The notes beneath the pieces are model-generated. The model ran no database searches and was not told where the DNA came from. It saw only the letters and a program-made list of their open reading frames with translations. From NCBI RefSeq assembly GCF_036059255.1, contig NZ_CP107947.1, forward strand, positions 372,001 through 436,000: a stretch of 64,000 nucleotides of DNA, given 5' to 3'. Origin of the DNA: Micromonospora sp. NBC_00389 (GTDB lineage Bacteria; Actinomycetota; Actinomycetes; Mycobacteriales; Micromonosporaceae). A program made the position numbers and the translations under genes. Within the stretch, counting starts at the first letter, position 1. Every line of letters starts with the position of its first letter. Of the stretch, positions 1 to 64,000 are shown one piece after another.

Positions 1-252
1 CCGGTGGGCCAGCCACAGGTTGCCGCCGACAATCAGCGCCATGCCTAGGCCGACGGCGAGGAAGAGCAGCAGCCGGGTGACCAGCACACCGGTGAAGACC
101 TCGGTGTAGCGGACCTCGTCGAACCAGAGCCAGTCCGTCCACGCCTGAACACCCCACCCGAGCAGGGTGAAGAGCACGAACACCCCGACCAGGACGGCGA
201 TGGTGACGCGTCCGCGCCGGCTCATCCTCGGAAGGGGGCTGCTGCTACGCAT
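1..252 (-). CDS. UPF0182 family membrane protein, N-terminal part
   Basis: Only the first 84 codons are in the window; the gene runs off the left edge. The start is the ATG at 252-250. The visible protein has a basic N-terminus, a hydrophobic helix at about residues 17-34, the sequence WTDWLWFDEVRYTEVF, and a second hydrophobic helix at about 56-75. That arrangement is characteristic of UPF0182 (COG1615), a family of large multi-pass membrane proteins of unknown function found in most actinobacteria. Its neighbour is a PDZ/Lon-like protein, as in M. tuberculosis (Rv3193c next to Rv3194c). The family call is firm; the biochemical role is unknown. Confidence 0.9.
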   Translation of the reverse strand, partial: MRSSSPLPRMSRRGRVTIAVLVGVFVLFTLLGWGVQAWTDWLWFDEVRYTEVFTGVLVTRLLLFLAVGLGMALIVGGNLWLAHR

Positions 253-349
253 TACCACTGTTGGCTCCGCACGCTCGAATATGATCGGCTCCGACCAGGC
301 ACCCAGAGTACGGGGTGTTCCTGAACGTGGCGGGGCACGGTCACACGAG

Positions 350-1363
350 TCAGCAGCGGGTCGGCTGGCCCCCCGCGCGCAGCGTCTCCAGCGCGGTCAA
401 TGCTTCGTCCAATGAGCCCACCCGCAGCAGCGGCAGATCGGGCTGTGGATTGCGGACCGCCTCGGCGCAGTTGTCGGCCGGTACCAGGAATGCCTTGGCC
501 CCGGCGCGCTTCGCGCCGACCAGTTTCTGGGCGATCCCGCCGATCGGGCCGACCGCGCCCTCGTCGTCGATGGTGCCCGTGCCGGCGATGACCTTGCCGC
601 CGGTGAGGTCGGCCGGGGTCAGCTTGTCGATGATGCCCAGGGCGAACATCAGGCCGGCGCTCGGCCCGCCGATGTCCTCCAGGTCGATGTCGAGCGTGAA
701 CGGGTGCGGCTGCTGCTGGTCGATCTCGACGCCGATCCGCGGCCGGCCGTCCTGCTCGCGACTGGTCACCGTCGCGGTGGCCGGCACACCGTCACGGGTG
801 TAGCCGATGGCCAGGGCCGTGCCGGCCGGCTTGGCCCGGATCAGCTCGGTGAGCTTCGTGGCCACCGGCACCGGCTGGCCGTCGACCGAGGTGACCACGT
901 CGCCGACCTTGAGCTCCCCGGCGGACGGGCCGTCCGCGGCCACCGTCTTGACCACTACCTGCACCGGGAAGCCCAGTTCGCGCAGTGCCGCGGTCTCAGC
1001 GCTGGTCTCCGACGCCTGGAAGTCCTCGGCGTTGCGCTGCTCGACCTGCTCAGTCGACTCCCCCGGCGGGTAGACCAGCTCCCGCGGCACCACCGCCTCG
1101 TCGTCGGAGAACCAGCCGGCGATCGCCGCCCGGAGCCGCACCGTGGGCTGCACCCCCACCGTGGTCAGCCGGAGCTGGCCGGCGGAGGTCGACGTCTCCC
1201 GCCCGGAGATCTGGATGATTTCCTTGCCGCCGGCCGTGCCGAGGGTGTTGACCGTCGGGCCCGGGCCGAGCACCACGTACGGGATCGGCACCCGGAGCAC
1301 CCCGATGCTCAGCAGGGCGGTGAACAGGGCACCGAGCAGGACCGTCAGGCCACGACGTCTCAT
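350..1363 (-). CDS. Secreted or membrane-anchored PDZ domain protein with Lon-type (S16) protease domain
   Basis: 337 aa from the ATG at 1363. An N-terminal membrane segment lies at about residues 7-23. A PDZ domain spans about 134-200. A Lon-like proteolytic domain follows, with the catalytic Ser in GGPSAG (Ser235) and the catalytic Lys in GGIAQK (Lys280), giving the Ser-Lys dyad of S16 peptidases. There is no ATPase domain, so this is the ATP-independent surface-type Lon relative common in actinobacteria (Rv3194c type). It probably cleaves membrane or extracytoplasmic substrates held by the PDZ domain; substrates are unknown. It is divergent from the zincin gene at 1478, leaving a 114-bp shared promoter region. 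Confidence 0.9.
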   Translation of the reverse strand: MRRRGLTVLLGALFTALLSIGVLRVPIPYVVLGPGPTVNTLGTAGGKEIIQISGRETSTSAGQLRLTTVGVQPTVRLRAAIAGWFSDDEAVVPRELVYPPGESTEQVEQRNAEDFQASETSAETAALRELGFPVQVVVKTVAADGPSAGELKVGDVVTSVDGQPVPVATKLTELIRAKPAGTALAIGYTRDGVPATATVTSREQDGRPRIGVEIDQQQPHPFTLDIDLEDIGGPSAGLMFALGIIDKLTPADLTGGKVIAGTGTIDDEGAVGPIGGIAQKLVGAKRAGAKAFLVPADNCAEAVRNPQPDLPLLRVGSLDEALTALETLRAGGQPTRC

Positions 1364-1477
1364 GCGGCAGAGAGTACCGACCGCCCGGAGCGCGGCTGCC
1401 GGATGCGCGCACGACTTCGCCCTCAGCGCAACGCCAGCGGCGGCGACCTGGGGCGCGGCGCGCGTACCGTAGACGTC

Positions 1478-2785
1478 GTGCCTGATATTCCGTTCGGTTT
1501 CGCGCTCCCGGGTGGGCAACCACCAGACCCCAACGATCCCGCGCAGATGCAGCAGTTCATGTCGCAGTTGCAGCACCTGCTCTCCGCGCCGGGCAGCGGG
1601 CCGGTCAACTGGGACCTGGCCCGGCAGGTGGCGGCCAGCCAGCTGGCGGCTGCCGGCGACCCGGCGGTGTCGCCGTACGAGCGCAACGCGGTCGAGGAGG
1701 CCCTGCGCCTCGCTGACCTGTGGCTCGAACCCGCCTCGGCGTGGCCCTCCGGCATCCAGTCCCCGGTGGCGTGGAACCGGAACGAGTGGATCTTCAAGAC
1801 GCTCGACGTCTGGCGCAAGCTCTGCGACCCGGTGGCCAGCCGGATGGTCGGCGCGATGGGCGACCTGGTGCCGCCGGAGGCCCGCGCCCAGCTCGGCCCA
1901 ATGCAGTCGATGGTGGCCACCCTCGGTGGCGCGCTCTTCGGCGGCCAGTTGGGTCAGGCGCTCGGCTCGCTCGCCGCGGAGGTGCTCTCCGCCGGTGACA
2001 TCGGGCTACCGCTCGGCCCGGCGGGCACGGCCGCGCTGATCCCGGCCAACATCCGGGCGTACGGCGAGGGCCTGGAGCTTCCCGAGGACGAGGTACGCCT
2101 CTACGTGGCGCTGCGCGAGGCCGCCCACCAGCGGCTGTTCCAGCACGTCCCGTGGTTGCGCGGGCACGTGCTCAGCGCGGTCGAGATGTACGCCGCGGGC
2201 ATCCGGGTCAACCGGGAGGCGATCGAGGAGGCGATGGGCCGGGTCGACCCGACCGACCCGGAGTCGATGCAGGCGATCGCCCTGGAGGGCATCTTCACGC
2301 CGGAGGACAGCCCGGCCCAGAAGGCCTCGCTGGCCCGGCTGGAGACCGCGCTGGCCCTGGTCGAGGGCTGGGTGTGCCACGTGGTGGACAGCGCCGCCAG
2401 CGACCGACTGCCCAACGTCGTCCGACTGGGTGAGGCGTTCCGCCGTCGCCGGGCCGCCGGCGGTCCCGCCGAGCAGACCTTCGCCGCGCTGGTCGGCCTG
2501 GAGCTGCGCCCGCGCCGGCTGCGCGAGGCGGCGGCGCTCTGGGCCGCGCTCACCGAGCACCGCGGCATCGCCGGTCGGGACGCCGTGTGGGGCCACCCGG
2601 ACCTGCTCCCGTCGGACGACGACTTCGCCGACCCGGTCGCGTTCGCGATGAACGACATGGACCTGAGCGAGTTGGACAACTTCGACTTCACCGCGCCCGG
2701 CGGGGTGGAGGAGAAGGCCCCGGGCCAGCCTGACGACACCGACACCGACACCGACGGCGACACCGACGGCGACGCCAAGCCCTGA
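1478..2785 (+). CDS. Zincin-like metallopeptidase family protein (DUF2342 / TIGR03624 type)
   Basis: 435 aa from the GTG at 1478; longer readings upstream overlap the divergent protease gene and are not credible. The core carries REAAHQRLFQH at about residues 213-223, whose His residues (217, 223) and Glu214 resemble the metal site of this family, and the conserved GHPDLLP signature near the C-terminus. The Gly-rich stretch LGGALFGGQLGQALGSLA at about 149-166 is also typical. The family is often labelled 'putative hydrolase' or 'coenzyme F420 biosynthesis associated', but its reaction is not established. The last 20 residues are an acidic Asp/Thr/Gly run encoded by near-repeats of GACACC. Confidence 0.85.
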   Translation: MPDIPFGFALPGGQPPDPNDPAQMQQFMSQLQHLLSAPGSGPVNWDLARQVAASQLAAAGDPAVSPYERNAVEEALRLADLWLEPASAWPSGIQSPVAWNRNEWIFKTLDVWRKLCDPVASRMVGAMGDLVPPEARAQLGPMQSMVATLGGALFGGQLGQALGSLAAEVLSAGDIGLPLGPAGTAALIPANIRAYGEGLELPEDEVRLYVALREAAHQRLFQHVPWLRGHVLSAVEMYAAGIRVNREAIEEAMGRVDPTDPESMQAIALEGIFTPEDSPAQKASLARLETALALVEGWVCHVVDSAASDRLPNVVRLGEAFRRRRAAGGPAEQTFAALVGLELRPRRLREAAALWAALTEHRGIAGRDAVWGHPDLLPSDDDFADPVAFAMNDMDLSELDNFDFTAPGGVEEKAPGQPDDTDTDTDGDTDGDAKP

Positions 2786-2796
2786 CGACGGCCATT

Positions 2797-2824
2797 GGGT
2801 GCCCGCAGATCACCGCGGGCACCC
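2797..2824 (+). terminator. Hairpin terminator after the zincin gene
   Basis: A perfect 10-bp inverted repeat (GGGTGCCCGC at 2797-2806, its complement at 2815-2824) with an 8-nt loop starts 11 nt after the stop codon. There is no U-tract, as is common in high-GC actinobacteria. It separates two convergent genes and could act on both strands. Confidence 0.7.
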
Positions 2825-2864
2825 GGCACCGGGCTTCTCGCGGCCGGTCAGGCTGGTTGACCGG

Positions 2865-3473
2865 TCAGGCAGGGCGGCCCGAGCCCGAGAGTAGGGCGCG
2901 GGTGGCCTCCCAGCCCTCGAAGGCCGGGTCCAGGGTGGCCAGGTCGGCCGGGCCGCGCAGCCGGCGCCAGCCGGCGGTGACCGCCACGTCCTGTGGTCGA
3001 GGGGCACCGGCCCGCGCGTCGGCCGGGCTCGCGGTCTCCAGATCCAGCGGAGGCAGCCAACCCGGCACAGGCAGCCGTACGGCCACCCCGAGCAGGCCCG
3101 GGCCGCCGCCCTCCACCGGAGCGACCGCCACCGGTCGGGTGGTGAGCGGGCGCAGCAGCTTGCCGACGGTCAGCGCGGGCAGGTCGGGTACGTCGCCGGC
3201 GAGCACCGCCGCCTGGTCGTAGCCCTCCAGCGCGGCGAACACCGCGTTCGGCGTCGGCTCGGGCACCTCGTACACGGCGGTGCCGGGCCAGACCAGCGCG
3301 TCCGCCAGAGCACGGTCGGCCGGGGTCACCGCGACCGCGACCTCCACCTCGTTGAGCGTGGCGAACAGGTCGACGACGTCCTCGGCGAGCGCCGCGCGCC
3401 AGTCCTCCCGGTCAACGCCGGGCGGCGACCAGTGCACCGGCCCCAGCAACGCCACCACCACCCGCCGCGCCAT
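2865..3473 (-). CDS. CofC/DUF2064-like nucleotidyltransferase-fold protein
   Basis: 202 aa from an ATG. I do not recognise a named gene. The middle contains LAGDVPDLPALTVGKLL followed by VAVAPVEGGGPGLLGVAV. This resembles the 'GD-P-L-P ... V-PD--GG-N-L' pattern of GT-A-fold nucleotidyltransferases of the CofC and DUF2064 families. The N-terminus lacks the usual KTRL-type motif of DUF2064, so catalysis is doubtful. The gene stands alone on the minus strand, with the GC-rich tandem repeat of 3501-3573 just upstream of its start. A molybdopterin- or F420-related transferase role is only a guess from fold resemblance. Confidence 0.6.
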   Translation of the reverse strand: MARRVVVALLGPVHWSPPGVDREDWRAALAEDVVDLFATLNEVEVAVAVTPADRALADALVWPGTAVYEVPEPTPNAVFAALEGYDQAAVLAGDVPDLPALTVGKLLRPLTTRPVAVAPVEGGGPGLLGVAVRLPVPGWLPPLDLETASPADARAGAPRPQDVAVTAGWRRLRGPADLATLDPAFEGWEATRALLSGSGRPA

Positions 3474-3500
3474 CCCCCGACCCTAGCGCCCCCGACGCGG

Positions 3501-3573
3501 CGCGGCGCGGCCCGGCGCGGCCCGGCGCGGCCCGGCGCGGCCCGGCGCGGCCCGGCGCGGCCCGGCGCGGCCC
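3501..3573. repeat. 10-bp tandem repeat, CCCGGCGCGG
   Basis: Six perfect back-to-back copies occupy 3511-3570, preceded by a related unit at 3501-3510. The array lies 28 bp upstream of the minus-strand start at 3473. It is a candidate for variation in copy number. No coding role is supported. Confidence 0.9.
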
Positions 3574-3580
3574 TCCCCCC

Positions 3581-3657
3581 ATGATCGACTCCATATCGGC
3601 GATGGTGGGGTGTCCTGGAGCGCGGACAGCGCGATATCGCGGACATGGAGTCGATCT
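3581..3657. repeat. GATC-framed imperfect palindrome, copy 1
   Basis: The arms GATCGACTCCAT (3583-3594) and ATGGAGTCGAT (3645-3655) are inverted. A second inverted pair, TGTCC and GGACA, lies inside. Base-by-base it aligns with the element at 45895-45972 over about 80 positions, so the two are related copies. It sits between two minus-strand genes and could serve as a terminator for the YgjP-type gene. Confidence 0.75.
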
Positions 3658-3710
3658 AGGGCGCCGGAGGCCAGCCAGCCCATCAGGGCGGGGCGATCAG
3701 GGCGGGGGGG

Positions 3711-4241
3711 TCAGGTGGGGAGCGGGGCGCAGGAGGCGGCGGCGACGCCTTCGAGGTAGCCGCGGGCTCGTTCCGCCTTGGGGTAGCGGCCGACCAGCGC
3801 CCAGAACCGGGCGTTGTGGCTGGGCACGATGAGATGGGCAAGCTCGTGCAGCAGCACGTAGTCGATGACCCACTCGGGCATGTCCTGCACCCGATGGGAG
3901 ATCCGGATGCTGCGGTCGGCGGGGGTGCAGGAGCCCCACCGGCCGTTCTGGTTGGTGACCCACCGGACGCTCGCCGGCACCGCCTTCGCGCCGTACCCGA
4001 CGAGGTAGAGATCGATCAGCCGGGTGGCCCGGGCCAACAATTCGTCGTCGGAGCGGGCCAGCCGACCCTCCCTGGCCGCGAGCCGGGCCAGCATCCGGTC
4101 GACCCACTCGCTCTCCTCGGCCCGGGAGAACTGGTCCGGGATGAGGACGACGACCCGCTCACCGTCACGGTACGCAGACACCGTACGTCGTCGGCGCTGG
4201 CTGCGCCGCACCTCGACGACCGGCTTGCGCGTCCCCGCCAT
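3711..4241 (-). CDS. YgjP-type zinc metallopeptidase (M48-like, DUF45)
   Basis: 176 aa. The signature LHELAHLIVPSHNARFW holds the zinc motif HExxH (His132, Glu133, His136) and the downstream His142 of the gluzincin-like YgjP/SprT group. RWGSC at about residues 101-105 is a second family hallmark. The protein has no signal peptide and is probably cytoplasmic. The ATG at 4241 is preceded directly by an in-frame GTG; either may be used. Family members are predicted metal-dependent hydrolases with little functional data. It has no obvious operon partner. Confidence 0.88.
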   Translation of the reverse strand: MAGTRKPVVEVRRSQRRRRTVSAYRDGERVVVLIPDQFSRAEESEWVDRMLARLAAREGRLARSDDELLARATRLIDLYLVGYGAKAVPASVRWVTNQNGRWGSCTPADRSIRISHRVQDMPEWVIDYVLLHELAHLIVPSHNARFWALVGRYPKAERARGYLEGVAAASCAPLPT

Positions 4242-4244
4242 CAC

Positions 4245-4754
4245 TGGCCCGCGCAGCCTCGGCTACGTGTCACGAAGGAAAGCTAATGCGTACTGACCAG
4301 GGGTCCGCAAGAGTCAACCGCACGACACGCGCCCAGAAAATGGCGATTGGTCGCCCGGCGTCCCGAAAATTTCTTGGTCGGGTTGCCGCCAGGCCATCTC
4401 GTCACCCTTCGTGAACACCGATGGCGGCGCTGCGCGGCTCCCCTCCACCGTAGGTGATCACCCCCGCTCGCGCCTCCGCGGGGCCACCCGCACGGGTGGC
4501 TGAGAGGGTTTGGCCGGCGTGTCCCCGCCAAACTGACTTATCAGACCTAATTCGCCATGCACACTCTCGACGTCGACTAGCTCACAGTGTCGATGCACAG
4601 CTGACATGGAACCGCCCAGACCTGGGTAGGGTCCGCGGACCAGCGGTCACGATGGTGGCTGCGGAGTGAGACCCAGCGCCGGCGCCCCCTGTGGCCCGCC
4701 GCCGGGCACCCCGCCGGGACGGTATTGACCGGCGGACGAGACGAGGAGGGCACC
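4245..4754. other. 510-bp intergenic region with several hairpins
   Basis: No convincing gene is present. It contains successive small inverted repeats on the + strand. GCCACCC-GCAC-GGGTGGC is a 7-bp stem with a tetraloop near 4484-4501. GTTTGGC ... GCCAAAC brackets a 12-nt loop near 4508-4533. A TAGGGT hexamer near 4626-4631 could be a -10 box for the zinc ribbon gene at 4755, although a well-spaced -35 was not found. It is large for this compact region and may hold an RNA leader or small RNA. Confidence 0.4.
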
Positions 4755-4925
4755 GTGGCCGACCAGGCCCAGACGACCTACAACGGTTACTGCGTGAAGT
4801 GCAAGGAGAAGCGGGACTTCGAGGGGCACGTCGAGGTCTCGAAGACCGGGATGAACATGGCCAAGGGCAAGTGTCCGGTTTGCGGCACAACAGTGAACCG
4901 CATCCTCGGCAAGGCCAAGGTCTGA
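4755..4925 (+). CDS. Zinc ribbon microprotein, DUF5679 type
   Basis: 56 aa from the GTG at 4755, with an SD-like GAGGAGGG 4 nt upstream. Two Cys pairs, CVKCKEKR and CPVCGTTV, flank a basic middle and form a probable zinc ribbon. The C-terminus ends in the basic NRILGKAKV. Short proteins of this kind are widespread in actinobacteria and annotated DUF5679; their role is unknown, and nucleic-acid binding is plausible from charge and fold. It is followed by a very strong terminator, so it is transcribed alone. Confidence 0.85.
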   Translation: MADQAQTTYNGYCVKCKEKRDFEGHVEVSKTGMNMAKGKCPVCGTTVNRILGKAKV

Positions 4926-4938
4926 CCCGTACGGGTGG

Positions 4939-4978
4939 ACGGGGGCGGGGTGGCCAGCGACGGCCACCCCGCCCCCGT
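4939..4978 (+). terminator. Strong hairpin terminator, 17-bp perfect stem
   Basis: The arms 4939-4955 and 4962-4978 are exact inverted complements (ACGGGGGCGGGGTGGCC and its complement) with a 6-nt loop, 13 nt after the stop codon of the zinc ribbon gene. A short TTG follows, with no long U-tract. Confidence 0.9.
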
Positions 4979-5163
4979 TGCCGTATCGGACGGTGATCAC
5001 CGCAGTGCGGCCACCCGGTCATCGACGGTCTGTCGGGTGACCGACACCGTTACCGGCGGGTTGTGGATAACCCGGCAAATCCTGTGGACAGCGCTGGACA
5101 ACGGCCCGGCCACCTGTGGACAACGATCGACCGAGCGCACGGACGCGGTCACGATTCGTCATC

Positions 5164-6261
5164 ATGAGCCGTACTGCGCTGCCCCGCCCCACGCTGCTGC
5201 CCGGCCTCAGCCGGCTCTGGCGGGACCGGCACACCCTCCAGCTCGGCGTCGGCCCGGGGCCCGCCGTCCTGCTGGAGCTGGCGAACCCGCGCGCCGCCCG
5301 CCTGCTCGACCTGCTGGACGGCACCCGCAGCGAACGCGCCGTGCTGGCGCACCCAGCCGCCACCCAGGTCTCCACCGACGAGGCGTACAGCCTGCTCGAC
5401 GCCCTGCGCGCGGCGGGCCTGCTGGTGCCCGCACACAATCTGCTCCCCCGCGACCTGGCCGGCCCGGTCCGGGCCCGGCTCGCCGCGGAGGCCGCTGCGC
5501 TGGCCCTGGCCGCGGCCCGGCTGCCCGGCACCCCCGCGCAGGTCCTCCGCCAGCGGCTGGCCGCCCGGGTGCTGCTCACCGGCGCCGGGGCGCTCGGTGG
5601 CTCGCTGGCGGTGGCGCTGGCGCAGTCCGGCATCGGGCAGGTGATCCCGCATCTCACCGGCCCGGTACGCCCCGTCGACCTGGTCGGCACCGGCATCCCC
5701 GCCAGCGAGCTGGGCCAGCCGTTGGCACCGGCGGTACGGGCCGCGGTCAACCGCGTCGCGCCGGGGACCGGCACCCACCCGGGCCGGCCGACCCGCTTCG
5801 ACCTGGTGATCCAGCTCGGCACGGACCGTCCGCCCGCGCTGCTCGCCGCCGGTCTCGCCCAGCGCCGCCAGCCGCACCTGCTGGTCACCGTGCGCGAGGG
5901 CGTACCGGTCATCGGGCCGCTGGTCCGCCCGCCCGCCGGGCCCTGCCTGCACTGCGTCGAGCTGCACCGGGCCGACCGCGACCCGGCCTGGCCACGGCTC
6001 GCCGCCCAACTCGCTGCCGCCGAGCCGATGGCGGCCGGCGCGGCCGGCACGCTCCTCGCGGCCACCGGGTACGCGCTGGCCGAAGCGCTGGCGCAGCTCG
6101 ACGGCGGCAGTCCGGAGACGCTCGGCGGTGCCATGGAGATCATCGGCGCCGGCCGCTTCCGCCGCCGGGGCTGGCCGCCACATCCCGCGTGCGGGTGCTC
6201 GCGGAGCGGGCGTGGGCACCAGCCCAGCCGCAGAGCAGCAACGGAGCCCTCCGGTCGGTAA
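5164..6261 (+). CDS. ThiF/MoeB-family adenylyltransferase-like protein
   Basis: 365 aa from the ATG at 5164. The centre has a Rossmann nucleotide-binding segment, ARVLLTGAGALGGSLAVALA (about residues 136-155), as in ThiF, MoeB and E1 enzymes. Later come GPCLHCVELHRADRDPAWP and, near the C-terminus, WPPHPACGC. Together these two Cys pairs could form the structural zinc site of the family. Sequence outside the Rossmann core is divergent, so activation of a specific carrier protein or leader peptide cannot be assigned. It ends 10 bp before the ABC1 kinase gene, so the two are probably co-transcribed. Confidence 0.75.
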   Translation: MSRTALPRPTLLPGLSRLWRDRHTLQLGVGPGPAVLLELANPRAARLLDLLDGTRSERAVLAHPAATQVSTDEAYSLLDALRAAGLLVPAHNLLPRDLAGPVRARLAAEAAALALAAARLPGTPAQVLRQRLAARVLLTGAGALGGSLAVALAQSGIGQVIPHLTGPVRPVDLVGTGIPASELGQPLAPAVRAAVNRVAPGTGTHPGRPTRFDLVIQLGTDRPPALLAAGLAQRRQPHLLVTVREGVPVIGPLVRPPAGPCLHCVELHRADRDPAWPRLAAQLAAAEPMAAGAAGTLLAATGYALAEALAQLDGGSPETLGGAMEIIGAGRFRRRGWPPHPACGCSRSGRGHQPSRRAATEPSGR

Positions 6262-6271
6262 CAATGACCGT

Positions 6272-7618
6272 GTGACCGACATCCCGCGCCGGGCCGTGTC
6301 CCGGACCGCCAAGCTCGCCGCTCTGCCGCTCGGCTTCGCCGGTCGGACCGTCCTCGGCATGGGTAAGCGCGTCACCGGGCTCGCCTCCGACGTGATCTCC
6401 GCGGAGATCCAGCAGCGCACCGCCGAGCAGCTGTTCAGCGTGTTGGGCCAGCTCAAGGGCGGCGCGATGAAGTTCGGCCAGGCGCTGTCGGTCTTCGAGG
6501 CGGCCCTGCCGGAGGAGATCGCCGCCCCCTACCGCCAGGCCCTGACCAAGCTCCAGGAGGCCGCACCGCCACTCCCCGTCGCCAGCGTGCACAAGGTGCT
6601 GACCGAGCAGCTCGGCCCGGACTGGCGGGACCGGTTCGTCGAGTTCAACGACACCCCGGCCGCAGCGGCCAGCATCGGGCAGGTGCACCGGGCGCGGTGG
6701 CGCGAGCCGGGGTACGGCCCGGCGGGCGAACCGAACAGCCGCGACGTGGCAGTCAAGATCCAGTACCCGGGCGCCGGTGACGCGCTGCTCGCCGACCTCA
6801 AGCAGCTCTCCCGGCTGGGCGGGATGTTCCGGGCCATCCAGCCCGGCCTGGACGTCAAGCCGCTCCTGGCTGAGCTGCGCGAGCGGATCACCGAGGAGCT
6901 GGACTACGAGCTGGAGGCCGAGTCGCAGCGCACCTTCGCCGCCGCGTACGCCGACGACCCGGAGATCTACATCCCGGCGGTGGTCTCCACGTCGCCCCGG
7001 GTGCTGGTCACCGAGTGGGTGACGGGCACACCGCTGGCCGACATCATCCGGGAAGGCACCGAGGAGCGGCGGGACGAGGCTGGCCGGCTGATGGCCACCC
7101 TGCACCTCTCCGCGCCGCAGCGGGCCGGCCTTCTGCACGCCGACCCGCACCCGGGCAACTTCCGGCTGCTGCCCGACGGCCGGCTCGGGGTGATCGACTT
7201 CGGTGCGGTGGCTCGGATGCCCGAGGGCACACCGGAGCCGATCGGTCGCATCGCCGCGCTGGCCCTGCGCAGCGACGCCGACGGGGTCGTGGCCGGGCTG
7301 CGGTCAGAGGGGTTCATCAGCCCCACGGCGGAGATCGACGCCGAGGGGGTGCTCGACTTCCTCCGGCCGATGCTGGAGCCCATCGCCGCCGACGGGTTCC
7401 GCTTCACCCGGGCGTGGCTGCGGGCCGAGGCGGCCCGACTGGCAAGCCCCCGCTCCCCCACCTACCAGCTGAGCCGGCAGCTCAACCTGCCGCCGTCGTA
7501 CCTGCTCATCCACCGGGTGACGCTCGGGTCGATCGGGGTGCTCTGCCAGTTGGAGGCGAAGGCCCCGTACCGGAGCATCCTGGAGCGCTGGCTGCCGGGC
7601 TTCGCCCCCGTCGCCTGA
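6272..7618 (+). CDS. ABC1/UbiB/AarF-family atypical kinase
   Basis: 448 aa from the GTG at 6272. The ABC1 hallmarks are clear: LGQLKGGAMKFGQALS (the KxGQ motif), AAASIGQVHRA (the Ala-rich loop), AVKIQYPG (the ATP-site Lys), HADPHPGNF and VIDFGAV (catalytic and metal loops). The family includes UbiB/Coq8 of quinone synthesis; actinobacterial members such as Rv3197 sit beside whiB7 and have been linked to intrinsic macrolide tolerance. Here it converges on the whiB7 locus from the other strand. There is no membrane helix at the C-terminus. Its substrate is unknown. Confidence 0.92.
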   Translation: MTDIPRRAVSRTAKLAALPLGFAGRTVLGMGKRVTGLASDVISAEIQQRTAEQLFSVLGQLKGGAMKFGQALSVFEAALPEEIAAPYRQALTKLQEAAPPLPVASVHKVLTEQLGPDWRDRFVEFNDTPAAAASIGQVHRARWREPGYGPAGEPNSRDVAVKIQYPGAGDALLADLKQLSRLGGMFRAIQPGLDVKPLLAELRERITEELDYELEAESQRTFAAAYADDPEIYIPAVVSTSPRVLVTEWVTGTPLADIIREGTEERRDEAGRLMATLHLSAPQRAGLLHADPHPGNFRLLPDGRLGVIDFGAVARMPEGTPEPIGRIAALALRSDADGVVAGLRSEGFISPTAEIDAEGVLDFLRPMLEPIAADGFRFTRAWLRAEAARLASPRSPTYQLSRQLNLPPSYLLIHRVTLGSIGVLCQLEAKAPYRSILERWLPGFAPVA

Positions 7619-7636
7619 ACACACCGTCGACGCCAG

Positions 7637-7667
7637 GAAGGGCGGGTGCCGGTGGCACCCGCCCTTC
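7637..7667. terminator. Bidirectional hairpin terminator
   Basis: A perfect 14-bp stem (7637-7650 with 7654-7667, GAAGGGCGGGTGCC and its complement) closes on a 3-nt loop between the convergent ABC1 kinase gene and the whiB7-linked microprotein gene. It is placed to stop both transcripts. Confidence 0.9.
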
Positions 7668-7681
7668 TGCGTGGGGTGGTA

Positions 7682-7861
7682 CTAGAGAACGCCCAGGTCG
7701 CGCGCCGACTGGTTACGGCTGTTCATGGCGACGGTACGGGCGGATCGGGTTGCCTCAGTGCTCGTGGTGGTACGACCGGCCTGAGGCCGGCGCATTCGAG
7801 CCCGGGACAACGCTTCGTGGAGTAGTTGCATCTCAAAGGCTCCAGTCGGTACGTGCAACAT
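7682..7861 (-). CDS. 59-aa microprotein downstream of whiB7
   Basis: ATG at 7861. The N-terminus MLHVPTGAFEMQLLHEALSR is predicted to be helical and hydrophobic/acidic. The remainder is Arg/Thr/Ser-rich and basic, ending RDLGVL. I recall similar short proteins in other actinobacteria but no name or function. It lies 58 bp after the whiB7 stop on the same strand, with a small hairpin (GCCGGTG-TCA-CACCGGC) between. It is likely made from the whiB7 transcript and so may belong to the antibiotic-stress response. The ribosome site is weak (GAGAAA). The reading is supported by its exact fit between whiB7 and the terminator. Confidence 0.6.
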   Translation of the reverse strand: MLHVPTGAFEMQLLHEALSRARMRRPQAGRTTTSTEATRSARTVAMNSRNQSARDLGVL

Positions 7862-7919
7862 CGTTTTCTCACTCGCTGCCGGTGTGACACCGGCGTAGTT
7901 GGGACGGATCGGGAACATG

Positions 7920-8285
7920 TCAGGCTGCCAGCCGGACCGCGCCACGCACCTCGGACAGCCCACTGGCCGCCAGGCGCGCCTCGGCCTCGACCCGGAGCTC
8001 GGCGTCACGGGCGACGTCCTCCTTGCGCGGACGGCCACGGGGCCGCTTGCGCGGGACGACCGCGCCACGCTCGAAGATCTCGCCGCCCCAGACGCCCCAC
8101 GGCTCCGCTCGCTCCACCGCTCCGGCCAGGCACTCGACGCGCAACGGGCAGTCCCCGCAGAGCGACTTGGCCAGCTCGAGCTCGGCAGGCGAGTCGGAGA
8201 ACCACAGGTCGGGGTCGAACTTCCGGCAGGGCAGGTTCGCCTCCATCTCGACGCTCACGTCGAGGGGGGCCAACGCCAGACTCAT
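7920..8285 (-). CDS. whiB7: WhiB7 iron-sulfur transcription factor
   Basis: 121 aa from the ATG at 8285, with GAGAGAGGTG upstream. Four cysteines (20, 43, 46, 52) in the pattern C...CxxCxxxxxC hold the [4Fe-4S] cluster. GVWGGE at about 64-69 is the WhiB turn. KRPRGRPRK at about 80-88 is the AT-hook that distinguishes WhiB7 from other WhiB proteins. In mycobacteria and Streptomyces (WblC) this factor works with the primary sigma factor to switch on intrinsic antibiotic-resistance genes when translation is inhibited. The gene is preceded by a long leader with an upstream ORF and an attenuator, and sits next to uvrD2 as in mycobacteria. Confidence 0.95.
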   Translation of the reverse strand: MSLALAPLDVSVEMEANLPCRKFDPDLWFSDSPAELELAKSLCGDCPLRVECLAGAVERAEPWGVWGGEIFERGAVVPRKRPRGRPRKEDVARDAELRVEAEARLAASGLSEVRGAVRLAA

Positions 8286-8348
8286 CGCCCGGTCACCTCT
8301 CTCTCACTTCGATCTCGTGGATCGCATTCCGACGTACTTCGGCAGGGC

Positions 8349-8393
8349 AAAAAACTGAGGCCGCGGATCCCGGTATGCGGGTTCCGCGGCCTC
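8349..8393 (-). terminator. Transcription attenuator in the whiB7 leader
   Basis: On the minus strand an 11-bp perfect stem (8393-8383 with 8367-8357, TCCGCGGCCTC type) is followed at once by AG and six U residues (8354-8349). That is a textbook intrinsic terminator. It lies 63 nt before the whiB7 start and 22 nt after the stop of the upstream ORF. A second hairpin just upstream (8424-8402, stems CCGG/TCTGA) contains the upstream ORF's stop codon. Terminators in the same position are known to control whiB7 and wblC; here the sequence gives direct support. Confidence 0.92.
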
Positions 8394-8415
8394 GAAGTGA
8401 GCCGGTGTCTGATGG

Positions 8416-8664
8416 TCAGACCGGTCTACCTCGAGGTGGAACGCCGCGGACATCCATGCGCTTCTTGGCGCCCTGAATGCCCATGCCCGTGAAGCCACTG
8501 GTCCCCTCGACTCCGGTGGGTGCAACGGTCAGGTTCAGCTCGGCCTGAACCTGGTGCACCTGCGGAACCGACGGTCGTGCAGCCACAAGGGCCACCCGGA
8601 CAGCCGACAGCGGAGCGTGGACAGCTGGCATCGCCGCCAGACGCTCATAGGTGAAGATCTTCAC
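8416..8664 (-). CDS. 82-codon upstream ORF in the whiB7 leader
   Basis: GTG at 8664 with an excellent ribosome site (GGGAGGTGG, about 8 nt upstream). The product begins VKIFTYERLAAMPAVHAP and ends in a Pro/Arg-rich tail, VPPRGRPV. The stop codon falls inside a hairpin directly upstream of the attenuator. By analogy with whiB7/wblC of other actinobacteria, stalled or slowed translation of this ORF would remodel the RNA and let polymerase pass into whiB7. The peptide resembles no enzyme family I know. Its significance is probably its translation, though a functional peptide is not excluded. Confidence 0.8.
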   Translation of the reverse strand: MKIFTYERLAAMPAVHAPLSAVRVALVAARPSVPQVHQVQAELNLTVAPTGVEGTSGFTGMGIQGAKKRMDVRGVPPRGRPV

Positions 8665-8752
8665 GGGTGCCACCTCCCTCAACGTTCCTCGGATCGACTG
8701 GACCAACCCCCCGTGAGCAGCCGGAATGGCGCCGCTCGCGTGGTGTGTTCTG

Positions 8753-8782
8753 AGGCTATTCCTCGCGCCGGGGCGAGGGCAA
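8753..8782 (-). promoter_or_regulatory. Candidate whiB7 promoter
   Basis: On the minus strand TTGCCC (8782-8777) and TAGCCT (8758-8753) are 18 nt apart. The AT-rich stretch GTAAATTCG lies directly 5' of the -35 box. An AT-rich patch touching the -35 is the known signature of WhiB7-autoregulated promoters. The -35 overlaps the end of the uvrD2 surroundings, so whiB7 would have its own transcript with a leader of roughly 460 nt. Confidence 0.45.
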
Positions 8783-8788
8783 ACGAAT

Positions 8789-10954
8789 TTACGACGAGAT
8801 TTCGAAAGTTTTCTCCGGGCAGACATCGTCCACCCCCGCGCCCCCCACCAGCGCCAGCACCGACTCCCCATAGAGGCCCAACTTGCGGGGGCCGATACCA
8901 GCGATGGCGATCAACTCCTCCGGCCGGCCGGGCTTCCGCTCGGCCAGCGCGGTCAGCGTGGCGTCCGTGAAGATCACGTACGCCGGCACCTTCTGCGCCC
9001 CGGCCACCCGCTGACGCCACTCGCGCAGCCGTTCGTGCAGCTCATCGTCGATATCGGACGGGCAGGTGGGGCAGCGGCCCAGCTTCCGATCCGGGCCGGC
9101 GAGCAGGGTCGCGCCACAGATCCGGCAGGAGACGATCTGGGTGCGGCGCCGCTCGGGGCGGCGGGCCGGACCGGTGCTGGCGACGGCCCGCTCGGTCCCA
9201 CCGGAGCGGTCCAGTTGGGGGAGGAACCGCGACGGCCGCCGGGCCCGTCCGCCCGGCGAGCGTGCGGCGGCGTACGACAACCAGAGCCACTGCCGGGCGC
9301 GGGTGATCCCGACGTAGAGCAGCCGACGCTCCTCCTCGACCTGCTCGACGGTCTTGGCGTACGTGGTGGGCAGGGTGCCCTCGGCGAGGCCGACCAGGAA
9401 GACCGCGTCCCACTCCAACCCCTTGGCCGAGTGCAGCGAAGCCAGCGTCACCCCGTCCACCGTCGGCACGTGCTGCTGGGTGGCCCGGCGGGCCAGCTCC
9501 TCGGTGAAGTCGGTCAGGGTGACCGCGCGCTCCACCGAGGCCGCCTCGCCGATCGGCAGCACCTCGGGGGTGGCTGCGTACTCCTCGGCCAGCTGGACCA
9601 GCGCGGCCAGCGCCTCCCACCGCTCGCGGGCGGCGCCGCCGGCCGGGGGTGCGTCCGGGGCCCAGCCGACCGCGGTGAGCGCCTCGACGACGGCGGTCGG
9701 GAGCGGGGTCTCCCCCGGGATCGACCGGGTGGCGGCGCGCAGCGCGACCATCGCCTGGCGTACCTCGGTCCGTTCGAAGAACCGCTCCGCGCCCTGCACC
9801 ACGTACGGCACCTCGGCCTCGGTGAGCGCCTTCTCGTACGCCTCGGACTGCGCGTTGGTCCGGAACAGCACGGCGATCTCCTTCGCCGGCGTGCCCGAGT
9901 CGATCAACGTCCGGCAGCGGGTGGCCACCGCGGTCGCCTCGGCCGGCTCGTCGGTGAAGATCCGCAGGTCCGGCTCGGGACCGGCCGGGCGCTGCCCGCT
10001 CAACTCCAGGCGCAGCCGTGCCTCGGTGCCCCGGGCCTGGGAGATCACCGCGTTGGCCAGGCCGACCACCTGCGGGGTGGAGCGGTAGTCGCGGACCAGC
10101 CGGACCACGGTGGCTCCCCGGTGCCGGCGCGGGAAGTCGACCAGGTATCGGGAGGTCGCCCCGGTGAACGAGTAGATCGTCTGGCTGGCGTCGCCGACCA
10201 CGGTCAGGTCGTCCCGGCCGCCCAGCCAGGCGTCCAGCAACCGCTGCTGGAGCGGGTTGACGTCCTGGTACTCGTCGACCACGAAGTGCCGGTACTGGCT
10301 GCGGACCTGCTCGCCGACGTCCCGGTGCTCCTCGATGCCCCACACGGCGGCGCGCAGCATGTCCTCGAAGTCGATCACCCCGTTGGACCGCTTGAGCTGC
10401 TCGTACGCGGTGAACACGTCGGCCACCTTCGTCGGCTCATGCGGGGTGTCGCGCAACGCCCGGGCCGCCGCCACCACGTATTCCCCCGGCTCGACCAGCG
10501 ACGACTTGGCCCACTCGATCTCGCCGGCCAGGTCCCGTGCGGCGGCCCGGTCGGTACGCAGGCCGACCCGGGCGGCGGCGAGGGTGACCAGGCGCACCTT
10601 GCTGTCCAGTAGCTCGGGCATGGCCCGGCCGGCCAGCAGCCGGGGGGCGAAGTAGCGCACCTGGCGCAGTGCGGCGGCGTGGAACGTGCGCGCCTGGACA
10701 CCGCCCACCCCGAGCACCGTGAGACGACTCCGCAGCTCGGCGGCGGCCCGGGCGGTGAAGGTGACCGCGAGCACGTGCCGGGGGGAGATCTCGCCGGAGA
10801 GCGCCCGGTGGGCGATCCGGGAGGTGATCGCGCGGGTCTTACCGGTGCCGGCGCCGGCCAGGATGCAGACCGGCCCGGCGGGCGCGGTCACCGCGGAGCG
10901 TTGCTCAGGGTCCAGCCCGGCGAGCACGCGTTCCGACGCTGAGTGAACCACCAC
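8789..10954 (-). CDS. uvrD2: UvrD2-type superfamily 1 DNA helicase with zinc module and HRDC domain
   Basis: 721 aa from a GTG. The N-terminus has the Q motif and Walker A (LAGAGTGKT, about 32-40); DEYQDVNPLQQ is motif II; further SF1 motifs follow through VEEERRLLYVGITRARQ. After the motor come four cysteines (CRICGATL and CPTC) forming a zinc module. A C-terminal HRDC domain carries IAGIGPRKLGLYG. This order is diagnostic of mycobacterial UvrD2, a 3'-5' helicase with a tetracysteine and HRDC. It is divergent from mrx1 across 93 bp and lies upstream of whiB7 on the same strand. Confidence 0.93.
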   Translation of the reverse strand: MVVHSASERVLAGLDPEQRSAVTAPAGPVCILAGAGTGKTRAITSRIAHRALSGEISPRHVLAVTFTARAAAELRSRLTVLGVGGVQARTFHAAALRQVRYFAPRLLAGRAMPELLDSKVRLVTLAAARVGLRTDRAAARDLAGEIEWAKSSLVEPGEYVVAAARALRDTPHEPTKVADVFTAYEQLKRSNGVIDFEDMLRAAVWGIEEHRDVGEQVRSQYRHFVVDEYQDVNPLQQRLLDAWLGGRDDLTVVGDASQTIYSFTGATSRYLVDFPRRHRGATVVRLVRDYRSTPQVVGLANAVISQARGTEARLRLELSGQRPAGPEPDLRIFTDEPAEATAVATRCRTLIDSGTPAKEIAVLFRTNAQSEAYEKALTEAEVPYVVQGAERFFERTEVRQAMVALRAATRSIPGETPLPTAVVEALTAVGWAPDAPPAGGAARERWEALAALVQLAEEYAATPEVLPIGEAASVERAVTLTDFTEELARRATQQHVPTVDGVTLASLHSAKGLEWDAVFLVGLAEGTLPTTYAKTVEQVEEERRLLYVGITRARQWLWLSYAAARSPGGRARRPSRFLPQLDRSGGTERAVASTGPARRPERRRTQIVSCRICGATLLAGPDRKLGRCPTCPSDIDDELHERLREWRQRVAGAQKVPAYVIFTDATLTALAERKPGRPEELIAIAGIGPRKLGLYGESVLALVGGAGVDDVCPEKTFEISS

Positions 10955-11047
10955 AACCAGGAATCATCTCAGCTACCCCGGACGTTGCAGCGAACAGCCT
11001 CGGCTTGATCCGCAAGCCGCCGGCCGAAGGAGTTGGAGGATCCGACC

Positions 11048-11290
11048 ATGCTGACGATGTATTCCACCCCCTGGTGCGGCTACTGCCACCGGCTGAAGTC
11101 GCAGCTCGACCGGGAAGGCATCGGGTACGAGGTGGTCGACATCGAGCAGGACCCGAAGGCCGCGGACTTCGTGATGAGCGTCAACGGCGGCAACCAGACG
11201 GTGCCGACGCTGCGCTTCGCCGACGGCAGCGCCCTGACCAACCCCTCGATCAACCAGGTCAAGCAGCACCTGGCGGCCCTCACCGCCTGA
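11048..11290 (+). CDS. mrx1: Mycoredoxin 1
   Basis: 80 aa from the ATG at 11048 (GGAG-rich leader GTTGGAGGATCC). A single thioredoxin-fold glutaredoxin-like domain with the active site CGYC at Cys10-Cys13, the cis-Pro segment TVPTLRF, and a C-terminal helix. Mycoredoxins use mycothiol to reduce mixed disulfides of proteins, the actinobacterial counterpart of glutaredoxin. The mycothiol link is supported by mshB at 47060-47986. Its position beside uvrD2 and near nudC matches M. tuberculosis Rv3198A. Confidence 0.92.
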   Translation: MLTMYSTPWCGYCHRLKSQLDREGIGYEVVDIEQDPKAADFVMSVNGGNQTVPTLRFADGSALTNPSINQVKQHLAALTA

Positions 11291-11306
11291 CCGGTCGGCT
11301 CACCCT

Positions 11307-11342
11307 CGACGAGCGGCCGCCCCCTGGGGCGGCCGCTCGTCG
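11307..11342. terminator. Bidirectional hairpin terminator
   Basis: An approximately 16-bp stem (CGACGAGCGGCCGCCC with its complement, tight CTG loop) lies between the convergent mrx1 and MFS genes. Confidence 0.9.
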
Positions 11343-11355
11343 TGTCCGGTATCCG

Positions 11356-12645
11356 TCACCGCCCCGGCGGTCGGGTGCCGGCCACCTGCCGCTCGGCGTC
11401 CTCGGCCGGGCGCTGGGGTGCCGGAAGCGTCGGACGGCTCGGCGGCGTCGGCGGGCGGGCACCGGGCGGCGCGCTCAGGTGCCGGCCCCGCCAGAGGTAG
11501 CCGCCAGCGGCCATGGTGGCCACCCCGATCAGCGCGAACAGCGCCCGGTAGTCCAGGAACCCGACCAGCAGGGCGCCCGCGCCGATGGAGAACGCCTGCG
11601 GCCCGCTGATCACCGCCTCGGTGGCCGCGGCCACCCGGCCGACCAGCCCCGGCGGGGTACGTCGCTGAATCAGCGTGTGCAGGCCCACCATGGTCAGCGG
11701 GAGCGAGACGCCGGCCAGCAGCACCGCCGCGAACCCGAGCCGGAGATCGGGGTACGCGAGCGCGAGCGCGGCCGGCCCGAACAGGGCAACGCCGGTGGCC
11801 AACGTGCCGACCTCGCCGAGCCGGCGAATCAGCGCCGGCGAGCAGAGCCCACCGAGCAGCCCACCCACGCCCTGCACGGTGACCAGCACGCCCACGAACG
11901 CGGCGTCCCGGTTCAGCCCCTGGTCGACGTAGGCGAAGATGAGCGACTCGCTGAAGCCCATCACGAGCGACCCGAGTCCGTAGCCGAGCAGTGCCCGGCG
12001 CAGGGCCGGCTCACCGGCCAGGTGTCGCAGCCCGGCACCCAGTTCGGCCGGCCAGCGCAGCCGCACGGTCGGCGGCGCCGGGTGCGGGGTGGGCAGCGCG
12101 GTCACCACCGCCGCTGCGGTCAGGAAGCCGACCATGCCGATTCCGGCCAGCGCCCATCCGCCGATCGCCGCGTAGAGCGCCGCGCCGGCCAGCGGGCCGA
12201 TCAGCCGCAGCCCCTGTCGTACGGTCTGCAGCACGCCGTTCGCCTCGGCCAGCAACTCCACCGGGACCAACTGCCGGATCAGCCCGCTGAGTGCCGCGCT
12301 GAGCGTGATGTGGGACAGGCCGTACAGGGCCGCCACCAGGTAGACGAGCCAGACGTCGCCCGCGTCCCGGACGATGAACAACGGGGTGAGCAGCGCCGCG
12401 GTGACCAGGTTCGCGGCCACGAAGAAGGGCCGGCGCGGGTAGCGGTCGACGAACCAGCCGACCAGCGGCGCCAGCGTCATCGGTGCGATGACGGCGAAGA
12501 TCGTTGCGCCGGCGAGCCCGTCGGAGCCGGTCAGGTCCTTGACCCAGATGGCCAGTGCGAGCAGCAGGATCGACTCGGCGGTCATGCTGGCCAGCAGGCC
12601 GCCAAAGAGCAGGCGGAAGTCGGGTCGGCGCAGGACGGTGCGCAT
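11356..12645 (-). CDS. MFS transporter, drug-efflux-like
   Basis: 429 aa from the ATG at 12645, with GGAGG 7 nt upstream; readings further upstream have no ribosome site. About twelve hydrophobic helices can be followed, with the loop 2-3 motif VDRYPRRPFF. The N-terminus MRTVLRRPDFRLLFGGLLAS is typical of the MFS_3/enterobactin-exporter-like group. The last 45 residues are a Pro/Arg-rich cytoplasmic tail. Substrate is unknown; efflux of a small hydrophobic compound is likely. It is divergent from an XRE regulator, which could control it. Confidence 0.85.
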   Translation of the reverse strand: MRTVLRRPDFRLLFGGLLASMTAESILLLALAIWVKDLTGSDGLAGATIFAVIAPMTLAPLVGWFVDRYPRRPFFVAANLVTAALLTPLFIVRDAGDVWLVYLVAALYGLSHITLSAALSGLIRQLVPVELLAEANGVLQTVRQGLRLIGPLAGAALYAAIGGWALAGIGMVGFLTAAAVVTALPTPHPAPPTVRLRWPAELGAGLRHLAGEPALRRALLGYGLGSLVMGFSESLIFAYVDQGLNRDAAFVGVLVTVQGVGGLLGGLCSPALIRRLGEVGTLATGVALFGPAALALAYPDLRLGFAAVLLAGVSLPLTMVGLHTLIQRRTPPGLVGRVAAATEAVISGPQAFSIGAGALLVGFLDYRALFALIGVATMAAGGYLWRGRHLSAPPGARPPTPPSRPTLPAPQRPAEDAERQVAGTRPPGR

Positions 12646-12679
12646 GGGTCCCTCCGGCGGGATGGCGTGCTCGGGTAGG

Positions 12680-12741
12680 CGTGGTCGACGGGCCGCGACC
12701 ACGGGTCCGCCGTGATTCGGCGTACCCGTGGTCGTCTTTTT
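12680..12741 (+). terminator. Terminator with a competing upstream hairpin
   Basis: CGACCACGGGT (12696-12706) pairs with ACCCGTGGTCG (12724-12734) and is followed by TCTTTTT, an intrinsic terminator reading rightward. The same left arm can instead pair with CGTGGTCG at 12680-12687, an 8-bp alternative stem. No + strand gene ends here; it lies in the divergent region between the MFS and XRE genes, upstream of the candidate XRE promoter. Confidence 0.75.
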
Positions 12742-12792
12742 CTGCAAGACACGCCCCCGCCGGAACCTCCGACGCCGGCCGCGCCGTCCATA

Positions 12793-12821
12793 CTGACCGT
12801 GGGGGGCGAATTTCATACAGT
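12793..12821 (+). promoter_or_regulatory. Candidate promoter of the XRE regulator
   Basis: CTGACC (12793-12798) and TACAGT (12816-12821) are separated by 17 nt, a reasonable sigma-70-type pair about 41 nt before the GTG start. Confidence 0.4.
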
Positions 12822-12861
12822 TACCGTTGCGTCTGCAGCGGTCGACGGGAAAGAGGACACT

Positions 12862-13842
12862 GTGCCTCCTGCCGCACCCAGCCCGATCCTGCGTCGTCGC
12901 CGGTTGGGCGTAGAGCTGCGCCGCCTGCGCGAGGCCGCGGGCCTCACCGGCGATCAGGTCATCGAGCGGATCGGCTGGGCCTCCGCGTCCAAACTGTCCC
13001 GTCTGGAAAACGGCCGCAGCCGACCGGACCCACAGGATGTCGGCGACCTGCTCGACCTCTACGGCGCCGACGAGGCACTGCACGAGGAGCTGCTCGGGAT
13101 CACCGGCGAGGCCGGTGACATGCGGGGCTGGTTGAAGAACTTCCCGGTGATGACGCAGCAGCAGCGCAGCTGGGCCGAGTTGGAGGCGGGCTGCGCCGAG
13201 ATCTCCGAGTACAACCCGGTGCTGGTGCCGGGTCTACTTCAGACCCCCGGGTACGCCCAGGTCCGGATCGTCTCGGCCCGTCAGGTGGGTGAGGGCGCCG
13301 GCGAGCCAACCCCTGGCGAGGAGCCGGAGACCGAGGTGCAGGCGCGGCTGGCCCGCCAGTCGCTGCTGACCCGGGAGCCCGACGCGCCGCGCTACACGGC
13401 GGTGTTGGAGGAGGCGGCCCTCGGCCGCCGGGCCGGGCCGCCCGAGGTGCTGCACGAGCAACTACTTCAGCTCTGCGAGCTGGCCCTGCTACCCAACGTG
13501 ACGCTGCACGTGTTGCTTCGTGACACTCAGATCGGTAATTGGTACCTTCCGCCGACCGCGTTCTCCCTCTACCGGTTCGCCGATCCGCTCGATCCGGAGA
13601 CGCTGGCCATCGAAGGGGGGTTCACCGACGTCATGTCGACCGAGGCAATCGCACTAAATCGCTATAAAGTAGTGTTCGAGTGGCTATGCACGGCGGCACT
13701 GAACGCCTCGGACACCCTCTCCTGGCTGATCGAGGCGACGGGACGGCTGACCGAGGCGGCGCCCCCATCCACAGTGGCGTTCGGGCCGGCAACGGCGCCG
13801 ACCCAACGCCGCCGGGCTTCGGGGCGGCTGACGGAACGGTGA
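12862..13842 (+). CDS. XRE-family regulator with DUF5753 domain
   Basis: 326 aa from the GTG at 12862 with AGAGGA upstream. The N-terminal helix-turn-helix (RRLGVELRRLREAAGLTGDQ ... SKLSRLENGR) covers about residues 10-65. The rest, including EYNPVLVPGLLQTPGYA and a conserved NVTLHVL core, is the DUF5753 ligand/partner domain. Such proteins are abundant in filamentous actinobacteria (WhiJ-like), are encoded beside a small DUF397 protein, and act as developmental or antibiotic-production switches. Here the DUF397 gene follows after 74 bp. Confidence 0.9.
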   Translation: MPPAAPSPILRRRRLGVELRRLREAAGLTGDQVIERIGWASASKLSRLENGRSRPDPQDVGDLLDLYGADEALHEELLGITGEAGDMRGWLKNFPVMTQQQRSWAELEAGCAEISEYNPVLVPGLLQTPGYAQVRIVSARQVGEGAGEPTPGEEPETEVQARLARQSLLTREPDAPRYTAVLEEAALGRRAGPPEVLHEQLLQLCELALLPNVTLHVLLRDTQIGNWYLPPTAFSLYRFADPLDPETLAIEGGFTDVMSTEAIALNRYKVVFEWLCTAALNASDTLSWLIEATGRLTEAAPPSTVAFGPATAPTQRRRASGRLTER

Positions 13843-13916
13843 TCCACGGGGGACCCTCCGTCGGGGCGTGCGGCACCACTCGTCCCATCGGAGCGGTTCA
13901 CATCAGGAGTGGAACC

Positions 13917-14156
13917 ATGAACGACATCCGCAACACACCGTCCGTTCCCGCCTTCGACCTGGCGGATGCCCCGTGGCGTACCAGCACCCGTAGCCAGACC
14001 TCCAACTGTGTGGAGGTCGCCCCGCTGGGCACCGGCCCGTCGGCTGTCGCGCTGCGCGACAGCAAGGACCGGGGCGGCCCGGTGCTGCTGTTCAACCGGG
14101 CGGGATGGCTCGGCTTCATCTCCGGAGCGAAGAAGGGCCAGTTCGATCTGAACTGA
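13917..14156 (+). CDS. DUF397 small protein, partner of the XRE regulator
   Basis: 79 aa from the ATG at 13917 (CAGGAGTGG ribosome site). The conserved pattern WRTSTRSQTSNCVEVAPL ... VALRDSKDRGGPVLLF ... GWLGFI is that of DUF397. These proteins usually work with an adjacent XRE/DUF5753 repressor, relieving it or changing its binding. The pair with 12862-13842 is transcribed together and ends at a clear terminator. Confidence 0.92.
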   Translation: MNDIRNTPSVPAFDLADAPWRTSTRSQTSNCVEVAPLGTGPSAVALRDSKDRGGPVLLFNRAGWLGFISGAKKGQFDLN

Positions 14157-14171
14157 TCCGGTGATCGGACG

Positions 14172-14209
14172 GGGCCGTCGGCGCACTGCCGGCGGCCCTG
14201 TCGCTTTTT
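14172..14209 (+). terminator. Intrinsic terminator of the XRE-DUF397 unit
   Basis: An 11-bp stem (14172-14182 with 14188-14198, one G-U pair), a 5-nt loop, and a TTTTT run at 14205-14209. Confidence 0.88.
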
Positions 14210-14368
14210 CCGGCTGCCGACCCCGCTGACCAGCCATCCGCCGATCAGCCGAGGCTCGAGACCAATAGGTGCGTTTCAGTTGCCGAGACGAACACGCGGC
14301 GTAACATGGCCGACGAGTACGTGGAACTTCCATTCTGGCTCATCGTCGCGGTTCATCCGGAGACCCTT

Positions 14369-14644
14369 ATGCGGTTCCTGATAGTTCGCACCGACATCCG
14401 CGCCGTCGCTGACGGGGACATCGCCGCCGCCTGGGCCGACGGCCACCGACTCCGCGACGAGACGACCACCCCAGAGCCGCGCCGGCAGACCGTACACGCC
14501 GACGATCTGGACGCGGCGCTGCTGCTGGCCCGAGCCCTGGCCACGGTCGGCGCGGTCCGCGCAGGCAAGCAACGGGTCAAGGTCCTGCCCCTCGGCGAGC
14601 CCCGGCCCACCTTCCGACACCGACCGGGTCGCACCGGCACCTGA
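14369..14644 (+). CDS. Hypothetical protein, 91 aa
   Basis: I do not recognise a family. The ATG at 14369 has a GGAG site 6 nt upstream; an earlier in-frame ATG at 14306 has none. The protein opens MRFLIVRTDIRAVADGDIAA, a probable beta strand and helix, then a polar middle. Next comes an Ala/Leu-rich helix (DDLDAALLLARALATVGAV), and the C-terminus is basic (RPTFRHRPGRTGT). It has no cysteines or transmembrane segment. It stands alone, bounded by terminators on both sides and convergent with nudC. Confidence 0.55.
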   Translation: MRFLIVRTDIRAVADGDIAAAWADGHRLRDETTTPEPRRQTVHADDLDAALLLARALATVGAVRAGKQRVKVLPLGEPRPTFRHRPGRTGT

Positions 14645-14656
14645 CCAAACAGACGT

Positions 14657-14763
14657 CCGTCGTGGTCGGATCGGCTCCCCCGCCGCGTTTCTCGCCCTAG
14701 CCGACCACGACGGCCCGTGTTCCCGGCCCGTGACCGCCGCGGCAACGACGGCCACGGGCCGGG
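14657..14763. terminator. Two inverted repeats between convergent genes
   Basis: A 13-bp inverted repeat (14657-14669 with 14701-14713, CCGTCGTGGTCGG) is followed by an 11-bp one (CCCGGCCCGTG, 14722-14732 with 14753-14763). The second ends 8 bp from the nudC stop codon. They probably terminate transcription from both sides. Confidence 0.65.
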
Positions 14764-14770
14764 ACCGTGC

Positions 14771-15730
14771 TCACTGGTCGACGTCCACCCAGCCGTCCAG
14801 CCAACGGTGGATGAGGAACAACGCGATCGACGACGGCGGCGGCAGGATCAGCTGGGCCCCGTCACCCACGTCCACGGTCCGCCCGGCCAGCGCCGCCCCG
14901 ATGTCCCGACGGGAGAACCACCGGGCGTACGCGATCTCGGACGGGTCGACCCGCACCGGGTCGGCCGGGTCGGCGGTGGCCAGGAAGCCCAGCATCAGCG
15001 AGCCGGGGAACGGCCAGGCCTGGCTACCCACGTACCGAATGCGCTCGACCCCGATGCTCACCTCCTCGCGGACTTCGCGCAGCACGGCAGCCTCCGCCGA
15101 CTCCCCCGGCTCGACGTAGCCGGCCAGGCAGGAGTAGCGCCGACCGCCCGGGGTGCCCGGCCAGCCGGCGTTGTTGCCCAGCAGGCAGCGCCCGTCCGGG
15201 CCGTCGACACCGTCGTGCACCAGCACGATCATCGCCGGGTCGGTACGCGGCCAGACCCGCCCGCCGTTGCGGTCCACCCGGGACCAACCGGCCTCGTCCA
15301 TCGCGGTCGGCGCTCCGGTGGCCGCCGAGTAGCCGTGCCGGGTGTGCCAGTTGACCAGCGCCAGCGCGGTGGTGAAGATGCCGGCCTCCCGGTCGGCGAG
15401 CAGATGACCCACCTCGCGCAGGTTGACCGCCCGGGTGCCCGGCAACGCCGGCAGCGGCGTGTCGACCGCGAAGACCGGCACCCCGTCCGGCTCGACACCG
15501 AGGAACATCGCCACCGACTCGGACCCGACCGGCACGTCGGCCGCCCCGAACAGCACCAGCGACGGAGGCGACCCGTTGGTACGGGCCAGCGTCCGCCCCT
15601 CGTTGGTCGAGTCGAGCAGCAGCACCCGGGCCCGTAGCCACGCCTCGGTCAGCCACAGCGAGTCGCCCCGCCGGTGGGCGGCCCGGTCCAGCGTGGACCG
15701 GGCCAGCGGTGGCTCCGTCTCCCCACTCAC
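14771..15730 (-). CDS. nudC: NudC-type NAD(H)/NAD-cap Nudix hydrolase, zinc ribbon degenerate
   Basis: 319 aa. The Nudix box GYVEPGESAEAAVLREVREE lies at about 204-223. The NudC-specific signature SQAWPFPGS lies at about 236-244 (consensus SQPWPFPxS, with Pro changed to Ala). Such enzymes split NADH to NMNH and AMP and can remove NAD caps from RNA. The zinc ribbon cysteines expected at about 135/138 and 153/156 are replaced (GYSAATGAPT, RVDRNGG), so no zinc site can form. Otherwise the fold looks intact. Position beside mrx1/uvrD2 matches Rv3199c. Confidence 0.9.
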   Translation of the reverse strand: MSGETEPPLARSTLDRAAHRRGDSLWLTEAWLRARVLLLDSTNEGRTLARTNGSPPSLVLFGAADVPVGSESVAMFLGVEPDGVPVFAVDTPLPALPGTRAVNLREVGHLLADREAGIFTTALALVNWHTRHGYSAATGAPTAMDEAGWSRVDRNGGRVWPRTDPAMIVLVHDGVDGPDGRCLLGNNAGWPGTPGGRRYSCLAGYVEPGESAEAAVLREVREEVSIGVERIRYVGSQAWPFPGSLMLGFLATADPADPVRVDPSEIAYARWFSRRDIGAALAGRTVDVGDGAQLILPPPSSIALFLIHRWLDGWVDVDQ

Positions 15731-15764
15731 GGCGCGCCCTCCCCCGCCGGCGCGGCCGCCCGGC

Positions 15765-17108
15765 TCACTGCTGCACCGGCTCGGTCCGGACCGTGGTCAG
15801 CGAGGCCAGCCCAGGGGTGACCCGCTCGGCGTCGCCGAGCACCACGACCGCAGCCCGGGCCGGCGCGAGATAGTCGGCCGCCGCCCGGGCGACGTCGTCG
15901 ATGGTCACCTTCGCCAGCCGGGCCGCGTACTCGGCGAGAAAGTCCAGGCGCAGCCCGTTGCCGGCGTACGCGCTGGTCAGCGCGGCCAGCCCGGCCTGGG
16001 TGGACATACCGAGCTGGAGGGTGCCGAGGGCGTACTGGCGCGCCTGCTCCAGCTCCTCGGGCTTCGGCGGCAACGACGCCAGCCGGCCCAGCTCGTACGT
16101 CGTCTCCAGCAACGCCGGGCCGGTGACCTCGGTGGCCACCTCGGCGGCGGCGACCAGCACCGACCCGGCCACCGAGTGCTCGATCACCGAGTGCGGCCCG
16201 TACGTGTAGCCCTTGTCCTCACGGATGTTCTCCACCCAGCGGGAGGAGAAGTAGCCACCGAAGACCAGGTTGGCCAGTTGCAGCGGGGCGTGGTCGGGAT
16301 GGGTGCGCGACACGGCCGGCAGCGCGATCCGCAGCGAGGACTGCACCGAGCCGGGCCGGTCCACCAGCAGCAGCGGCCCCGGCTCCAGCGGCGGGGTGGG
16401 CGGCAGCTCGGCGGTGCGCCCGGCGCCGGCCCAGCCGCCGAGCGCCCGCTCGGCCGCGTCCAGGGCCTTCTCCGGCTGCACGTCGCCGACCACCACCAGT
16501 TGCGCGCCGGCCGGGTGGACCCGCTCGGAGTGCAGGCTGCGCAGCGCAGCCGGCCGGACGGCGCGGATCTGACCGGGCTCCGGGGTCTGCGTGGCGTACG
16601 GGTGCCGGCCGTAGATCCGCTTCAGCAGCGCCTCCCGGGCCAGGAACGCCGGTTGGCTCTGCGCCACCTGAATCCGGTCGACCAGACGGTCCCGCTCGGT
16701 GGCCACCTCTTCGCTCGGGTAGCTGGCACCGGTCAGCACCTCGGCCAGCAGCTCCAGCATCCGGTCCAGGCCGGTGACCAGGCCCGCGCCGGACAGCATC
16801 AGCCGGTCCGGATCGACGCCCGCGGAGAGCCCGCCGCCCACCTTCTGCAGCTCGGCGGCGATCTGCACACTGGTCATCGACTCGGTGCCGGAGAGCATGG
16901 TCTGCGAGAGCATCGCGCCGCGGGCCAGGTGGGCCCGACCGAACGGCACCCACAGCCGCAGCTCGACCAGGGGCACGGCGGGCCGGCGTACCGCGATCAC
17001 GGTGAGACCGTTGCTCAGCGTGCGTTCGGCCTGCTTGGGCACCTTGAGCTTGCGGGTGGGGCCGAGCGGCGGCAGCGTACGCGGCCCGGCGGGAGCGGTG
17101 GTGGTCAT
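15765..17108 (-). CDS. M16-family peptidase homologue, non-catalytic subunit
   Basis: 447 aa. The overall pattern of a pitrilysin/processing-peptidase protein is clear (LSNGLTVIAV, VVGDVQPEKALDAAE, DKGYTYGPHSV). At the place of the zinc motif HxxEH there is MLSQT (about 66-70), so it cannot bind zinc. This matches the Gly-rich-loop partner subunit of heterodimeric M16B enzymes, which positions substrate for the catalytic partner. The partner is encoded just upstream (17164-18474); the 55-bp junction is a copy of the dispersed repeat. Confidence 0.9.
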   Translation of the reverse strand: MTTTAPAGPRTLPPLGPTRKLKVPKQAERTLSNGLTVIAVRRPAVPLVELRLWVPFGRAHLARGAMLSQTMLSGTESMTSVQIAAELQKVGGGLSAGVDPDRLMLSGAGLVTGLDRMLELLAEVLTGASYPSEEVATERDRLVDRIQVAQSQPAFLAREALLKRIYGRHPYATQTPEPGQIRAVRPAALRSLHSERVHPAGAQLVVVGDVQPEKALDAAERALGGWAGAGRTAELPPTPPLEPGPLLLVDRPGSVQSSLRIALPAVSRTHPDHAPLQLANLVFGGYFSSRWVENIREDKGYTYGPHSVIEHSVAGSVLVAAAEVATEVTGPALLETTYELGRLASLPPKPEELEQARQYALGTLQLGMSTQAGLAALTSAYAGNGLRLDFLAEYAARLAKVTIDDVARAAADYLAPARAAVVVLGDAERVTPGLASLTTVRTEPVQQ

Positions 17109-17110
17109 CG

Positions 17111-17166
17111 AGTCACCTTCGATCGCGACTGCGGGGCTCGCAAAACCGGCTCACTCCTCGCGCTCA
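17111..17166 (-). repeat. Dispersed junction repeat, copy A
   Basis: Read in gene direction it starts with the stop codon of the upstream M16 gene (GTGAGCGCGAGGAGTGAGC). It continues with CGGTTTTGCGAGCCCCGCA and GTCGCGA, and ends at the ribosome site AAGGTGA of the downstream M16 gene. It is about 90 percent identical to copy B at 58113-58167. Confidence 0.9.
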
Positions 17167-18474
17167 CCGGGCAGCTCCGGCGATGACCTCGACGGCGGCG
17201 CGGCGCTCCGGGCGCAGGGTGGCCGCAGCGGTCCGGACCTGCTCCTCGGTGACCTCGCCGACCAGCCGGGGCAGGTCGTTGAGCAGACCCGGTTCGCCGC
17301 GTTGCTGTTCCAGGACGGCCATCCGCAGCGCTCGGCCGAGCACCGCGTCGGTGTCCCGCAGCAGGTGGGTCGCCATCCGGGCCTGGGTCCGGGCCAGCTC
17401 GCCCTCGGTCAGCCCGTCGGTGGCCAGCCGCTCCAGCTCCTCGTCCATGGTGCGCAGCACCTTGTCCACGTCGCCGCCCGGCGGCAGGTGCGCCTGGAGC
17501 AGCAGCGCCGTCGGGTCGCGCACGTCGAACGGGTCGCCCATGAAGCCGAGGTAGCCACCGAGGCTGGTCACCGTGCGGTCGCGCTGGACCAACCGCTCGA
17601 CCAGCCGCGACGCGTCGCCGTCGGTGAGCACCTCGGCCAGCACCACGTACGGCAGGTAGCCGGCGAAGTCGCTGATCGGGTCGGGCACCCGCCAGGCGCC
17701 GGCCACCGCCGGCAGCGGCGCCAGCTTGTCGGTGTACGAGGTGCGCCGCTCGGTGGTCAGGTCGGGCTCGGTGAAGTCGGGCCGCTGCGGAGCCGGACGG
17801 GCCGGCACGTCACCGAAGTGCCGGGTGACCAGCTCGGTCGCCTCGGCCACGTCGATGTCGCCGCTGACCGCCAGCACCGCGTTGCCGCTGGCGTAGTAGC
17901 GGCGGAAGAAGTCCGCGGCGTCGGCGACGGTCGCCGACTCCAGGTCGACGAAGGACCCGTAGCCGTCGTGCGCGTTGGGGAAGGTGTCGAACATGACCGG
18001 CGGCAGGGTCAGCCAGGGGAAGCCACCGTACGGCCGGTTGAGCACGTTGACCCGGATCTCCTCCTTGACCACGTCGACCTGGTTGCGCAGGTTCTCCTCG
18101 GTCAGCCGGGGGCCGCGCATCCGGTCCGCCTCCAGGAACAGCGCGCGCTCCAGCGCGTTGCTCGGCAGGGTCTCGAAGTAGTCGGTGTAGTCCAGGTGGG
18201 TGGAGCCGTTGAAGGTGCCACCGGCGCCCTGCACGTGCCGGAAGTGGGCCAGCTTCTCCAGGTTCTCCGAACCCTGGAACATCAGGTGCTCGAAGAGGTG
18301 GGCGAAGCCGGTACGCCCCTCCGGTTCGGAACGGATGCCGACGTCGTAGACCACCGCCACCCCGATCACCGGGGCACTGCGATCGGGGGTGAGCACCACC
18401 CGCAGGCCGTTGTCGAGGGTGAACCGCTCGACCGGATACTTCGTCGCTGGAATTCTGGATCTCCGCGCCGCCAC
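17164..18474 (-). CDS. M16-family zinc peptidase, catalytic subunit
   Basis: 436 aa. The inverted zinc motif HLFEH is at residues 59-63, and the third ligand is expected at Glu138/139 in VVKEEIRVNV. FAHLFEHLMFQGSENL and GGTFNGSTHLDYTDYFE are classic M16B sequences. No signal peptide is visible, so it is probably cytoplasmic. It should form a heterodimer with the zinc-less protein encoded immediately downstream and degrade peptides. The gene is 10 bp from ssuD on the same strand, but ssuD has its own promoter region. Confidence 0.93.
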   Translation of the reverse strand: MAARRSRIPATKYPVERFTLDNGLRVVLTPDRSAPVIGVAVVYDVGIRSEPEGRTGFAHLFEHLMFQGSENLEKLAHFRHVQGAGGTFNGSTHLDYTDYFETLPSNALERALFLEADRMRGPRLTEENLRNQVDVVKEEIRVNVLNRPYGGFPWLTLPPVMFDTFPNAHDGYGSFVDLESATVADAADFFRRYYASGNAVLAVSGDIDVAEATELVTRHFGDVPARPAPQRPDFTEPDLTTERRTSYTDKLAPLPAVAGAWRVPDPISDFAGYLPYVVLAEVLTDGDASRLVERLVQRDRTVTSLGGYLGFMGDPFDVRDPTALLLQAHLPPGGDVDKVLRTMDEELERLATDGLTEGELARTQARMATHLLRDTDAVLGRALRMAVLEQQRGEPGLLNDLPRLVGEVTEEQVRTAAATLRPERRAAVEVIAGAAR

Positions 18475-18484
18475 GGGATCGACC

Positions 18485-19600
18485 CTAGCGCGTCAGCACC
18501 TCCGCTACCGGCGACCTCCGCGGAGCAGCCGCCACCGGGTGGGCCACCAGGGGCAGCACCTCGGCGCCGACCCGCTCGGCCTCCTCCCGGTGCGGCCAGC
18601 CGGAGAGGACGAACTCGTCGACGCCGAGCGCGGCGTACTCATCGATCCGGGCCGCGACCTCGGCGTAGCTGCCGACCAGCGCGGTGCCGGCGCCCTCGCG
18701 GACCAGGCCGACCCCGGCCCAGAGGTTCGGTGCGACGGTGAGCCCGTCGGTGCGGCCGGCGTTCAGCGCGGCCATCCGGGCCTGACCGACGGAGTCCATG
18801 CGACGGAACCGGGACTGGGCGGCGGCGATCCTCTCGCGGCTCATCCCGGCCAGCAGCCGATCGGCCTCCGCCCACGCTTCGGCGCTGGTCGGCCGGGCGA
18901 TGACGTGCAGCCGGAGCCCGGTGCGCAGGACGCGGTCACGCTCGGCTGCCAGTGCCCGGATCCGCGTCGCCCGGGCCTCGATCGCCGCCGGTGGCTCACC
19001 CCACATCAGGTACACGTCGGCCTGGCGGGCCGCCACCGCCTCGGCGGCCGGGGACGCACCACCGAAGTAGACCGGCGGCGGGTCGGCCAGCGGGCTGGCC
19101 AGGCCGCCGCCGTCGACGCGGTAGTGCGCGCCGTCGTAGTCGAAGGGCCGGCCGGCCCAGGCGCGGCGGAGCACCTCGATGAACTCGCCGGTGCGCGCGT
19201 ACCGGTCGTCGTGCCCGAGGAAGTCGCCGTACGCGCGCTGTTCGGCGGGGTCACCGCCGGTGACGATGTTGAGTGACAGCCGGCCACCGGAGACGGCCTG
19301 GAACGCCTCGGCCTGCTGGGCGATCAGTGTCGGCAGCGCGAAGCCGGCCCGGACCGCGACCAGCATGCCGAGCCGCTCGGTGTGCTGGGCGACCGCCGCG
19401 CAGACGATCCACGGGTCGGGGCAGCCGGCGCCGACCGGGGTGAGCACGGCGGTGAAGCCGTGCGCCTCGGCTGCCCGGCCGACCTCGGCCAGGTACGCCA
19501 CGGTGGCGGCCCGGTCGTGCCGGGCGGCACCGGCCGTGACGGTGGCGGCGCCGACCTGATGGCCGTCGCCGGAGGTGGGCAGGAACCAGTGGAAGGTCAT
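18485..19600 (-). CDS. ssuD: FMNH2-dependent alkanesulfonate monooxygenase
   Basis: 371 aa. A luciferase-like (LLM) flavin monooxygenase with MTFHWFLPTSGDGHQ at the N-terminus, GRLSLNIVTGGDPAEQRAYGDFL, YFGGASPAAEAVAARQADVYL and LSGWPHREEAERVGAEVLP, all strong SsuD features. It releases sulfite from alkanesulfonates when sulfate is scarce. It is divergent from ssuABC; the intergenic region carries two matching palindromes. No flavin reductase (SsuE) is in the window. Confidence 0.9.
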   Translation of the reverse strand: MTFHWFLPTSGDGHQVGAATVTAGAARHDRAATVAYLAEVGRAAEAHGFTAVLTPVGAGCPDPWIVCAAVAQHTERLGMLVAVRAGFALPTLIAQQAEAFQAVSGGRLSLNIVTGGDPAEQRAYGDFLGHDDRYARTGEFIEVLRRAWAGRPFDYDGAHYRVDGGGLASPLADPPPVYFGGASPAAEAVAARQADVYLMWGEPPAAIEARATRIRALAAERDRVLRTGLRLHVIARPTSAEAWAEADRLLAGMSRERIAAAQSRFRRMDSVGQARMAALNAGRTDGLTVAPNLWAGVGLVREGAGTALVGSYAEVAARIDEYAALGVDEFVLSGWPHREEAERVGAEVLPLVAHPVAAAPRRSPVAEVLTR

Positions 19601-19639
19601 CGCGGAGTCGCCTCTCTACCGGTCGCCGAGGTGGCGCTT

Positions 19640-19660
19640 ACCCTAGCAAGCCAGTAGGAA
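19640..19660 (-). promoter_or_regulatory. Operator-like palindrome at the ssuD promoter
   Basis: ACCCTAG-N7-GTAGGAA. The right half is identical to, and the left half a 4/7 match to, the perfect palindrome at 19734-19754, with the same 7-nt spacing. On the minus strand the left half reads as TAGGGT, a plausible -10 box for ssuD, so a bound protein would block the promoter. Confidence 0.55.
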
Positions 19661-19733
19661 ATGCCGACATATTTGAGACCCGACATCCCGGCATGTGGAT
19701 GGGTCTTGACGCTGACCTCGGCCCGGCCCACTC

Positions 19734-19754
19734 TTCCTACCAACTAAGTAGGAA
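19734..19754 (+). promoter_or_regulatory. Operator-like palindrome upstream of ssuA
   Basis: TTCCTAC-N7-GTAGGAA, a perfect 7+7 inverted repeat with its right end 20 bp before the ssuA start. The Rrf2-family regulator at the end of this cluster is the obvious candidate to bind it. Confidence 0.6.
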
Positions 19755-19774
19755 TACTGCGGATTGGATGGACG

Positions 19775-20839
19775 ATGAGACGGCTCCCCCTGCGCCGGTT
19801 GGTCACCCTGGCCACCCTCGCCGTGGTCGGCGCGGCGACCCTGGGCACCACCGCCGCGTGCGGCGACGACAGCGAGGGCGCGGGCGGCAGCTCGGGCCCG
19901 GTGACGCTGCGACTCGGCTACTTCCCCAACATCACCCACGCGCCGGCCGTCGTCGGCGTCGAGAAGGGCATCTTCGCCGAGAAGCTCGGCGCCAACGTGA
20001 AGCTGGATCCGAAGACCTTCAACGCCGGCCCGGCCGCCATCGAGGCCGTCTTCTCCGGGGCGCTGGACGCCACCTACATCGGCCCGAACCCGACGGTGAA
20101 CGCGTTCTCCAAGTCCAAGGGCGAGGCGGTGCGGGTCGTCTCCGGCGCCGCCTCCGGTGGCGTGGCGCTGGTGGTCAAGCCCGGCATCAACGGCCCCCAG
20201 GACCTGAAGGGCAGGAAGGTCGCCACCCCGCAGCTGGGCAACACCCAGGACGTGGCGATCCGCTACTGGCTCAAGGAGCACGGGCTGACCACCACCAAGG
20301 AGGGCGGCGGCGACGTCAAGATCGTGCCGCAGGAGAACGCCCAGACGGTGGAGACGTTCAACAGCGGCGCGATCGACGGCGCCTGGGTGCCCGAGCCCTT
20401 CGTCTCCCGGCTGATCAACGCCGGCGGCAAGGTGCTGGTTGACGAGCGCGACCTGTGGCCGGACCGAAAGTTCGTCATCACCAACCTGCTGGTCAGCACC
20501 AAGTTCCTCAAGGCGCACCCGGACGTGGTGCAGAAGCTGGTCGACGGTCAGGTGGCCGCGAACGAGTTCGTCAACAGCAAGCCGGACGAGGCCCAGCAGG
20601 CCATCTCCGACGCGATCGGGAAGATCACCGGCAAGCCGCTGGACCTGAAGCTGATCAAGCAGGCGTGGCCGACGTTGGAGTTCACCAACGATCCGATCTC
20701 CTCCTCCCTGAAGGCCGGACTCGACCACGCCGTCGAGGTCAAGCTGACCGACCCGGTGGACCTCAAGGGCCTGTACGACCTCACGTACCTCAACAACGCG
20801 CTCACGGCGCAGGGCAAGCCCGAGGTCGTCCAGCCATGA
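19775..20839 (+). CDS. ssuA: Sulfonate/taurine-type ABC transporter substrate-binding lipoprotein
   Basis: 354 aa. Twin-Arg-rich N-terminus, hydrophobic segment and lipobox TTAAC with lipid Cys29. The mature part is an NMT1/SsuA-type periplasmic-binding fold (RLGYFPNITHAPAVVGVEKG, AALDATYIGPNP-like core). It would capture sulfonates at the cell surface for SsuBC. A GGATGG ribosome site precedes the ATG. Its stop overlaps the ssuB start (ATGA). Nitrate or other anions are an alternative substrate, but the divergent ssuD favours sulfonates. Confidence 0.88.
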   Translation: MRRLPLRRLVTLATLAVVGAATLGTTAACGDDSEGAGGSSGPVTLRLGYFPNITHAPAVVGVEKGIFAEKLGANVKLDPKTFNAGPAAIEAVFSGALDATYIGPNPTVNAFSKSKGEAVRVVSGAASGGVALVVKPGINGPQDLKGRKVATPQLGNTQDVAIRYWLKEHGLTTTKEGGGDVKIVPQENAQTVETFNSGAIDGAWVPEPFVSRLINAGGKVLVDERDLWPDRKFVITNLLVSTKFLKAHPDVVQKLVDGQVAANEFVNSKPDEAQQAISDAIGKITGKPLDLKLIKQAWPTLEFTNDPISSSLKAGLDHAVEVKLTDPVDLKGLYDLTYLNNALTAQGKPEVVQP

Positions 20840-21615
20840 CGTCGACCACGACGACGCCCGGGAGCGCGACCACCGCGGTCGCGCTCTCGGGCGTGACCAA
20901 GGTGTACGGACGTGGGGCGAACGCCGTACTGGCCCTGGACGGCGTGTCGCTGGACGTGGCGCCGGGTGAGTTCGTCTGTCTGGTCGGCGCCTCCGGATGC
21001 GGCAAGAGCACCCTGCTCAACCTGGTCGCCGGGCTGGACCGGCCCAGCGGCGGGCAGATCGGGCTGGCCGGTGACGCCAACCCGGGGCTGATGTTCCAGG
21101 AACCGGCGCTCTTCCCCTGGCTGACCGTCGAGGCCAACGTGGAGGTGCCGCTCAAGCTGCGTGGGCTGCCCCGGGCCGAGCGCCGTGAGCGGGTGGCCGA
21201 ACTGCTGCGGACGGTGCACCTGTCCGACTTCGGTCGCAAGCGCCCGCACGAGCTGTCCGGTGGGATGCGGCAGCGGGTCGCACTGGCCCGCACGCTGGCC
21301 CTGGACACTCCGGTGCTGCTGATGGACGAGCCGTTCGGCGCGCTGGACGCGATGACCCGGGACATCCTGCACGACGAACTCGAACGGATCTGGTCCGAGC
21401 GCAAGCTCTCGGTGCTCTTCGTGACGCACAACGTCCGGGAGGCCGCCCGGCTGGCCGACCGGATCATCCTGCTCTCCAGCCGCCCCGGCCGGATCATCTA
21501 CTCCACCGAAGTGGACATTCCGCGTCCACGTCGGATCGACTCCCCCGACGTCGCCGCCATCGCCGCCGAGGTCACCGAACGGCTCCGTACGGAGGTGGGC
21601 CGCCATGGCCAGTGA
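20836..21615 (+). CDS. ssuB: Sulfonate ABC transporter ATP-binding protein
   Basis: 259 aa from the ATG overlapping the ssuA stop. Walker A GASGCGKST (51-59), signature LSGGMRQR and Walker B VLLMDEPFGALD are intact, and the switch region LFVTHNVREAARLADR is typical of the NitT/TauT (SsuB/TauB) ATPases. It drives uptake together with SsuC. It overlaps ssuC by 11 nt. Confidence 0.92.
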   Translation: MTSTTTTPGSATTAVALSGVTKVYGRGANAVLALDGVSLDVAPGEFVCLVGASGCGKSTLLNLVAGLDRPSGGQIGLAGDANPGLMFQEPALFPWLTVEANVEVPLKLRGLPRAERRERVAELLRTVHLSDFGRKRPHELSGGMRQRVALARTLALDTPVLLMDEPFGALDAMTRDILHDELERIWSERKLSVLFVTHNVREAARLADRIILLSSRPGRIIYSTEVDIPRPRRIDSPDVAAIAAEVTERLRTEVGRHGQ

Positions 21616-22489
21616 CACCCTCACCAACACGGCGCGCACCGACGCGCAGATATCCGGCCTCGACGCGTTGGAGATCGCCGGCCGGGACAAGGAGACCTCC
21701 CGGGCCACCCGGCTCTGGGCGGCCACCTGGCCCAAGCTGGCCGCGCTGGCCATCGTCATCGCGGCCTGGCAGTTGGTGGTCTGGTCGGGCTGGAAGCCGC
21801 CGTACTCGCTGCCGGGGCCACTGGTCGTCGGCCGCGAGCTGCTGGCCCAGGCCCAGGGCCCACAGCTCTGGGAGGGCCTGCTCACCACGCTGCGCCGGGC
21901 CGCCGTCGGGTACCTCTTCTCGGTCGCGGTCGGTCTGCTGCTGGGCCTGGCGGTGGCCCGGTCCACGGTGCTCCGGGCCGCCATCGGCTCGATGATCACC
22001 GCGTTGCAGACCATGCCGTCGATCGCCTGGTTCCCGCTGGCCATCCTGCTGTTCGAGCTGAGCGAGAAGGCGATCTTCTTCGTGGTGGTGCTCGGTGCGG
22101 CACCGTCCATCGCCAACGGGGTGATCTCCGGTGTGGACTACGTACCGCCGCTGCTGCTGCGCGCGGGTCGCAACCTGGGCGCGCGCGGGCTCAACCTCTA
22201 CCGGTACGTGATCGCACCGGCCGCGCTGCCGGCGATCGTCGCCGGGCTCAAGCAGGGCTGGGCGTTCTCCTGGCGCAGCCTGATGGCCGGCGAGCTGATC
22301 GTGGTCGGCATCTCGCAGACCTCGCTCGGCGCCCAGCTCACCTACTCCCGCGAGCTGTCCGACGCGCCCTGGCTGCTCTCCACCATGATCGTCATCCTGG
22401 TGCTCGGCCTGGTCGTGGACGCCGCGTTCGGTGCTGCGGACCGGGCGATCCGACGCCGCTGGGGCGTGCTGGACCAGGCTGGTCAGTGA
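21605..22489 (+). CDS. ssuC: Sulfonate ABC transporter permease
   Basis: 294 aa. A basic/polar N-terminus is followed by about six membrane helices. The permease loop SIANGVISGVDYVPPLLLRAGRNLGARG contains the EAA-like motif that docks SsuB. WRSLMAGELI is typical of the SsuC/TauC family. It probably forms a homodimeric channel with SsuB and receives substrate from SsuA. Confidence 0.92.
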   Translation: MASDTLTNTARTDAQISGLDALEIAGRDKETSRATRLWAATWPKLAALAIVIAAWQLVVWSGWKPPYSLPGPLVVGRELLAQAQGPQLWEGLLTTLRRAAVGYLFSVAVGLLLGLAVARSTVLRAAIGSMITALQTMPSIAWFPLAILLFELSEKAIFFVVVLGAAPSIANGVISGVDYVPPLLLRAGRNLGARGLNLYRYVIAPAALPAIVAGLKQGWAFSWRSLMAGELIVVGISQTSLGAQLTYSRELSDAPWLLSTMIVILVLGLVVDAAFGAADRAIRRRWGVLDQAGQ

Positions 22490-22490
22490 C

Positions 22491-22970
22491 GTGTACGTCT
22501 CCGCGCGCAGCGACTACGCGCTCCGGGCGATGCTCGCCGTCGCCGCCGCCAGTGTCGGCGGCGACGGAGAGGGCGGTGGCGGAGAGGGTGACGGTGGCGG
22601 TGGCGGCGAGTTGGTGAAGGCGGCCAGTCTGGCCGAGGTGCAGGGAATACCGCTCAGCTTCCTCCAGGGCATCCTGCTCGACCTGCGCCGAGCCGGCCTG
22701 CTGCTCAGCCATCGCGGCAGTGACGGTGGGTACGCGCTGACCCGCCCGGCCGATGAGATCACCGTCGGGGACGTGCTCCGAGCGGTCGGCGGCTCGCTGA
22801 CCACGGTCCGCGGGCTGCCGGCCGAGCGGGCCGGATATCACGGGGTGGCCGCCGGGCTGACCGACGTCTGGCTGGCGGTGCACGGGGCGATCGCCACCGT
22901 GGTCGACAGCACCACCCTCGCCGACCTGCTCACCCGTCACTCGACGGACCGCGCACCCACAGCCTCCTGA
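22491..22970 (+). CDS. Rrf2-family transcriptional regulator
   Basis: 159 aa from the GTG at 22491, directly after ssuC, so part of the operon. VYVSARSDYALRAMLAVAAA and SFLQGILLDLRRAGLLLSHRGSDGGYALTRPADEIT are the Rrf2 winged helix. Between the first and second helices is an insertion of about 25 residues, almost only Gly, Glu and Asp. The iron-sulfur cysteines of IscR are missing, as in the sulfur regulator CymR. It probably autoregulates the ssu genes through the TTCCTAC-N7-GTAGGAA sites. Confidence 0.88.
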   Translation: MYVSARSDYALRAMLAVAAASVGGDGEGGGGEGDGGGGGELVKAASLAEVQGIPLSFLQGILLDLRRAGLLLSHRGSDGGYALTRPADEITVGDVLRAVGGSLTTVRGLPAERAGYHGVAAGLTDVWLAVHGAIATVVDSTTLADLLTRHSTDRAPTAS

Positions 22971-22978
22971 TCAGGGCG

Positions 22979-23015
22979 GTGTGGTCGGGCCGGTGCCCCG
23001 CCGACCCGACCACAC
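22979..23015. terminator. Bidirectional hairpin terminator
   Basis: An 11-bp stem (GTGTGGTCGGG, 22979-22989, with its complement at 23005-23015) lies 9 bp after the Rrf2 stop and 60 bp from the convergent small membrane protein gene. Confidence 0.85.
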
Positions 23016-23074
23016 CTCGTACCGATCCGGACCGGGCCTGCCCCTCCGCCGGCACCGGTCGGGCCGGCCGCTGC

Positions 23075-23275
23075 TCAGCCCACGTGTGCGACCGTCGGGC
23101 CGGAGCCCGGGTCACCGGGGCTGTGCAGCTCCACCAGACCGGCGGGAGCGTTACCCGCCGGGGTGGCATGCCAGGGTGCGAAGGCCGCAACCATGGCGAG
23201 CAACAGCCCGGCGAGCGCGACCGCGACCACCAGGATCAGTTCGCGCAGCGCCCCCGAGCCGGCTTCGCCCGCCAT
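23075..23275 (-). CDS. Small single-pass membrane protein, 66 aa
   Basis: ATG at 23275 with GGAGGGG upstream. A short soluble N-terminus (MAGEAGSGALREL) is followed by one strong membrane helix (ILVVAVALAGLLLAMVAAF) and an outside tail rich in Pro, Gly and Ala. I know no function. Strong ribosome site and high-GC codon pattern support it as real. It is monocistronic and converges on the ssu operon. Confidence 0.65.
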   Translation of the reverse strand: MAGEAGSGALRELILVVAVALAGLLLAMVAAFAPWHATPAGNAPAGLVELHSPGDPGSGPTVAHVG

Positions 23276-23463
23276 GGTCACCCCTCCCGTGCCGGGCCCC
23301 CCGCCCGACTTTCCCCCGCCGGTCAGCTTCGACCACCGACGCCCGCGACGCAGTCAGCCAGCCGACCCAACTGAGGCTGATTACCGACTCAGCCGAGCGG
23401 AACGGGCGGCACGGCGGACGGGCCGAAGGTGCGGCCACCCCGCCACCACTGCGCCACAAACGG

Positions 23464-23497
23464 ACCGACCCGCCCAGCCGAAGCGGGGCGGGTCGGT
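23464..23497 (-). terminator. Hairpin terminator of the DEAD-box helicase gene
   Basis: A perfect 12-bp inverted repeat (ACCGACCCGCCC, 23464-23475, with 23486-23497), 12 nt after the helicase stop codon on the minus strand. Between it and the small membrane gene (23276-23463) I see nothing else. Confidence 0.85.
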
Positions 23498-23509
23498 CGG
23501 GCGTACGGA

Positions 23510-24835
23510 TCAGACGGTGCGGGGGCGGCGCGGGCGGCGGGACCGACCCGACGCACGGTGCGCCGAGCGGCCGGCACCGTCGGCGACCGGGCCGCCGGAC
23601 CCACCGGCGGTACGTCCCCGACCAGCGGCAGCCTGCGGGGCGGCGACGATCGTCACCGGCACGCCGGAAGGCTCGCGGGCACCGGTCACCCGGGCCAGCG
23701 CCTCGTCACCCGGGCGCACCTGGACCGACTCGGGCCGGATGCCGGCGACTGCCATCAGGCGGGACACGTCCCGGCGCTGCTCCGGCAGGACCAGGGTGAC
23801 CACGCTGCCGGACTCTCCGGCCCGGGCGGTCCGACCGCCCCGGTGCAGGTAGTCCTTCGCCTCGGTCGGCGGGTCCACGTTGACAACCATGTCCAGGCCG
23901 TCGACGTGGATGCCCCGGGCCGCCACGTCCGTGGCGACCAGGGCGGTCACCTGGCCGTTGCGGAACTGCTCCAGGATGCGGGTGCGCTGCGGCTGGGACT
24001 TGCCGCCGTGCAGCGCGGCCGCGCGTACCCCCTTGGAGAGCAACTGGCGGGCGAGCCGGTCGGCGCGGTGCTTCGTACCCATGAACAGGATGGTGCGGCC
24101 CTCACGGGCGGCGATCCGGGTCAGCGCGTCGGGCTTGTCCACCGCGTCGACGTGCAGCACGTGGTGGGTCATCGCGGTGACCGTGGCGGTGCCCGGGTCG
24201 ACCGAGTGGGTCACCGGGCTGCTCAGGAAGCGGCGGACCAACCGGTCCACGCCGCCATCCAGGGTGGCCGAGAAGAGCATCCGCTGGCCCTGCGGCGCGA
24301 CCTGCTCCAGCAGCTTGGTGACCTGCGGCAGGAAGCCCATGTCGGCCATCTGGTCGGCCTCGTCCAGCACGGTGATCTCGACCTGGTCGAGCCGGGCGTC
24401 GCCGCGGTTGATCAGGTCGTGCAGCCGGCCGGGGGTCGCCACGACCACCTCGGCGCCGGCGCGCAGGGCGTCCGCCTGACGCTGCAACGACAGCCCGCCG
24501 ACGACGGTGACGCAGCGCAGCCCGACGGCGCGGGCGTACGGGGCCAGCGCCGTGGTGACCTGCTGGGCCAACTCCCGGGTCGGCACCAGCACCAGGGCCA
24601 GCGGGCGGCCCGGGCGGGCCCGGTGGCCGGCGGTGCGGGAGAGCAGCGGAAGCCCGAAGGCGAGGGTCTTGCCGGAGCCGGTACGACCCCGGCCGAGCAC
24701 ATCCCGGCCGGCGAGCGAGTCGGGCAGCGTGGCCGACTGGATCGGGAACGGCTCCGTGATGCCCTGCGCGGTCAGCGCGCTGAGCAGCGCGGGTGCCAGA
24801 CCGGTATGGGCGAACGAAGGAATAACAGTGGTCAC
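23510..24835 (-). CDS. DEAD-box RNA helicase
   Basis: 441 aa. The full motif set is present: FPIQSATLPDSLAGRDVLG (Q motif), RTGSGKT (51-57), VPTRELAQQV, VATPGR, VLDEADQM, LFSATLD, VATDVAARGIHV and HRGGRTARAG. The C-terminal 60 residues are Arg/Gly/Pro-rich and probably bind RNA. The enzyme remodels structured RNA, for example in ribosome assembly or decay at low temperature. The adjacent cold-shock gene, transcribed in the same direction just upstream, supports a cold-adaptation link. The 222-bp gap to cspA suggests a separate leader. Confidence 0.92.
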   Translation of the reverse strand: MTTVIPSFAHTGLAPALLSALTAQGITEPFPIQSATLPDSLAGRDVLGRGRTGSGKTLAFGLPLLSRTAGHRARPGRPLALVLVPTRELAQQVTTALAPYARAVGLRCVTVVGGLSLQRQADALRAGAEVVVATPGRLHDLINRGDARLDQVEITVLDEADQMADMGFLPQVTKLLEQVAPQGQRMLFSATLDGGVDRLVRRFLSSPVTHSVDPGTATVTAMTHHVLHVDAVDKPDALTRIAAREGRTILFMGTKHRADRLARQLLSKGVRAAALHGGKSQPQRTRILEQFRNGQVTALVATDVAARGIHVDGLDMVVNVDPPTEAKDYLHRGGRTARAGESGSVVTLVLPEQRRDVSRLMAVAGIRPESVQVRPGDEALARVTGAREPSGVPVTIVAAPQAAAGRGRTAGGSGGPVADGAGRSAHRASGRSRRPRRPRTV

Positions 24836-25057
24836 GCAAAAGCCTTCCTCGACGCGGCACGTGTCGAGGGAGGGCGCCGAAGACGGCGCTGTCGCCAGCG
24901 GAAAAAGCCGCCAGGACTCACAAGCACGAACCGAAGGGGGTACGGGCCGGCCCGCCGCCGGGCCGCCGCCTGCTTACGCAGGTCGACGGCGGAGCGGGCC
25001 GGTCCCGTCACCGCCGCGCCCGGAGGGCGCGACAGGTAATGCCGACCGATCCGAAGA

Positions 25058-25261
25058 TCAGATCGGGCGGATGTTCTCCGCCTGCGGGCCCTTCTGGCCC
25101 TGGGTCACCTCGAACTCGACCCGCTGGTTCTCGTCCAGGCTCCGGTAGCCGGAGGACTGGATCGCCGAGAAGTGGGCGAAGACGTCAGCGCCGCCGCCGT
25201 CCGGGGTGATGAAGCCGAAGCCCTTGTCAGCGTTGAACCACTTCACGGTGCCAATAGCCAT
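25058..25261 (-). CDS. cspA: Cold-shock protein (CspA family)
   Basis: 67 aa from the ATG at 25261 with AAGGAGA upstream. A single cold-shock domain: [15 protein letters not shown] carries RNP1 (KGFGFI) and DVFAHFS carries RNP2. It binds single-stranded nucleic acid and melts RNA structure. A 5' region of up to 130 nt containing inverted repeats precedes it, after the terminator that ends adnB. This fits the thermosensitive leaders of csp genes, but that is inference. Confidence 0.95.
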
Positions 25262-25394
25262 GTGTTTCGTCTCCTTGACGGAACGTCGGACTCGCACTTG
25301 TTGCGAGCCCGAAGAGGAGCGCTCCGCGCGGGAATGCGCGAATCGCCTGTCGCTTCTGGTCGCCCCGCCCGGAGAACTCCGGACACAACAAAGA

Positions 25395-25423
25395 GCGCCT
25401 GGGGCCACAATCCCGCCAGGCGC
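25395..25423 (-). terminator. Terminator of the adnA-adnB operon
   Basis: On the minus strand an 8-bp stem (GCGCCTGG at 25423-25416 with CCAGGCGC at 25402-25395) is followed by TCTTTGTTG, a U-rich tail. It begins about 65 nt after the adnB stop codon. Confidence 0.7.
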
Positions 25424-25487
25424 ACACAGAGTCTCTGGTAACCAAAACTGCAACCCGTTCAACCTACCACGGATTTTCCCGCCATGG

Positions 25488-28400
25488 TCAATGTCGGGCG
25501 GAATCTTCGGGCAACTTGGCGATCAGGGCCGTGAGCCCGGTCACGTCCAGCAGGTCGGCGGGGCGCACCGTCGCCCCGTCCCGGACGTAATGGAACGCCG
25601 CACCCACCCGGTCGACCGGCACACCGGCCAGCTCTGCCCAGGCCAGCCGGTAGACGGCCAACTGCACCGCGGCCACCTCCGCCGCCGGACCGGAGGGCTG
25701 CGCACCGGTCTTCCAGTCGACCACGTCGAACCGGCCGCCCGGCCGAGCGAAGACAGCATCCATCCGCCCCCGGACCACCACCCCGGCGATCACCGTGGCG
25801 AACGGCACCTCCACCTCCACCGGTGCCCGGTCGGCCCACTCGCTGGCCAGGAAGCGCTCCTGAAGCTCGACGAGCGCCTCGTCCGGCGCGGCATCCGCGT
25901 CGGCCGCGCCGGGCAGCTCGTCCAGGTCGAGCAGCCGGTCGGCGCCGAAGCGCTGCTCCAGCCAGGCGTGGAAGGCCGTGCCGCGGCGGGCGTACGGGTT
26001 GGGCTCGGTGGGCACCGGGCGGCGCAGCGTCCGGGCCAGCGCCGCCGGGTCGCGGCGCAACGCGACCAGCTGGGTGACGCTCAGCTGGCCGGGCAGGGCC
26101 ACCTCGACCGCGCCGGAGAGCCGGGTCAACTCGGCCCGCTCGGCCAGCAGCAGGTCCGCCTCGCGCTGCCAGCGCACCACCTCGGGATCCACCTCCGACC
26201 CGCCGGCGACCACCAACTCCGCCGGGCCATCGCTCATCAGACGGCGGACCAGACCGGCAGCCTCGGCCAGCGCCGGCCGACGGCCACCCAGCGGGTCGGC
26301 CGGCCACTCCGCGCGGAGCACCACCTCGGCGGTCGGGTTCGTCGCATCCGGGGTCGGTTCCGGCGCCCACGCGTCGACCAGGTGCCCCGGGCCGCCGTCC
26401 AGGCAGGCGTCGTACACCTCGCGCAGGAAGACCGACGGGCCACGCGGCCGCTTGGTCCCCTCCCCCCACCAGTACGCCGAGCAGAGCAGCAGCCGGCGCG
26501 GCCGGGTCACCGCCACGTACGTCAGCCGGCGCTCCTCCCGCTCGTCGTGAGCACGCCAGGCGTCGGTGAAGTCGGTCACCGCCCGAGCGACCGCCCGCTG
26601 GTCCGCCGCCTCGTAAAGCGCCAGCTCGGGCAACCCGTCGACGTCACCGCGCAGCGGGAACGGCAGCACGCCCAGCCCGCCCAGCCAGTGGTCGGAGTTG
26701 CGCACCGGCCCGGGCCACAGCCCACGGCTCAGCCCCGCCACCGCCACCACGTCCCATTCCAGCCCCTTGGCGGCGTGGGCGGTGACCACCTGCACCGCGC
26801 CCTCCACCACCTCGACCTCGCCGGGGGCGAGGCCGCGCTCCTCGTCCTCGGCGGCGGCCAGGTAGGACAGGAAGCCGGCGAGGGTCGCGCCGGGGGTCTC
26901 CCCGCTGAACCGGGCCGCCACGTCGCCGAGGGCGTCCAGGTGCCCCCGGGCCAGGCCGGCGTCGCCAGCGCCGTCCCGGCCGGCCCGCACCGCGACCTCC
27001 ACGTCCAGGCCGATGGTCCGCTCGATGTCCGCGATCAGGTCCGGCAGGGCCTGGTCCAGGCGGTAGCGCAGCAGCGCCAGCTCCCGGCCGTACGCGCGCA
27101 GCCGCGCGAAACCCTCCGCCGAGTACGCCTGCGCCGGGCCGAGGTCGGCCAGCGCCTCCACCAGGGTCGCCTCGTCCAGCAGGTCGGGACTGATCTCGGA
27201 AGTGTCGTCGGCGGCCAACCGCCGCCGGGCGTTGGCGATGGCCCGAGCCCGCCGGTGCAGGGCCACCAGGTCGCGCGGCCCGATCCGCCAGCGGGCACCG
27301 GTGAGCAGCCGCAGCAGGGCGGCACCGTCGGTCGGGTCGGCCAGCACCCGCAGCGTGCACACCACGTCGCGGACCTCGGGGGTGTCCAGCAGGCCACCCA
27401 GCCCGACCACCTCGACCGGAAGACCGCGCTCGCGCAGCGCCGACTCGATCGCCGGGATCTGGCTGCGGACCCGGACCAGGACGGCGGTGGTCGGGCGCTG
27501 CGCAACCGGGATGTGCTCGGGCGCCGCGCCTGGCATCCGGGCCGCGCCACGCCACGCCGCGAGCACGCTGTCGGCGATCCAATCCGCCTCATCGGCGTAC
27601 GTGGGCAGCAGTGCGCAGTGCACCGTGCCACCCGCGGCCCCACCGGGGCTGCGGTGCGGGATCGGATCCCGGACCGTCAGCGCGGAGCGCAGCTCCGGCA
27701 CCCGGGCACCGGCCGCGCGCAGCGGTGTGGACAGCGCGTTCGCCACCCGGAGGATCTCCGGGCGGTTGCGCCAACTGGTGGTGAGCCCGAGCGCTGCGGC
27801 CGGCTGACCGTCGGCCCGGGCGAACTCGCTCGGGAACCGGTCCAACGTTCCAGCGCTGGCCCCCCGCCAGCCGTAGATCGACTGGCAGGGGTCCCCCACC
27901 GCCGTCACCGGGTGCCCGCCGCCGAACAGGGCGTTGAGCAGCACCACCTGGGCGTGGCTCGTGTCCTGGTACTCGTCGAGCAGCACCACCCGGAAGCGGT
28001 CCCGCTCGATCTCGCCGACCCCCGGGTGGTCCCGGGCCACCCGGGCCGCCCGGGCGAGCTGGTCGGCGAAGTCCATCGCCTCGAAGTCCTCCTTGCGCCG
28101 GGCGTACGCACGCACCAGCGGCAGCAGGCGCAGCCGGGTCTGCTGGAGGGCGAGCGCCTTGCGCACGTCGGCGTAGACCCGACCCGGCCGGGACTGCACC
28201 TCGGCGAAGAACCGCCCGGTCCAGGCCGCCAGCTGGTCCGGGGCGACCAGGTGCTCGTCCAGCTCCCCGGCGAGCGCCAGCACCGCGTCGGTGATGGTGC
28301 TCGGCATCCGGTCCACCTCGGACATGTCGCCGTCGTAGTTGCGCACCAGCAGGTCGACCAACTGCCAGCGGGACGCCTCGGTGAGCAGCCGGGTGGACGG

Positions 28401-28856
28401 CTCGTAGCCGGCCCGCAGCCCGTGCTCGGTGACGATCCGCCCGGCGTACGAGTGGTACGTCGAGACGGTGGGCTCGCCGGCCAGCGGATCGTCCAGCGGG
28501 TCCCGGCCCTGCCGGCCGAGCCGGCGGATCAGCTGGTCGAGCCGGGTCCGTACCCGGTGGGCCAGCTCACCGGCCGCCTTACGGGTGAAGGTCAGCCCGA
28601 GGATCTGCTCCGGGCGCACGTACGAGTTGGCCACCAGCCAGACCACCCGCGCGGCCATCGTCTCGGTCTTGCCGGACCCGGCACCGGCGACCACCAGCAG
28701 CGGCTCCACCGGGGCGGCGATGATCGCGGCCTGCTCCCGGGTGGGCGCCGGCAGCCGCAGCAGCTTGGCCAGCTCCACCGGGGTGTACCGGGGGCCGGAA
28801 TCGGCGAGTCGGGGCGCCGGAGCGGGGCCGGCGCCGAACAGGGTGGGCTGGGTCAC
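25488..28856 (-). CDS. adnB: AdnB-type helicase-nuclease subunit
   Basis: 1122 aa. The N-terminal UvrD-like motor has Walker A AGAGSGKT (57-64), the [10 protein letters not shown] motif II and [19 protein letters not shown]. The C-terminal RecB-like nuclease domain carries DVVDWKTG and the [12 protein letters not shown] tail. AdnAB is the mycobacterial ATP-driven end-resection machine that acts on double-strand breaks. This subunit has full motor motifs, as in AdnB (Rv3201c), and lies downstream of adnA in the same order as in M. tuberculosis. The 93-bp junction is filled by two dispersed repeat units. Confidence 0.92.
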
Positions 28857-28865
28857 CGTCCCGCC

Positions 28866-28963
28866 TCAGCTCGCGACTGCGTGGCTCGCAGGACCGGCTC
28901 GCTGCTCGCGCTCACGGCGACATCGTTCGTGACTGCGGGAATCGCACGCTCACTCCTCGCCTT
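28866..28963 (-). repeat. Dispersed junction repeat, tandem copies C1 and C2
   Basis: Unit C1 (about 28963-28922) includes the adnA stop codon inside GGCGAGGAGTGAGC and ends CCCGCAGTCACGAACGA. Unit C2 (about 28917-28866) reads GTGAGCGCGAGCAGCGAGCC, then GGTCCTGCGAGCCACGCA and GTCGCGA. Both match copies A and B, with scattered changes. Confidence 0.85.
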
Positions 28964-31900
28964 CACGGATGCTCCGGGTGGTCGGCGGTTCGACGACCTG
29001 GCGCCCCTGCCCGGAGACCGGGCAGCTGGTGCGCACCGGGCAGACCCGGCACTTCGAGTTGGCCACCGCGGCGAACGTGGCGGCTGCCATCGTATCGGCG
29101 GTCCGCCGGACCAGCGCGGTCGCCCAGCCGGCCGCCGGCCCCTCGCCGACCGCCGGCTGGTTCTGCTCCCTGGCGTCCTTGGCGGAGGTGCCGAGCTGCA
29201 CCAGCGCAGCACCCCCGGACTCGTCGCCGAACTCGGCGAACGCCCCCGCCTCCACCGCCGCCTGGTATGCGCCCAGCTGCGGGTGCTCGGCCAGGTCGGT
29301 GCCGGTGACCGCCGTGGACTTACCGGTCTTCAGGTCGATCACCACCAGCCGACCGTCCTCGTCGACCTCCAGCCGATCGACCCGACCGGTCAGGTCGACC
29401 GGCCGCTGCGGGTCATCCAGGCGGACCGCGAACTCGTGCTCGATGGCGAGCAGCCGGCGCGGGTTGGTCGCCAGCCAGCGCAGCAGCTTGTCGACCATCG
29501 CCTCGGCCCGCTCCCGCTCCGGGCCGGCCATCCACCGGGCGGCCAACTCGATCGCGTCGAACCGGGCGGCCACGTAGTCAAGCAGGGCACCCCGGTCGGC
29601 GCTGGCGTCCTCGGCGAGCATCGCGGCGGCGTGCACCAGATTGCCCACCCCCTGCGCGGTGCTGGTCGGGCCGCTGCCGCCGTGCCGTTCCAGCAGCCAG
29701 CGCAGGCTGCACCGCAGTGCGCTCTCCATCGCCGACGGAGTGACCCGTACCGGCTCGCCGTCATCCACCAACGGCCGGTCGTCGGAGAGCGCCCGCAGCC
29801 CCCACCAGTCGTCGGGGTGCGCGCCGGGCACGCCAGCGGCGGCGAGCCGTGCCAGCTCGGTCGCCGCGGCGCGCCGCCGGGTCGCCGGTGCGGCCGGGTC
29901 GGTGATCGCGGTACGCAGCTCGGCCACCAGCGCCGGCAGGGTGAGCGCCCGAGGCGGCCGGGTGACCGGCAGTGCCCCGGGCCGGTCCGGCTCGCCGTCG
30001 CCGTGAGTCGCACCGTCGCCCTCGACCGCACCGCCGCCGGTAGGCGCGGCGCTCGGAGCGCCGCCGTCGGTGAGTGGAATGCTCGGGGCGCCGCCGCCGG
30101 CGCGTGGGGTACTCGGGGCGCCGCCGCCGGCGAGTGGGGTACGCGGGGCGCCACCGTCGGTGAGCGCGGTGCTCGGGGCGCCGCCGCCGGCGGGATCGCT
30201 GGTCGGCGGGCCGGCGCGGGGACCGGGCGGTGTGGACGGATCGACCGGCCCGGTGCCCCCCGGTGGGGTGGGCGGCGCGGTGGGGCCCAGCTCGTAGAGG
30301 AAACGGCTCGGCTGCTCCTCGTGGTCGTCGCCGCCGACCGCGGCCGAGGCCACGGCGCTGACCAGCAGCCGGTGTCGGGCGCGGCTGACGGCCACGTGGA
30401 AGAGGCGGCGTTCCTCGTCGAGCAACGCCGAGGTCTGACCCACCACGTTCGCGGCGGTGGCGCCGCCGACGGACCGACCCGCCAGCACGTCGACCAGCCG
30501 CTCCGAGCCGAGCAGGCTGCCGCGCAGCCGCAGGTCCGGCCAGATGCCCTCCTGCACTCCGACCACTGCGACCAGGTCCCACTCCAGGCCCTTCGCGGCG
30601 TGCGCGGTGAGCAGTCGGACCGCCGCGCCCCGGTCGGCGGTCGGAGCGATGGTGTCCGCCGGCAGGTCCTGGCCGAGCACGTGGTCGAGGAAGACCTCGG
30701 TGCGGGCACCGGGGAGCCGGTCGGTGAACCGGGCCGCCGCGTCGAAGAGCACCAGCACCGCGTCCAGGTCGCGGTCGGCCGCCTCGGCCCGTCGCCGTCG
30801 GGCCAGATCTCCCTCACCGGCCTCCGGCCGCCCCTGGCCGATCGCGCCGGCCCAGCGTTCGGCCAGACCGCTGGCCTGCCAGACGGCCCAGAGCACGTCC
30901 TCGGCGGTCGCGCCCGGCCGGGCGGCGATGTCCCGGGCGGTGGCCAGCAGCCCGGCCACCGCCTGCGCCGGCTCCGCCCACCGCCGGTCGATGCCGGCCA
31001 GCTCGGCCGGATCACGCAACGCCTCGACGATCAGCTCCCCGGACGGGCGCCGGTCCCCGCCGGCCAACGCCAGCGCACGCAGGCCCTGCCGCAGTCGCCG
31101 CTCGGCCAGCGGGTCGGCCCCGCCCAGCGGCGAGTGCAGCAGCGCGACCGCCGCCTCCTCGTCCAGGCGGTCCGGCTCCAGCGCGCAGCGCAGCAGGAGC
31201 AGCAGCGGCGCCACCGCCGGTTGCAGGTGCAGCGGCAGATCCTCGCCGTGCACCGTGGTCGGTACGCCGGCCGCGTGCAGCGCCCGTTGCAAAGTGGGTA
31301 GCTGCAACGCTGTCGACCGAACCAGCACCGCCATCCGTGACCAGGGCACGCCGTCGAGCAGGTGGGCGGAGCGCAGCGCATGGGCCAGCCAGGCGGCCTC
31401 GCTGGTCGCCGAGCGGAACGTGTGCACCTCGACCACGCCGGCCGGGGCGTCCGGCAGCGGGTGCAGACGGCGGTGCGCCGCCGGACCCCGCAGCCGGCGG
31501 CCCAGTCGGGCGATCGCGGCGAGCAGGCCCGGCCCGGCCCGGTAGGAGGTGGTCAGCAGCACCTGCGCTGCCGGCGCGCCGGAGGCGGTCCGGAATCGGT
31601 GCGGGAAGGTGGTCACCCCGGCCGGATCGGCGCCCCGGAAGGCGTACGTGGAGGAGTCCGGATCGGCGAAGGCGACCAGCGGCTTACCCCCGCCAGCGAT
31701 CACCGAGAGCAGCTCGAGCTGGGCGGGATCGGTGTCGGCCAGCTCGTCGACGTACACATGGGCAAGCCGGCGGCGCTCGGCGGCCAGCAGCTCCTCGTCG
31801 TCGCGCAGCAGCCCGGTCGCCGCCCGGACCAGCTCGGCGGGGTCGTACGCGATCGAGCCCCGGTTGCTGACGTCGCGCAGCGCGAGCACCGCCACGTACT

Positions 31901-32705
31901 CCCGCAGGAACCGGGCGGCCGCCGGCCAGTCGGCGCGGCCGAGCTTCTCGCCCAGCCGGGCCAGGTCGACCGGCCCCACGCCGCGCTCGGCGGCGCGCAT
32001 GAGCAGGTCGCGGAGTTGGCCGGCGAAGGCTCGGGTCCGCAGGGCGGGGCGCAGATCGGTCGGCCAGCCGACCGGGTCGTCCTCGGGCTCCTCGCCCACC
32101 ACGTCCAGCAGCTCGCGGATGATCAGATCCTGCTCGGGGCCGGTGAGCAGGCGGGGCGACGGCTCGCCACGCTCGGCGGCGGCCCGGCGGAGCAGCCCGA
32201 AGGCGTACGCCGGGAAGGTGCGCACCAACGGCTCGCGCAGCACCCGGTGGCCGTCCTCGGCCACCCGGGCCTCGATCCGCTGGCGCAGGGCGGTGGCCGC
32301 TCGGCGGCCGAAGGTCAGCACCAGGATCCGCTCGGGGTCGACTCCCTCGGCCACCCGGGCGGCGACCGCCTCGACCAGGGTGCCGGTCTTGCCGGTGCCC
32401 GGCCCGCCGAGCACCAGCATCGGTCCGTCGGTGTGCGCGACCACCTCCGCCTGCACCGGGTCGACCCGCCGGCCCGGCGAACCATCCACCGACCCGGCCC
32501 CTTCGCCCCGGTCTGCCACCCCGCTGCCGACGACGCCACCGCCCGCCGGGGTGTTGTCGTCAGAAAGCACGGAGTTGTCGTCGGAGAGCGCGGTGTTGTC
32601 GTCGGAGAGCATGGTGCCACCGGCGGCCACGGTGCTGCCGCCAGGCACGCTCCCGTCCCCCCGCGCCGGCCCCCCAGACCGCCGCACCAACCGGTACGCC
32701 TGCAT
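28950..32705 (-). CDS. adnA: AdnA-type helicase-nuclease subunit with Fe-S nuclease domain and repeat insertions
   Basis: 1251 aa. UvrD-like motor with Walker A GGPGTGKT (100-107) and a C-terminal RecB-type nuclease (LVVIDLKTG). The nuclease is framed by Cys residues in ALRCSLRWLL and CRVCPVRTSC, the AddB/AdnA iron-sulfur pattern. The start MQAYRLVRR resembles family members. Two low-complexity insertions are unusual: three heptads containing LSDDN at about residues 32-52, and five decapeptides related to GGGAPSTPLA between motor and nuclease. The gene is first in the adnAB operon. With AdnB it resects broken DNA ends. Confidence 0.92.
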   Translation of the reverse strand: MQAYRLVRRSGGPARGDGSVPGGSTVAAGGTMLSDDNTALSDDNSVLSDDNTPAGGGVVGSGVADRGEGAGSVDGSPGRRVDPVQAEVVAHTDGPMLVLGGPGTGKTGTLVEAVAARVAEGVDPERILVLTFGRRAATALRQRIEARVAEDGHRVLREPLVRTFPAYAFGLLRRAAAERGEPSPRLLTGPEQDLIIRELLDVVGEEPEDDPVGWPTDLRPALRTRAFAGQLRDLLMRAAERGVGPVDLARLGEKLGRADWPAAARFLREYVAVLALRDVSNRGSIAYDPAELVRAATGLLRDDEELLAAERRRLAHVYVDELADTDPAQLELLSVIAGGGKPLVAFADPDSSTYAFRGADPAGVTTFPHRFRTASGAPAAQVLLTTSYRAGPGLLAAIARLGRRLRGPAAHRRLHPLPDAPAGVVEVHTFRSATSEAAWLAHALRSAHLLDGVPWSRMAVLVRSTALQLPTLQRALHAAGVPTTVHGEDLPLHLQPAVAPLLLLLRCALEPDRLDEEAAVALLHSPLGGADPLAERRLRQGLRALALAGGDRRPSGELIVEALRDPAELAGIDRRWAEPAQAVAGLLATARDIAARPGATAEDVLWAVWQASGLAERWAGAIGQGRPEAGEGDLARRRRAEAADRDLDAVLVLFDAAARFTDRLPGARTEVFLDHVLGQDLPADTIAPTADRGAAVRLLTAHAAKGLEWDLVAVVGVQEGIWPDLRLRGSLLGSERLVDVLAGRSVGGATAANVVGQTSALLDEERRLFHVAVSRARHRLLVSAVASAAVGGDDHEEQPSRFLYELGPTAPPTPPGGTGPVDPSTPPGPRAGPPTSDPAGGGAPSTALTDGGAPRTPLAGGGAPSTPRAGGGAPSIPLTDGGAPSAAPTGGGAVEGDGATHGDGEPDRPGALPVTRPPRALTLPALVAELRTAITDPAAPATRRRAAATELARLAAAGVPGAHPDDWWGLRALSDDRPLVDDGEPVRVTPSAMESALRCSLRWLLERHGGSGPTSTAQGVGNLVHAAAMLAEDASADRGALLDYVAARFDAIELAARWMAGPERERAEAMVDKLLRWLATNPRRLLAIEHEFAVRLDDPQRPVDLTGRVDRLEVDEDGRLVVIDLKTGKSTAVTGTDLAEHPQLGAYQAAVEAGAFAEFGDESGGAALVQLGTSAKDAREQNQPAVGEGPAAGWATALVRRTADTMAAATFAAVANSKCRVCPVRTSCPVSGQGRQVVEPPTTRSIREGEE
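30031..30190 (-). repeat. 30-bp in-frame tandem repeat in adnA
   Basis: Five consecutive 30-bp units (30031, 30061, 30091, 30121, 30151), each beginning CCGCCGCCGG or a variant on the + strand. They encode decapeptides such as GGGAPSTPRA. A change of unit number would keep the frame and alter only the interdomain linker. Confidence 0.95.
32551..32613 (-). repeat. 21-bp in-frame tandem repeat in adnA
   Basis: Three 21-bp units (32551-32571, 32572-32592, 32593-32613) encode the heptads MLSDDNT, ALSDDNS and VLSDDNT, in a Gly/Ser/Asp-rich segment ahead of the motor domain. Confidence 0.95.
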
Positions 32706-32813
32706 CAGCTCATCCCATCACGCCCATACGACACCAACCCCACCCCACCTCCCGGCCCCACCCCGTCCCCCCGGCCCTCCCCACCCCCCGGCCCCACCCC
32801 ACCCCATCCAGCT

Positions 32814-32878
32814 CCGTCGATCATGAAGTTAGCGGCGCGACACGCCGACAGCGGCGCCGCTAACTTCATGATCGACGG
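32814..32878. repeat. GATC-framed palindrome, copy 2, 25-bp perfect stem
   Basis: The arms 32814-32838 and 32854-32878 are exact inverted complements. They begin CCGTCGATCATGAAGTTAGC, with a 15-nt loop. The element lies between adnA and the LOG gene, in a region (32706-32920) otherwise made of C-rich simple sequence on the + strand. As an RNA it would be a very stable hairpin and could terminate the LOG transcript. Confidence 0.95.
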
Positions 32879-32920
32879 GAGGAGCCGGCCGGAGGCCGGG
32901 GGGCGGGGGGACGGGTGGGG

Positions 32921-33466
32921 TCAGGTTAGGTGGGATTCCAGGGCGTCCAGGGCGGTGGGGATGGTGTCGGCCACGGTGAGGAGGTCGAGGCCGGCGGGTT
33001 TGAGGAAGTGCTGCTCGCCGAGCGTGCCGAGCCAGTCCAGCAGCGGGCGATAGAAGCCATCGGTGTCGATCAGCACCATCGGCTTGGTGTGCAGGGCGAG
33101 AGTGGCGGTGGTCCAGACCTCGAACAGCTCGTCCAGGGTGCCGAGCCCGCCGGGCAGGGCGAGGAAGGCGTCCGACTTGTCGATCATCACGGTCTTGCGG
33201 CTGGCCATCGAGTCGGTCACCAGCAGCTCGTCCGAGCGCACGTCGGCGACCTCCAGGTCGACCAGCGCCTGTGGGATCACGCCCAGGGTGCGCCCGCCGG
33301 CGGCCCGGGCGCCGTCCGCCAGCGCGCCCATCATGCCGACACAGCCGCCGCCACTGACCAGCGTGTGCCCGCGCCGGGCCAACTCCGCGCCGGTCTCGGT
33401 GGCCAGGTCCAGCCAGCGCTGGTCGAGGGTACGGGAGGAGGCGCAGAAGACGCAGATCGCCGCCAT
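32921..33466 (-). CDS. LOG-family protein (cytokinin riboside 5'-monophosphate phosphoribohydrolase type)
   Basis: 181 aa. The LOG signatures SGGGCVGMMGALADGA, SMASRKTVM and PGGLGTLDELFE are intact, with the catalytic Arg and Glu in place. Such enzymes split ribose-5-phosphate from N6-modified AMP or related nucleotides; Rv1205 of M. tuberculosis is one. The start overlaps the stop of the second LOG-family gene (ATGA), so the two are translationally coupled. The length fits the short LOG class. Confidence 0.92.
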   Translation of the reverse strand: MAAICVFCASSRTLDQRWLDLATETGAELARRGHTLVSGGGCVGMMGALADGARAAGGRTLGVIPQALVDLEVADVRSDELLVTDSMASRKTVMIDKSDAFLALPGGLGTLDELFEVWTTATLALHTKPMVLIDTDGFYRPLLDWLGTLGEQHFLKPAGLDLLTVADTIPTALDALESHLT

Positions 33467-34329
33467 CAGCCCTCCCGCGGCTGGTCGGCCGCCTGCTCGG
33501 CGGCGGACTGCTGGTCGGCGGCGGCGCGGGCGACGGCCTCGTCACGGACCGCCTCCTGCTCAGCGGAGAGCGCCGCCTCGGCCTCGACGATGTGCCGGAC
33601 CGCCGCGTTGACGTCGTCGGTGAGGCAGATCAGCTCCAGGTCGACCGGGCCGATCTTGCCGTCGGCTGCCATCGTGCCGCGCAGCCAGTCGAGCAGCCCC
33701 TGCCAGTAGGCGACGCCCATCAGCACCACCGGGAACCGGGTGACCTTGCCGGTCTGCACCAGGGTGAGCGCCTCGAAGAGCTCGTCCATGGTGCCGAACC
33801 CACCGGGCAGCACGACGAACGCCTGCGCGTACTTGACGAACATGGTCTTGCGGGCGAAGAAGTAGCGGAAGTCGATGGCCAGGTCGACCCATTCGTTGAT
33901 GCCCTGCTCGAACGGAAGCTCGATGCCGAGCCCGACGGAGAGCCCGCCGGCCTCACTGGCACCCCGGTTGGCGGCCTCCATCACCCCCGGCCCACCCCCG
34001 GTGATCACCGCGTAGCCGGCCCGGGCCAGCGCACCGCCCAGTTGCTCGGCCAACCGGCACTCGGGAGTGTCCGGGCCGCTGCGCGCTGAGCCGAAGACGC
34101 TGACCGCCGGAGGCAGGTCGGCAAGGGTGTCGAAACCCTCGACGAACTCGGAGAGGATGCGCAGCGCACGCCAGGCGTCCCTGGTCTTCCAGTCGCCCCG
34201 CCCACGCGAGTCGAGCAGCCGCTGATCGGCGGTGCTGCTCGGGATCGCCCCCCGGCGCAGCGTGACCGCGCCCCGATGCCGCTCCTGTCCCGGACCGCGG
34301 CCGGCCTCCCGCCCGTTGCTCTGGCTCAT
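33466..34329 (-). CDS. LOG-family (TIGR00730) protein, long form
   Basis: 287 aa from the ATG at 34329. The central Rossmann domain has VSVFGSARSGPDTPE, TGGGPGVMEAANRGA, FARKTMFVKYA and PGGFGTMDELFEAL. A basic N-terminal segment of about 60 residues and an Ala/Glu-rich C-terminal tail are additions to the core. It is a paralogue, not a duplicate, of the downstream 181-aa protein. The pair in one operon suggests related nucleotide hydrolysis. The ribosome site is weak. Confidence 0.88.
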   Translation of the reverse strand: MSQSNGREAGRGPGQERHRGAVTLRRGAIPSSTADQRLLDSRGRGDWKTRDAWRALRILSEFVEGFDTLADLPPAVSVFGSARSGPDTPECRLAEQLGGALARAGYAVITGGGPGVMEAANRGASEAGGLSVGLGIELPFEQGINEWVDLAIDFRYFFARKTMFVKYAQAFVVLPGGFGTMDELFEALTLVQTGKVTRFPVVLMGVAYWQGLLDWLRGTMAADGKIGPVDLELICLTDDVNAAVRHIVEAEAALSAEQEAVRDEAVARAAADQQSAAEQAADQPREG

Positions 34330-34449
34330 GGAGCAACCGTAGTGGAGCGGCACCTGTCGGGTGGGCGGGGTGCGGACGCGGAGAAGACGCCGAGAAATAG
34401 TTCGAGATCTTGGGCAACTATTCGGCTCGCCCGTACGTCTTACTATTCA

Positions 34450-34462
34450 CATACCGGGTATG
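34450..34462 (+). promoter_or_regulatory. 13-bp palindrome CATACCGGGTATG, site 1
   Basis: A perfect palindrome around a central G, 32 bp before the start at 34495 and next to a TACTAT hexamer. The same 13 bp recur at 40280-40292. Slightly upstream is another inverted repeat, AATAGTT-N13-AACTATT (34396-34422). Confidence 0.6.
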
Positions 34463-34494
34463 CCCCGGCGCGCGCCTTCGGGGGAGGAGACAGC

Positions 34495-34668
34495 GTGATC
34501 AGCAACAGCGAGATGATCCGGATCCGTCGCCAGATGCAGCGACGGATCCGAGACGTGGTGGCCGAACGCCGCCGCACCCGCCAACTGGACCCACCCCTAG
34601 CCCCCACTGCCGCCGCCCCTTCCGGAGCTGATCAAGAGGTTTGCGTCGCCGACAACGGGCCCGGCTGA
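34495..34668 (+). CDS. Arg-rich microprotein, 57 aa, ending inside a palindromic element
   Basis: GTG at 34495 behind a very strong ribosome site (GGGGGAGGAG). Residues 1-30 (VISNSEMIRIRRQMQRRIRD and on) form a basic amphipathic helix. Residues 31-45 are Pro/Ala-rich. The last 12 or so (DQEVCVADNGPG) are encoded by the left arm and loop of the GATC-framed palindrome, which also supplies the stop codon. I know no family. The upstream palindromes suggest regulated expression. It converges on dapE. Confidence 0.6.
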   Translation: MISNSEMIRIRRQMQRRIRDVVAERRRTRQLDPPLAPTAAAPSGADQEVCVADNGPG

Positions 34669-34685
34669 CGCAAACCTCTTGATCA
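34629..34685. repeat. GATC-framed palindrome, copy 3, 19-bp perfect stem
   Basis: TGATCAAGAGGTTTGCGTC (34629-34647) pairs with 34667-34685; outside it TCCGG/CCGGA can extend the stem. It lies between the convergent microprotein and dapE and overlaps the microprotein's 3' end. It could terminate both transcripts. Confidence 0.93.
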
Positions 34686-34699
34686 CCGGAGTCAAGGGG

Positions 34700-35782
34700 T
34701 CAGGCTGGGGCTAGCCAGCGGTGCAGGGTTGCCGCGCCGTCACGGATCTTGCTGATCTCGACGTGCTCGTCCTTGTGGTGGGCCAGGTTGGGGTCCCCCG
34801 GGCCGAAGTTCAGCGCCGGAATGCCCATCGCCGCGAACCGGGCCACGTCCGTCCAGCCCAACTTGCCGATCGGCGCCGCGCCGACCGCCGCCAGGAACTC
34901 CTTCGCCGGGGCCGCCTCCAACCCGGGGGTCGCGCCGGCCGCCGCGTCGGTCACGGCCAACTCGAAGCCCGCGAAGACCTCCCGCAGGTGCGCCTCCGCC
35001 GCCGCCGGGTCGCGGTCCGGTGCGTACCGGTAGTTGACCTCGATCTCGCAGTGGTCGGGGATCACGTTTCCGGCGACGCCGCCGGTGATCCGGACCGCGT
35101 TCAGACCCTCGCGGAAGTCGCACCCCTCGATGGTGATCCGACGTGCCTCGTACGCCTGGAGCCGCCGCAGCACCTCACCGGCGGCGTGGATGGCGTTCAC
35201 CCCGTGCCAGGAGCGCGCCGCGTGGGCCCGCTCACCCGAGGTGGTCACGATGGCCCGCATGGTGCCCTGGCAGCCCGCCTCGACGATGCCGTACGTGGGC
35301 TCCAGCAACACCGCGAAGTCCGCCTCCAGCCACTCCGGGTACGCCTGGCCGACCAGGGTCAGCCCGTTGTACCGCGACTCGATCTCCTCGGCCTCGTAGA
35401 AGAAGTACGTCACGTCGTAGCGCGGCTCGGGCAGGCTCACCGCGAGGTGCAGCGCGTACGCCACGCCGGACTTCATGTCGGAGGTGCCGCAGCCGTACAT
35501 GAGGTCGCCGCGCATGGTCGACGGGAAGTTGTTGTTCAGCGGCACCGTGTCCAGGTGCCCGGCCAGCACGACACGCTGCGACCGACCCAGATCGGTGCGC
35601 GCCATCACCGTGTTGCCGTGCCGGTGGGTGGTCAGGTGCGGTACGCCCCGCAGCACCTCTTCGACGCAGTCGGCGATCGCCTTCTCGTTGAGGGACACGG
35701 ACTCAATGTCGACAAGAGCGCGGGTCAACGCCACCGGATCGGCGAGGACCTCGGGGGTCAGCGGGTTCTCCATGGTTCGCAC
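34700..35782 (-). CDS. dapE: Succinyl-diaminopimelate desuccinylase
   Basis: 360 aa from the GTG at 35782 (GAAGG 4 nt upstream); an ATG three codons later is possible. M20-family metal ligands are in VVLAGHLDTVPLNN, GCGTSDMKSG and FFYEAEEIES, with the distal His in NLAHHKDEHVEI. The enzyme removes succinate from N-succinyl-LL-diaminopimelate in lysine/peptidoglycan precursor synthesis. It is divergent from dapD, which makes the succinylated precursor. Confidence 0.93.
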   Translation of the reverse strand: MRTMENPLTPEVLADPVALTRALVDIESVSLNEKAIADCVEEVLRGVPHLTTHRHGNTVMARTDLGRSQRVVLAGHLDTVPLNNNFPSTMRGDLMYGCGTSDMKSGVAYALHLAVSLPEPRYDVTYFFYEAEEIESRYNGLTLVGQAYPEWLEADFAVLLEPTYGIVEAGCQGTMRAIVTTSGERAHAARSWHGVNAIHAAGEVLRRLQAYEARRITIEGCDFREGLNAVRITGGVAGNVIPDHCEIEVNYRYAPDRDPAAAEAHLREVFAGFELAVTDAAAGATPGLEAAPAKEFLAAVGAAPIGKLGWTDVARFAAMGIPALNFGPGDPNLAHHKDEHVEISKIRDGAATLHRWLAPA

Positions 35783-35801
35783 GGTACCTTCAGGTCTGTC
35801 G

Positions 35802-35866
35802 GCGCGAGGAGCGAGCTTGCGGGCCCCTGGGGCGAGCGCGAGGAGCCCCGCAGTCGTGAGCAGAGG
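35802..35866 (+). repeat. Dispersed junction repeat, variant copy D
   Basis: GCGCGAGGAGCGAGC at the left and GAGCCCCGCAGTCGTGAGCA at the right match the repeat, but about 20 nt (GGGCCCCTGGGGCGAGC region) are inserted in the middle. It occupies the dapE-dapD divergent region, oriented towards dapD. Confidence 0.75.
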
Positions 35867-35896
35867 CCAGCCCGGCCGCGACCGAAAGGTGAAACA

Positions 35897-36856
35897 GTGA
35901 CGTCCGCAGATTCCGCCTGGGGCATCGGCCTGGCCACCGTCACCGCAGACGAGCAGGTGCTCGACACCTGGTACCCGACCGGCAAGCTGGGCCTCGGTGA
36001 GCTGCCGCTGGTCGCCGGTGAGGACAAGGCGGACGTGCTCGACCTGCCGCCGACCGCGCTCGGCGACCGGTCGCTACCCGGTCTGCGTACCGTGCAGGTG
36101 GTCACCGTGATCGGCTCCCTGGACGACCCGATCAAGGACGCCCCCGACGCGTACCTCCGGTTGCACCTGCTCTCGCACCGCCTGGTCCGCCCCAACCAGC
36201 TCAACCTGGACGGCATCTTCGGCAAGCTGGCCAACGTGGCGTGGACCTCCGCCGGGCCGTGCCCGCCCGAGCGGGTGGACGAGCTGCGGGTGATCGAGCG
36301 GGCCGCCGGCCGCCACCTGTCGGTGTACGGAGTGGACAAGTTCCCCCGGATGACCGACTACGTGGTGCCCGCCGGTGTACGCATCGCCGACGCGGACCGG
36401 GTCCGGCTCGGCGCCCACCTGGCCGCCGGCACCACCGTCATGCACGAAGGCTTCGTCAACTTCAACGCCGGCACCGTGGGCACCTCGATGGTGGAGGGCC
36501 GGATCGTGCAGGGCGTGCTGGTGGGCGACGGCTCCGACGTCGGTGGTGGCGCCTCGATCATGGGCACGCTCTCCGGTGGCGGCACCGAGAAGGTGAGCAT
36601 CGGCGACCGGAGCCTGATCGGCGCGAACGCCGGCGTCGGCATCTCACTCGGCGACGACTGCGTGGTCGAGGCGGGCTGCTACATCACCGCCGCCTCCAAG
36701 ATCACCCTGCCGGACGGCCGGGTGGTCAAGGCCCGCGAGCTGTCCGGCGTCGACGGCCTGCTGTTCTGGCGCAACTCGGTGACCGGCGCGCTGGAGGCCC
36801 GCCCGCGTACCGGCCGGGGCATCGAGCTGAACGCCGCCCTGCACGCCAACGACTGA
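35897..36856 (+). CDS. dapD: Tetrahydrodipicolinate N-succinyltransferase
   Basis: 319 aa from the GTG at 35897 with AAAGGTG upstream. The C-terminal half is a left-handed beta-helix of hexapeptide repeats (GTTVMHEGFVNFNAGTVGTS, VGGGASIMGTLSGGG). The N-terminal domain and the MVEGR/GVGISLGDDC segments are those of the actinobacterial DapD class. It transfers succinyl from succinyl-CoA to tetrahydrodipicolinate, the first committed step of the succinylase route. DapE (divergent) and DapC (43329-44435) serve the same pathway. Confidence 0.95.
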   Translation: MTSADSAWGIGLATVTADEQVLDTWYPTGKLGLGELPLVAGEDKADVLDLPPTALGDRSLPGLRTVQVVTVIGSLDDPIKDAPDAYLRLHLLSHRLVRPNQLNLDGIFGKLANVAWTSAGPCPPERVDELRVIERAAGRHLSVYGVDKFPRMTDYVVPAGVRIADADRVRLGAHLAAGTTVMHEGFVNFNAGTVGTSMVEGRIVQGVLVGDGSDVGGGASIMGTLSGGGTEKVSIGDRSLIGANAGVGISLGDDCVVEAGCYITAASKITLPDGRVVKARELSGVDGLLFWRNSVTGALEARPRTGRGIELNAALHAND

Positions 36857-36864
36857 CGATCCCG

Positions 36865-36895
36865 CCGGGTCCGCGGCGCTCGGCCACGGACCCGG
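36865..36895. terminator. Hairpin between convergent dapD and subtilase genes
   Basis: CGGGTCCG and CGGACCCG (36866-36873, 36887-36894), extendable by one pair outward, start about 9 nt after the dapD stop. Confidence 0.7.
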
Positions 36896-36907
36896 ACGGG
36901 GTACGCC

Positions 36908-39900
36908 TCAGCGCAGCCGGTACGCCTGGATGATCCGTTGGGTCACCGTGTTACCGGCGGCGTCCCGAGCGGTGGCCCGCAGGGACGCGTAGCCGGCACC
37001 GGCGGGATGCCGCACAGTGGCGGTCCAGCCGTGCCCGCCGTGCCGGACTCGGGCGGGTTGCCAACTCTGGCCGCCGTCGTAGGAGACGTCGACGGTCAGC
37101 CCGATCACCCGCGACCCGGCGGCACCGGGCTGCCGCCGCACCTGCACCGGGATGACCAGACTCCGGCCGGCCGGGGCGGCGTTGGCCGCGTCCAGCGGTG
37201 GCGTGAATCGGATGGCCGACACCGGCAGCGGCCGATAGTCCTCGCCGGGAACGTGCCGGGACCGGAACGTCCACGCCGTGCTGACCTCGGTGCTGAGATC
37301 GGTGAAGATCCGCTTGGACGACGTCTCCAGCCGGTAGCCCGCGTCGCCGGGCGGCACTGTGAACCGCCCGTAGCCCGGCGTCGGCTGCTCGCCGACCAGC
37401 ACGCCGTCGCGGTAGAGAGCCGTCCGGGCGGTGTCGGCGACCGAGCGGCCAGCGTGCCCCTCGGCGTCGCTGTACAGCGGCAGGTCCGCCTGGATCTCGT
37501 CAGCGAGCCGGGTGACGCCCTGCCCGGGCCAGCGCGACACCGGGAAGGACGGCCCGTACGGGGCGCTGCCCCAGCTCTCCCGGGTGTGCCGGCCGGCCCG
37601 GTACGCCCGTGGTTCGGCGCTCAGCGTCGCCTTCAGGTCGGTCCAACCGTCGTCGGTGGGCACCCCGAACATCAGCTCCGAGGACCAGCGCACCGATCGG
37701 GTGTTGTAGTGCTCGACCCGCTGCCCGGGCACCGTGGTGGGCAGGCCGACCGCCCAGCCGCCCAGGTCCGGATCGAGGTGCGGGAAGACCACCCGCTCCG
37801 CGACCAGGCCCGGAGAACCGCCCCGGAACTGGTGCGTGACGCTGGCCAACTCCCGGCTGCGGTAGGTCTTGTCGAAGCCGGTCGGCATCCGGCCGGGGAA
37901 CTTCTCGGCGAGCGCGTACAGGTACGGGCTGTTGGCGACCTCCGGCTGCGCCCACTGGCTGTTCACCGTGGCGAAGAACCGCTCACCGGAGACCGGCCGG
38001 CCGATCTGTCCAGTGGCCAGCCCGGTGAAGTCGAGTGCGAGCAGGCCGAACCCGTAGGAGCCGCCGTCGTCGGTGACCCAGTTGGCCCCGATGTCCACCA
38101 GCGCCGGCACGGCCGAGGGCTCCGGGACGGCGGTACGCACCGGCCGGGCCTTCCGGCCGTCGACGGTGACCGTGGTGTCGCCGTCCACGACCAGCTCCGG
38201 CTGGGCCAGTTGGGCGAGCCCGTCCTCGGCGAAGAGGAGGCTGACGAGTCCGTAGCGGCCCTTGGGCAACCGGGTGTCGACGGTGCCGTCCGGGTCATAC
38301 AGGTCGTAGGTGGCCAACGTGTCCAGGTCGACCAGAGCGGTGACGTGGTCGGTGGCGGCCGCACCGGTGGCGTCCAGGTGCCGCACGGTGAGCTGGTAGC
38401 TCTCCACCTCCCGGTTGACCGCGACCGGGGTGACCGCCACGGCCGTCCCGGAGCGGGCCACGATCCGCCCGGTCCAGTAGCCGTCCGTTCCGAGCCGGGT
38501 GTTCGCCGTGACGGTGGTGCCGGCGGTGCCGCCCGGGGGCACGGTGAGCTGGGTCGTTCCGAGGGCGAACATGCCGGCCGGCGCCGGCTGGCCGTCCGAG
38601 CCGGTCACCTCGAGGGACAGGTCCAGGGTGAGCGGGTCCGGGCCGTCGTTGCGCCAGCCGACCTCCCGGGTGACCGGGGTGTCGTCGTCGTGCGGCCAGG
38701 CGGGCTGGCCGAAGGAGACGCTGACCGGGTCGCTGACCACCCGCTGGGTGATCGCCCTGGCCACGTCGACCCGGCCGGCGCCCTGCTGGAAGGCGGTCTG
38801 CGCCGGGTGCGGCTTCGCCGAGGCCATCAGGGTGGCCTTGAGCTGGCCCGCCGCCCAGCCGGTGTGCTGCTGGGCGATCAGCGCCACCGCGCCGGTGACG
38901 TGCGGCGCGGCCATCGAGGTGCCGGAGAGCGAGACGTACTTCTCCCCCACCGGGTCGCCGAGCAGCGTGCCGTCGCCGCGAGCGGCGACGATCTCCACCC
39001 CGGGGGCGGTGAGATCCGGCTTCAGCCCGCCGTCGCGCACCCGAGGCCCTCGGCTGGAGAAGTCGGCCAGCGCGTCGTCACGGTCCACCGCGCCCACCGC
39101 GAGGGCGGCGTCGGCCGTGCTCGGCGAGCCGACCGAGCCGTCGCTGCCGACGTTGCCCGCGGAGATCACGAAGAGCGCGCCGGTCTGCGCGGTCAGCGAT
39201 TCGACCGCCGCCTCCAGCGGGTCGACGTCCGGCGTGTCGGGACCGCCCAGGCTCATGTTGATCACGTCGGCGTGCTGGTCGACGGCGGCCCACTGCATGC
39301 CGGCCAGGATTGCCGACTCCGAGCAGCCCTGGTCCTCGCAGACCTTTCCGTTGAGCAGGGTTGCGTCCGGCGCGACGCCCCGGTATTTACCGCCGGAGGC
39401 GGCGCCGCTGCCGGCGATGATCGAGGCGACGTGGGTGCCGTGGCCGACGGTGTCACCGGCCTCGGCGGCTTCGGTGAAGTTGTGCGACTCGGCGACCCGG
39501 CCGGTCAGGTCGGGGTGGTTGGCGTCGATGCCGGTGTCCAGCACCGCGACGCGTACGCCCTGGCCGGTGAAGCCCGCCTGGTGCGCGGCCGGCGCGCCGA
39601 TCTGCGGCACGCTGTGGTCCAGGCTGACCTGCCGGCGGCCGTCGAGCCAGATCCGGTCGGCACCCCCCGCCGTGCCGACCCGGGCGCCGGCGCCGGTGAG
39701 CGCCGCCCAGACCGCTGTGGCCCGCTGCTTGTCGGCCGTCGCGGCGACCCCGCCGATGGCCGGCAGTTGCACGGTGACCGTCAGCCCGGCCGGTACGGCG
39801 GTGCGCTGCCGGGCGCCCGCGTCGCCGGTGACCAGCACCGGCAGGTGGTCCCGGCGGCTGTCGTCGTAGCCGGCGGCGATCAGCCCGGTCACGTCGAACA

Positions 39901-40219
39901 GCCGCCGGTCGACCCGACCGGCCCGGACCAGCGGCAGGGCGTCCTGTGGCAGCACGGTGAGGTGGCCGCGGTCGCGGGTGGTGAGGAAGCGGAGATGGGT
40001 ACGTCCGGGGCCGGGACTGACCGCGGCGGACCCGGAAGCGGTGACGGTGACGCGGTCACCGGTGAGCAGGGTGACGGTGGTCGGGGATGCGGTGCCGATC
40101 GCGGTGCGCGGGGCGGCGTCCGGGGCGGTGGTGGTGGGCGGGCTGGCGACGGCAGTCGCCGGAGTGCCCAGCACGAGGGCGACTACGGCGACGGCGGCCA
40201 TTCTGCTACGTCGATGCAA
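36908..40219 (-). CDS. Large secreted subtilisin-like serine protease (S8)
   Basis: 1103 aa. A signal peptide covers residues 1-25 or so (AVVALVLGTPATAVAS). The catalytic triad is Asp228 (VAVLDTGID), His260 (GHGTHVAS) and Ser435 (GTSMAAPH), with the oxyanion Asn356 in SAGN. Residues 30-200 are a propeptide-like region, and about 480-1103 are beta-rich C-terminal domains. The start is TTG at 40219, which alone has a good ribosome site (GAGGAGGATCCG); the ATG at 40201 is too far from it. It probably digests extracellular protein. CATACCGGGTATG lies about 60 bp upstream. Confidence 0.92.
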   Translation of the reverse strand: MHRRSRMAAVAVVALVLGTPATAVASPPTTTAPDAAPRTAIGTASPTTVTLLTGDRVTVTASGSAAVSPGPGRTHLRFLTTRDRGHLTVLPQDALPLVRAGRVDRRLFDVTGLIAAGYDDSRRDHLPVLVTGDAGARQRTAVPAGLTVTVQLPAIGGVAATADKQRATAVWAALTGAGARVGTAGGADRIWLDGRRQVSLDHSVPQIGAPAAHQAGFTGQGVRVAVLDTGIDANHPDLTGRVAESHNFTEAAEAGDTVGHGTHVASIIAGSGAASGGKYRGVAPDATLLNGKVCEDQGCSESAILAGMQWAAVDQHADVINMSLGGPDTPDVDPLEAAVESLTAQTGALFVISAGNVGSDGSVGSPSTADAALAVGAVDRDDALADFSSRGPRVRDGGLKPDLTAPGVEIVAARGDGTLLGDPVGEKYVSLSGTSMAAPHVTGAVALIAQQHTGWAAGQLKATLMASAKPHPAQTAFQQGAGRVDVARAITQRVVSDPVSVSFGQPAWPHDDDTPVTREVGWRNDGPDPLTLDLSLEVTGSDGQPAPAGMFALGTTQLTVPPGGTAGTTVTANTRLGTDGYWTGRIVARSGTAVAVTPVAVNREVESYQLTVRHLDATGAAATDHVTALVDLDTLATYDLYDPDGTVDTRLPKGRYGLVSLLFAEDGLAQLAQPELVVDGDTTVTVDGRKARPVRTAVPEPSAVPALVDIGANWVTDDGGSYGFGLLALDFTGLATGQIGRPVSGERFFATVNSQWAQPEVANSPYLYALAEKFPGRMPTGFDKTYRSRELASVTHQFRGGSPGLVAERVVFPHLDPDLGGWAVGLPTTVPGQRVEHYNTRSVRWSSELMFGVPTDDGWTDLKATLSAEPRAYRAGRHTRESWGSAPYGPSFPVSRWPGQGVTRLADEIQADLPLYSDAEGHAGRSVADTARTALYRDGVLVGEQPTPGYGRFTVPPGDAGYRLETSSKRIFTDLSTEVSTAWTFRSRHVPGEDYRPLPVSAIRFTPPLDAANAAPAGRSLVIPVQVRRQPGAAGSRVIGLTVDVSYDGGQSWQPARVRHGGHGWTATVRHPAGAGYASLRATARDAAGNTVTQRIIQAYRLR

Positions 40220-40279
40220 CGGATCCTCCTCGGTGGAGCGTCAGTACTACTGGAGACGCATTGACCACCGTCAGTGTTA

Positions 40280-40292
40280 CATACCGGGTATG
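40280..40292. promoter_or_regulatory. 13-bp palindrome CATACCGGGTATG, site 2
   Basis: Identical to site 1 at 34450-34462. It sits between the divergent subtilase (start 40219) and acetyltransferase (start 40370) genes, so it could act on either. A CATAAT hexamer follows directly on the + strand. Confidence 0.6.
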
Positions 40293-40369
40293 CATAATGT
40301 GGGCCGAAAAATGACGGACCAACCAACATGCACCGGGACTGAACCGGCATCATCGACGGGGTGACCTCC

Positions 40370-40918
40370 ATGAAGGACCGGATGCTCGCCGGCGAGCCCT
40401 ACCTCGCCGACGACCCCGAGATCATCGCCGACCTGGACCGGGCAGCCCGGCTGATGGAACGCTTCAACACCAGCTCCGCGGCGGACGAGGCGGCTCGTCT
40501 CGCCGCCCTGCGCGACCTGCTCGGCGAGCTGGGCGAGGGCACCTGGATCCGGCCACCGTTCTACTGCGACTACGGCTGGCAGATCCGGATCGGGCCCCGC
40601 AGCTTCGTCAACTACCACGCGGTCTTCCTCGACGTCGCCCCGATCACCCTCGGCGCGGACGTCCAGGTCGGACCGAACGTGCAGCTGCTCACCCCGACCC
40701 ACCCGGTGGAGCCCGGGCCGCGCCGCGACAAGTGGGAGGCGGCGAAACCGATCACCATCGGCGACAACGTCTGGCTCGGCGGCGGCGCGATCGTGCTGGC
40801 CGGGGTGACGATCGGCGCGAACACCGTCGTCGGTGCCGGCGCGGTGGTGACCCGCGACCTACCGGCCAACGTGGTCGCGGTCGGCAACCCGGCCCGGCCG
40901 GTCCGTCAACTGGACTGA
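40370..40918 (+). CDS. Sugar O-acetyltransferase (Maa/NodL/LacA type)
   Basis: 182 aa from the ATG at 40370; an in-frame GTG at 40361 is an alternative. MKDRMLAGEPYLADDPEI is the Maa N-terminal domain. It is followed by left-handed beta-helix hexapeptides (GADVQVGPNVQLLTPTHPV, GDNVWLGGGAIVLAGVTIG, NTVVGAGAVVTRDLP) with the catalytic His in TPTHPV. It transfers acetyl from acetyl-CoA to a sugar hydroxyl; the acceptor is not predictable. Confidence 0.92.
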   Translation: MKDRMLAGEPYLADDPEIIADLDRAARLMERFNTSSAADEAARLAALRDLLGELGEGTWIRPPFYCDYGWQIRIGPRSFVNYHAVFLDVAPITLGADVQVGPNVQLLTPTHPVEPGPRRDKWEAAKPITIGDNVWLGGGAIVLAGVTIGANTVVGAGAVVTRDLPANVVAVGNPARPVRQLD

Positions 40919-40980
40919 TCGGCACGACACCGACGCCGGCACGGCTGCCTGCCCGGCACGGCTTCTACCCGGAACTCCGG

Positions 40981-41628
40981 TCAGGCCGCCGGTGGCTCGG
41001 TCAGTCGGACGACCAGATCGGCGACGCCGGCGGTGCCGGTCACCAGGGCGGCATTGACCTCGTCGCTGCCCAGCGCCCACGCTCGCGCCTGCTCCGGCGA
41101 CCGCCCGAACGCCTCGTGCCGGGCGGTCAGCCGACGCAGCCGCACCTCGGCGTCCAGGTCGAGGAACCAGGCCTCGTGCAGCAGCGACCGGATCTCCTGC
41201 CACGGGAAGTCCGGCAGCAGCAGGTAGTTGCCCTCGGTCACCACCAGGCGGACCGATGGCGGGACCTCGATGGCCCCGGCGATCGGCTCCTCCAGCTCCC
41301 GGCGGAACTCCGGCGCGTAGACCGAGGTCGGCTCCAGCCGGCGCACCCGGCGCAGCAGCGAGACGTACCCGTTGGCGTCGAAGGTGTCCACCGCGCCCTT
41401 GCGATCGGCGCGGCCCAGCCGGACCAGCTGCGCCTGCGCCAGGTGGAAGCCGTCCATCGGCACCAGCCGGGCGGTCGGACCGATCTCGGCCACGATCTGC
41501 TCGGCCAACGTGGATTTCCCGGCGCCCGGTGCGCCGGTGATGCCGAGCAGTTGTCGCGGACCGGCCTCGGCCAGTGCCCGCGCCCGGGCCACCAGCTCGT
41601 CGACCGACAGCACCCGGGGCGGCGGCAT
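40981..41628 (-). CDS. Uridine kinase/PRK-like nucleoside or nucleotide kinase
   Basis: 215 aa. P-loop GAPGAGKST at about residues 32-40, then VPMDGFHLAQAQLVRLGRADRKGAVDTFDANG and VTEGNYLLL. This is the pattern of the YfdH/pantothenate kinase-like 'nucleoside/nucleotide kinase family' (fructokinase/FrcK-like) proteins. The start at 41628 overlaps the stop of the SIMPL gene. The substrate is uncertain. It is the last gene of a five-gene run beginning with fdxC. Confidence 0.82.
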   Translation of the reverse strand: MPPPRVLSVDELVARARALAEAGPRQLLGITGAPGAGKSTLAEQIVAEIGPTARLVPMDGFHLAQAQLVRLGRADRKGAVDTFDANGYVSLLRRVRRLEPTSVYAPEFRRELEEPIAGAIEVPPSVRLVVTEGNYLLLPDFPWQEIRSLLHEAWFLDLDAEVRLRRLTARHEAFGRSPEQARAWALGSDEVNAALVTGTAGVADLVVRLTEPPAA

Positions 41629-42272
41629 CAGCCCAGGACCGGGTCGCTGATGGTGAACCTCGCCTGCACGGCCGCCTGGACGGTCTGCGGCTGCGGGTCC
41701 AACTCCAGCTCCGGCGGGCCGCCGCCGGAGCCCACGTCGAACGCCGCGCGGGCGAACATCGGCCGGTCGGCAGGGCCGGCGTCGGCCAGCTCGATCAGCG
41801 AGGTGACGTGGGCGCCGAGCGCCTCCGCGTACTCGCGGGCGCGCTGCAGCGCGTCGGTGATCGCGGCGTGCCGCGCCTCGCGGTGCGCGGGGCTGTCCGG
41901 CCGCAGCTCCCACCAGGGACCGGCCACCTCGACCTGATCCTGGTCGGCCAGCCGGAGCATCAGCTCGCCGAGGGCGGTGAAGTCGGTGACGGTGACCGTG
42001 GTGGTGACGCTGCCGTGCCAGGCCACCACCCGCTCGCCCGAGCGCCGCGTCTCCGGCCGGACCCGCAGGTCGCCGGTCTCCCGCCGGGCCACCACCGGCC
42101 CGGCGCCGTCCAACAGCACCCGAATCGCGGCGGCGCGCTCGGCGAGCCGGGTCAGGGTGGCCTCCCGGTCGCGGTCCCGGGCCGTCGCGGTGACCGCGAA
42201 TCGGGCCAGTTCCGGCGGCACCTCCCGGTACGCCTCGCCGCGTACCTGCACCACCGGACCGTCCACCGCCAT
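41628..42272 (-). CDS. SIMPL domain (DUF541) protein
   Basis: 214 aa from the ATG at 42272 (AGGGTG 6 nt upstream); earlier in-frame ATG and GTG also exist. VVQVRGEAYREVPPELARFAVTATARDRDREATL and the C-terminal ARAAFDVGS ... PQPQTVQAAVQARFTI frame a SIMPL fold. No signal peptide is present, unlike many relatives. Family function is poorly known. It overlaps the kinase gene by 1 nt and follows tyrA after 10 bp. Confidence 0.85.
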   Translation of the reverse strand: MAVDGPVVQVRGEAYREVPPELARFAVTATARDRDREATLTRLAERAAAIRVLLDGAGPVVARRETGDLRVRPETRRSGERVVAWHGSVTTTVTVTDFTALGELMLRLADQDQVEVAGPWWELRPDSPAHREARHAAITDALQRAREYAEALGAHVTSLIELADAGPADRPMFARAAFDVGSGGGPPELELDPQPQTVQAAVQARFTISDPVLG

Positions 42273-42282
42273 GCCCATCACC

Positions 42283-43311
42283 CTAGTCAGTCACCGGAAG
42301 CCATGCCGTGTAGGAGACGACGTCCGTGCCGACCCGGCAGCCGGTCAGGTGCCCGCCGTCGTCGCCCAGCCCGCGCAGCCAGGTCACCTCGGCGGCATGA
42401 TCGCCGTCGGCGGGGAACTCCCGGTCCCGCTCGGCGAAACGCCGGTCGAGCAGCGCCGACCGGGCCGCGCGGGCCTCCGCGTACCGGGCGGTGAGCACCG
42501 CAGCGTCGCCGTCGGTCAGGGCGGTGGCCAGCTCGTCCAGGAACACGCGGACCTCGGCCAGCTCGTGCAGCACCCGGTCCCGGTTGCCGAGCAGCATGTT
42601 CGCCGTCCGCTCCGCCGGGGTGCCGGCGACCCGGGTGCCGTCCCGGAAGCTGCCCGCGGCCAGCGCGAGCACCGCGTCGCGCAGCCGCGCCCGCTGCGTC
42701 GCTCCGGCCAGCGCGCCGGCCAGCAGGTGCGGCACGTGTGAGGCGAGCGCGGCCGCCGAGTCGTGCGCTGGACCGGACATCGGCACCACCCGGGCACCGA
42801 ACAGCTCCACCAGCAGCCCGGCCAGCCAGCGGAAGGCGTCGGTCGCTGCGCCCGGAGCTGGGCAGAGCACCCAGGCGGCACCGGCCAGCAGGGTCGTGGT
42901 GGCGGCGGTCAGGCCGGCGGACTCCGCGCCAGCCATCGGGTGCCCGGGCACGAACCGGTCGGTCAGCCCGAGCCGGGCGGCCGCCTCAGCCACCTCGATC
43001 TTGGTGCTGCCGACGTCGGTCAGTACACAGCCCGGCGCGGTCGCGGCGGCCACCTGGGCCAGCGTCCCGGGCAGGGTGGGCAGTGGGCCGCAAAGGAAGA
43101 CCACGTCCCGGCCGGCCACCGCCTGCTCGATCGTGGCCGGGGCGGCCACCCCCCGGGCGCGGGCCCGCTCGCGGGTCGCCGGGTCGGGATCCCAACCGGT
43201 CACGTCCAGGCCCGCGTCGGCTAGGCGCAGCAGCACCGAACCGCCGATCAGGCCGGTGCCGACCACAGCAGCCCGCACCCCGGCGTACCGCCCGGTCACA
43301 CCGTCGGTCAT
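42283..43311 (-). CDS. tyrA: Prephenate dehydrogenase
   Basis: 342 aa. An N-terminal Rossmann domain (AVVGTGLIGGSVLLRLADAG) is followed by the TyrA signatures VLTDVGSTKIEVAEAA, FVPGHPMAGAESAG and SAAALASHVPHLLAGAL. It oxidises prephenate (or arogenate) towards tyrosine. No ACT domain is recognisable at the C-terminus. The gene lies 17 bp after dapC in the fdxC-dapC-tyrA-SIMPL-kinase run. Confidence 0.93.
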   Translation of the reverse strand: MTDGVTGRYAGVRAAVVGTGLIGGSVLLRLADAGLDVTGWDPDPATRERARARGVAAPATIEQAVAGRDVVFLCGPLPTLPGTLAQVAAATAPGCVLTDVGSTKIEVAEAAARLGLTDRFVPGHPMAGAESAGLTAATTTLLAGAAWVLCPAPGAATDAFRWLAGLLVELFGARVVPMSGPAHDSAAALASHVPHLLAGALAGATQRARLRDAVLALAAGSFRDGTRVAGTPAERTANMLLGNRDRVLHELAEVRVFLDELATALTDGDAAVLTARYAEARAARSALLDRRFAERDREFPADGDHAAEVTWLRGLGDDGGHLTGCRVGTDVVSYTAWLPVTD

Positions 43312-43328
43312 CGCCGGGCCGCCCGGGG

Positions 43329-44435
43329 TCAGGCCCGCAGCCGGCCGGCGACCGCCGCGACGTGCTCGTCGGACTCGGTCAGCGCCACCCGGACGTACTG
43401 CCCGGCGGAGGGGCCGTAGAAGACGCCCGCGGCGACCAGGATGCCGCGTCGGGCCAGCCAGTCGACCGTCTGCCAGCAGTCCTCACCACGGGTGAGCCAG
43501 AGGTACAGGCCGGCCTCCGAGTGCTCCACGGTGAAGCCCGCGCTGGTGAACGCGGCGGTCAGCACCTCACGCCGGGCACGGTAGCGCTCCCGCTGCTCGT
43601 CGGCGTGCCGCTCGTCCTGCAGTGCGGCCACCATGGCCGCCTGCACTGGTGCGGGCACGATCATGCCGGCGTGCTTGCGGACCTTCAGCAGCTCGGCGAC
43701 GAGCGCCGGGTCGCCGGCCACGAAGCCGGCCCGGTAGCCGGCGAGGTTGGACCGCTTGGAGAGCGAGTGCACCGCGAGCACGCCGTCGTAGCTGCCGCCG
43801 CAGACCTCCGGGGACAGCACCGAGACCGGCTCGGCCGACCAGCCGAGCGACAGGTAGCACTCGTCGCTGGCGACCACCGCGCCTCGTTCCCGGGCCCAGT
43901 CGACCACCTTGCGCAGGTGCGCCGCGGGCAGCACCCGACCGGTCGGGTTGCCGGGCGAGTTGACCCAGACCAGCCGTACCCGGGAGGTCGGCCCGACCGC
44001 GGTGAGCGAGTCGGCGCGGACCACGGTTGCGCCGGCCAGCCGGGCCCCGTCCTCGTACGTGGGGTACGCGATCGACGGCACCACCACCACGTCATCCGGG
44101 CCGATGCCGAGCAGGGTGGGCAGCCAGGCGACCAGCTCCTTGGAGCCGATGGTCGGCAAGACGCCGAGACCGTCGACCCCGGCGCCACAGGCCCGGGCGA
44201 CCCACGCGGTGATCGCGTCCCGCAGCGCCGGCGTGCCGGCGGTCAGCGGGTAGCCAGGAGCGTCGGACGCGTCAGCGAGCGCCTGCCGGATCACCTCGGG
44301 AACCGGGTCGACCGGCGTGCCCATGGAGAGGTTGATCAGGCCCTCCGGATGCGCCGCGGCCACAACGGCCGCGGCGTCCAGGGTGTCCCAGGTGAACTCG
44401 GGCAGCCGTGACGAGACCGGCGCGGGCCGGTTCAG
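43329..44435 (-). CDS. dapC: Succinyldiaminopimelate aminotransferase, apparently with a CTG start
   Basis: 368 aa if translation begins at the CTG at 44435, which overlaps the fdxC stop as CTGA. PLP-enzyme marks are clear: SRLPEFTWDTL, INLSMGTPVDPVPEVI, WVNSPGNPTGRVLP, SDECYLSLGW and the lysine in HSLSKRSNLAGYRAGF. No ATG, GTG or TTG is in frame between codons inside fdxC (GTG at 44567) and a GTG 26 codons in, which would delete conserved sequence. GAGGG precedes the CTG. The enzyme makes N-succinyl-LL-diaminopimelate for DapE. Confidence 0.88.
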   Translation of the reverse strand: MNRPAPVSSRLPEFTWDTLDAAAVVAAAHPEGLINLSMGTPVDPVPEVIRQALADASDAPGYPLTAGTPALRDAITAWVARACGAGVDGLGVLPTIGSKELVAWLPTLLGIGPDDVVVVPSIAYPTYEDGARLAGATVVRADSLTAVGPTSRVRLVWVNSPGNPTGRVLPAAHLRKVVDWARERGAVVASDECYLSLGWSAEPVSVLSPEVCGGSYDGVLAVHSLSKRSNLAGYRAGFVAGDPALVAELLKVRKHAGMIVPAPVQAAMVAALQDERHADEQRERYRARREVLTAAFTSAGFTVEHSEAGLYLWLTRGEDCWQTVDWLARRGILVAAGVFYGPSAGQYVRVALTESDEHVAAVAGRLRA

Positions 44436-44758
44436 TGGCCCTCGCCGCGCGGCGGCTGCGCGGCGACGAAGGTGGCGTCCTTCTCCACCTTGCCGATCTT
44501 CGAGGCGCCCCCGGGCGAGCCCAGGTCCTCGAAGAACTCGTAGTTGGCGCCGGTGTAGTCCTTCCACTGCTCCGGCACGTCATCCTCGTAGAAGATCGCC
44601 TCCACGGGGCAGACGGGCTCACAGGCACCACAGTCGACGCACTCGTCGGGGTGGATGTAGAGCATCCGATTGCCCTCGTAAATGCAGTCGACCGGGCACT
44701 CCTCGATACATGCCTTGTCGAGCACATCCACGCACGGCTCGGCGATGATGTAGGTCAC
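44432..44758 (-). CDS. fdxC: Seven-iron ferredoxin (3Fe-4S/4Fe-4S)
   Basis: 108 aa from the GTG at 44758, preceded by GGAGGAGAAG. EPCVDVLDKACIEECPVDCIY and DECVDCGACEPVCPVEAIF supply the cysteines of one 3Fe-4S and one 4Fe-4S cluster, as in FdxC (Rv1177). It shuttles electrons to unidentified oxidoreductases. It is first in the operon with dapC, the same neighbour as in mycobacteria, and is divergent from a GNAT gene. Confidence 0.93.
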   Translation of the reverse strand: MTYIIAEPCVDVLDKACIEECPVDCIYEGNRMLYIHPDECVDCGACEPVCPVEAIFYEDDVPEQWKDYTGANYEFFEDLGSPGGASKIGKVEKDATFVAAQPPRGEGH

Positions 44759-44837
44759 CGGTCTTCTCCTCCGCAAGACTCGCCGCGATCTCCCGCGACG
44801 GTAAGAGCCTAGTATCTCGCCGGGGAGGGGGTCGATC

Positions 44838-45875
44838 GTGCTCCGACAGCAGGACTTGGGACACCGGATCGTGGTCCGCCGGATTGTGGGGATTCGCGAA
44901 GGCCGCCCGCTCTTCTCCGATGCTCTCGGGGAGCTGGTGGAGCTGAGCGAGACTCATCTCACGCTGGCGACGGCGCAGGGTCCGCTGCGGGTCCCGGTGG
45001 CGCAGGTGCACCGGGCCAAGCGGGTGCCGCCGACCCGCCGGCCGACCGCCGCCGCGGTGGTGGCGCTGGAGCGCGCCGCCGACGAGGCCTGGCCGGCACC
45101 AACGCGGGGCCGGCTCGGCGACTGGCTGCTCCGGGTGGCCGACGGCTGGACCGGTCGGGCCAACTCGGCACTGCCGATCGGCGACCCGGACCGACCGCTG
45201 CCGGCGGCAGTGGACGCGGTCGAGCGCTGGTACGCCCAGCAGGGCCAACCTGCGATGATCAACACACCGCTGCCGCTCGCCGCGCCGGTCGGCGCCGAGC
45301 TGGACGGCCGGGGCTGGGGCAGCCGCCCGCCAACGCTGGTACAGACCGCGCGCCTGCCCCTGTCGGCACCGTCGGACGCCGGCCGGACGCCCCGGGCCGG
45401 ATCACCGACCGCCGCCGGCAGCCCCGACGAACAGCCCGGCGCTGCGGACGAGGTGGCACTCGACCACGCCAGCGTGGTGATCGAACTGGCCGGCGCGCCG
45501 AGCGAGGAGTGGCTGGCCGTCGCCGCTGGCCGCAAGGGTGGCCTGCCGGACGCCGCCCGGCACGTGCTCACCGCCGTGGACCAGGTCCGCTTCGCCCACG
45601 GGTACGCCAACGGCACGCTGGTGGCGATCGGCCGGGGCACGGTGACGGGGCAGGGCCGCTGGCTCGGGCTCAGCCTGATCGAGGTGCTGCCGGCCGCACG
45701 CCGACAGGGGCTAGCCCGCCGCGTGATCGACACGCTGGCCACCTGGGGTGCGTCCGCCGGGGCGACGCACGCCTTCCTCCAGGTGGAGCAGCGCAACACG
45801 GCGGCGGTCGCGCTCTACCAGCGGCTCGGCTTCACCACCCACCACACCTACCTGACCCGGGTCGCCCCGCACTGA
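44838..45875 (+). CDS. GNAT-family N-acetyltransferase with extra N-terminal region
   Basis: 345 aa from the GTG at 44838 with GGAGGGGG upstream. The last 130 residues are a GNAT domain: VRFAHGYANGTLVAIGRG, then LGLSLIEVLPAARRQGLARRVI (acetyl-CoA loop R-x-x-G-x-A), and NTAAVALYQRLGF. The first 80 residues form a small beta-barrel-like module (RIVVRRIVGIREGRPLFSDALG). The middle (about 85-215) is a degenerate GNAT-like half followed by a Pro/Ser linker. Acceptor unknown. Confidence 0.88.
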   Translation: MLRQQDLGHRIVVRRIVGIREGRPLFSDALGELVELSETHLTLATAQGPLRVPVAQVHRAKRVPPTRRPTAAAVVALERAADEAWPAPTRGRLGDWLLRVADGWTGRANSALPIGDPDRPLPAAVDAVERWYAQQGQPAMINTPLPLAAPVGAELDGRGWGSRPPTLVQTARLPLSAPSDAGRTPRAGSPTAAGSPDEQPGAADEVALDHASVVIELAGAPSEEWLAVAAGRKGGLPDAARHVLTAVDQVRFAHGYANGTLVAIGRGTVTGQGRWLGLSLIEVLPAARRQGLARRVIDTLATWGASAGATHAFLQVEQRNTAAVALYQRLGFTTHHTYLTRVAPH

Positions 45876-45894
45876 CCCGACCGCCCCGCGCAGC

Positions 45895-45972
45895 ATGATC
45901 AGCTCGACATCGCCGATGTCGGGGTATCCGGACGCCGGGATACCGCCGGATCGGCGAAGGCGAGTTGATCAA
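45895..45972. repeat. GATC-framed imperfect palindrome, copy 4
   Basis: Outer arms ATGATCAGCTCG and its near-complement GAGTTGATCA enclose a second inverted pair, GGTATCC/GGATACC. It lies 18 bp after the GNAT stop and is alignable with copy 1 at 3581-3657 over its whole length. Confidence 0.8.
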
Positions 45973-46014
45973 GCGCCGCGCTCCCCCCGGCCAGTCCAGC
46001 GGCGGGTCGGACGA

Positions 46015-46060
46015 GCGGGTCGGGCCAGCCGCGGACCAACGCGGGTCGGGCCAGCCGCGG
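46015..46060. repeat. 20-bp direct repeat
   Basis: GCGGGTCGGGCCAGCCGCGG occurs twice (46015-46034 and 46041-46060), separated by 6 bp, just outside the stop codon of the membrane protein at 46062. Confidence 0.9.
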
Positions 46061-46061
46061 G

Positions 46062-46526
46062 TCAGCGGCGGACGACCCGGCGTGGCTTGGCGGCCTTGAC
46101 CTCGGCGTACCGCTTGAGCTGCTGGGAGCGGTAGTCGCGCCCGAGCGCGGTGAGCACCAGGTACCCGATCAGCGTGCCGGCACCGCTGGCGAGCAGATAG
46201 AGCCAGATCTGGGCGAAGAACGTGCCCGCCCCGCCACCGAACGGGTTGTGGCCGACGAGCAGCGGCCCGACCAGCACGGTCAGCGCCATCGCCACCAGCA
46301 CCACGACGACCATGTCGGTCGACCACTCGGAAAGCGGCCGGCGGCGACCCCAGCGGAAGGCGACCACGGCCAGGGTCAGCCCGATCACCACGAACATCGC
46401 CAGCGACACCCGGTCGGCGACGGTGTCGTCACCGTCAAAGCCAAGCCGGATGATCAGCCGGGCGACCACGTTGACCGCGAACAGCGCTCCCGCGAGCACC
46501 CCGACGTCACGCCACCGTCTGTCCAT
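46062..46526 (-). CDS. Four-helix membrane protein, hypothetical
   Basis: 154 aa. About four membrane helices: VGVLAGALFAVNVVARLIIR, SLAMFVVIGLTLAVVAFRWG, VVVVLVAMALTVLVGPLLVG and a last pair around FFAQIWLYLLASGAGTLIGY. The C-terminus is cytoplasmic and basic (KAAKPRRVVRR). No family name is known to me. It is last in the mshB run, 81 bp after the preceding membrane protein gene. Confidence 0.7.
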   Translation of the reverse strand: MDRRWRDVGVLAGALFAVNVVARLIIRLGFDGDDTVADRVSLAMFVVIGLTLAVVAFRWGRRRPLSEWSTDMVVVVLVAMALTVLVGPLLVGHNPFGGGAGTFFAQIWLYLLASGAGTLIGYLVLTALGRDYRSQQLKRYAEVKAAKPRRVVRR

Positions 46527-46607
46527 CGCACGACCTCCTGCCGTACGCCCCGTTGCGGGGCGGCATCCCTGGCAGGAATATCTACCACTCGTACCTGTGT
46601 GGCGTCA

Positions 46608-47063
46608 TCATCCACCGAGTGCGGGCGGCGGGGCGAGGATCTGCCGGAAGCCCATCACCGCGAAGGTCATCGCACCGGCCACGATCATGGCAAGGCCGAC
46701 CCAGTTGTCGCCGGCCAGCAGCAGATCGCCCTCGGTGGTCCGGATGGCGGCCACCGCCATCAGCGCGAACCATGGCACTGCGGGCAGCGCCACCGCCCAC
46801 CGACGGCCGACCACCTCGTGCGCGAACCAGGCCAGCGCGATGTTGGCGCCGACCGCGAGCAGCACCGACACGCCGACCAGTTGCCCGCCGACGCGGACCG
46901 TGGCGAACAGCAGCTCCAGCACCCCGGTCAGCACCCCGGCCACCACCACGACGAGCCCTCCGGCCAGCCGCAGACCCAGGTCCAGCAGTCGCGGCGGTGG
47001 CCCCGCCGAGGGCGGGGTGTCCTGGTCCGGCATTACCGACATCGGCGCGGCGGGCAGGGTCAC
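46608..47063 (-). CDS. Membrane protein, hypothetical
   Basis: 151 aa from a GTG that overlaps the mshB stop (GTGA), so translationally coupled. Helices at about [56 protein letters not shown] and [18 protein letters not shown]. It has a short Pro-rich N-terminus. Actinobacterial relatives sit next to mshB, but no function is known. Confidence 0.75.
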
Positions 47064-47986
47064 CGGAGACCGGCCACCGCGGCCGGGGACCGGTCCGGGG
47101 CGGTCTCCTCGGGCAGCCCGGCGAAGAGGTCGTCCTCCCAGCCGTACGGGCCGGCGCCCGGGCCCTTCTCGCCGACCGCGAGGGTGAAGTACTCCACGCC
47201 CATGAACTCGCCACCGAAGTTGCCGGCGATCGAGTAGAGCCAGGAGTTGGCCGGGATCTGGGTGCCGTGCGCCCGCATCGCGGCCTCCTTGGCCACGTGC
47301 TGGTCGGTGGCGTTGATCCGGGCGGCGATCTGGTCGTCCGGGGTGCCGAAGGGCAGGTCGGCGAGGTCCTCGATGCCGCCGAACGGGTTGTCCGAGGACT
47401 CGGCGAAGTGCGTCATGCCGGCTTCCATCACGCTGATCGGCATGGCCGTCCAGTAGACCTTGAGCGGGGCGCAGCCCTCGGCGGCGGCCAGTTCGACGGC
47501 GCGCATCGCCACCCGGTGCGCCTGGATGTGGTCGGGGTGGCCGTAGAAGCCGTTCGGGTCGTACGTGATCAGCACCTGCGGGCGTACCTCCCGCATGATC
47601 TCCACCAGATGCCCGGCGGCCTCGTCGAGGTCGGCCTGCCAGAAGGCGCGGGGGTGCTCGTTGGTCGCGAGCCCCATCATCCCCGAGTCGCGGTAGCGGC
47701 CGGCGCCGCCGAGGAAGCGGTGGTCGCTGACGCCCAGCGCGGCGCAGGCGGCGGCCAGCTCGGCGACCCGGTACCCACCGAGCTGGTCGGCCTCGGCTGC
47801 GGCGAGCTGCGCCAGCGCCGGGACGTGGATCTCGCCCTCCTCGCCGAGGGTGCAGGTCACCAGCGTGACATGCGCGCCGGCGGCGGCGTAGTGGGCCATC
47901 GTCGAGCCGGTGCCGATCGACTCGTCGTCGGGGTGCGCGTGGACCAGCAGCAGGCGGCGGTCGGGCAGCGTCGTCACGACGGTCAC
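47060..47986 (-). CDS. mshB: N-acetyl-1-D-myo-inositol-2-amino-2-deoxy-glucopyranoside deacetylase
   Basis: 308 aa from the GTG at 47986; a GTG three codons later is also possible. The LmbE/PIG-L zinc motif HAHPDDE (about 16-22) and the second ligand in [12 protein letters not shown] are intact. [11 protein letters not shown] and [10 protein letters not shown] are MshB-specific. It removes acetate from GlcNAc-Ins, the second step of mycothiol synthesis. This supports a mycothiol-based redox system with Mrx1. It is divergent from the S9 peptidase gene by 86 bp. Confidence 0.93.
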
Positions 47987-48072
47987 TCTAACCGGCGGTT
48001 CCGGCCGGGAGTCGTCGACGCGTCCACCCAGGTCGGCCACATCACGCCCGGCACGGCTCTACGATTTGGCCT

Positions 48073-50217
48073 GTGGACTTTCCGGAGCTGGCCGCCCGCA
48101 CACGCCGGTTCAGCCACGGCGCGCCGCGTGCTGTCTCCGTGGCCGAGGACGGCTCCCGGGTGATCTTCCTGCGCTCCGCCGGCCCAGAGGATTCGGCGGA
48201 CGCGCTCTGGCTGCTGGACGTGGCCACCGCCGAGGAGCGGTTGGTCGCCGACCCGGCCACCCTGCTCAGCGACACCGGCGACGCCGCTGTGCTCTCCCCC
48301 GGCGAGCGTGCGCTGCGCGAGCGGCTGCGGCTCAGCGCCGCCGGCATCGGTTCGTACGCGCTGGACGCCGCCGGCCGGGTGGCGGTGTTCGCGCTGGCCG
48401 GCCGGCTGTTCCGGGCCGACCTGGTGCACGGCGACGTGGTGGAGGTGGCCGCCCACGGCCCGGTGCTGGACCCACGGCCGGACCCGACCGGGCAGCGGCT
48501 GGCGTACGTGACCGACGCCGCCGACGGTGTCCGCCGGGGCGAGCTGCGGGTGATCGACCCCGACGGCACCGACACCCTCCTGGCGGGCGAGGACGCCGGG
48601 GTGAGCTGGGGCTTGGCCGAGCACATCGCGGCCGAGGAGTTCGGCCGGTTCCGGGGCTACTGGTGGGCGCCGGACGGCCGCTCGGTGCTCGCCGCGCGGG
48701 TCGACGAGACCCGGCTGCCCCGCTGGCACCTGCACGACCCGGCCGAGCCGGCGAGCCCGCCGACCGCCGTCGCGTACCCCCGCGCGGGCGGGCCGAACGC
48801 GGAGGTCAGCCTGCACCTGCTGGACCTGGACGACGGCTGGGTCGACGTGCACTGGGACCGGGAGACCTACCCGTACCTGACGGCCGTCAGCTGGACCGAG
48901 GGCAGCCCGCTGATCACCGTGCTGCGGCGCTCGCAGCAACACGGGCTGGTACTGGCCGTCGACCCGCGGACCGGTGAGACGCAGGTGCACGCCGAGCTGG
49001 CCGACCCGCGCTGGGTCGAGCCGATCGCCGGCACACCGGCGCACCTGCCGGACGGCCGCGTGCTGGTCGGCGGCGAGCTGGCCCACGACGGGTACGACGC
49101 GCGGTGCCTGTTCGCCGATGGCACCCTGCTCACCCCGCCGTCGCTGTACGTGCGGCGGGTGGTGGGTCGGCTGCCGAACGGCAGCGGCCCGGCGGACCTG
49201 CTGGTCGAGGCGAGCGACGGCGAGCCGAGCGAGCGGCACCTGTTCCGGGTCCGGACCACCATCGGCGGCGGGGTGGACGCCCGCCGGCTCACCACCGACT
49301 CCGGCTGGCACATCGCCGCCGTGGGTGGGGACGTGCTGGCGGTCGGCGTCGCCTCGCTGGACCACGCCGGGGTGCGGTGGACGGTACGCCGCGGCGACCG
49401 GGAGGTGGCCGAGCTGCGCTCGCTGGCCGCCACCCCGCCGTATTCTCCGCTGCCGCTGCTGGAACGGGTGACCGACCGGCGGCTGCCGGCGGCGGTGCTC
49501 TACCCGGACAACCATGTGACGGGCCGGCGGCTGCCGGTGCTGCTGGACATCTACGGCGGCCCGGGGCACCAGGAGGTGGTGGCCGCCCGGGCGGCCTGGC
49601 TGGAGCGGCAGTGGTGGGCCGAAGCCGGGTTCGCGGTGGTCACCATCGACAACCGGGGTACGCCGGGAGTGGCCCCGTCGTTCGAGAAGGCGATCCACCG
49701 GCGGATGGCCGACGTGATCCTGACCGACCAGGTGGACGCGCTGACCGCGCTCGCCGGCAAGCACCCCGACCTGGACCTGGGCCGGGTGGGGGTGCGCGGC
49801 TGGTCGTTCGGAGGGTGGCTGGCCGGGCTGGCGGTGCTGCGCCACCCGGAACTGTTCCGGTGCGGGATCGCGGGTGCCCCGGTGACCGACTGGACGCTGT
49901 ACGACACCGCGTACACCGAGCGTTATCTCGGGCTGCCGGAGGACGGCATGGACGTCTACGCGCACCACTCGCTGGTGGAGATGGCGGCCGAGCCGGTCAC
50001 CGGGCCGGACCAGGCCCGGCCGTTGCTGCTGGTGCACGGTCTGGCCGACGACAACGTGGTGGCCGCGCACACGCTGCGGCTCTCGGCGGCCCTGCTGGCC
50101 ACTGGTCGCCCGCACGCCGTGCTGCCGTTGACCGGTGCCACCCACATGGCCGCGAACGGCACCGCCGAGCGCCTGCTTCCGCTGGAGCTCGACTTCCTCC
50201 GTACCCACCTGTTCTGA
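48073..50217 (+). CDS. Dipeptidyl-peptidase IV-like S9 peptidase
   Basis: 714 aa from the GTG at 48073. An N-terminal beta-propeller (about 30-430) includes the DPP-IV 'Glu motif' region HIAAEEFGRFRGYWWAPDG. The C-terminal alpha/beta hydrolase domain carries GGPGHQ, the nucleophile elbow GWSFGGW, HGLADDNV (Asp) and THMAANG (His). No signal peptide is seen, so it is probably cytoplasmic. It cuts dipeptides from the N-terminus of peptides. Location beside a dipeptide importer (convergent) suggests joint use of external peptides. Confidence 0.92.
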   Translation: MDFPELAARTRRFSHGAPRAVSVAEDGSRVIFLRSAGPEDSADALWLLDVATAEERLVADPATLLSDTGDAAVLSPGERALRERLRLSAAGIGSYALDAAGRVAVFALAGRLFRADLVHGDVVEVAAHGPVLDPRPDPTGQRLAYVTDAADGVRRGELRVIDPDGTDTLLAGEDAGVSWGLAEHIAAEEFGRFRGYWWAPDGRSVLAARVDETRLPRWHLHDPAEPASPPTAVAYPRAGGPNAEVSLHLLDLDDGWVDVHWDRETYPYLTAVSWTEGSPLITVLRRSQQHGLVLAVDPRTGETQVHAELADPRWVEPIAGTPAHLPDGRVLVGGELAHDGYDARCLFADGTLLTPPSLYVRRVVGRLPNGSGPADLLVEASDGEPSERHLFRVRTTIGGGVDARRLTTDSGWHIAAVGGDVLAVGVASLDHAGVRWTVRRGDREVAELRSLAATPPYSPLPLLERVTDRRLPAAVLYPDNHVTGRRLPVLLDIYGGPGHQEVVAARAAWLERQWWAEAGFAVVTIDNRGTPGVAPSFEKAIHRRMADVILTDQVDALTALAGKHPDLDLGRVGVRGWSFGGWLAGLAVLRHPELFRCGIAGAPVTDWTLYDTAYTERYLGLPEDGMDVYAHHSLVEMAAEPVTGPDQARPLLLVHGLADDNVVAAHTLRLSAALLATGRPHAVLPLTGATHMAANGTAERLLPLELDFLRTHLF

Positions 50218-50232
50218 CCCCGCGCAAAGGGC

Positions 50233-50266
50233 GGCCCCCGGTCGACGGCGTTGTCGACCGGGGGCC
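50233..50266. terminator. Bidirectional hairpin terminator
   Basis: A 14-bp stem (GGCCCCCGGTCGAC, 50233-50246, with 50253-50266) lies between the convergent S9 peptidase and dipeptide-binding protein genes. Confidence 0.92.
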
Positions 50267-50279
50267 CGTCCTTGCGGTG

Positions 50280-52022
50280 TTACGGCTTGACGAAGGCGTT
50301 CACGAACGCCGGGTAGCCGAAGACGCTGGAGATGAAGACCCCACCCGCCTTGGACCCGTGCACGTTGTAGGCCACGTCGACGAAGAGCGGCACCACGGGG
50401 GCGTGCTCCTTCATGATCCGCTCGTCGAGCTTGCCCCACTCCGGACCCTGGTCGGCCGGGGGCAGCGCCAGGATGCGGTCCATCTCGGCGTTGATCGTCG
50501 GGTCGTTGAAGAACGCGCTGTTGCTGTTGCCCTCGGCCTTGATGGTGCGGCCGTCGTAGAGCACCGGCAGGATCGAGGCACCGCTCGGCCAGTCCGCCGC
50601 CCAGTTACCGATGTACAGGTCCCAGGGGTTGTCCTTCTTCTTGACCTCGTCGAGCTTCGCGTCGTCCGGAATGTTCCGCAGGGTGATCTTGAAGCCGGCC
50701 CGCTCCAGGTTGGCCTTGAGCTGGGCACCCTCCTGCTGCTCGGTCGTGTTGTCGGCGACACCGAGGACCAGCTCCGGCGTCTGGCCGCCGAGCAGCTCCT
50801 TGACCTTGTCGACGTTGCCGTTGGCACCCGCCGGGTACGCCTCGTACGCCTTGTAGCCGATGGTGGCCGGCGGCATCAGCGTGGTCAGCGGCGCGGCGAC
50901 GGTCTGCCCGCCGAGCGCCTTGATCAGGCCCTCGCGGTCGATGGCGTAGTTGAGCGCCTGGCGGATCTTCAGGTCCTTGACGCGCTGGTTGTTGATGACC
51001 AACTGGTTGGCGCTCGGGGTCGGCGAGAGGATGCTGCGCGACTTCAGCGAGGCGTCCCCGGCCACCCTGGCGACCAGCGAGGCGGGCACGGCGTTGAAGG
51101 CGATCGCGCTCTGGTCGGCACCGTTGTCCGCGATCACCCGGTTGTTGGCGGCGTCCGCCGTCGCGCCGAAGCTCCACACGAACTGGTCCGGGTACTGGTG
51201 CCGGACCGGGTCGGTGTTCGGGTCCCAGTTGGGGTTGCGGTCCAGGGTGATCTGCACGCCAACCTGGTTCTTGGCGACCTTGTACGGGCCGGACGAGAAC
51301 GGCTGCTTGTCCAGGTTGACGCCGGTGTCCTTGTCCGGCGGCAGCGGCGCCGTGGTCGGCAGCGAGACCGCGAACGGGAGGTCACAGCGGGGCTTGGCGA
51401 ACTCGAAGCGCAGCGTCTTGGCGTCCGGCGTGGTCAGGCCCGGCGGCAGCGACGTCTTGTTCTTCTTGAAGTCCCACTTGGTGTCGAACTCCGGGCTGTC
51501 GGCCAGCCACTCCTGGATGTAGGTCGGGCCGCCGGAGAGGTCCGGGTCGAAGGAGCGGGCGATGCCGTACGCGATCTCCTTGGAGGTGATCGGACGGCCG
51601 TCCTCGAACTTCACCCCGTCCTTGACCTTGAACTCCCAGACCTTGCAGTCCTTGTTGACGTTGGTGCCCGGCGTCTCGGCCAGGTCTCCGACGAGAACCA
51701 GGCCGCCCTTGCCGTCGTCCTTCCAGGTGGTCAGATAGCGAGCGAAGAGCGGGTTCGTCATCAGACCGGCGAACGAGTACGTCCGCTGCGGGTCCAGGTG
51801 GGAGATCGGCGTCTCCCGGATGATGGTGAAGGTGCCGCCCTTCGCAGCCCCGCTCACCTCGGCAGCCGGGCCCTGGGACTCCTTGGGGTCGGTCGCGATG
51901 ACCCCGGTCTGCTGCCGCTCGGTGTCCACCGTGGTGCCCTCGCCCGTGTTCTCCGAGCACGCACCCAATGCCACAACCAGAGCGATTGCGCCGCCTGCGG
52001 CGGCCGCCACGCGTAGTCGCAT
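50280..52022 (-). CDS. Dipeptide/oligopeptide ABC transporter substrate-binding lipoprotein
   Basis: 580 aa. Signal with lipobox ALGAC and lipid Cys22. It has the SBP_bac_5 (DppA/OppA) fold, with IRETPISHLDPQRTYSFAGL, KVWEFKVKDGVKFEDGRPIT and YAIDREGLIKALGG. Its ribosome site AAGGAGGT is near perfect and it has its own promoter 79 bp upstream. It therefore can be made in excess over the permease and ATPase parts encoded upstream (52178-56390), as is usual for binding proteins. Confidence 0.93.
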   Translation of the reverse strand: MRLRVAAAAGGAIALVVALGACSENTGEGTTVDTERQQTGVIATDPKESQGPAAEVSGAAKGGTFTIIRETPISHLDPQRTYSFAGLMTNPLFARYLTTWKDDGKGGLVLVGDLAETPGTNVNKDCKVWEFKVKDGVKFEDGRPITSKEIAYGIARSFDPDLSGGPTYIQEWLADSPEFDTKWDFKKNKTSLPPGLTTPDAKTLRFEFAKPRCDLPFAVSLPTTAPLPPDKDTGVNLDKQPFSSGPYKVAKNQVGVQITLDRNPNWDPNTDPVRHQYPDQFVWSFGATADAANNRVIADNGADQSAIAFNAVPASLVARVAGDASLKSRSILSPTPSANQLVINNQRVKDLKIRQALNYAIDREGLIKALGGQTVAAPLTTLMPPATIGYKAYEAYPAGANGNVDKVKELLGGQTPELVLGVADNTTEQQEGAQLKANLERAGFKITLRNIPDDAKLDEVKKKDNPWDLYIGNWAADWPSGASILPVLYDGRTIKAEGNSNSAFFNDPTINAEMDRILALPPADQGPEWGKLDERIMKEHAPVVPLFVDVAYNVHGSKAGGVFISSVFGYPAFVNAFVKP

Positions 52023-52100
52023 GAAGTACCTCCTTCACCCATGTGCCGTGCGGTTCGCCGGGGCGAGAACCGCCGACGTCTCGAGGATCGTAAAGAAGAA

Positions 52101-52128
52101 AACCTACGGATTGTGTAACAGTTGTCGA
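52101..52128 (-). promoter_or_regulatory. Internal promoter for the binding-protein gene
   Basis: On the minus strand TCGACA (52128-52123) and TAGGTT (52106-52101) are 16 nt apart, in an unusually AT-rich stretch between the dppB stop and the binding-protein start. Confidence 0.55.
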
Positions 52129-52177
52129 TAAATTTCGCCGCCAGCCGGGTGGTGGACACGCCGGCCGACCGCCCGGC

Positions 52178-53164
52178 TCAGCGCAGCCGGACCCGGGGGT
52201 CGATGGCCGCGTAGAGCAGGTCGACCAGCACATTCGCCAGCACCACGAAGACGGCCGCGATCAGCACGGTGGCCATGATCGTGGGTAGGTCACCGGAGCG
52301 CACCGCGTCCACCGCCGTGCGACCCAGACCCTGGATGCCGAAGGTCGTCTCAGTGATCACCGTGCCGCCGAGCGCACCGCCGACGTCGAGGCCCGCGATG
52401 GTCACCACCGGGGTGATCGCCGCGCGCAGCGCGTGCCGCCCGTACACCTTGGGTTTGGCCAGGCCCTTGGCCCGCGCGGTGCGGACGAAGTCCTCCGACA
52501 GGGTCTCCAGCATCTGCGCCCGCGACAGCCGGGCGTAGATGGCCGAGAAGAGGAAGGCCAACGCCACCCAGGCCAGCACCAGCCCACTGGCCCACTTCGC
52601 CGGATTGTCGAAGATGGAGGTGTAGCTCGGGACCGGCAGAAGCCGCAGGTTGTAGACGAACACCAGCAGCAGCACCGCGCCCACGAAGTAGAGCTGCAAC
52701 GAGGCACCGGTCAGCGAGAAGCCGATGGCGGCCCGGTCCAGCCAGGTGCCCCGGCGCAGCGCGGAGACCATGCCCAGCCCCACCCCCAGCAGCAGCCAGA
52801 GAATGGCCGCCGGGATCACGATGCTCAGCGTCACCGGCAGCACCCGGGCGATGGTGTCCGAGACCGCCTCGTTGGTGACGTACGACCAGCCCAGGCAGGG
52901 CGCGTCACACCGGCCGCCCTGGGCGCTGCCCAGGTCCCGCCCCATGACGATGCCCTTCATGTAGCCGGCGTACTGGCTGATCAGCGGGTCGTTCAGGCCC
53001 AGCTCGGTGCGCACCCGCTCCAACCGCTCCGGGTTGCAGTTCTTCGGGCACATGCCGGTGACCGGGTCACGTGGCAGGGCGAAGAACATCAGGAAGGTCA
53101 GCACGCTCACCGCGAACAGGGTCAGCGTGGCGGAGAAGAGCCGCTTGATCAGAAATCGCGCCAT
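52178..53164 (-). CDS. dppB: Dipeptide ABC transporter permease (DppB type)
   Basis: 328 aa. Typical DppB N-terminus (MARFLIKRLFSATLTLFAVSVLTFLMFF) and about six helices. The permease motif ARTARAKGLAKPKVYGRHALRAAI touches the ATPases, and the C-terminus ends DLLYAAIDPRVRL. A 60-residue extracytoplasmic loop with four cysteines (CPKNCNPER, GRCDAPC) lies between helices 1 and 2. The gene follows dppC after 9 bp. Confidence 0.92.
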   Translation of the reverse strand: MARFLIKRLFSATLTLFAVSVLTFLMFFALPRDPVTGMCPKNCNPERLERVRTELGLNDPLISQYAGYMKGIVMGRDLGSAQGGRCDAPCLGWSYVTNEAVSDTIARVLPVTLSIVIPAAILWLLLGVGLGMVSALRRGTWLDRAAIGFSLTGASLQLYFVGAVLLLVFVYNLRLLPVPSYTSIFDNPAKWASGLVLAWVALAFLFSAIYARLSRAQMLETLSEDFVRTARAKGLAKPKVYGRHALRAAITPVVTIAGLDVGGALGGTVITETTFGIQGLGRTAVDAVRSGDLPTIMATVLIAAVFVVLANVLVDLLYAAIDPRVRLR

Positions 53165-53173
53165 GGAAAACCC

Positions 53174-54181
53174 CTACCGGGACGACTTCGGGTCGAGCGC
53201 GTCACGCAACGCGTCGCCGAAGAGGTTGAAGGCGAACACCAGCGCGAAGATCATGATGCCCGGGAAGAACACGTACGCCGGGTCGGTCTGGAGGAAGTCC
53301 AGACTGCGATAGATCATCCGACCGAAGCTGGGAGTCTCGTCGCTGAGGCCGACGCCGATGAACGACAGCGCGGCCTCGCTGGTGATGAACTGCGGCACCG
53401 CCAGGGAGAACGAGACCAGGATCGGGGCCCAGATGTTCGGCAGCAGCTGCCGGAAGAGCATGTGCCCCAGCCCCGCACCGCTGGCCTTGGCCGCCTCCAC
53501 GAACTCCCGCTCGCGCAGCGCGATCACCTGCCCGCGCACCAGCCGGGCCGTGCTGGTCCAGCCGAACACGGCGAAGACGGCGATCAGCACGCCCACCCCG
53601 AAGGCCGACGACACCTGCCCGCGCTCGCCGTAGAAACGCAGCGTCAGGGTGGGGGTGAGCGCCAGCGCGATGATCAGGAACGGCATGGCCAGAGTCAGAT
53701 CGGTGATCCAGTTGATCACCGCGTCGAGCCAGCCACCGAGGTAACCGGCGAGAGCGCCGAGCACGACGCCGATCGTCGCGGTGATCAGGGCCGCGGCGAA
53801 CGCGATGAAGAGCGAGGTCCGCAGCCCGTAGATCAGCCGGATGAAGATGTCCCGGCCCAGTCCCGGCTCCAGGCCGAACCAGTGCTCCCCGGTGACGCCG
53901 CCGGCGTAGCCCAGCGGCATGCCGAAGCCGTCCAGCAGGTTCTGGAACTGCTCACGCGGGCCGATCCCGTAGACCATCTCGATCAGCGGGGCGGACAGTC
54001 CCAGCAGCATGAAGAAGACGAGCAGCACGCCACTGACCACGGCCGTCCGGTCGCGGCGCAGCCGCAGCCAGGCGAGCTGACCGGGTGAACGGCCGACGAC
54101 GCCCTTCGCCACGGGCTCGCCCCCGCCCGCGCTGGACTCGATCTCGGCCAGCGCCACACCCTCCACCGGAGACAGGCTCAC
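53174..54181 (-). CDS. dppC: Dipeptide ABC transporter permease (DppC type)
   Basis: 335 aa from a GTG that overlaps the upstream ATPase stop (GTGA). An N-terminal segment of about 45 cytoplasmic residues is followed by six or so helices. The EAA loop reads [26 protein letters not shown] and the end is [15 protein letters not shown], as in DppC/OppC. It forms the channel with DppB. Confidence 0.92.
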
Positions 54182-55287
54182 GACGACACCTCCTCGACGA
54201 CCGCGTCGGTCGACCCCGCGCTGGTGCTGGCCGCTTCCCCTTCGGGGCTCGTGCTTGCTGATTCCCCTTCGGGGCTCGTGCTGGCTGATTCCCCTTCGGG
54301 GCTCGTGCTGGCCGCTTCCCCTTCAGGGAAGTGACACGCGGCGGCCTGGTGGCCCCCATCGCGCGGGACCAGCGCCGGCTCCTCGGTCGCGCAGATGTCC
54401 TGCGCCTTCCAGCACCGGGTGCGGAACCGGCAGCCCGACGGCGGGCCGAGCGGGGTGGGCACGTCGCCGGTCAGCCGGATCCGGCCCGCCGGGCCGAGCC
54501 GGGTGACGTCTGGGATCGCCGAGAGCAACGCCTTGGTGTACGGGTGCTGCGGGCGCTCGTAGATGTCCGCCCGGTCACCGATCTCCACGATCCGGCCCAG
54601 GTACATCACCGCGACCCGCTGGCAGAAGTGCCGCACCACGGCCAGGTCGTGGGCGATGAACACGAACGCCAGACCGAGGTCCCGTTGCAGGTCCCGCAGC
54701 AGGTTGACCACCTGCGCCTGGATCGAGACGTCCAGCGCGGAGACCGGCTCGTCGGCGACGATCAGCTTCGGCCGCAGGGCCAGCGCGCGGGCGATGCCGA
54801 TGCGCTGGCGCTGGCCACCGGAGAACTCGTGCGGGTACCGGTTGTAGTGCTCCGGGTTCAACCCGACCAGCTCCAGCAGCTCCTGCACGCGGGCCTTGAT
54901 CCCGCCCGGCGGCTTGATGCCGTTGACCTGCAACGGCATCGCCACGATCCGGCCGACGGTGTGCCGGGGGTTCAGGGAGGCGTACGGGTCCTGGAAGATG
55001 ATCTGGAGGTCCTGGCGCAGCGGGCGCAACTCCCGCCGGCCGGCGTGGGTGATGTCCCGCCCGGCGAACTCGATGGTGCCGGCGGTCGGCTCCAGCAGCC
55101 GCACCAGCATCCGGCCGGTGGTGGTCTTGCCGCAGCCCGACTCCCCCACCAGGCCGAGTGTCTCGCCCGGTCGCACGTCGAAGTCCAGCCCGTCCACCGC
55201 CCGCACCAGGCCGGTGGAGCGCAGCCCCTGGCGTACCGGGAAGTGCTTGGTCAGGCCGCGGACCCGCAGCAACGGCTCGTCGGTCAT
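54178..55287 (-). CDS. dppF: Dipeptide ABC transporter ATP-binding protein (DppF type) with repeat tail
   Basis: 369 aa. Walker [10 protein letters not shown], signature [15 protein letters not shown] and Walker [13 protein letters not shown] are intact. The oligopeptide-ATPase C-terminal region follows ([20 protein letters not shown]), with its cysteines. The last 45 residues are four 9-residue units related to EGESASTSP and then a short acidic end; no known DppF needs such a tail. It overlaps dppD (ATGA) and dppC. Confidence 0.92.
54224..54331 (-). repeat. 27-bp in-frame tandem repeat in dppF
   Basis: Four 27-bp units start at 54224, 54251, 54278 and 54305 (+ strand GTGCTGGCTGATTCCCCTTC and so on). 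They encode Ser/Glu/Thr-rich nonapeptides at the C-terminus of the ATPase. Confidence 0.95.
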
Positions 55288-56390
55288 CGGGCCACCCCCA
55301 CGGATGCGATGTCCTCGGCGTAGCGCTCGGCGCGCTCCTCGGCGGTCAGGTGACAGGCGACCAGGTGGCCGTCCGCGCCCGCCGGACGCAGCTCGGGCAC
55401 CTCGGTGCGGGACCGGTCGCCGTTGCGGTCGGCGTACCGGCAGCGCGGGTGGAAGGCGCAGCCGGGCGGCAGGTTGATCAGGCTGGGCGGATTGCCCCGG
55501 ATCGGCAGCAGGTCCGCGTCCGCGTCGCCGTGCAGCGACGGCACGCTGGAGAGCAAACCCCAGGTGTACGGGTGCTGCGGCGTGCGGAGCACCTGCTCGA
55601 CGCTGCCCTGCTCGACGGCTCGCCCGCCGTACATCACCAGCACCTCGTCGGCGGCCTGACCGACCACGCCGAGGTCGTGGGTGATCAGGATGATGGCGGA
55701 GTGGTACTCGGCCTGGAGGTCGGCGAGCAGGTCCAGGATCTGCGCCTGCACGGTGACGTCCAGCGCGGTGGTCGGCTCGTCGGCGATCAGCAGGGCCGGA
55801 TCGTTGACCAGCGACATGGCGATCATCGCCCGCTGGCGCATGCCGCCGGAGAACTCGTGCGGGTACTGGTCGAAGCGGCGCGAAGGCTGCGGGATACCCA
55901 CCCGGTCCAGCATGTCCACCGCCCTCTGGCGGGCCTCCCGCCGGCGGGCCTTCGGGTGGTGCACCCGGTACGCCTCGGCGATCTGCCGCCCCACGGTGTA
56001 GTAGGGGTGCAGGGCCGAGAGCGGGTCCTGGAAGATCATTGCCATGTCGCGACCGCGCAGCCGGCGTATCTCCTCGTCGGGGAGGCCCACCACCTGCCGG
56101 CCGCCGACGGAGATCTCCCCGGTGATGGTGGTCCGCTTGGCGTCGTGCAGGCCGAGGATGGCCAGCGAGGTGACGCTCTTGCCGGAGCCGGATTCGCCGA
56201 CGATGCCGAGGGTGCGACCCCGCTCGACGGCGAACGACACGCCGTCGACCGCGCGGACCACGCCGTCCTCGGTGTCGAACCGGACTCGCAGGTCGGTCAC
56301 CCGTAGGTAGGCGTCCGAGGTGCTGCGCTGCTCCGGCACGGTGGGATGGTCGTCCGGTTCCCCGGACGGCGCCGGATCCGAGCTGTCCAC
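55284..56390 (-). CDS. dppD: Dipeptide ABC transporter ATP-binding protein (DppD type)
   Basis: 368 aa from the GTG at 56390, with GGGAGGC 4-5 nt upstream; longer readings lack a ribosome site. Walker A GESGSGKS, signature [13 protein letters not shown] and Walker [13 protein letters not shown]. The peptide-ATPase tail [16 protein letters not shown] has its cysteine motif. It is first in a five-gene operon in the order dppD-dppF-dppC-dppB-binding protein. The 289-bp region to tldD (56391-56679) holds the divergent promoters; I see no other gene there. Confidence 0.92.
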
Positions 56391-56679
56391 GGCTGCCTCC
56401 CTCAGTGACGAAGAGAACTTACAGGAAAGTCCCGAGGGTGAAAATAAGCTACAAAGTCGGCACCTGTCAGCGGGCCCGAGCGTAACGAGTCGGCATCGGC
56501 CTGAACACCCCTCACCTCGCCATCCATGGCCATTCATGCCCTGATCGCACGGCGGGTGCGACCACCTTGGCGGCAGCACCGGGAGGATTCCCGCCGGCAT
56601 GAGGTGGAGTGAAGGCGGTCATCCGGCCGGAGGATCTGCTCGCCTGACGGGCGCCGGTCGGCTCGCTAGGGTCGGTCGC

Positions 56680-58116
56680 ATGACCGAGTTCGACGCGGCC
56701 ACCGCCGCCGTCCAGGCCGCCCTCGACGCGGGCGCCCGGTACGCCGACGCCCGGGTGATGCACCGTCGCTACGAGTCGATGACCGCGCGCAACGGCGACG
56801 TGGAGGAGCTGACCCAGGACGAGAGCATCGGGCTCGGCGTCCGGGCGCTGGTCGGTTCGAGTTGGGGCTTCCACGCCGTACCCGATCTCTCTGACGCCGC
56901 CGCCCGCGACGCCGGCCGGCGCGCGGCGCGGACCGCCATGGCGAGCGCGCGGGTGCCCGGCCCACCGGTCGACCTGGTGCCGGTCGAGGCCGTCACCGCG
57001 AGCTGGGCCTCCGGCTGCCAGATCGACCCGCTCGGGGTGCCGCTGTCGGACAAGGGCGACCTGTTGGTCGGCGCGACCCGCACGATGGCCGAGCACGGCG
57101 CCGACCTGGCCGAGGGGCTGTACCAGATCTGGGACACCGCCAAGTGGTTCGTCTCCAGCGAGGGCCACCGGATCGACCAGCGGATCCGCGAGTGCGGCGG
57201 TGGCATCTCGGCCACCTCGATCGGTGACGGCGAGACCCAGCGTCGCTCCTGGCCCAGCTACCGGGGGCAGTACGGGACCACCGGTTGGGAGCTGGTCGAG
57301 TCGCTCGACCTGGCCGCGCACGCCGCGCAGATCGCCGAGGAGTCCCGGGCGCTGCTCACCGCACCGCCCTGCCCGGCCGGCGAGACGGATCTGATCCTCG
57401 GCGGCGAGCAGTTGGCCCTGCAGATCCACGAGTCGGTCGGGCACGCCATCGAGCTGGACCGGATCCTCGGCTGGGAGGCCGCGTTCGCCGGCACGTCCTG
57501 GCTGGACCTGGCCCAGCTCGGCTCGCTGCGCTACGGCTCCGAGCTGATGAACATCACCATCGACCCGACCATCCCGGGCGCGCTGGGCAGCTTCGGCTTC
57601 GACGACGAGGGCTCGCCCGCGGTCAAGCGGGACGCGGTCCGTGACGGGCGGTGGGTGGGTGTGCTCGCCGGCCGGGACTCGGCCGCCATGGCCAGCCTCG
57701 ACTACGGCGGCAGCGTACGGGCCGACGGGTGGGCCCGGCTGCCGATGGTGCGGATGACGAACGTCGGCCTGGAACCCGGCCCGCACACCCTGGAGGAGAT
57801 CATCGCGGCCACCGACGACGGGGTGCTGATGGACCTCAACCGTTCCTGGTCGATCGACGACAAGCGCCTCAACTTCCAGTTCGGCTGCGAGGTCGGCTGG
57901 GAGATCAAGAAGGGGCGGCGGGGGCGGATGCTGCGCAACCCCACCTACACCGGGATCGGCCCGCTCTTCTGGCGCTCAATGGACATGCTCTCCGGCGAGA
58001 CGGTGCCCTGGGGAACGCCCAACTGCGGCAAGGGCCAGCCGGGCCAGACCGGGCACACCGGCCATCCGTCCGCGCCGGCCCGCTTCCGCAACGTCCGGGT
58101 GGGGGTCTCGGCGTGA
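56680..58116 (+). CDS. tldD: TldD-family metalloprotease subunit
   Basis: 478 aa from the ATG at 56680. The zinc motif HESVGH (HExxxH; His250, Glu251, His255) is that of TldD. FGFDDEGSPAVKRDAVRDG and QFGCEVGWEIKKGRRGRML are typical of the second half. With TldE it forms a heterodimeric peptidase that degrades unfolded peptides and in some bacteria matures small peptides. TldE is encoded directly downstream; the junction is dispersed repeat copy B. Confidence 0.93.
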   Translation: MTEFDAATAAVQAALDAGARYADARVMHRRYESMTARNGDVEELTQDESIGLGVRALVGSSWGFHAVPDLSDAAARDAGRRAARTAMASARVPGPPVDLVPVEAVTASWASGCQIDPLGVPLSDKGDLLVGATRTMAEHGADLAEGLYQIWDTAKWFVSSEGHRIDQRIRECGGGISATSIGDGETQRRSWPSYRGQYGTTGWELVESLDLAAHAAQIAEESRALLTAPPCPAGETDLILGGEQLALQIHESVGHAIELDRILGWEAAFAGTSWLDLAQLGSLRYGSELMNITIDPTIPGALGSFGFDDEGSPAVKRDAVRDGRWVGVLAGRDSAAMASLDYGGSVRADGWARLPMVRMTNVGLEPGPHTLEEIIAATDDGVLMDLNRSWSIDDKRLNFQFGCEVGWEIKKGRRGRMLRNPTYTGIGPLFWRSMDMLSGETVPWGTPNCGKGQPGQTGHTGHPSAPARFRNVRVGVSA

Positions 58117-58167
58117 GCGCGAGGAGTGAGCCGGGTTTGCGAGCCCCGCAGTCGCGAACGAAAGAGG
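58113..58167 (+). repeat. Dispersed junction repeat, copy B
   Basis: It starts with the tldD stop codon (GTGAGCGCGAGGAGTGAGC) and continues with CGGGTTTGCGAGCCCCGCA and GTCGCGAACGA. It ends at the tldE ribosome site GAAAGAGG. It is nearly identical to copy A in the M16 pair. Confidence 0.92.
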
Positions 58168-58174
58168 TGTCGGC

Positions 58175-59587
58175 GTGAGCGCCGGTGGGTTGAGCGAGGT
58201 GGAGCTGGCCGGGCAGGTCATCGAGCTGGTCCGGCGGCTCGGTGGCCCGGCCGCGCAGGCCGAGGCGGTGGTGACCCGGGCCGACCTGGCGCTGACCCGG
58301 TTCGCCAACTCGGCCATCCACCAGAACGTCGCCGAGTCGACCGTCGGGGTCCGGCTGCGGTTGCACGTGGACGGGCGGACCGCCGCCGGCAGCGGCAGCG
58401 TGGTCACCGCCGACGGTCTGCGCGCGCTGGTCGAGCGCACCCTGGCCGCGGCGCGGCTCTGCCCGCCCGACCCTGGCTGGCCGGGGCTGGCCCCGCCCAC
58501 GCCCGCGCCGGCCGCCCCACCCGTCGACGAGGCCACCGCGCACGCCGAGCCGGATCAGCGGGCCGATCTGGTCCGCGCGTTCGTGGCCGCCGCCGGGGAC
58601 CTCAGCACGGCCGGCTACTGCCGCACCGCGCACCGCTCGTCGGCGTTCGCGAACTCTGCCGGACACACCGCGCACGGCCGCTCGGTCGAGGCGGCGATGG
58701 ATGGCATCGCCCGCCGCGACGGCGCGGACGGGGTGGCCCGGCGCTGCGCCGACCGGCTGTCCGACCTCGACGGCGCCGAGTTGGGCGCGCACGCAGCGGC
58801 GAAGGCGCAGGCGGCGGCCGACCCGGTCGAGCTGCCCCCGGGGCGCTACGAGGTGGTGTTCGAGCCGGCCGCCGTGGCGGACCTGTTGCAGAACCTCTCC
58901 TGGTACGGCTTCAACGGCAAGCGGTACGCCGAGCGGCAGTCGTTCGCCGAGCCGGGGGCGGCCCAGTTCGACCCGACGGTGACCCTGGTGGACGATCCGC
59001 TGGGCGCGTCGGGTCTGCCGTTCGACGCCGAGGGCACCGGCCGGCGGGCGCTGACCCTGGTCGAGGCGGGCACGACCCGGGCGGTGGCGCACGATCGGCG
59101 GACCGCCGCCGACGCCGGCGCGGAGTCCACCGGGCACGCGGTCGCGGGTGGTGCCACCTGGGGCCCGATGGCCCGCAACCTGCGCCTGTCCGGGGCGGCG
59201 GCCGGGCCGGCCAGCGCGGTGGGCCGGAGCACCACCGGCACAACGGCCGGTGCCGTGGTCGATGCGGACACCGCCGCGCTGGTCGCCGGGGTACGCCGAG
59301 GGCTGCTGGTCACCGACCTCTGGTACACCCGGGTGCTCGACCCGAAGAGCCTGGTCGTCACCGGGCTGACCCGCAACGGCGTCTGGCTGGTCGAGGACGG
59401 CACGGTCGTGCGGGCGGTCCGCGACCTGCGGTTCACCGAGTCGTACCCCCGGGCGCTCGGGCCGGGGGCGGTGCTCGGGCTGGGCGGCCGGCCGGTGCGC
59501 CAACCCGACCGGGTGGACGGTGCATGGTGGGCGGCGCCGCCGGTGCGGCTGGCGTCCTGGCACTTCACCGGGGGCGCCTCCGGGTGA
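58175..59587 (+). CDS. tldE: TldE/PmbA-family subunit
   Basis: 470 aa from the GTG at 58175 (GAAAGAGG upstream). The TldD/PmbA fold is clear: AVVTRADLALTRFANSAIHQN, YCRTAHRSSAFANSAG and LLVTDLWYTRVLDPKSLVVTGLTRNGVWLVEDG. It lacks HExxxH, as TldE subunits do. It should pair with TldD as the non-catalytic half. No terminator is evident after it; the 266 bp to sdhC carry the sdh promoter region. Confidence 0.92.
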   Translation: MSAGGLSEVELAGQVIELVRRLGGPAAQAEAVVTRADLALTRFANSAIHQNVAESTVGVRLRLHVDGRTAAGSGSVVTADGLRALVERTLAAARLCPPDPGWPGLAPPTPAPAAPPVDEATAHAEPDQRADLVRAFVAAAGDLSTAGYCRTAHRSSAFANSAGHTAHGRSVEAAMDGIARRDGADGVARRCADRLSDLDGAELGAHAAAKAQAAADPVELPPGRYEVVFEPAAVADLLQNLSWYGFNGKRYAERQSFAEPGAAQFDPTVTLVDDPLGASGLPFDAEGTGRRALTLVEAGTTRAVAHDRRTAADAGAESTGHAVAGGATWGPMARNLRLSGAAAGPASAVGRSTTGTTAGAVVDADTAALVAGVRRGLLVTDLWYTRVLDPKSLVVTGLTRNGVWLVEDGTVVRAVRDLRFTESYPRALGPGAVLGLGGRPVRQPDRVDGAWWAAPPVRLASWHFTGGASG

Positions 59588-59853
59588 TCAAGCCCGGTGC
59601 CGGCAGTGAAGTTTCTAACAACGCGTCATCGATCAGCGTGACGGGGCTTTCCCGCAGGCCAGACACACGGGACACTCCCTTGCGCGGACGGCCCGCAAAG
59701 ATCGGCGTAACGTGTGTCACTTAGCTGCGTCGGTCGATCCGGCGTGGTCGTTGGTGTGCGCATGACGTGGCAGCGGGTGCGGGTTCGCCGGTCCGCGTGC
59801 CGACCGGAGAAAGATCAGCCCGCCCGTACGGGCCCGTCGAGGAGACGACTCGA

Positions 59854-60660
59854 ATGACTTCAACGGCAACGAGGCCGCGGGGAGCGCGGGCGCGCGCCGC
59901 CATCGCGGCGAAAACGTTGCGTACCGACCGCTGGTGGTTGGCCCCACTGATCACCGTGATCGGGCTCAGCGCCTGGGTCGCGTACGCGACGGTCCGGGTC
60001 TTCCAGCATGACAACTACTGGGTGGACACGTACCACTACCTGACCCCGTTCTACTCCCCGTGCGTGACCGACCGGTGTGTCGAGGCAGCCTCGCACTTCG
60101 GCCGGTTCCTGCCCGGCTGGTGGGTCATCCCGGATGCCGCACTGACCCTGCCGTTCCTGCTGCTGTTCCGGCTCACCTGCTACTACTACCGCAAGGCGTA
60201 CTACCGGTCGTTCTGGCTGTCCCCGCCGGCCTGCGCCGTGCCGGACGGTCACGCCTCGTACGGCGGTGAGACCCGCTTCCCGCTGCTCGGGCAGAACCTG
60301 CACCGCTACTTCTTCTACGCCGCCGCGATCATCTCGCTGATCAACACCTGGGACGCGATCCTCGCCTTCCACTCCCCCAAGGGCTTCGGCTTCGGGCTGG
60401 GCAACATCGTCCTGCTGGTCAACGTGGTGATGCTCTGGGCGTACACCATCTCCTGCCACTCCTGCCGGCACATCATCGGCGGCCGGCTCAAGCACTTCTC
60501 CAAGCACCCGGTGCGCTACAAGGCCTGGACCTTCGTCTCGGCGTTGAACGTCCGGCACATGCAGCTCGCCTGGATCACCCTCGGCACCCTGGCGCTGGCC
60601 GACTTCTACATCATGGCGCTCGCGGCCGAGTGGTTCTCCGACCTGCGGTTCATCAACTAA
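59854..60660 (+). CDS. sdhC: Succinate dehydrogenase membrane anchor (Sdh1-type)
   Basis: 268 aa from the ATG at 59854 (GAGGAG upstream). Five membrane helices can be followed, with conserved polar segments FQHDNYWVDTYHYLTPFYSP, RLTCYYYRKAYYRSFW, ISCHSCRHIIGGRLKHFS and LNVRHMQLAW. A single long anchor without a separate SdhD is the arrangement of mycobacterial Sdh1 (Rv0249c) and the second Streptomyces enzyme. It carries the quinone site and, by the conserved histidines, possibly heme. The gene is 11 bp before sdhA. Confidence 0.88.
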   Translation: MTSTATRPRGARARAAIAAKTLRTDRWWLAPLITVIGLSAWVAYATVRVFQHDNYWVDTYHYLTPFYSPCVTDRCVEAASHFGRFLPGWWVIPDAALTLPFLLLFRLTCYYYRKAYYRSFWLSPPACAVPDGHASYGGETRFPLLGQNLHRYFFYAAAIISLINTWDAILAFHSPKGFGFGLGNIVLLVNVVMLWAYTISCHSCRHIIGGRLKHFSKHPVRYKAWTFVSALNVRHMQLAWITLGTLALADFYIMALAAEWFSDLRFIN

Positions 60661-60671
60661 AGGGCCCCGAC

Positions 60672-62600
60672 ATGACCACTACCACGCGAATCGAACGACA
60701 CCACTACGACGTCGTCGTGATCGGGGCCGGCGGCGCCGGCCTGCGGGCGGCGATCGAGGCCCGGCTCGCCGGCAAGAAGACCGCGATCATCTCCAAGTCG
60801 CTCTTCGGCAAGGCGCACACGGTGATGGCCGAGGGCGGCGCCGCCGCCGCGATGGGGAACGTGAACAGCCGGGACAACTGGCAGGTGCACTTCCGGGACA
60901 CCATGCGCGGCGGGAAGTTCCTCAACAACTTCCGGATGGCCGAGCTGCACGCGAAGGAGTCGCCGCAGCGGATCTGGGAGCTGGAGACGTACGGCGCGCT
61001 CTTCGACCGCACCAAGGACGGCAAGATCTCCCAGCGCAACTTCGGCGGCCACGAGTATCCCCGGCTGGCGCACGTGGGCGACCGGACCGGCCTGGAGCTG
61101 ATCCGCACCCTCCAGCAGAAGATCGTCTCGCTTCAGCAGGAGGACAAGCGCGAGTTCGGCTCGTACGACGCCCGGATCAAGGTGTTCTCCGAGACCACCA
61201 TCACCGAGCTGCTGCTGGACGGCGACCGGGTTGCCGGCGCGTTCGGCTACTACCGGGAGTCCGGGGAGTTCATCCTCTTCGAGGCGCCGGCCGTGGTGCT
61301 GGCCACCGGCGGCGTCGGGCGGTCCTACAAGGTCACCTCGAACTCCTGGGAGTACACCGGGGACGGTCACGCGCTGGCGCTGCGCGCCGGGGCGACTCTG
61401 ATCAACATGGAGTTCCTCCAGTTCCACCCGACCGGCATGGTCTGGCCGCCCTCGGTGAAGGGCATCCTGGTCACCGAATCGGTACGCGGCGACGGCGGCG
61501 TGCTGAAGAACTCCGACGGCAAGCGGTTCATGTTCGACTACGTCCCCGACGTCTTCCGCAAGCAGTACGCGGAGACCGAGGAGGAGGCGGACCGCTGGTA
61601 CACCGACCCGGACAACAACCGCCGCCCGCCGGAGCTGCTGCCCCGCGACGAGGTGGCCCGCGCGATCAACAGCGAGGTCAAGGCCGGCCGGGGATCCCCC
61701 GCCGGCGGCGTCTTCCTGGACATCGCCAGCCGCCGCTCGGCCGACGAGATCCGCCGGCGGCTGCCGTCGATGTACCACCAGTTCAAGGAGCTGGCCGACG
61801 TCGACATCACGGCCGAGCCGATGGAGGTCGGACCGACCTGTCACTACGTGATGGGCGGCGTCGAGGTGGACCCGGACTCCGGTGCCGCCTTCGGCCACGT
61901 GCGCGGGCTGTTCGCCGCCGGTGAGGTCTCCGGCGGCATGCACGGCTCCAACCGGCTGGGCGGCAACTCCCTGTCCGACCTGCTGGTCTTCGGCAAGCGG
62001 GCGGGCGGGCACGCGGCCAGCTACGCCGACGGGCTGGCCGCCCGGCCGAAGGTGGCCGTGGACGCCGTCGAGGCCGCGGTGGAGACCGCGTTGGCGCCGC
62101 TGCAACGCGACACCGGCGAGAGCCCGTACACCCTGCAGCAGGACCTGCAGGCGGTCATGGGCGATCTGGTCGGCATCATCCGCAGAGAGGGCGAGCTGGC
62201 CGACGCGCTGGGCCGGCTGGCCGAGCTGCGGGAGCGGGTCGCCAAGGTGAGCGCGGCCGGCGGCCGGCGCTACAACCCGGGCTGGCACCTGGCACTGGAC
62301 CTGCGCAACATGCTGGTGGTCTCGGAGTGCACCGCGAAGGCGGCGCTGGAGCGGCAGGAGTCGCGCGGCGGGCACACCCGGGAGGACTATCCGGCGATGG
62401 AGCCGAAGTGGCGGCAGGTGAACCTGGTCTGCGCGCTGGACGGCGACGCCGTGCGGCTGACCCGTAAGCCGCTGCCGAAGATGCGGCCGGAGCTGATCGG
62501 CCTCTTCGACCGGGCGGAGCTGGCCAAGTACCTCACCGACGAGGAGCTCGCCGACTTCGACGCCCTCGTCGTCGACGCTGGAGAGGCGGACAACCGATGA
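60672..62600 (+). CDS. sdhA: Succinate dehydrogenase flavoprotein subunit
   Basis: 642 aa from the ATG at 60672 (AAAGGG upstream). GAGGAG (18-23) binds FAD. SLFGKAHTVMAEGG contains His49, the residue linked covalently to FAD in this family. FLQFHPTGMVWPP and HGSNRLGGNSLSDLLVFGKRAG are catalytic and FAD-binding hallmarks. It oxidises succinate to fumarate; the related mycobacterial Sdh1 is a respiratory enzyme. Its stop overlaps the sdhB start. Confidence 0.95.
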   Translation: MTTTTRIERHHYDVVVIGAGGAGLRAAIEARLAGKKTAIISKSLFGKAHTVMAEGGAAAAMGNVNSRDNWQVHFRDTMRGGKFLNNFRMAELHAKESPQRIWELETYGALFDRTKDGKISQRNFGGHEYPRLAHVGDRTGLELIRTLQQKIVSLQQEDKREFGSYDARIKVFSETTITELLLDGDRVAGAFGYYRESGEFILFEAPAVVLATGGVGRSYKVTSNSWEYTGDGHALALRAGATLINMEFLQFHPTGMVWPPSVKGILVTESVRGDGGVLKNSDGKRFMFDYVPDVFRKQYAETEEEADRWYTDPDNNRRPPELLPRDEVARAINSEVKAGRGSPAGGVFLDIASRRSADEIRRRLPSMYHQFKELADVDITAEPMEVGPTCHYVMGGVEVDPDSGAAFGHVRGLFAAGEVSGGMHGSNRLGGNSLSDLLVFGKRAGGHAASYADGLAARPKVAVDAVEAAVETALAPLQRDTGESPYTLQQDLQAVMGDLVGIIRREGELADALGRLAELRERVAKVSAAGGRRYNPGWHLALDLRNMLVVSECTAKAALERQESRGGHTREDYPAMEPKWRQVNLVCALDGDAVRLTRKPLPKMRPELIGLFDRAELAKYLTDEELADFDALVVDAGEADNR

Positions 62601-63661
62601 GCGCGAAGCGTCAGTTCCGGATCTGGCGGGGCGACGAGACCGGCGGGGACCTGCAGGACTACATGGTCGAGGTGAACGAGGGCGAGGTGGTCCTCGACGT
62701 CATCCACCGGTTGCAGGCCACCGACGCGCCCGACCTGGCCTGCCGGTGGAACTGCAAGGCCGGCAAGTGTGGCTCCTGTTCCATGGAGATCAACGGCAAG
62801 CCGCGGCTGGGCTGCATGACCCGGATGTCGACCTTCGGTGACGAGGAGACCGTCACGGTCACCCCGCTGCGCACCTTCCCGGTGATCCGGGACCTGGTCA
62901 CCGACGTCTCGTTCAACTACGAGAAGGCCCGGGAGACGCCCGCGTTCGCCCCTCCGGCGGACGTGGCCCCCGGCGACTACCGGATGCAGCAGGTCGACGT
63001 CGAGCGCTCGCAGGAGTTCCGCAAGTGCATCGAGTGCTTCCTGTGCCAGACCGTCTGCCACGTGATCCGCGACCACGACGAGAACAAGCAGGCGTTCTCC
63101 GGGCCGCGGTACTTCATCAGGGCGGCCGAGCTGGACATGCACCCGCTGGACGCCCGGACCGACCGCAAGGAGTACGCACAGGCTGAACAGGGCCTCGGCT
63201 TCTGCAACATCACCAAGTGCTGCACCGAGGTCTGCCCCGAGCACATCAAGATCACTGACAACGGGATCATCCCCATGAAGGAGCGGGTCGTAGACCGCAG
63301 GTACGATCCCCTTGTGTGGCTTGGTAGCAAGATCTTCCGTCGGGGCGAGACGCCCCAGACCAGCGTGACCACCGCCCGTCAGGGCTCGGCGACCTCGCCG
63401 GGCGCGGCCGGGGGCGGGGTGCACTCGCACGCGGGCCGTTCGCACGACCCGCAGGCCGAGGCGCAGGCGCAGAGCGGCGTCAACTGGCAACGGGAGGTGC
63501 CCCACCCGACCGCGCCAGCGGTCGACGACCGGGGCAAGCTGCCGCTGACCGAGCTCACCTTCGACCGGGCCGCCGCGCCGTCGCCGTTCGGCGACGACGT
63601 GACCTTCCCGCTGCCTCCGGAGCACCTCAACTTCGCCCACCCGGAGCAGGACAAGCACTGA
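62597..63661 (+). CDS. sdhB: Succinate dehydrogenase iron-sulfur subunit with long C-terminal tail
   Basis: 354 aa. The [2Fe-2S] cysteines lie at 49-73 (CRWNCKAGKCGSC ... GC). The 4Fe-4S and 3Fe-4S cysteines lie in CIECFLCQTVC (144-154) and CNITKCCTEVC (203-213). The family core ends near residue 245. The following 110 residues (Gly, Ala, His, Gln and Pro-rich, ending HLNFAHPEQDKH) are extra and look disordered. They are in frame with normal codon use, so they appear genuine. It is last in the sdhCAB operon. Confidence 0.93.
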   Translation: MSAKRQFRIWRGDETGGDLQDYMVEVNEGEVVLDVIHRLQATDAPDLACRWNCKAGKCGSCSMEINGKPRLGCMTRMSTFGDEETVTVTPLRTFPVIRDLVTDVSFNYEKARETPAFAPPADVAPGDYRMQQVDVERSQEFRKCIECFLCQTVCHVIRDHDENKQAFSGPRYFIRAAELDMHPLDARTDRKEYAQAEQGLGFCNITKCCTEVCPEHIKITDNGIIPMKERVVDRRYDPLVWLGSKIFRRGETPQTSVTTARQGSATSPGAAGGGVHSHAGRSHDPQAEAQAQSGVNWQREVPHPTAPAVDDRGKLPLTELTFDRAAAPSPFGDDVTFPLPPEHLNFAHPEQDKH

Positions 63662-63673
63662 GCACGACCACCA

Positions 63674-63710
63674 GGACGGGGGCCCACCGGCACTGCCGGG
63701 GGCCCCGTCC
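63674..63710 (+). terminator. Hairpin terminator of sdhCAB
   Basis: GGACGGGG (63674-63681) and CCCCGTCC (63703-63710) close a long interrupted stem 12 nt after the sdhB stop, followed by CCATTT. Confidence 0.75.
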
Positions 63711-63723
63711 CCATTTCCGGCGT

Positions 63724-63776
63724 TGATCATGACGTTGGCGGACGTGCCTGGCTCGACGAGCCCGCCAACCCGATCA
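63724..63776. repeat. GATC-framed imperfect palindrome, copy 5
   Basis: TGATCATGACGTTGGCGG is mirrored by CCGCCAACCCGATCA, with a few unpaired bases. It overlaps the stop codon of the minus-strand Nudix gene and lies between convergent genes. Confidence 0.7.
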
Positions 63777-64000
63777 GCGCTTCGGTGGTCTGCCCTCGGC
63801 GAGGACGGGACGCAGCGCGGCAACGATGGGGGCATCGGCCGGGAGCCAGGTGACCGAGTCCAGTTCGGCGGCGGAGAGCCAGCGCATGGCCGAGTGCTCC
63901 AGCGCCTGCGGCTCGTCGCCGTCCAGCAGGCGGGCGGCGTACACCTTGAGCACCGAGCGGCCGTGGGCCATCCGCACGTCGCGGCCGACCCGATCGCCGA
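63774..64000 (-). CDS. Nudix hydrolase (MutT/CTP pyrophosphohydrolase-like), C-terminal part
   Basis: Truncated by the right edge: 75 codons are visible and the Nudix box itself lies outside. GRDVRMAHGRSVLKVYAARLLDGDEPQALEHSAMRWLSAAELDSVTWLPADAPIVAAL is the characteristic end of small MutT-like proteins that clean the nucleotide pool. The exact substrate cannot be told. It ends inside GATC-framed palindrome copy 5. Confidence 0.8.
   Translation of the reverse strand, partial: GDRVGRDVRMAHGRSVLKVYAARLLDGDEPQALEHSAMRWLSAAELDSVTWLPADAPIVAALRPVLAEGRPPKR

Follow-up and report, generated by a model that had tools for sequence, protein, structure and literature searches.

What controls whiB7, which governs the intrinsic resistance of actinobacteria to many ribosome-targeting drugs, in Micromonospora sp. 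NBC_00389, where the gene is preceded by a leader carrying an upstream open reading frame (uORF) and an intrinsic terminator? The locus lies on the minus strand of contig NZ_CP107947.1, with the whole leader at 8791-8286 of the window (the 64-kb stretch of DNA that was analysed) followed by whiB7 itself. Our analysis leads us to propose with considerable confidence that the uORF tail pairs with the 5' arm of the terminator, such that a slowed ribosome would permit read-through into whiB7 and a finishing ribosome would bring about termination. This mechanism is likely the known uORF attenuation of whiB7/wblC in its Micromonosporaceae form; what is new is the Micromonosporaceae version, the switch in mycobacteria and Streptomyces being already known.

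Organization of the leader

A sequence-only reading of this DNA had described a GTG start behind a strong ribosome site, a frame of 82 codons, a stop codon within a hairpin, an interval of 22 nt, an 11-bp stem with six U and then whiB7, and this description was confirmed. The 22 nt span 8415-8394, and the terminator stem has an inner CCCG/CGGG. The elements, with codons numbered back from the uORF stop, are as follows.

8783-8791, minus strand: AT-rich box TAAATTCGT, adjoining the -35 element; predicted, likely WhiB7 autoregulation site
8777-8782, minus strand: predicted -35 element TTGCCC
8753-8758, minus strand: predicted -10 element TAGCCT, 18-nt spacer, near invariant in the genus alignment
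8673-8678, minus strand: uORF Shine-Dalgarno GGGAGG, the longest such match of the frame, 8 nt from the GTG
8416-8664, minus strand: uORF, GTG at 8664, 82 sense codons, TGA at 8418-8416
8444-8450, minus strand: predicted antiterminator helix H1, 5' strand TCCGCGG, uORF codons -11 to -9; partner 8389-8383
8429-8436, minus strand: predicted antiterminator helix H2, 5' strand CCTCGAGG, codons -6 to -4; partner 8397-8390
8402-8424, minus strand: stop-codon hairpin H3, the predicted antiterminator tip, CCGG-TCTGA...TCAGA-CA-CCGG
8390-8397, minus strand: 3' strand of H2, which overlaps the terminator 5' arm at its base
8383-8393, minus strand: terminator 5' arm GAGGCCGCGGA, common to antiterminator and terminator
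8357-8367, minus strand: terminator 3' arm TCCGCGGCCTC
8349-8354, minus strand: U6 tract of the intrinsic terminator
8293-8299, minus strand: likely whiB7 ribosome site GAGGTGA, read off the sequence
7920-8285, minus strand: whiB7, 121 aa, ATG at 8285

The whiB7 gene is 99% identical to two whiB7 loci of named Micromonospora, and its product matches the Pfam family Whib (PF02467, 51.9 bits) and contains an RGRPRK motif, which we take to be AT-hook-like.

A predicted antiterminator containing the end of the uORF

The terminator core was present in 115 of the 116 Micromonosporaceae leaders fetched, a set that counts some genomes twice, once by name and once by G handle. Leader L201, which is without the terminator core although its genome (G030) has a match to the covariance model described below, was left out of the counts, as were L084 and L192, one organism's record with a shifted tail in which the stop finder picked another frame. 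Merging of identical leaders reduced 113 leaders to 98 distinct alignment rows. Outside Micromonosporaceae, 52 of 59 loci had the terminator core and a placed uORF, and the other seven were left out; the family itself is represented by eight leaders in the arm-permutation, shuffled-tail, stop-base and recoding tests, the last two of which also include 12 loci taken from another 20-locus set.

Folding predicts a nested antiterminator composed of H1 (TCCGCGG/CCGCGGA), H2 (CCTCGAGG/CTTCGAGG) and the stop-codon hairpin H3, in which the last eleven uORF codons form the 5' strand and the 11-base terminator 5' arm is captured in full. The transcript 8460-8379 folds at -39.3 kcal/mol with the 5' arm wholly taken up by pairs with the uORF (P 0.91-1.00), and the terminator stem-loop folds at -31.2 kcal/mol. 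That reading had also placed the uORF end and stop in a structure competing with the terminator; this holds for the antiterminator, which contains the last codons and the stop, but not for the hairpin at 8424-8402 alone, which does not overlap the terminator.

Across the 98 leaders, 96.0% of cells at antiterminator pairs are paired (92.5% in H1 and 99.9% in H2), a value that falls to 28.5-47.3% after a slide of 1-3 columns. Twelve cells are changed on both sides, compared with a shuffle mean of 2.8, and none of 500 shuffles reach this number. Pairing between the 5' arm and the uORF exceeds that of shuffled tails in 19 of 19 lineage groups, and when one leader per lineage group was used, own arms scored -17.15 against -15.26 (sd 0.48) for permuted arms, a value reached in 0 of 10000 permutations. 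Some observations run against the model, however. Covariation within the family is thin, with two of 23 pairs changing on both sides, which 96 of 500 shuffles also reach, and further pair types number 10 against 10.2 in shuffles (98 Micromonosporaceae leaders). Not all of the family keeps H1 intact: it is interrupted at column 10 in 21 of the 98 leaders and at column 8 in 26 of 96. In equilibrium folding the terminator prevails as soon as its 3' arm is complete, with or without a ribosome, and therefore the switch must be kinetic. In RNA extending to 8358, the probability of the antiterminator is 0.19 without a ribosome, 0.25 with a ribosome near codon -20 and 0.00 with a ribosome on the stop, but a scan of ribosome positions is non-monotonic, making equilibrium folding with a ribosome mask a non-decisive test of the mechanism.

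RNA pairing and peptide at the uORF end

The uORF C-terminus RGVPPRGRPV is near-invariant across Micromonosporaceae. Among the alternatives, the one that survives best, although we regard it as unlikely, is an arrest peptide, in which this C-terminus would stall the ribosome in a drug-dependent manner and the stall would set the RNA fold. In its favor, the sequence is rich in Pro and Arg as well as conserved, and it is written with codons that are rare in the ORFs of the window (per 1000: GTT 1.5, CCA 2.5, CCT 1.3, CGA 3.5, AGA 0.7); slowing of the ribosome by this rare-codon run is possible. Third positions, however, are frozen at paired bases and freer at unpaired ones: in 92 of the 98 rows (six with an insert or gaps were left out), third-position entropy is 0.00-0.09 bits at paired codons -10, -6, -5, -2 and -1 and 0.43 at -11, compared with 0.81-1.44 bits at codons -9, -8, -7, -4 and -3. 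Recodings of the window sequence that keep the peptide lose the structure (23.7 pairs in the native against 10.5), with none of 60 reaching the native value, and the same test across lineages places 26 of 28 groups above their own control (p = 3.7e-8), two of 28 failing. Slow-growing mycobacteria (..SVDRGST) and Streptomyces-like genomes (..EPWSDPA) are examples of other lineages that keep the RNA design with wholly different C-termini. A stall at the end of the uORF would also be expected to cover the antiterminator and favor termination, which is the wrong direction for induction, and the uORF body, with a dN/dS of about 0.8, shows little amino-acid selection.

Judging from these codon patterns, codon choice in the uORF tail serves pairing more than it serves the peptide, and RNA pairing would explain most of the conservation of RGVPPRGRPV. 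Codon -7 departs from this: together with codon -8, mostly Val, it lies in an unpaired bulge, yet it is CCN (Pro) in 92 of 92 rows despite a free third base. As this unpaired codon is invariant in its first two bases, some constraint must act beyond the proposed pairing, perhaps on Pro-Pro, which leaves room for a possible peptide effect at this position. The earlier suggestion that VPPRGRPV is conserved to slow ribosomes thus finds little backing apart from this codon, as conservation largely follows pairing. By contrast, the suggestion of uORF-coupled attenuation of whiB7 is borne out in silico by the pairing in 98 leaders, the folding and the recoding.

Pairing of the stop codon was examined in 96 rows, two of the 98 without a readable stop having been left out, and the codon covaries with the base that it faces. 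TGA faces C in 65 rows, T in none and A in three, and TAG faces T in eight, C in four and A in two (TGA/TAG against C/T partner, Fisher p = 2.4e-8, kinship ignored). Against the model, TAA stops face C in 11 of 14 and A in three, and are hence unpaired there. Several lineages have the stop codon in the hairpin loop. Stop-base pairing as a class-wide rule was rejected as weak, since no more than 15 of 28 groups exceed the shuffled level (p = 0.039).

Frame, length and drift of the uORF

In the bodies of 43 uORFs of the genus, each of the 11 distinct indels has a length divisible by three, which holds for none of 19 indels in the flanking sequence (Fisher p = 1.8e-8). The body has a pooled pN/pS of 0.85 and a median dN/dS of 0.80 over 889 usable, non-independent pairs, whereas pN/pS is 0.15 in the last 12 uORF codons and 0.15 in whiB7 itself. 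On this comparative evidence, the reading frame is kept by selection with the peptide body hardly constrained, and the uORF is likely translated.

When starts were assigned by best ribosome site, Micromonosporaceae uORFs had a median length of 86 codons (range 77-198; 103 distinct uORFs), compared with 42-52 codons in slow-growing mycobacteria (12 leaders) and 90 to 123 in Streptomyces-like genomes (12 leaders). The present uORF, previously called long, is so only in relation to slow-growing mycobacteria and is ordinary for its own family. Its peptide also carries an N-terminal RP motif.

Attenuation specific to one amino acid, of the trp or ilvB kind, would have the leader sense a single charged tRNA. 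Such systems likewise combine a leader frame with an antiterminator and a terminator, and published passages report induction of whiB7/wblC by amino-acid starvation; this explanation is nonetheless highly improbable, as codons for a sensed amino acid are not enriched and the uORF body drifts freely. No amino acid was strongly enriched in the 103 uORF bodies (Q 5.5 versus 2.8%, K 3.1 versus 1.7%, A 15.9 versus 14.1%), and D was depleted (1.8 versus 5.9%). Because the body drifts almost freely, the sensor of the proposed attenuator likely reads general translation rather than one stalling peptide or amino acid.

Promoter and distribution of the leader

The promoter pattern TTG-N16-19-TANNNT precedes the uORF in 113 of 113 Micromonosporaceae leaders, and an AT-rich box (at least 6 of 9 A/T) stands before this pattern in 111 of 113, compared with 0.3% in shuffles. 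Such a box ahead of the -35 element is presumably a WhiB7 autoregulation site.

A further product of this work is an alignment with a covariance model, built on Micromonosporaceae, which detects the leader in 197 of the family's 200 genomes (one, G059, at E 0.096 only); whiB7 relatives were found in 196 of the 200. Among the 150 class-level matches listed, 125 lie at most 500 nt upstream of a whiB7 match, four lie elsewhere (two of them antisense to the leader itself) and 21 are without a listed whiB7 place. That a chance ORF stands before whiB7 and the terminator is a plain intrinsic one belonging to the upstream helicase transcript is scarcely credible, even though the helicase gene (10954-8789) has the same orientation and ends 124 nt before the uORF, given the promoter pattern in every leader, the conserved frame and the tracking of whiB7 by the element. 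A point against the attenuator reading is incomplete reach across the class, the same covariance model matching 172 of 296 class genomes although whiB7 was found in 246. Two matches away from whiB7, G351:C10 (E 4.1e-5) and G220:C239 (E 0.0037), overlap other ORFs, judging from the ORF lists of their regions, and were treated as chance matches. A weak extra match occurs in the genome of NBC_00389 itself (E 0.17), and there is a further match in G473. No Rfam family matched within the 64-kb window at the gathering score; the best sub-threshold match was ilvB-OMG (E 0.035, 15.8 versus 95.9 bits, opposite strand).

Proposed mechanism

In the attenuation mechanism that we favor, a ribosome ending at 8418-8416 would cover approximately 8435-8406, and on the stop it would remove H2 and H3, leaving the 5' arm free for the terminator. 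Antibiotics or starvation would slow or empty the uORF, the antiterminator would stay intact and transcription would continue into whiB7, with WhiB7 from read-through raising its own promoter. A passage of a 2025 paper describes stalling within the whiB7 uORF as untested (PMC12121999). If the tail RNA alone matters, body and peptide being free, a few synonymous changes in the tail should break the switch, while large changes in the body should not.

Comparison with known attenuators

Lee, Lee and Roe reportedly described uORF-mediated transcription attenuation of wblC in Streptomyces coelicolor in 2022. For mycobacterial whiB7, such attenuation is described in passages of Dinan et al. 2014 (PMC4128351), and an excerpt of a further paper describes the whiB7/wblC antiterminator as made of overlapping uORF and terminator sequences (PMC10727445). 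The Micromonosporaceae leader has in common with these attenuators a uORF with its ribosome site, an intrinsic terminator, an antiterminator (in silico here) and whiB7 downstream, and differs in its own sequences, an H2 on the palindrome CCTCGAGG, the uORF end RGVPPRGRPV and a stop in the H3 stem. Streptomyces-like leaders, read by eye, have the same three helices in other letters. It is conceivable, though we hold this only tentatively, that the leader represents a class-wide, peptide-agnostic sensor of translation speed without an Rfam entry, in which the body would be a drifting track that any slowed ribosome may fail to finish, the C-terminal peptide and choice of stop would be by-products of the antiterminator, and the helices would be rewritten in each actinobacterial family while the nested stop-in-hairpin design is kept.

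The ilvB1 leader of Mycobacterium tuberculosis, as described in part of PMC13236596, has a leader ORF, an antiterminator competing with a terminator and a ribosome at the stop that blocks the antiterminator, all of which are predicted here. Unlike ilvB1, the whiB7 leader is without a regulatory codon run, its signal appears general, and the gene under its control encodes a transcription factor and has a likely autoregulation box. Resistance genes with drug-inducible leader attenuators, including erm, vga, msrD and the like, are mentioned in passages of PMC4128351 and PMC12421871. As in those leaders, ribosome-targeting drugs are predicted to switch a downstream resistance gene, but here there is little amino-acid constraint in the uORF body and the conserved end appears to come mostly from RNA pairing.

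Layout of the whiB7 leader

The host genome is a single contig of 7.87 Mb. Its whiB7, in the window, shares 99% identity with those of two named Micromonospora loci, which points to a Micromonospora as the organism. The sequence-only reading had placed a uORF, a stop-codon hairpin and an attenuator upstream of this gene, and on re-examination of the minus strand its coordinates for these leader elements were correct.

Features of the whiB7 locus in the window, in order of transcription
10954-8789, minus: UvrD-like helicase gene, its end reaching the AT-rich box
8791-8753, minus: predicted promoter, comprising an AT-rich box, then -35 TTGCCC, then -10 TAGCCT
between promoter and uORF, minus: GGGAGG ribosome site
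8664-8416, minus: uORF of 82 codons
8424-8402, minus: hairpin enclosing the uORF stop codon (H3)
8393-8349, minus: intrinsic terminator with six U, starting 22 nt past the uORF stop
8285-7920, minus: whiB7

The helicase stop TAA (8789-8791, minus) falls within the AT-rich box of this predicted promoter. The uORF start, GTGAAGATCTTCAC (8651-8664, minus), is a perfect palindrome of 14 bases, and mid-uORF there is a perfect 9-bp inverted repeat, CAGGTTCAG...CTGAACCTG (8530-8553, minus), a possible polymerase-pause hairpin. The convergent neighbour of whiB7 (6128-7618, plus) is an ABC1/UbiB-like kinase gene, which scores 508 bits against the NCBIfam macrolide-binding ATPase model MABP-1, under the cut-off of 800.

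Conservation of whiB7 and its leader

Within the family, whiB7 is present in 196 of 200 genomes (E <= 1e-20), and the whole uORF peptide is recognisable in 97 of the 200, including all 38 of the genus. Over Micromonosporaceae, the leader for which a translation-sensing switch had been proposed is conserved, with the terminator core found in 115 of the 116 leaders examined and the uORF frame kept in the genus. A covariance model built from 98 distinct family leaders matches 197 of the 200 genomes at E <= 0.1 (one, G059, at 0.096 only), and at this threshold gave no match in G005 and G025 (69 and 80% complete) or in the complete genome G088. The latter has neither a whiB7 match (E <= 1e-20) nor a model match, but the uORF peptide matches it weakly (3.2e-4). 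The host genome has a single clear model match (5.7e-34; next best 0.17), and no Rfam family reaches its gathering score in the window.

In the class-wide draw the model matches 172 of 296 genomes and whiB7 is found in 246 (E <= 1e-15), showing that this single-family model misses many leaders of the class. Among the 150 class matches listed, 125 lie on the same strand and at most 500 nt upstream of a whiB7 match, 21 are in genomes without a listed whiB7 place, and four lie elsewhere, two of these antisense to the leader itself.

The end of the uORF and the predicted antiterminator

The last uORF codons are predicted to form the 5' strand of an antiterminator. For a transcript ending at 8379, the predicted fold (-39.3 kcal/mol) combines H3 with two further helices, and all bases of the terminator 5' arm pair with the uORF (P 0.91-1.00).

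Helices predicted by folding
8450-8444 with 8389-8383, minus: H1, TCCGCGG with CCGCGGA
8436-8429 with 8397-8390, minus: H2, CCTCGAGG with CTTCGAGG

Over 92 aligned rows, third-position entropy is 0.00-0.09 bits at codons -10, -6, -5, -2 and -1 (counted backwards from the uORF end), 0.43 bits at codon -11, which is likewise paired, and 0.81-1.44 bits at codons -9, -8, -7, -4 and -3; codon -3 is nonetheless paired at its first and second bases in most leaders (93 and 88 of 98). The frozen codons include the rare CCT (1.3 per 1000) and CGA (3.5 per 1000). Random synonymous recoding of the tail reduced the antiterminator pairs of the window from 23.7 to a mean of 10.5, with 0 of 60 recodings reaching the native value, and 26 of 28 lineage groups exceeded their own control in this test (p 3.7e-8). 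Since third positions are frozen at paired codons and pairs are lost on synonymous recoding, the peptide end RGVPPRGRPV would appear to be largely a by-product of the RNA. Speaking against a purely RNA reading, however, is codon -7 (8437-8439, minus), which lies in an unpaired bulge and for which antiterminator pairing does not account: it encodes proline (CCN) in all 92 rows, its third base varying freely.

In the 98-row alignment, 96.0% of cells are paired versus 28.5-47.3% in slid versions. Cells changed on both sides number 12 versus 2.8 in shuffles (0 of 500 reach this) and are confined to two of the 23 antiterminator pairs; the count of further pair types was not above shuffles. One of these two pairs involves the middle base of the uORF stop: without correction for kinship, TGA stops face C in 65 leaders, A in three and T in none, and TAG stops face T in eight, C in four and A in two. 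TAA stops face C in 11 of 14 and A in three, and are thus unpaired at this position.

Five of the six consecutive codons GTT CCA CCT CGA GGT AGA (8425-8442, minus) are rare in the ORFs of the window, and rare codons make up 6 of 12 at the uORF end versus 14 of 70 in the body. At the antiterminator, this run might reduce ribosome speed.

The uORF as a probable translated track

Among 43 distinct genus uORFs, 11 of 11 distinct indels in the uORF body are multiples of three, versus 0 of 19 in the leader sequence flanking it (Fisher p 1.8e-8), and both alternative frames contain stops in all 43. These patterns argue that the uORF frame is under selection. The body has a pooled pN/pS of 0.85 and a median pairwise dN/dS of 0.80 (889 non-independent pairs), versus 0.15 for the first 100 whiB7 codons in 39 genomes; pN/pS in the last 12 uORF codons is also 0.15, far under that of the body. 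The amino acids of the body thus appear to be hardly under selection, and no dominating amino acid was found in uORF composition. The picture is of a track that needs translation and spells nothing particular. An Arg-Pro pair occurs in the first 18 residues of 64 of 103 distinct family uORFs, versus 15% of other 18-residue stretches, and is coded CGT CCG or CGA CCG in 60 of the 64.

We recognised no treatment of the Micromonospora whiB7 leader in the literature searched, Lee et al. 2022 lying outside that search, and do not claim the antiterminator detail as new. What the analysis adds is comparative evidence, drawn from sequence, pointing to a sensor for which RNA is the main determinant and the peptide matters little. 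This evidence bears on the question of ribosome stalling inside the whiB7 uORF, which PMC12121999 states to be untested.

Probable attenuation and the predicted promoter

All 113 family leaders carry the promoter pattern, and 111 have the AT-rich box before the -35 (shuffles 0.3%). This box is presumably linked to WhiB7, and its presence suggests WhiB7 autoregulation.

In the account given in passages of PMC11550727, PMC13393426, PMC10727445 and PMC9618640, translation of the whiB7/wblC uORF allows the terminator to form, and slowed translation favours an antiterminator of overlapping uORF and terminator sequence. The anatomy of the window leader fits this account. A ribosome terminating on the uORF stop would occupy about 8435-8406 (assumed footprint), abolishing H2 and H3. 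In folding computations with RNA out to 8358, antiterminator probability was 0.00 with the terminating ribosome, 0.19 without a ribosome and 0.25 with a ribosome near codon -20, and was uneven when scanned over ribosome positions. With the complete 3' arm the terminator prevails in all ribosome states, so the decision must be kinetic.

Leaders of other lineages

The terminator core GCCRCGG...CCGYGGC is found in 52 of 59 loci outside the family (102 of 109 counting family loci), among mycobacteria, Pseudonocardiaceae, Rhodococcus, Geodermatophilaceae and others. Each of the 52 accommodates a uORF with its stop starting 19-36 nt ahead of the core, and the encoded peptides are quite different. 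Over 19 groups, the uORF arm paired better with its own terminator arm, at -17.15, than permuted arms did, at -15.26 (sd 0.48; 0 of 10000 permutations reached the native value). Pairing of the stop bases themselves was not upheld as a class rule, as it exceeded shuffles in 15 of the 28 groups (p 0.039); in several lineage groups the stop codon lies in the hairpin loop. Streptomyces-like leaders (12 genomes of family f20, genus inferred) have the same three-part design in different letters, the typical case by eye pairing TTCCGYGG with CCGCGGAA and CCCTGGAG with CTTCAGGG, and, around the stop, GCCTGATC with GATCAGGC.
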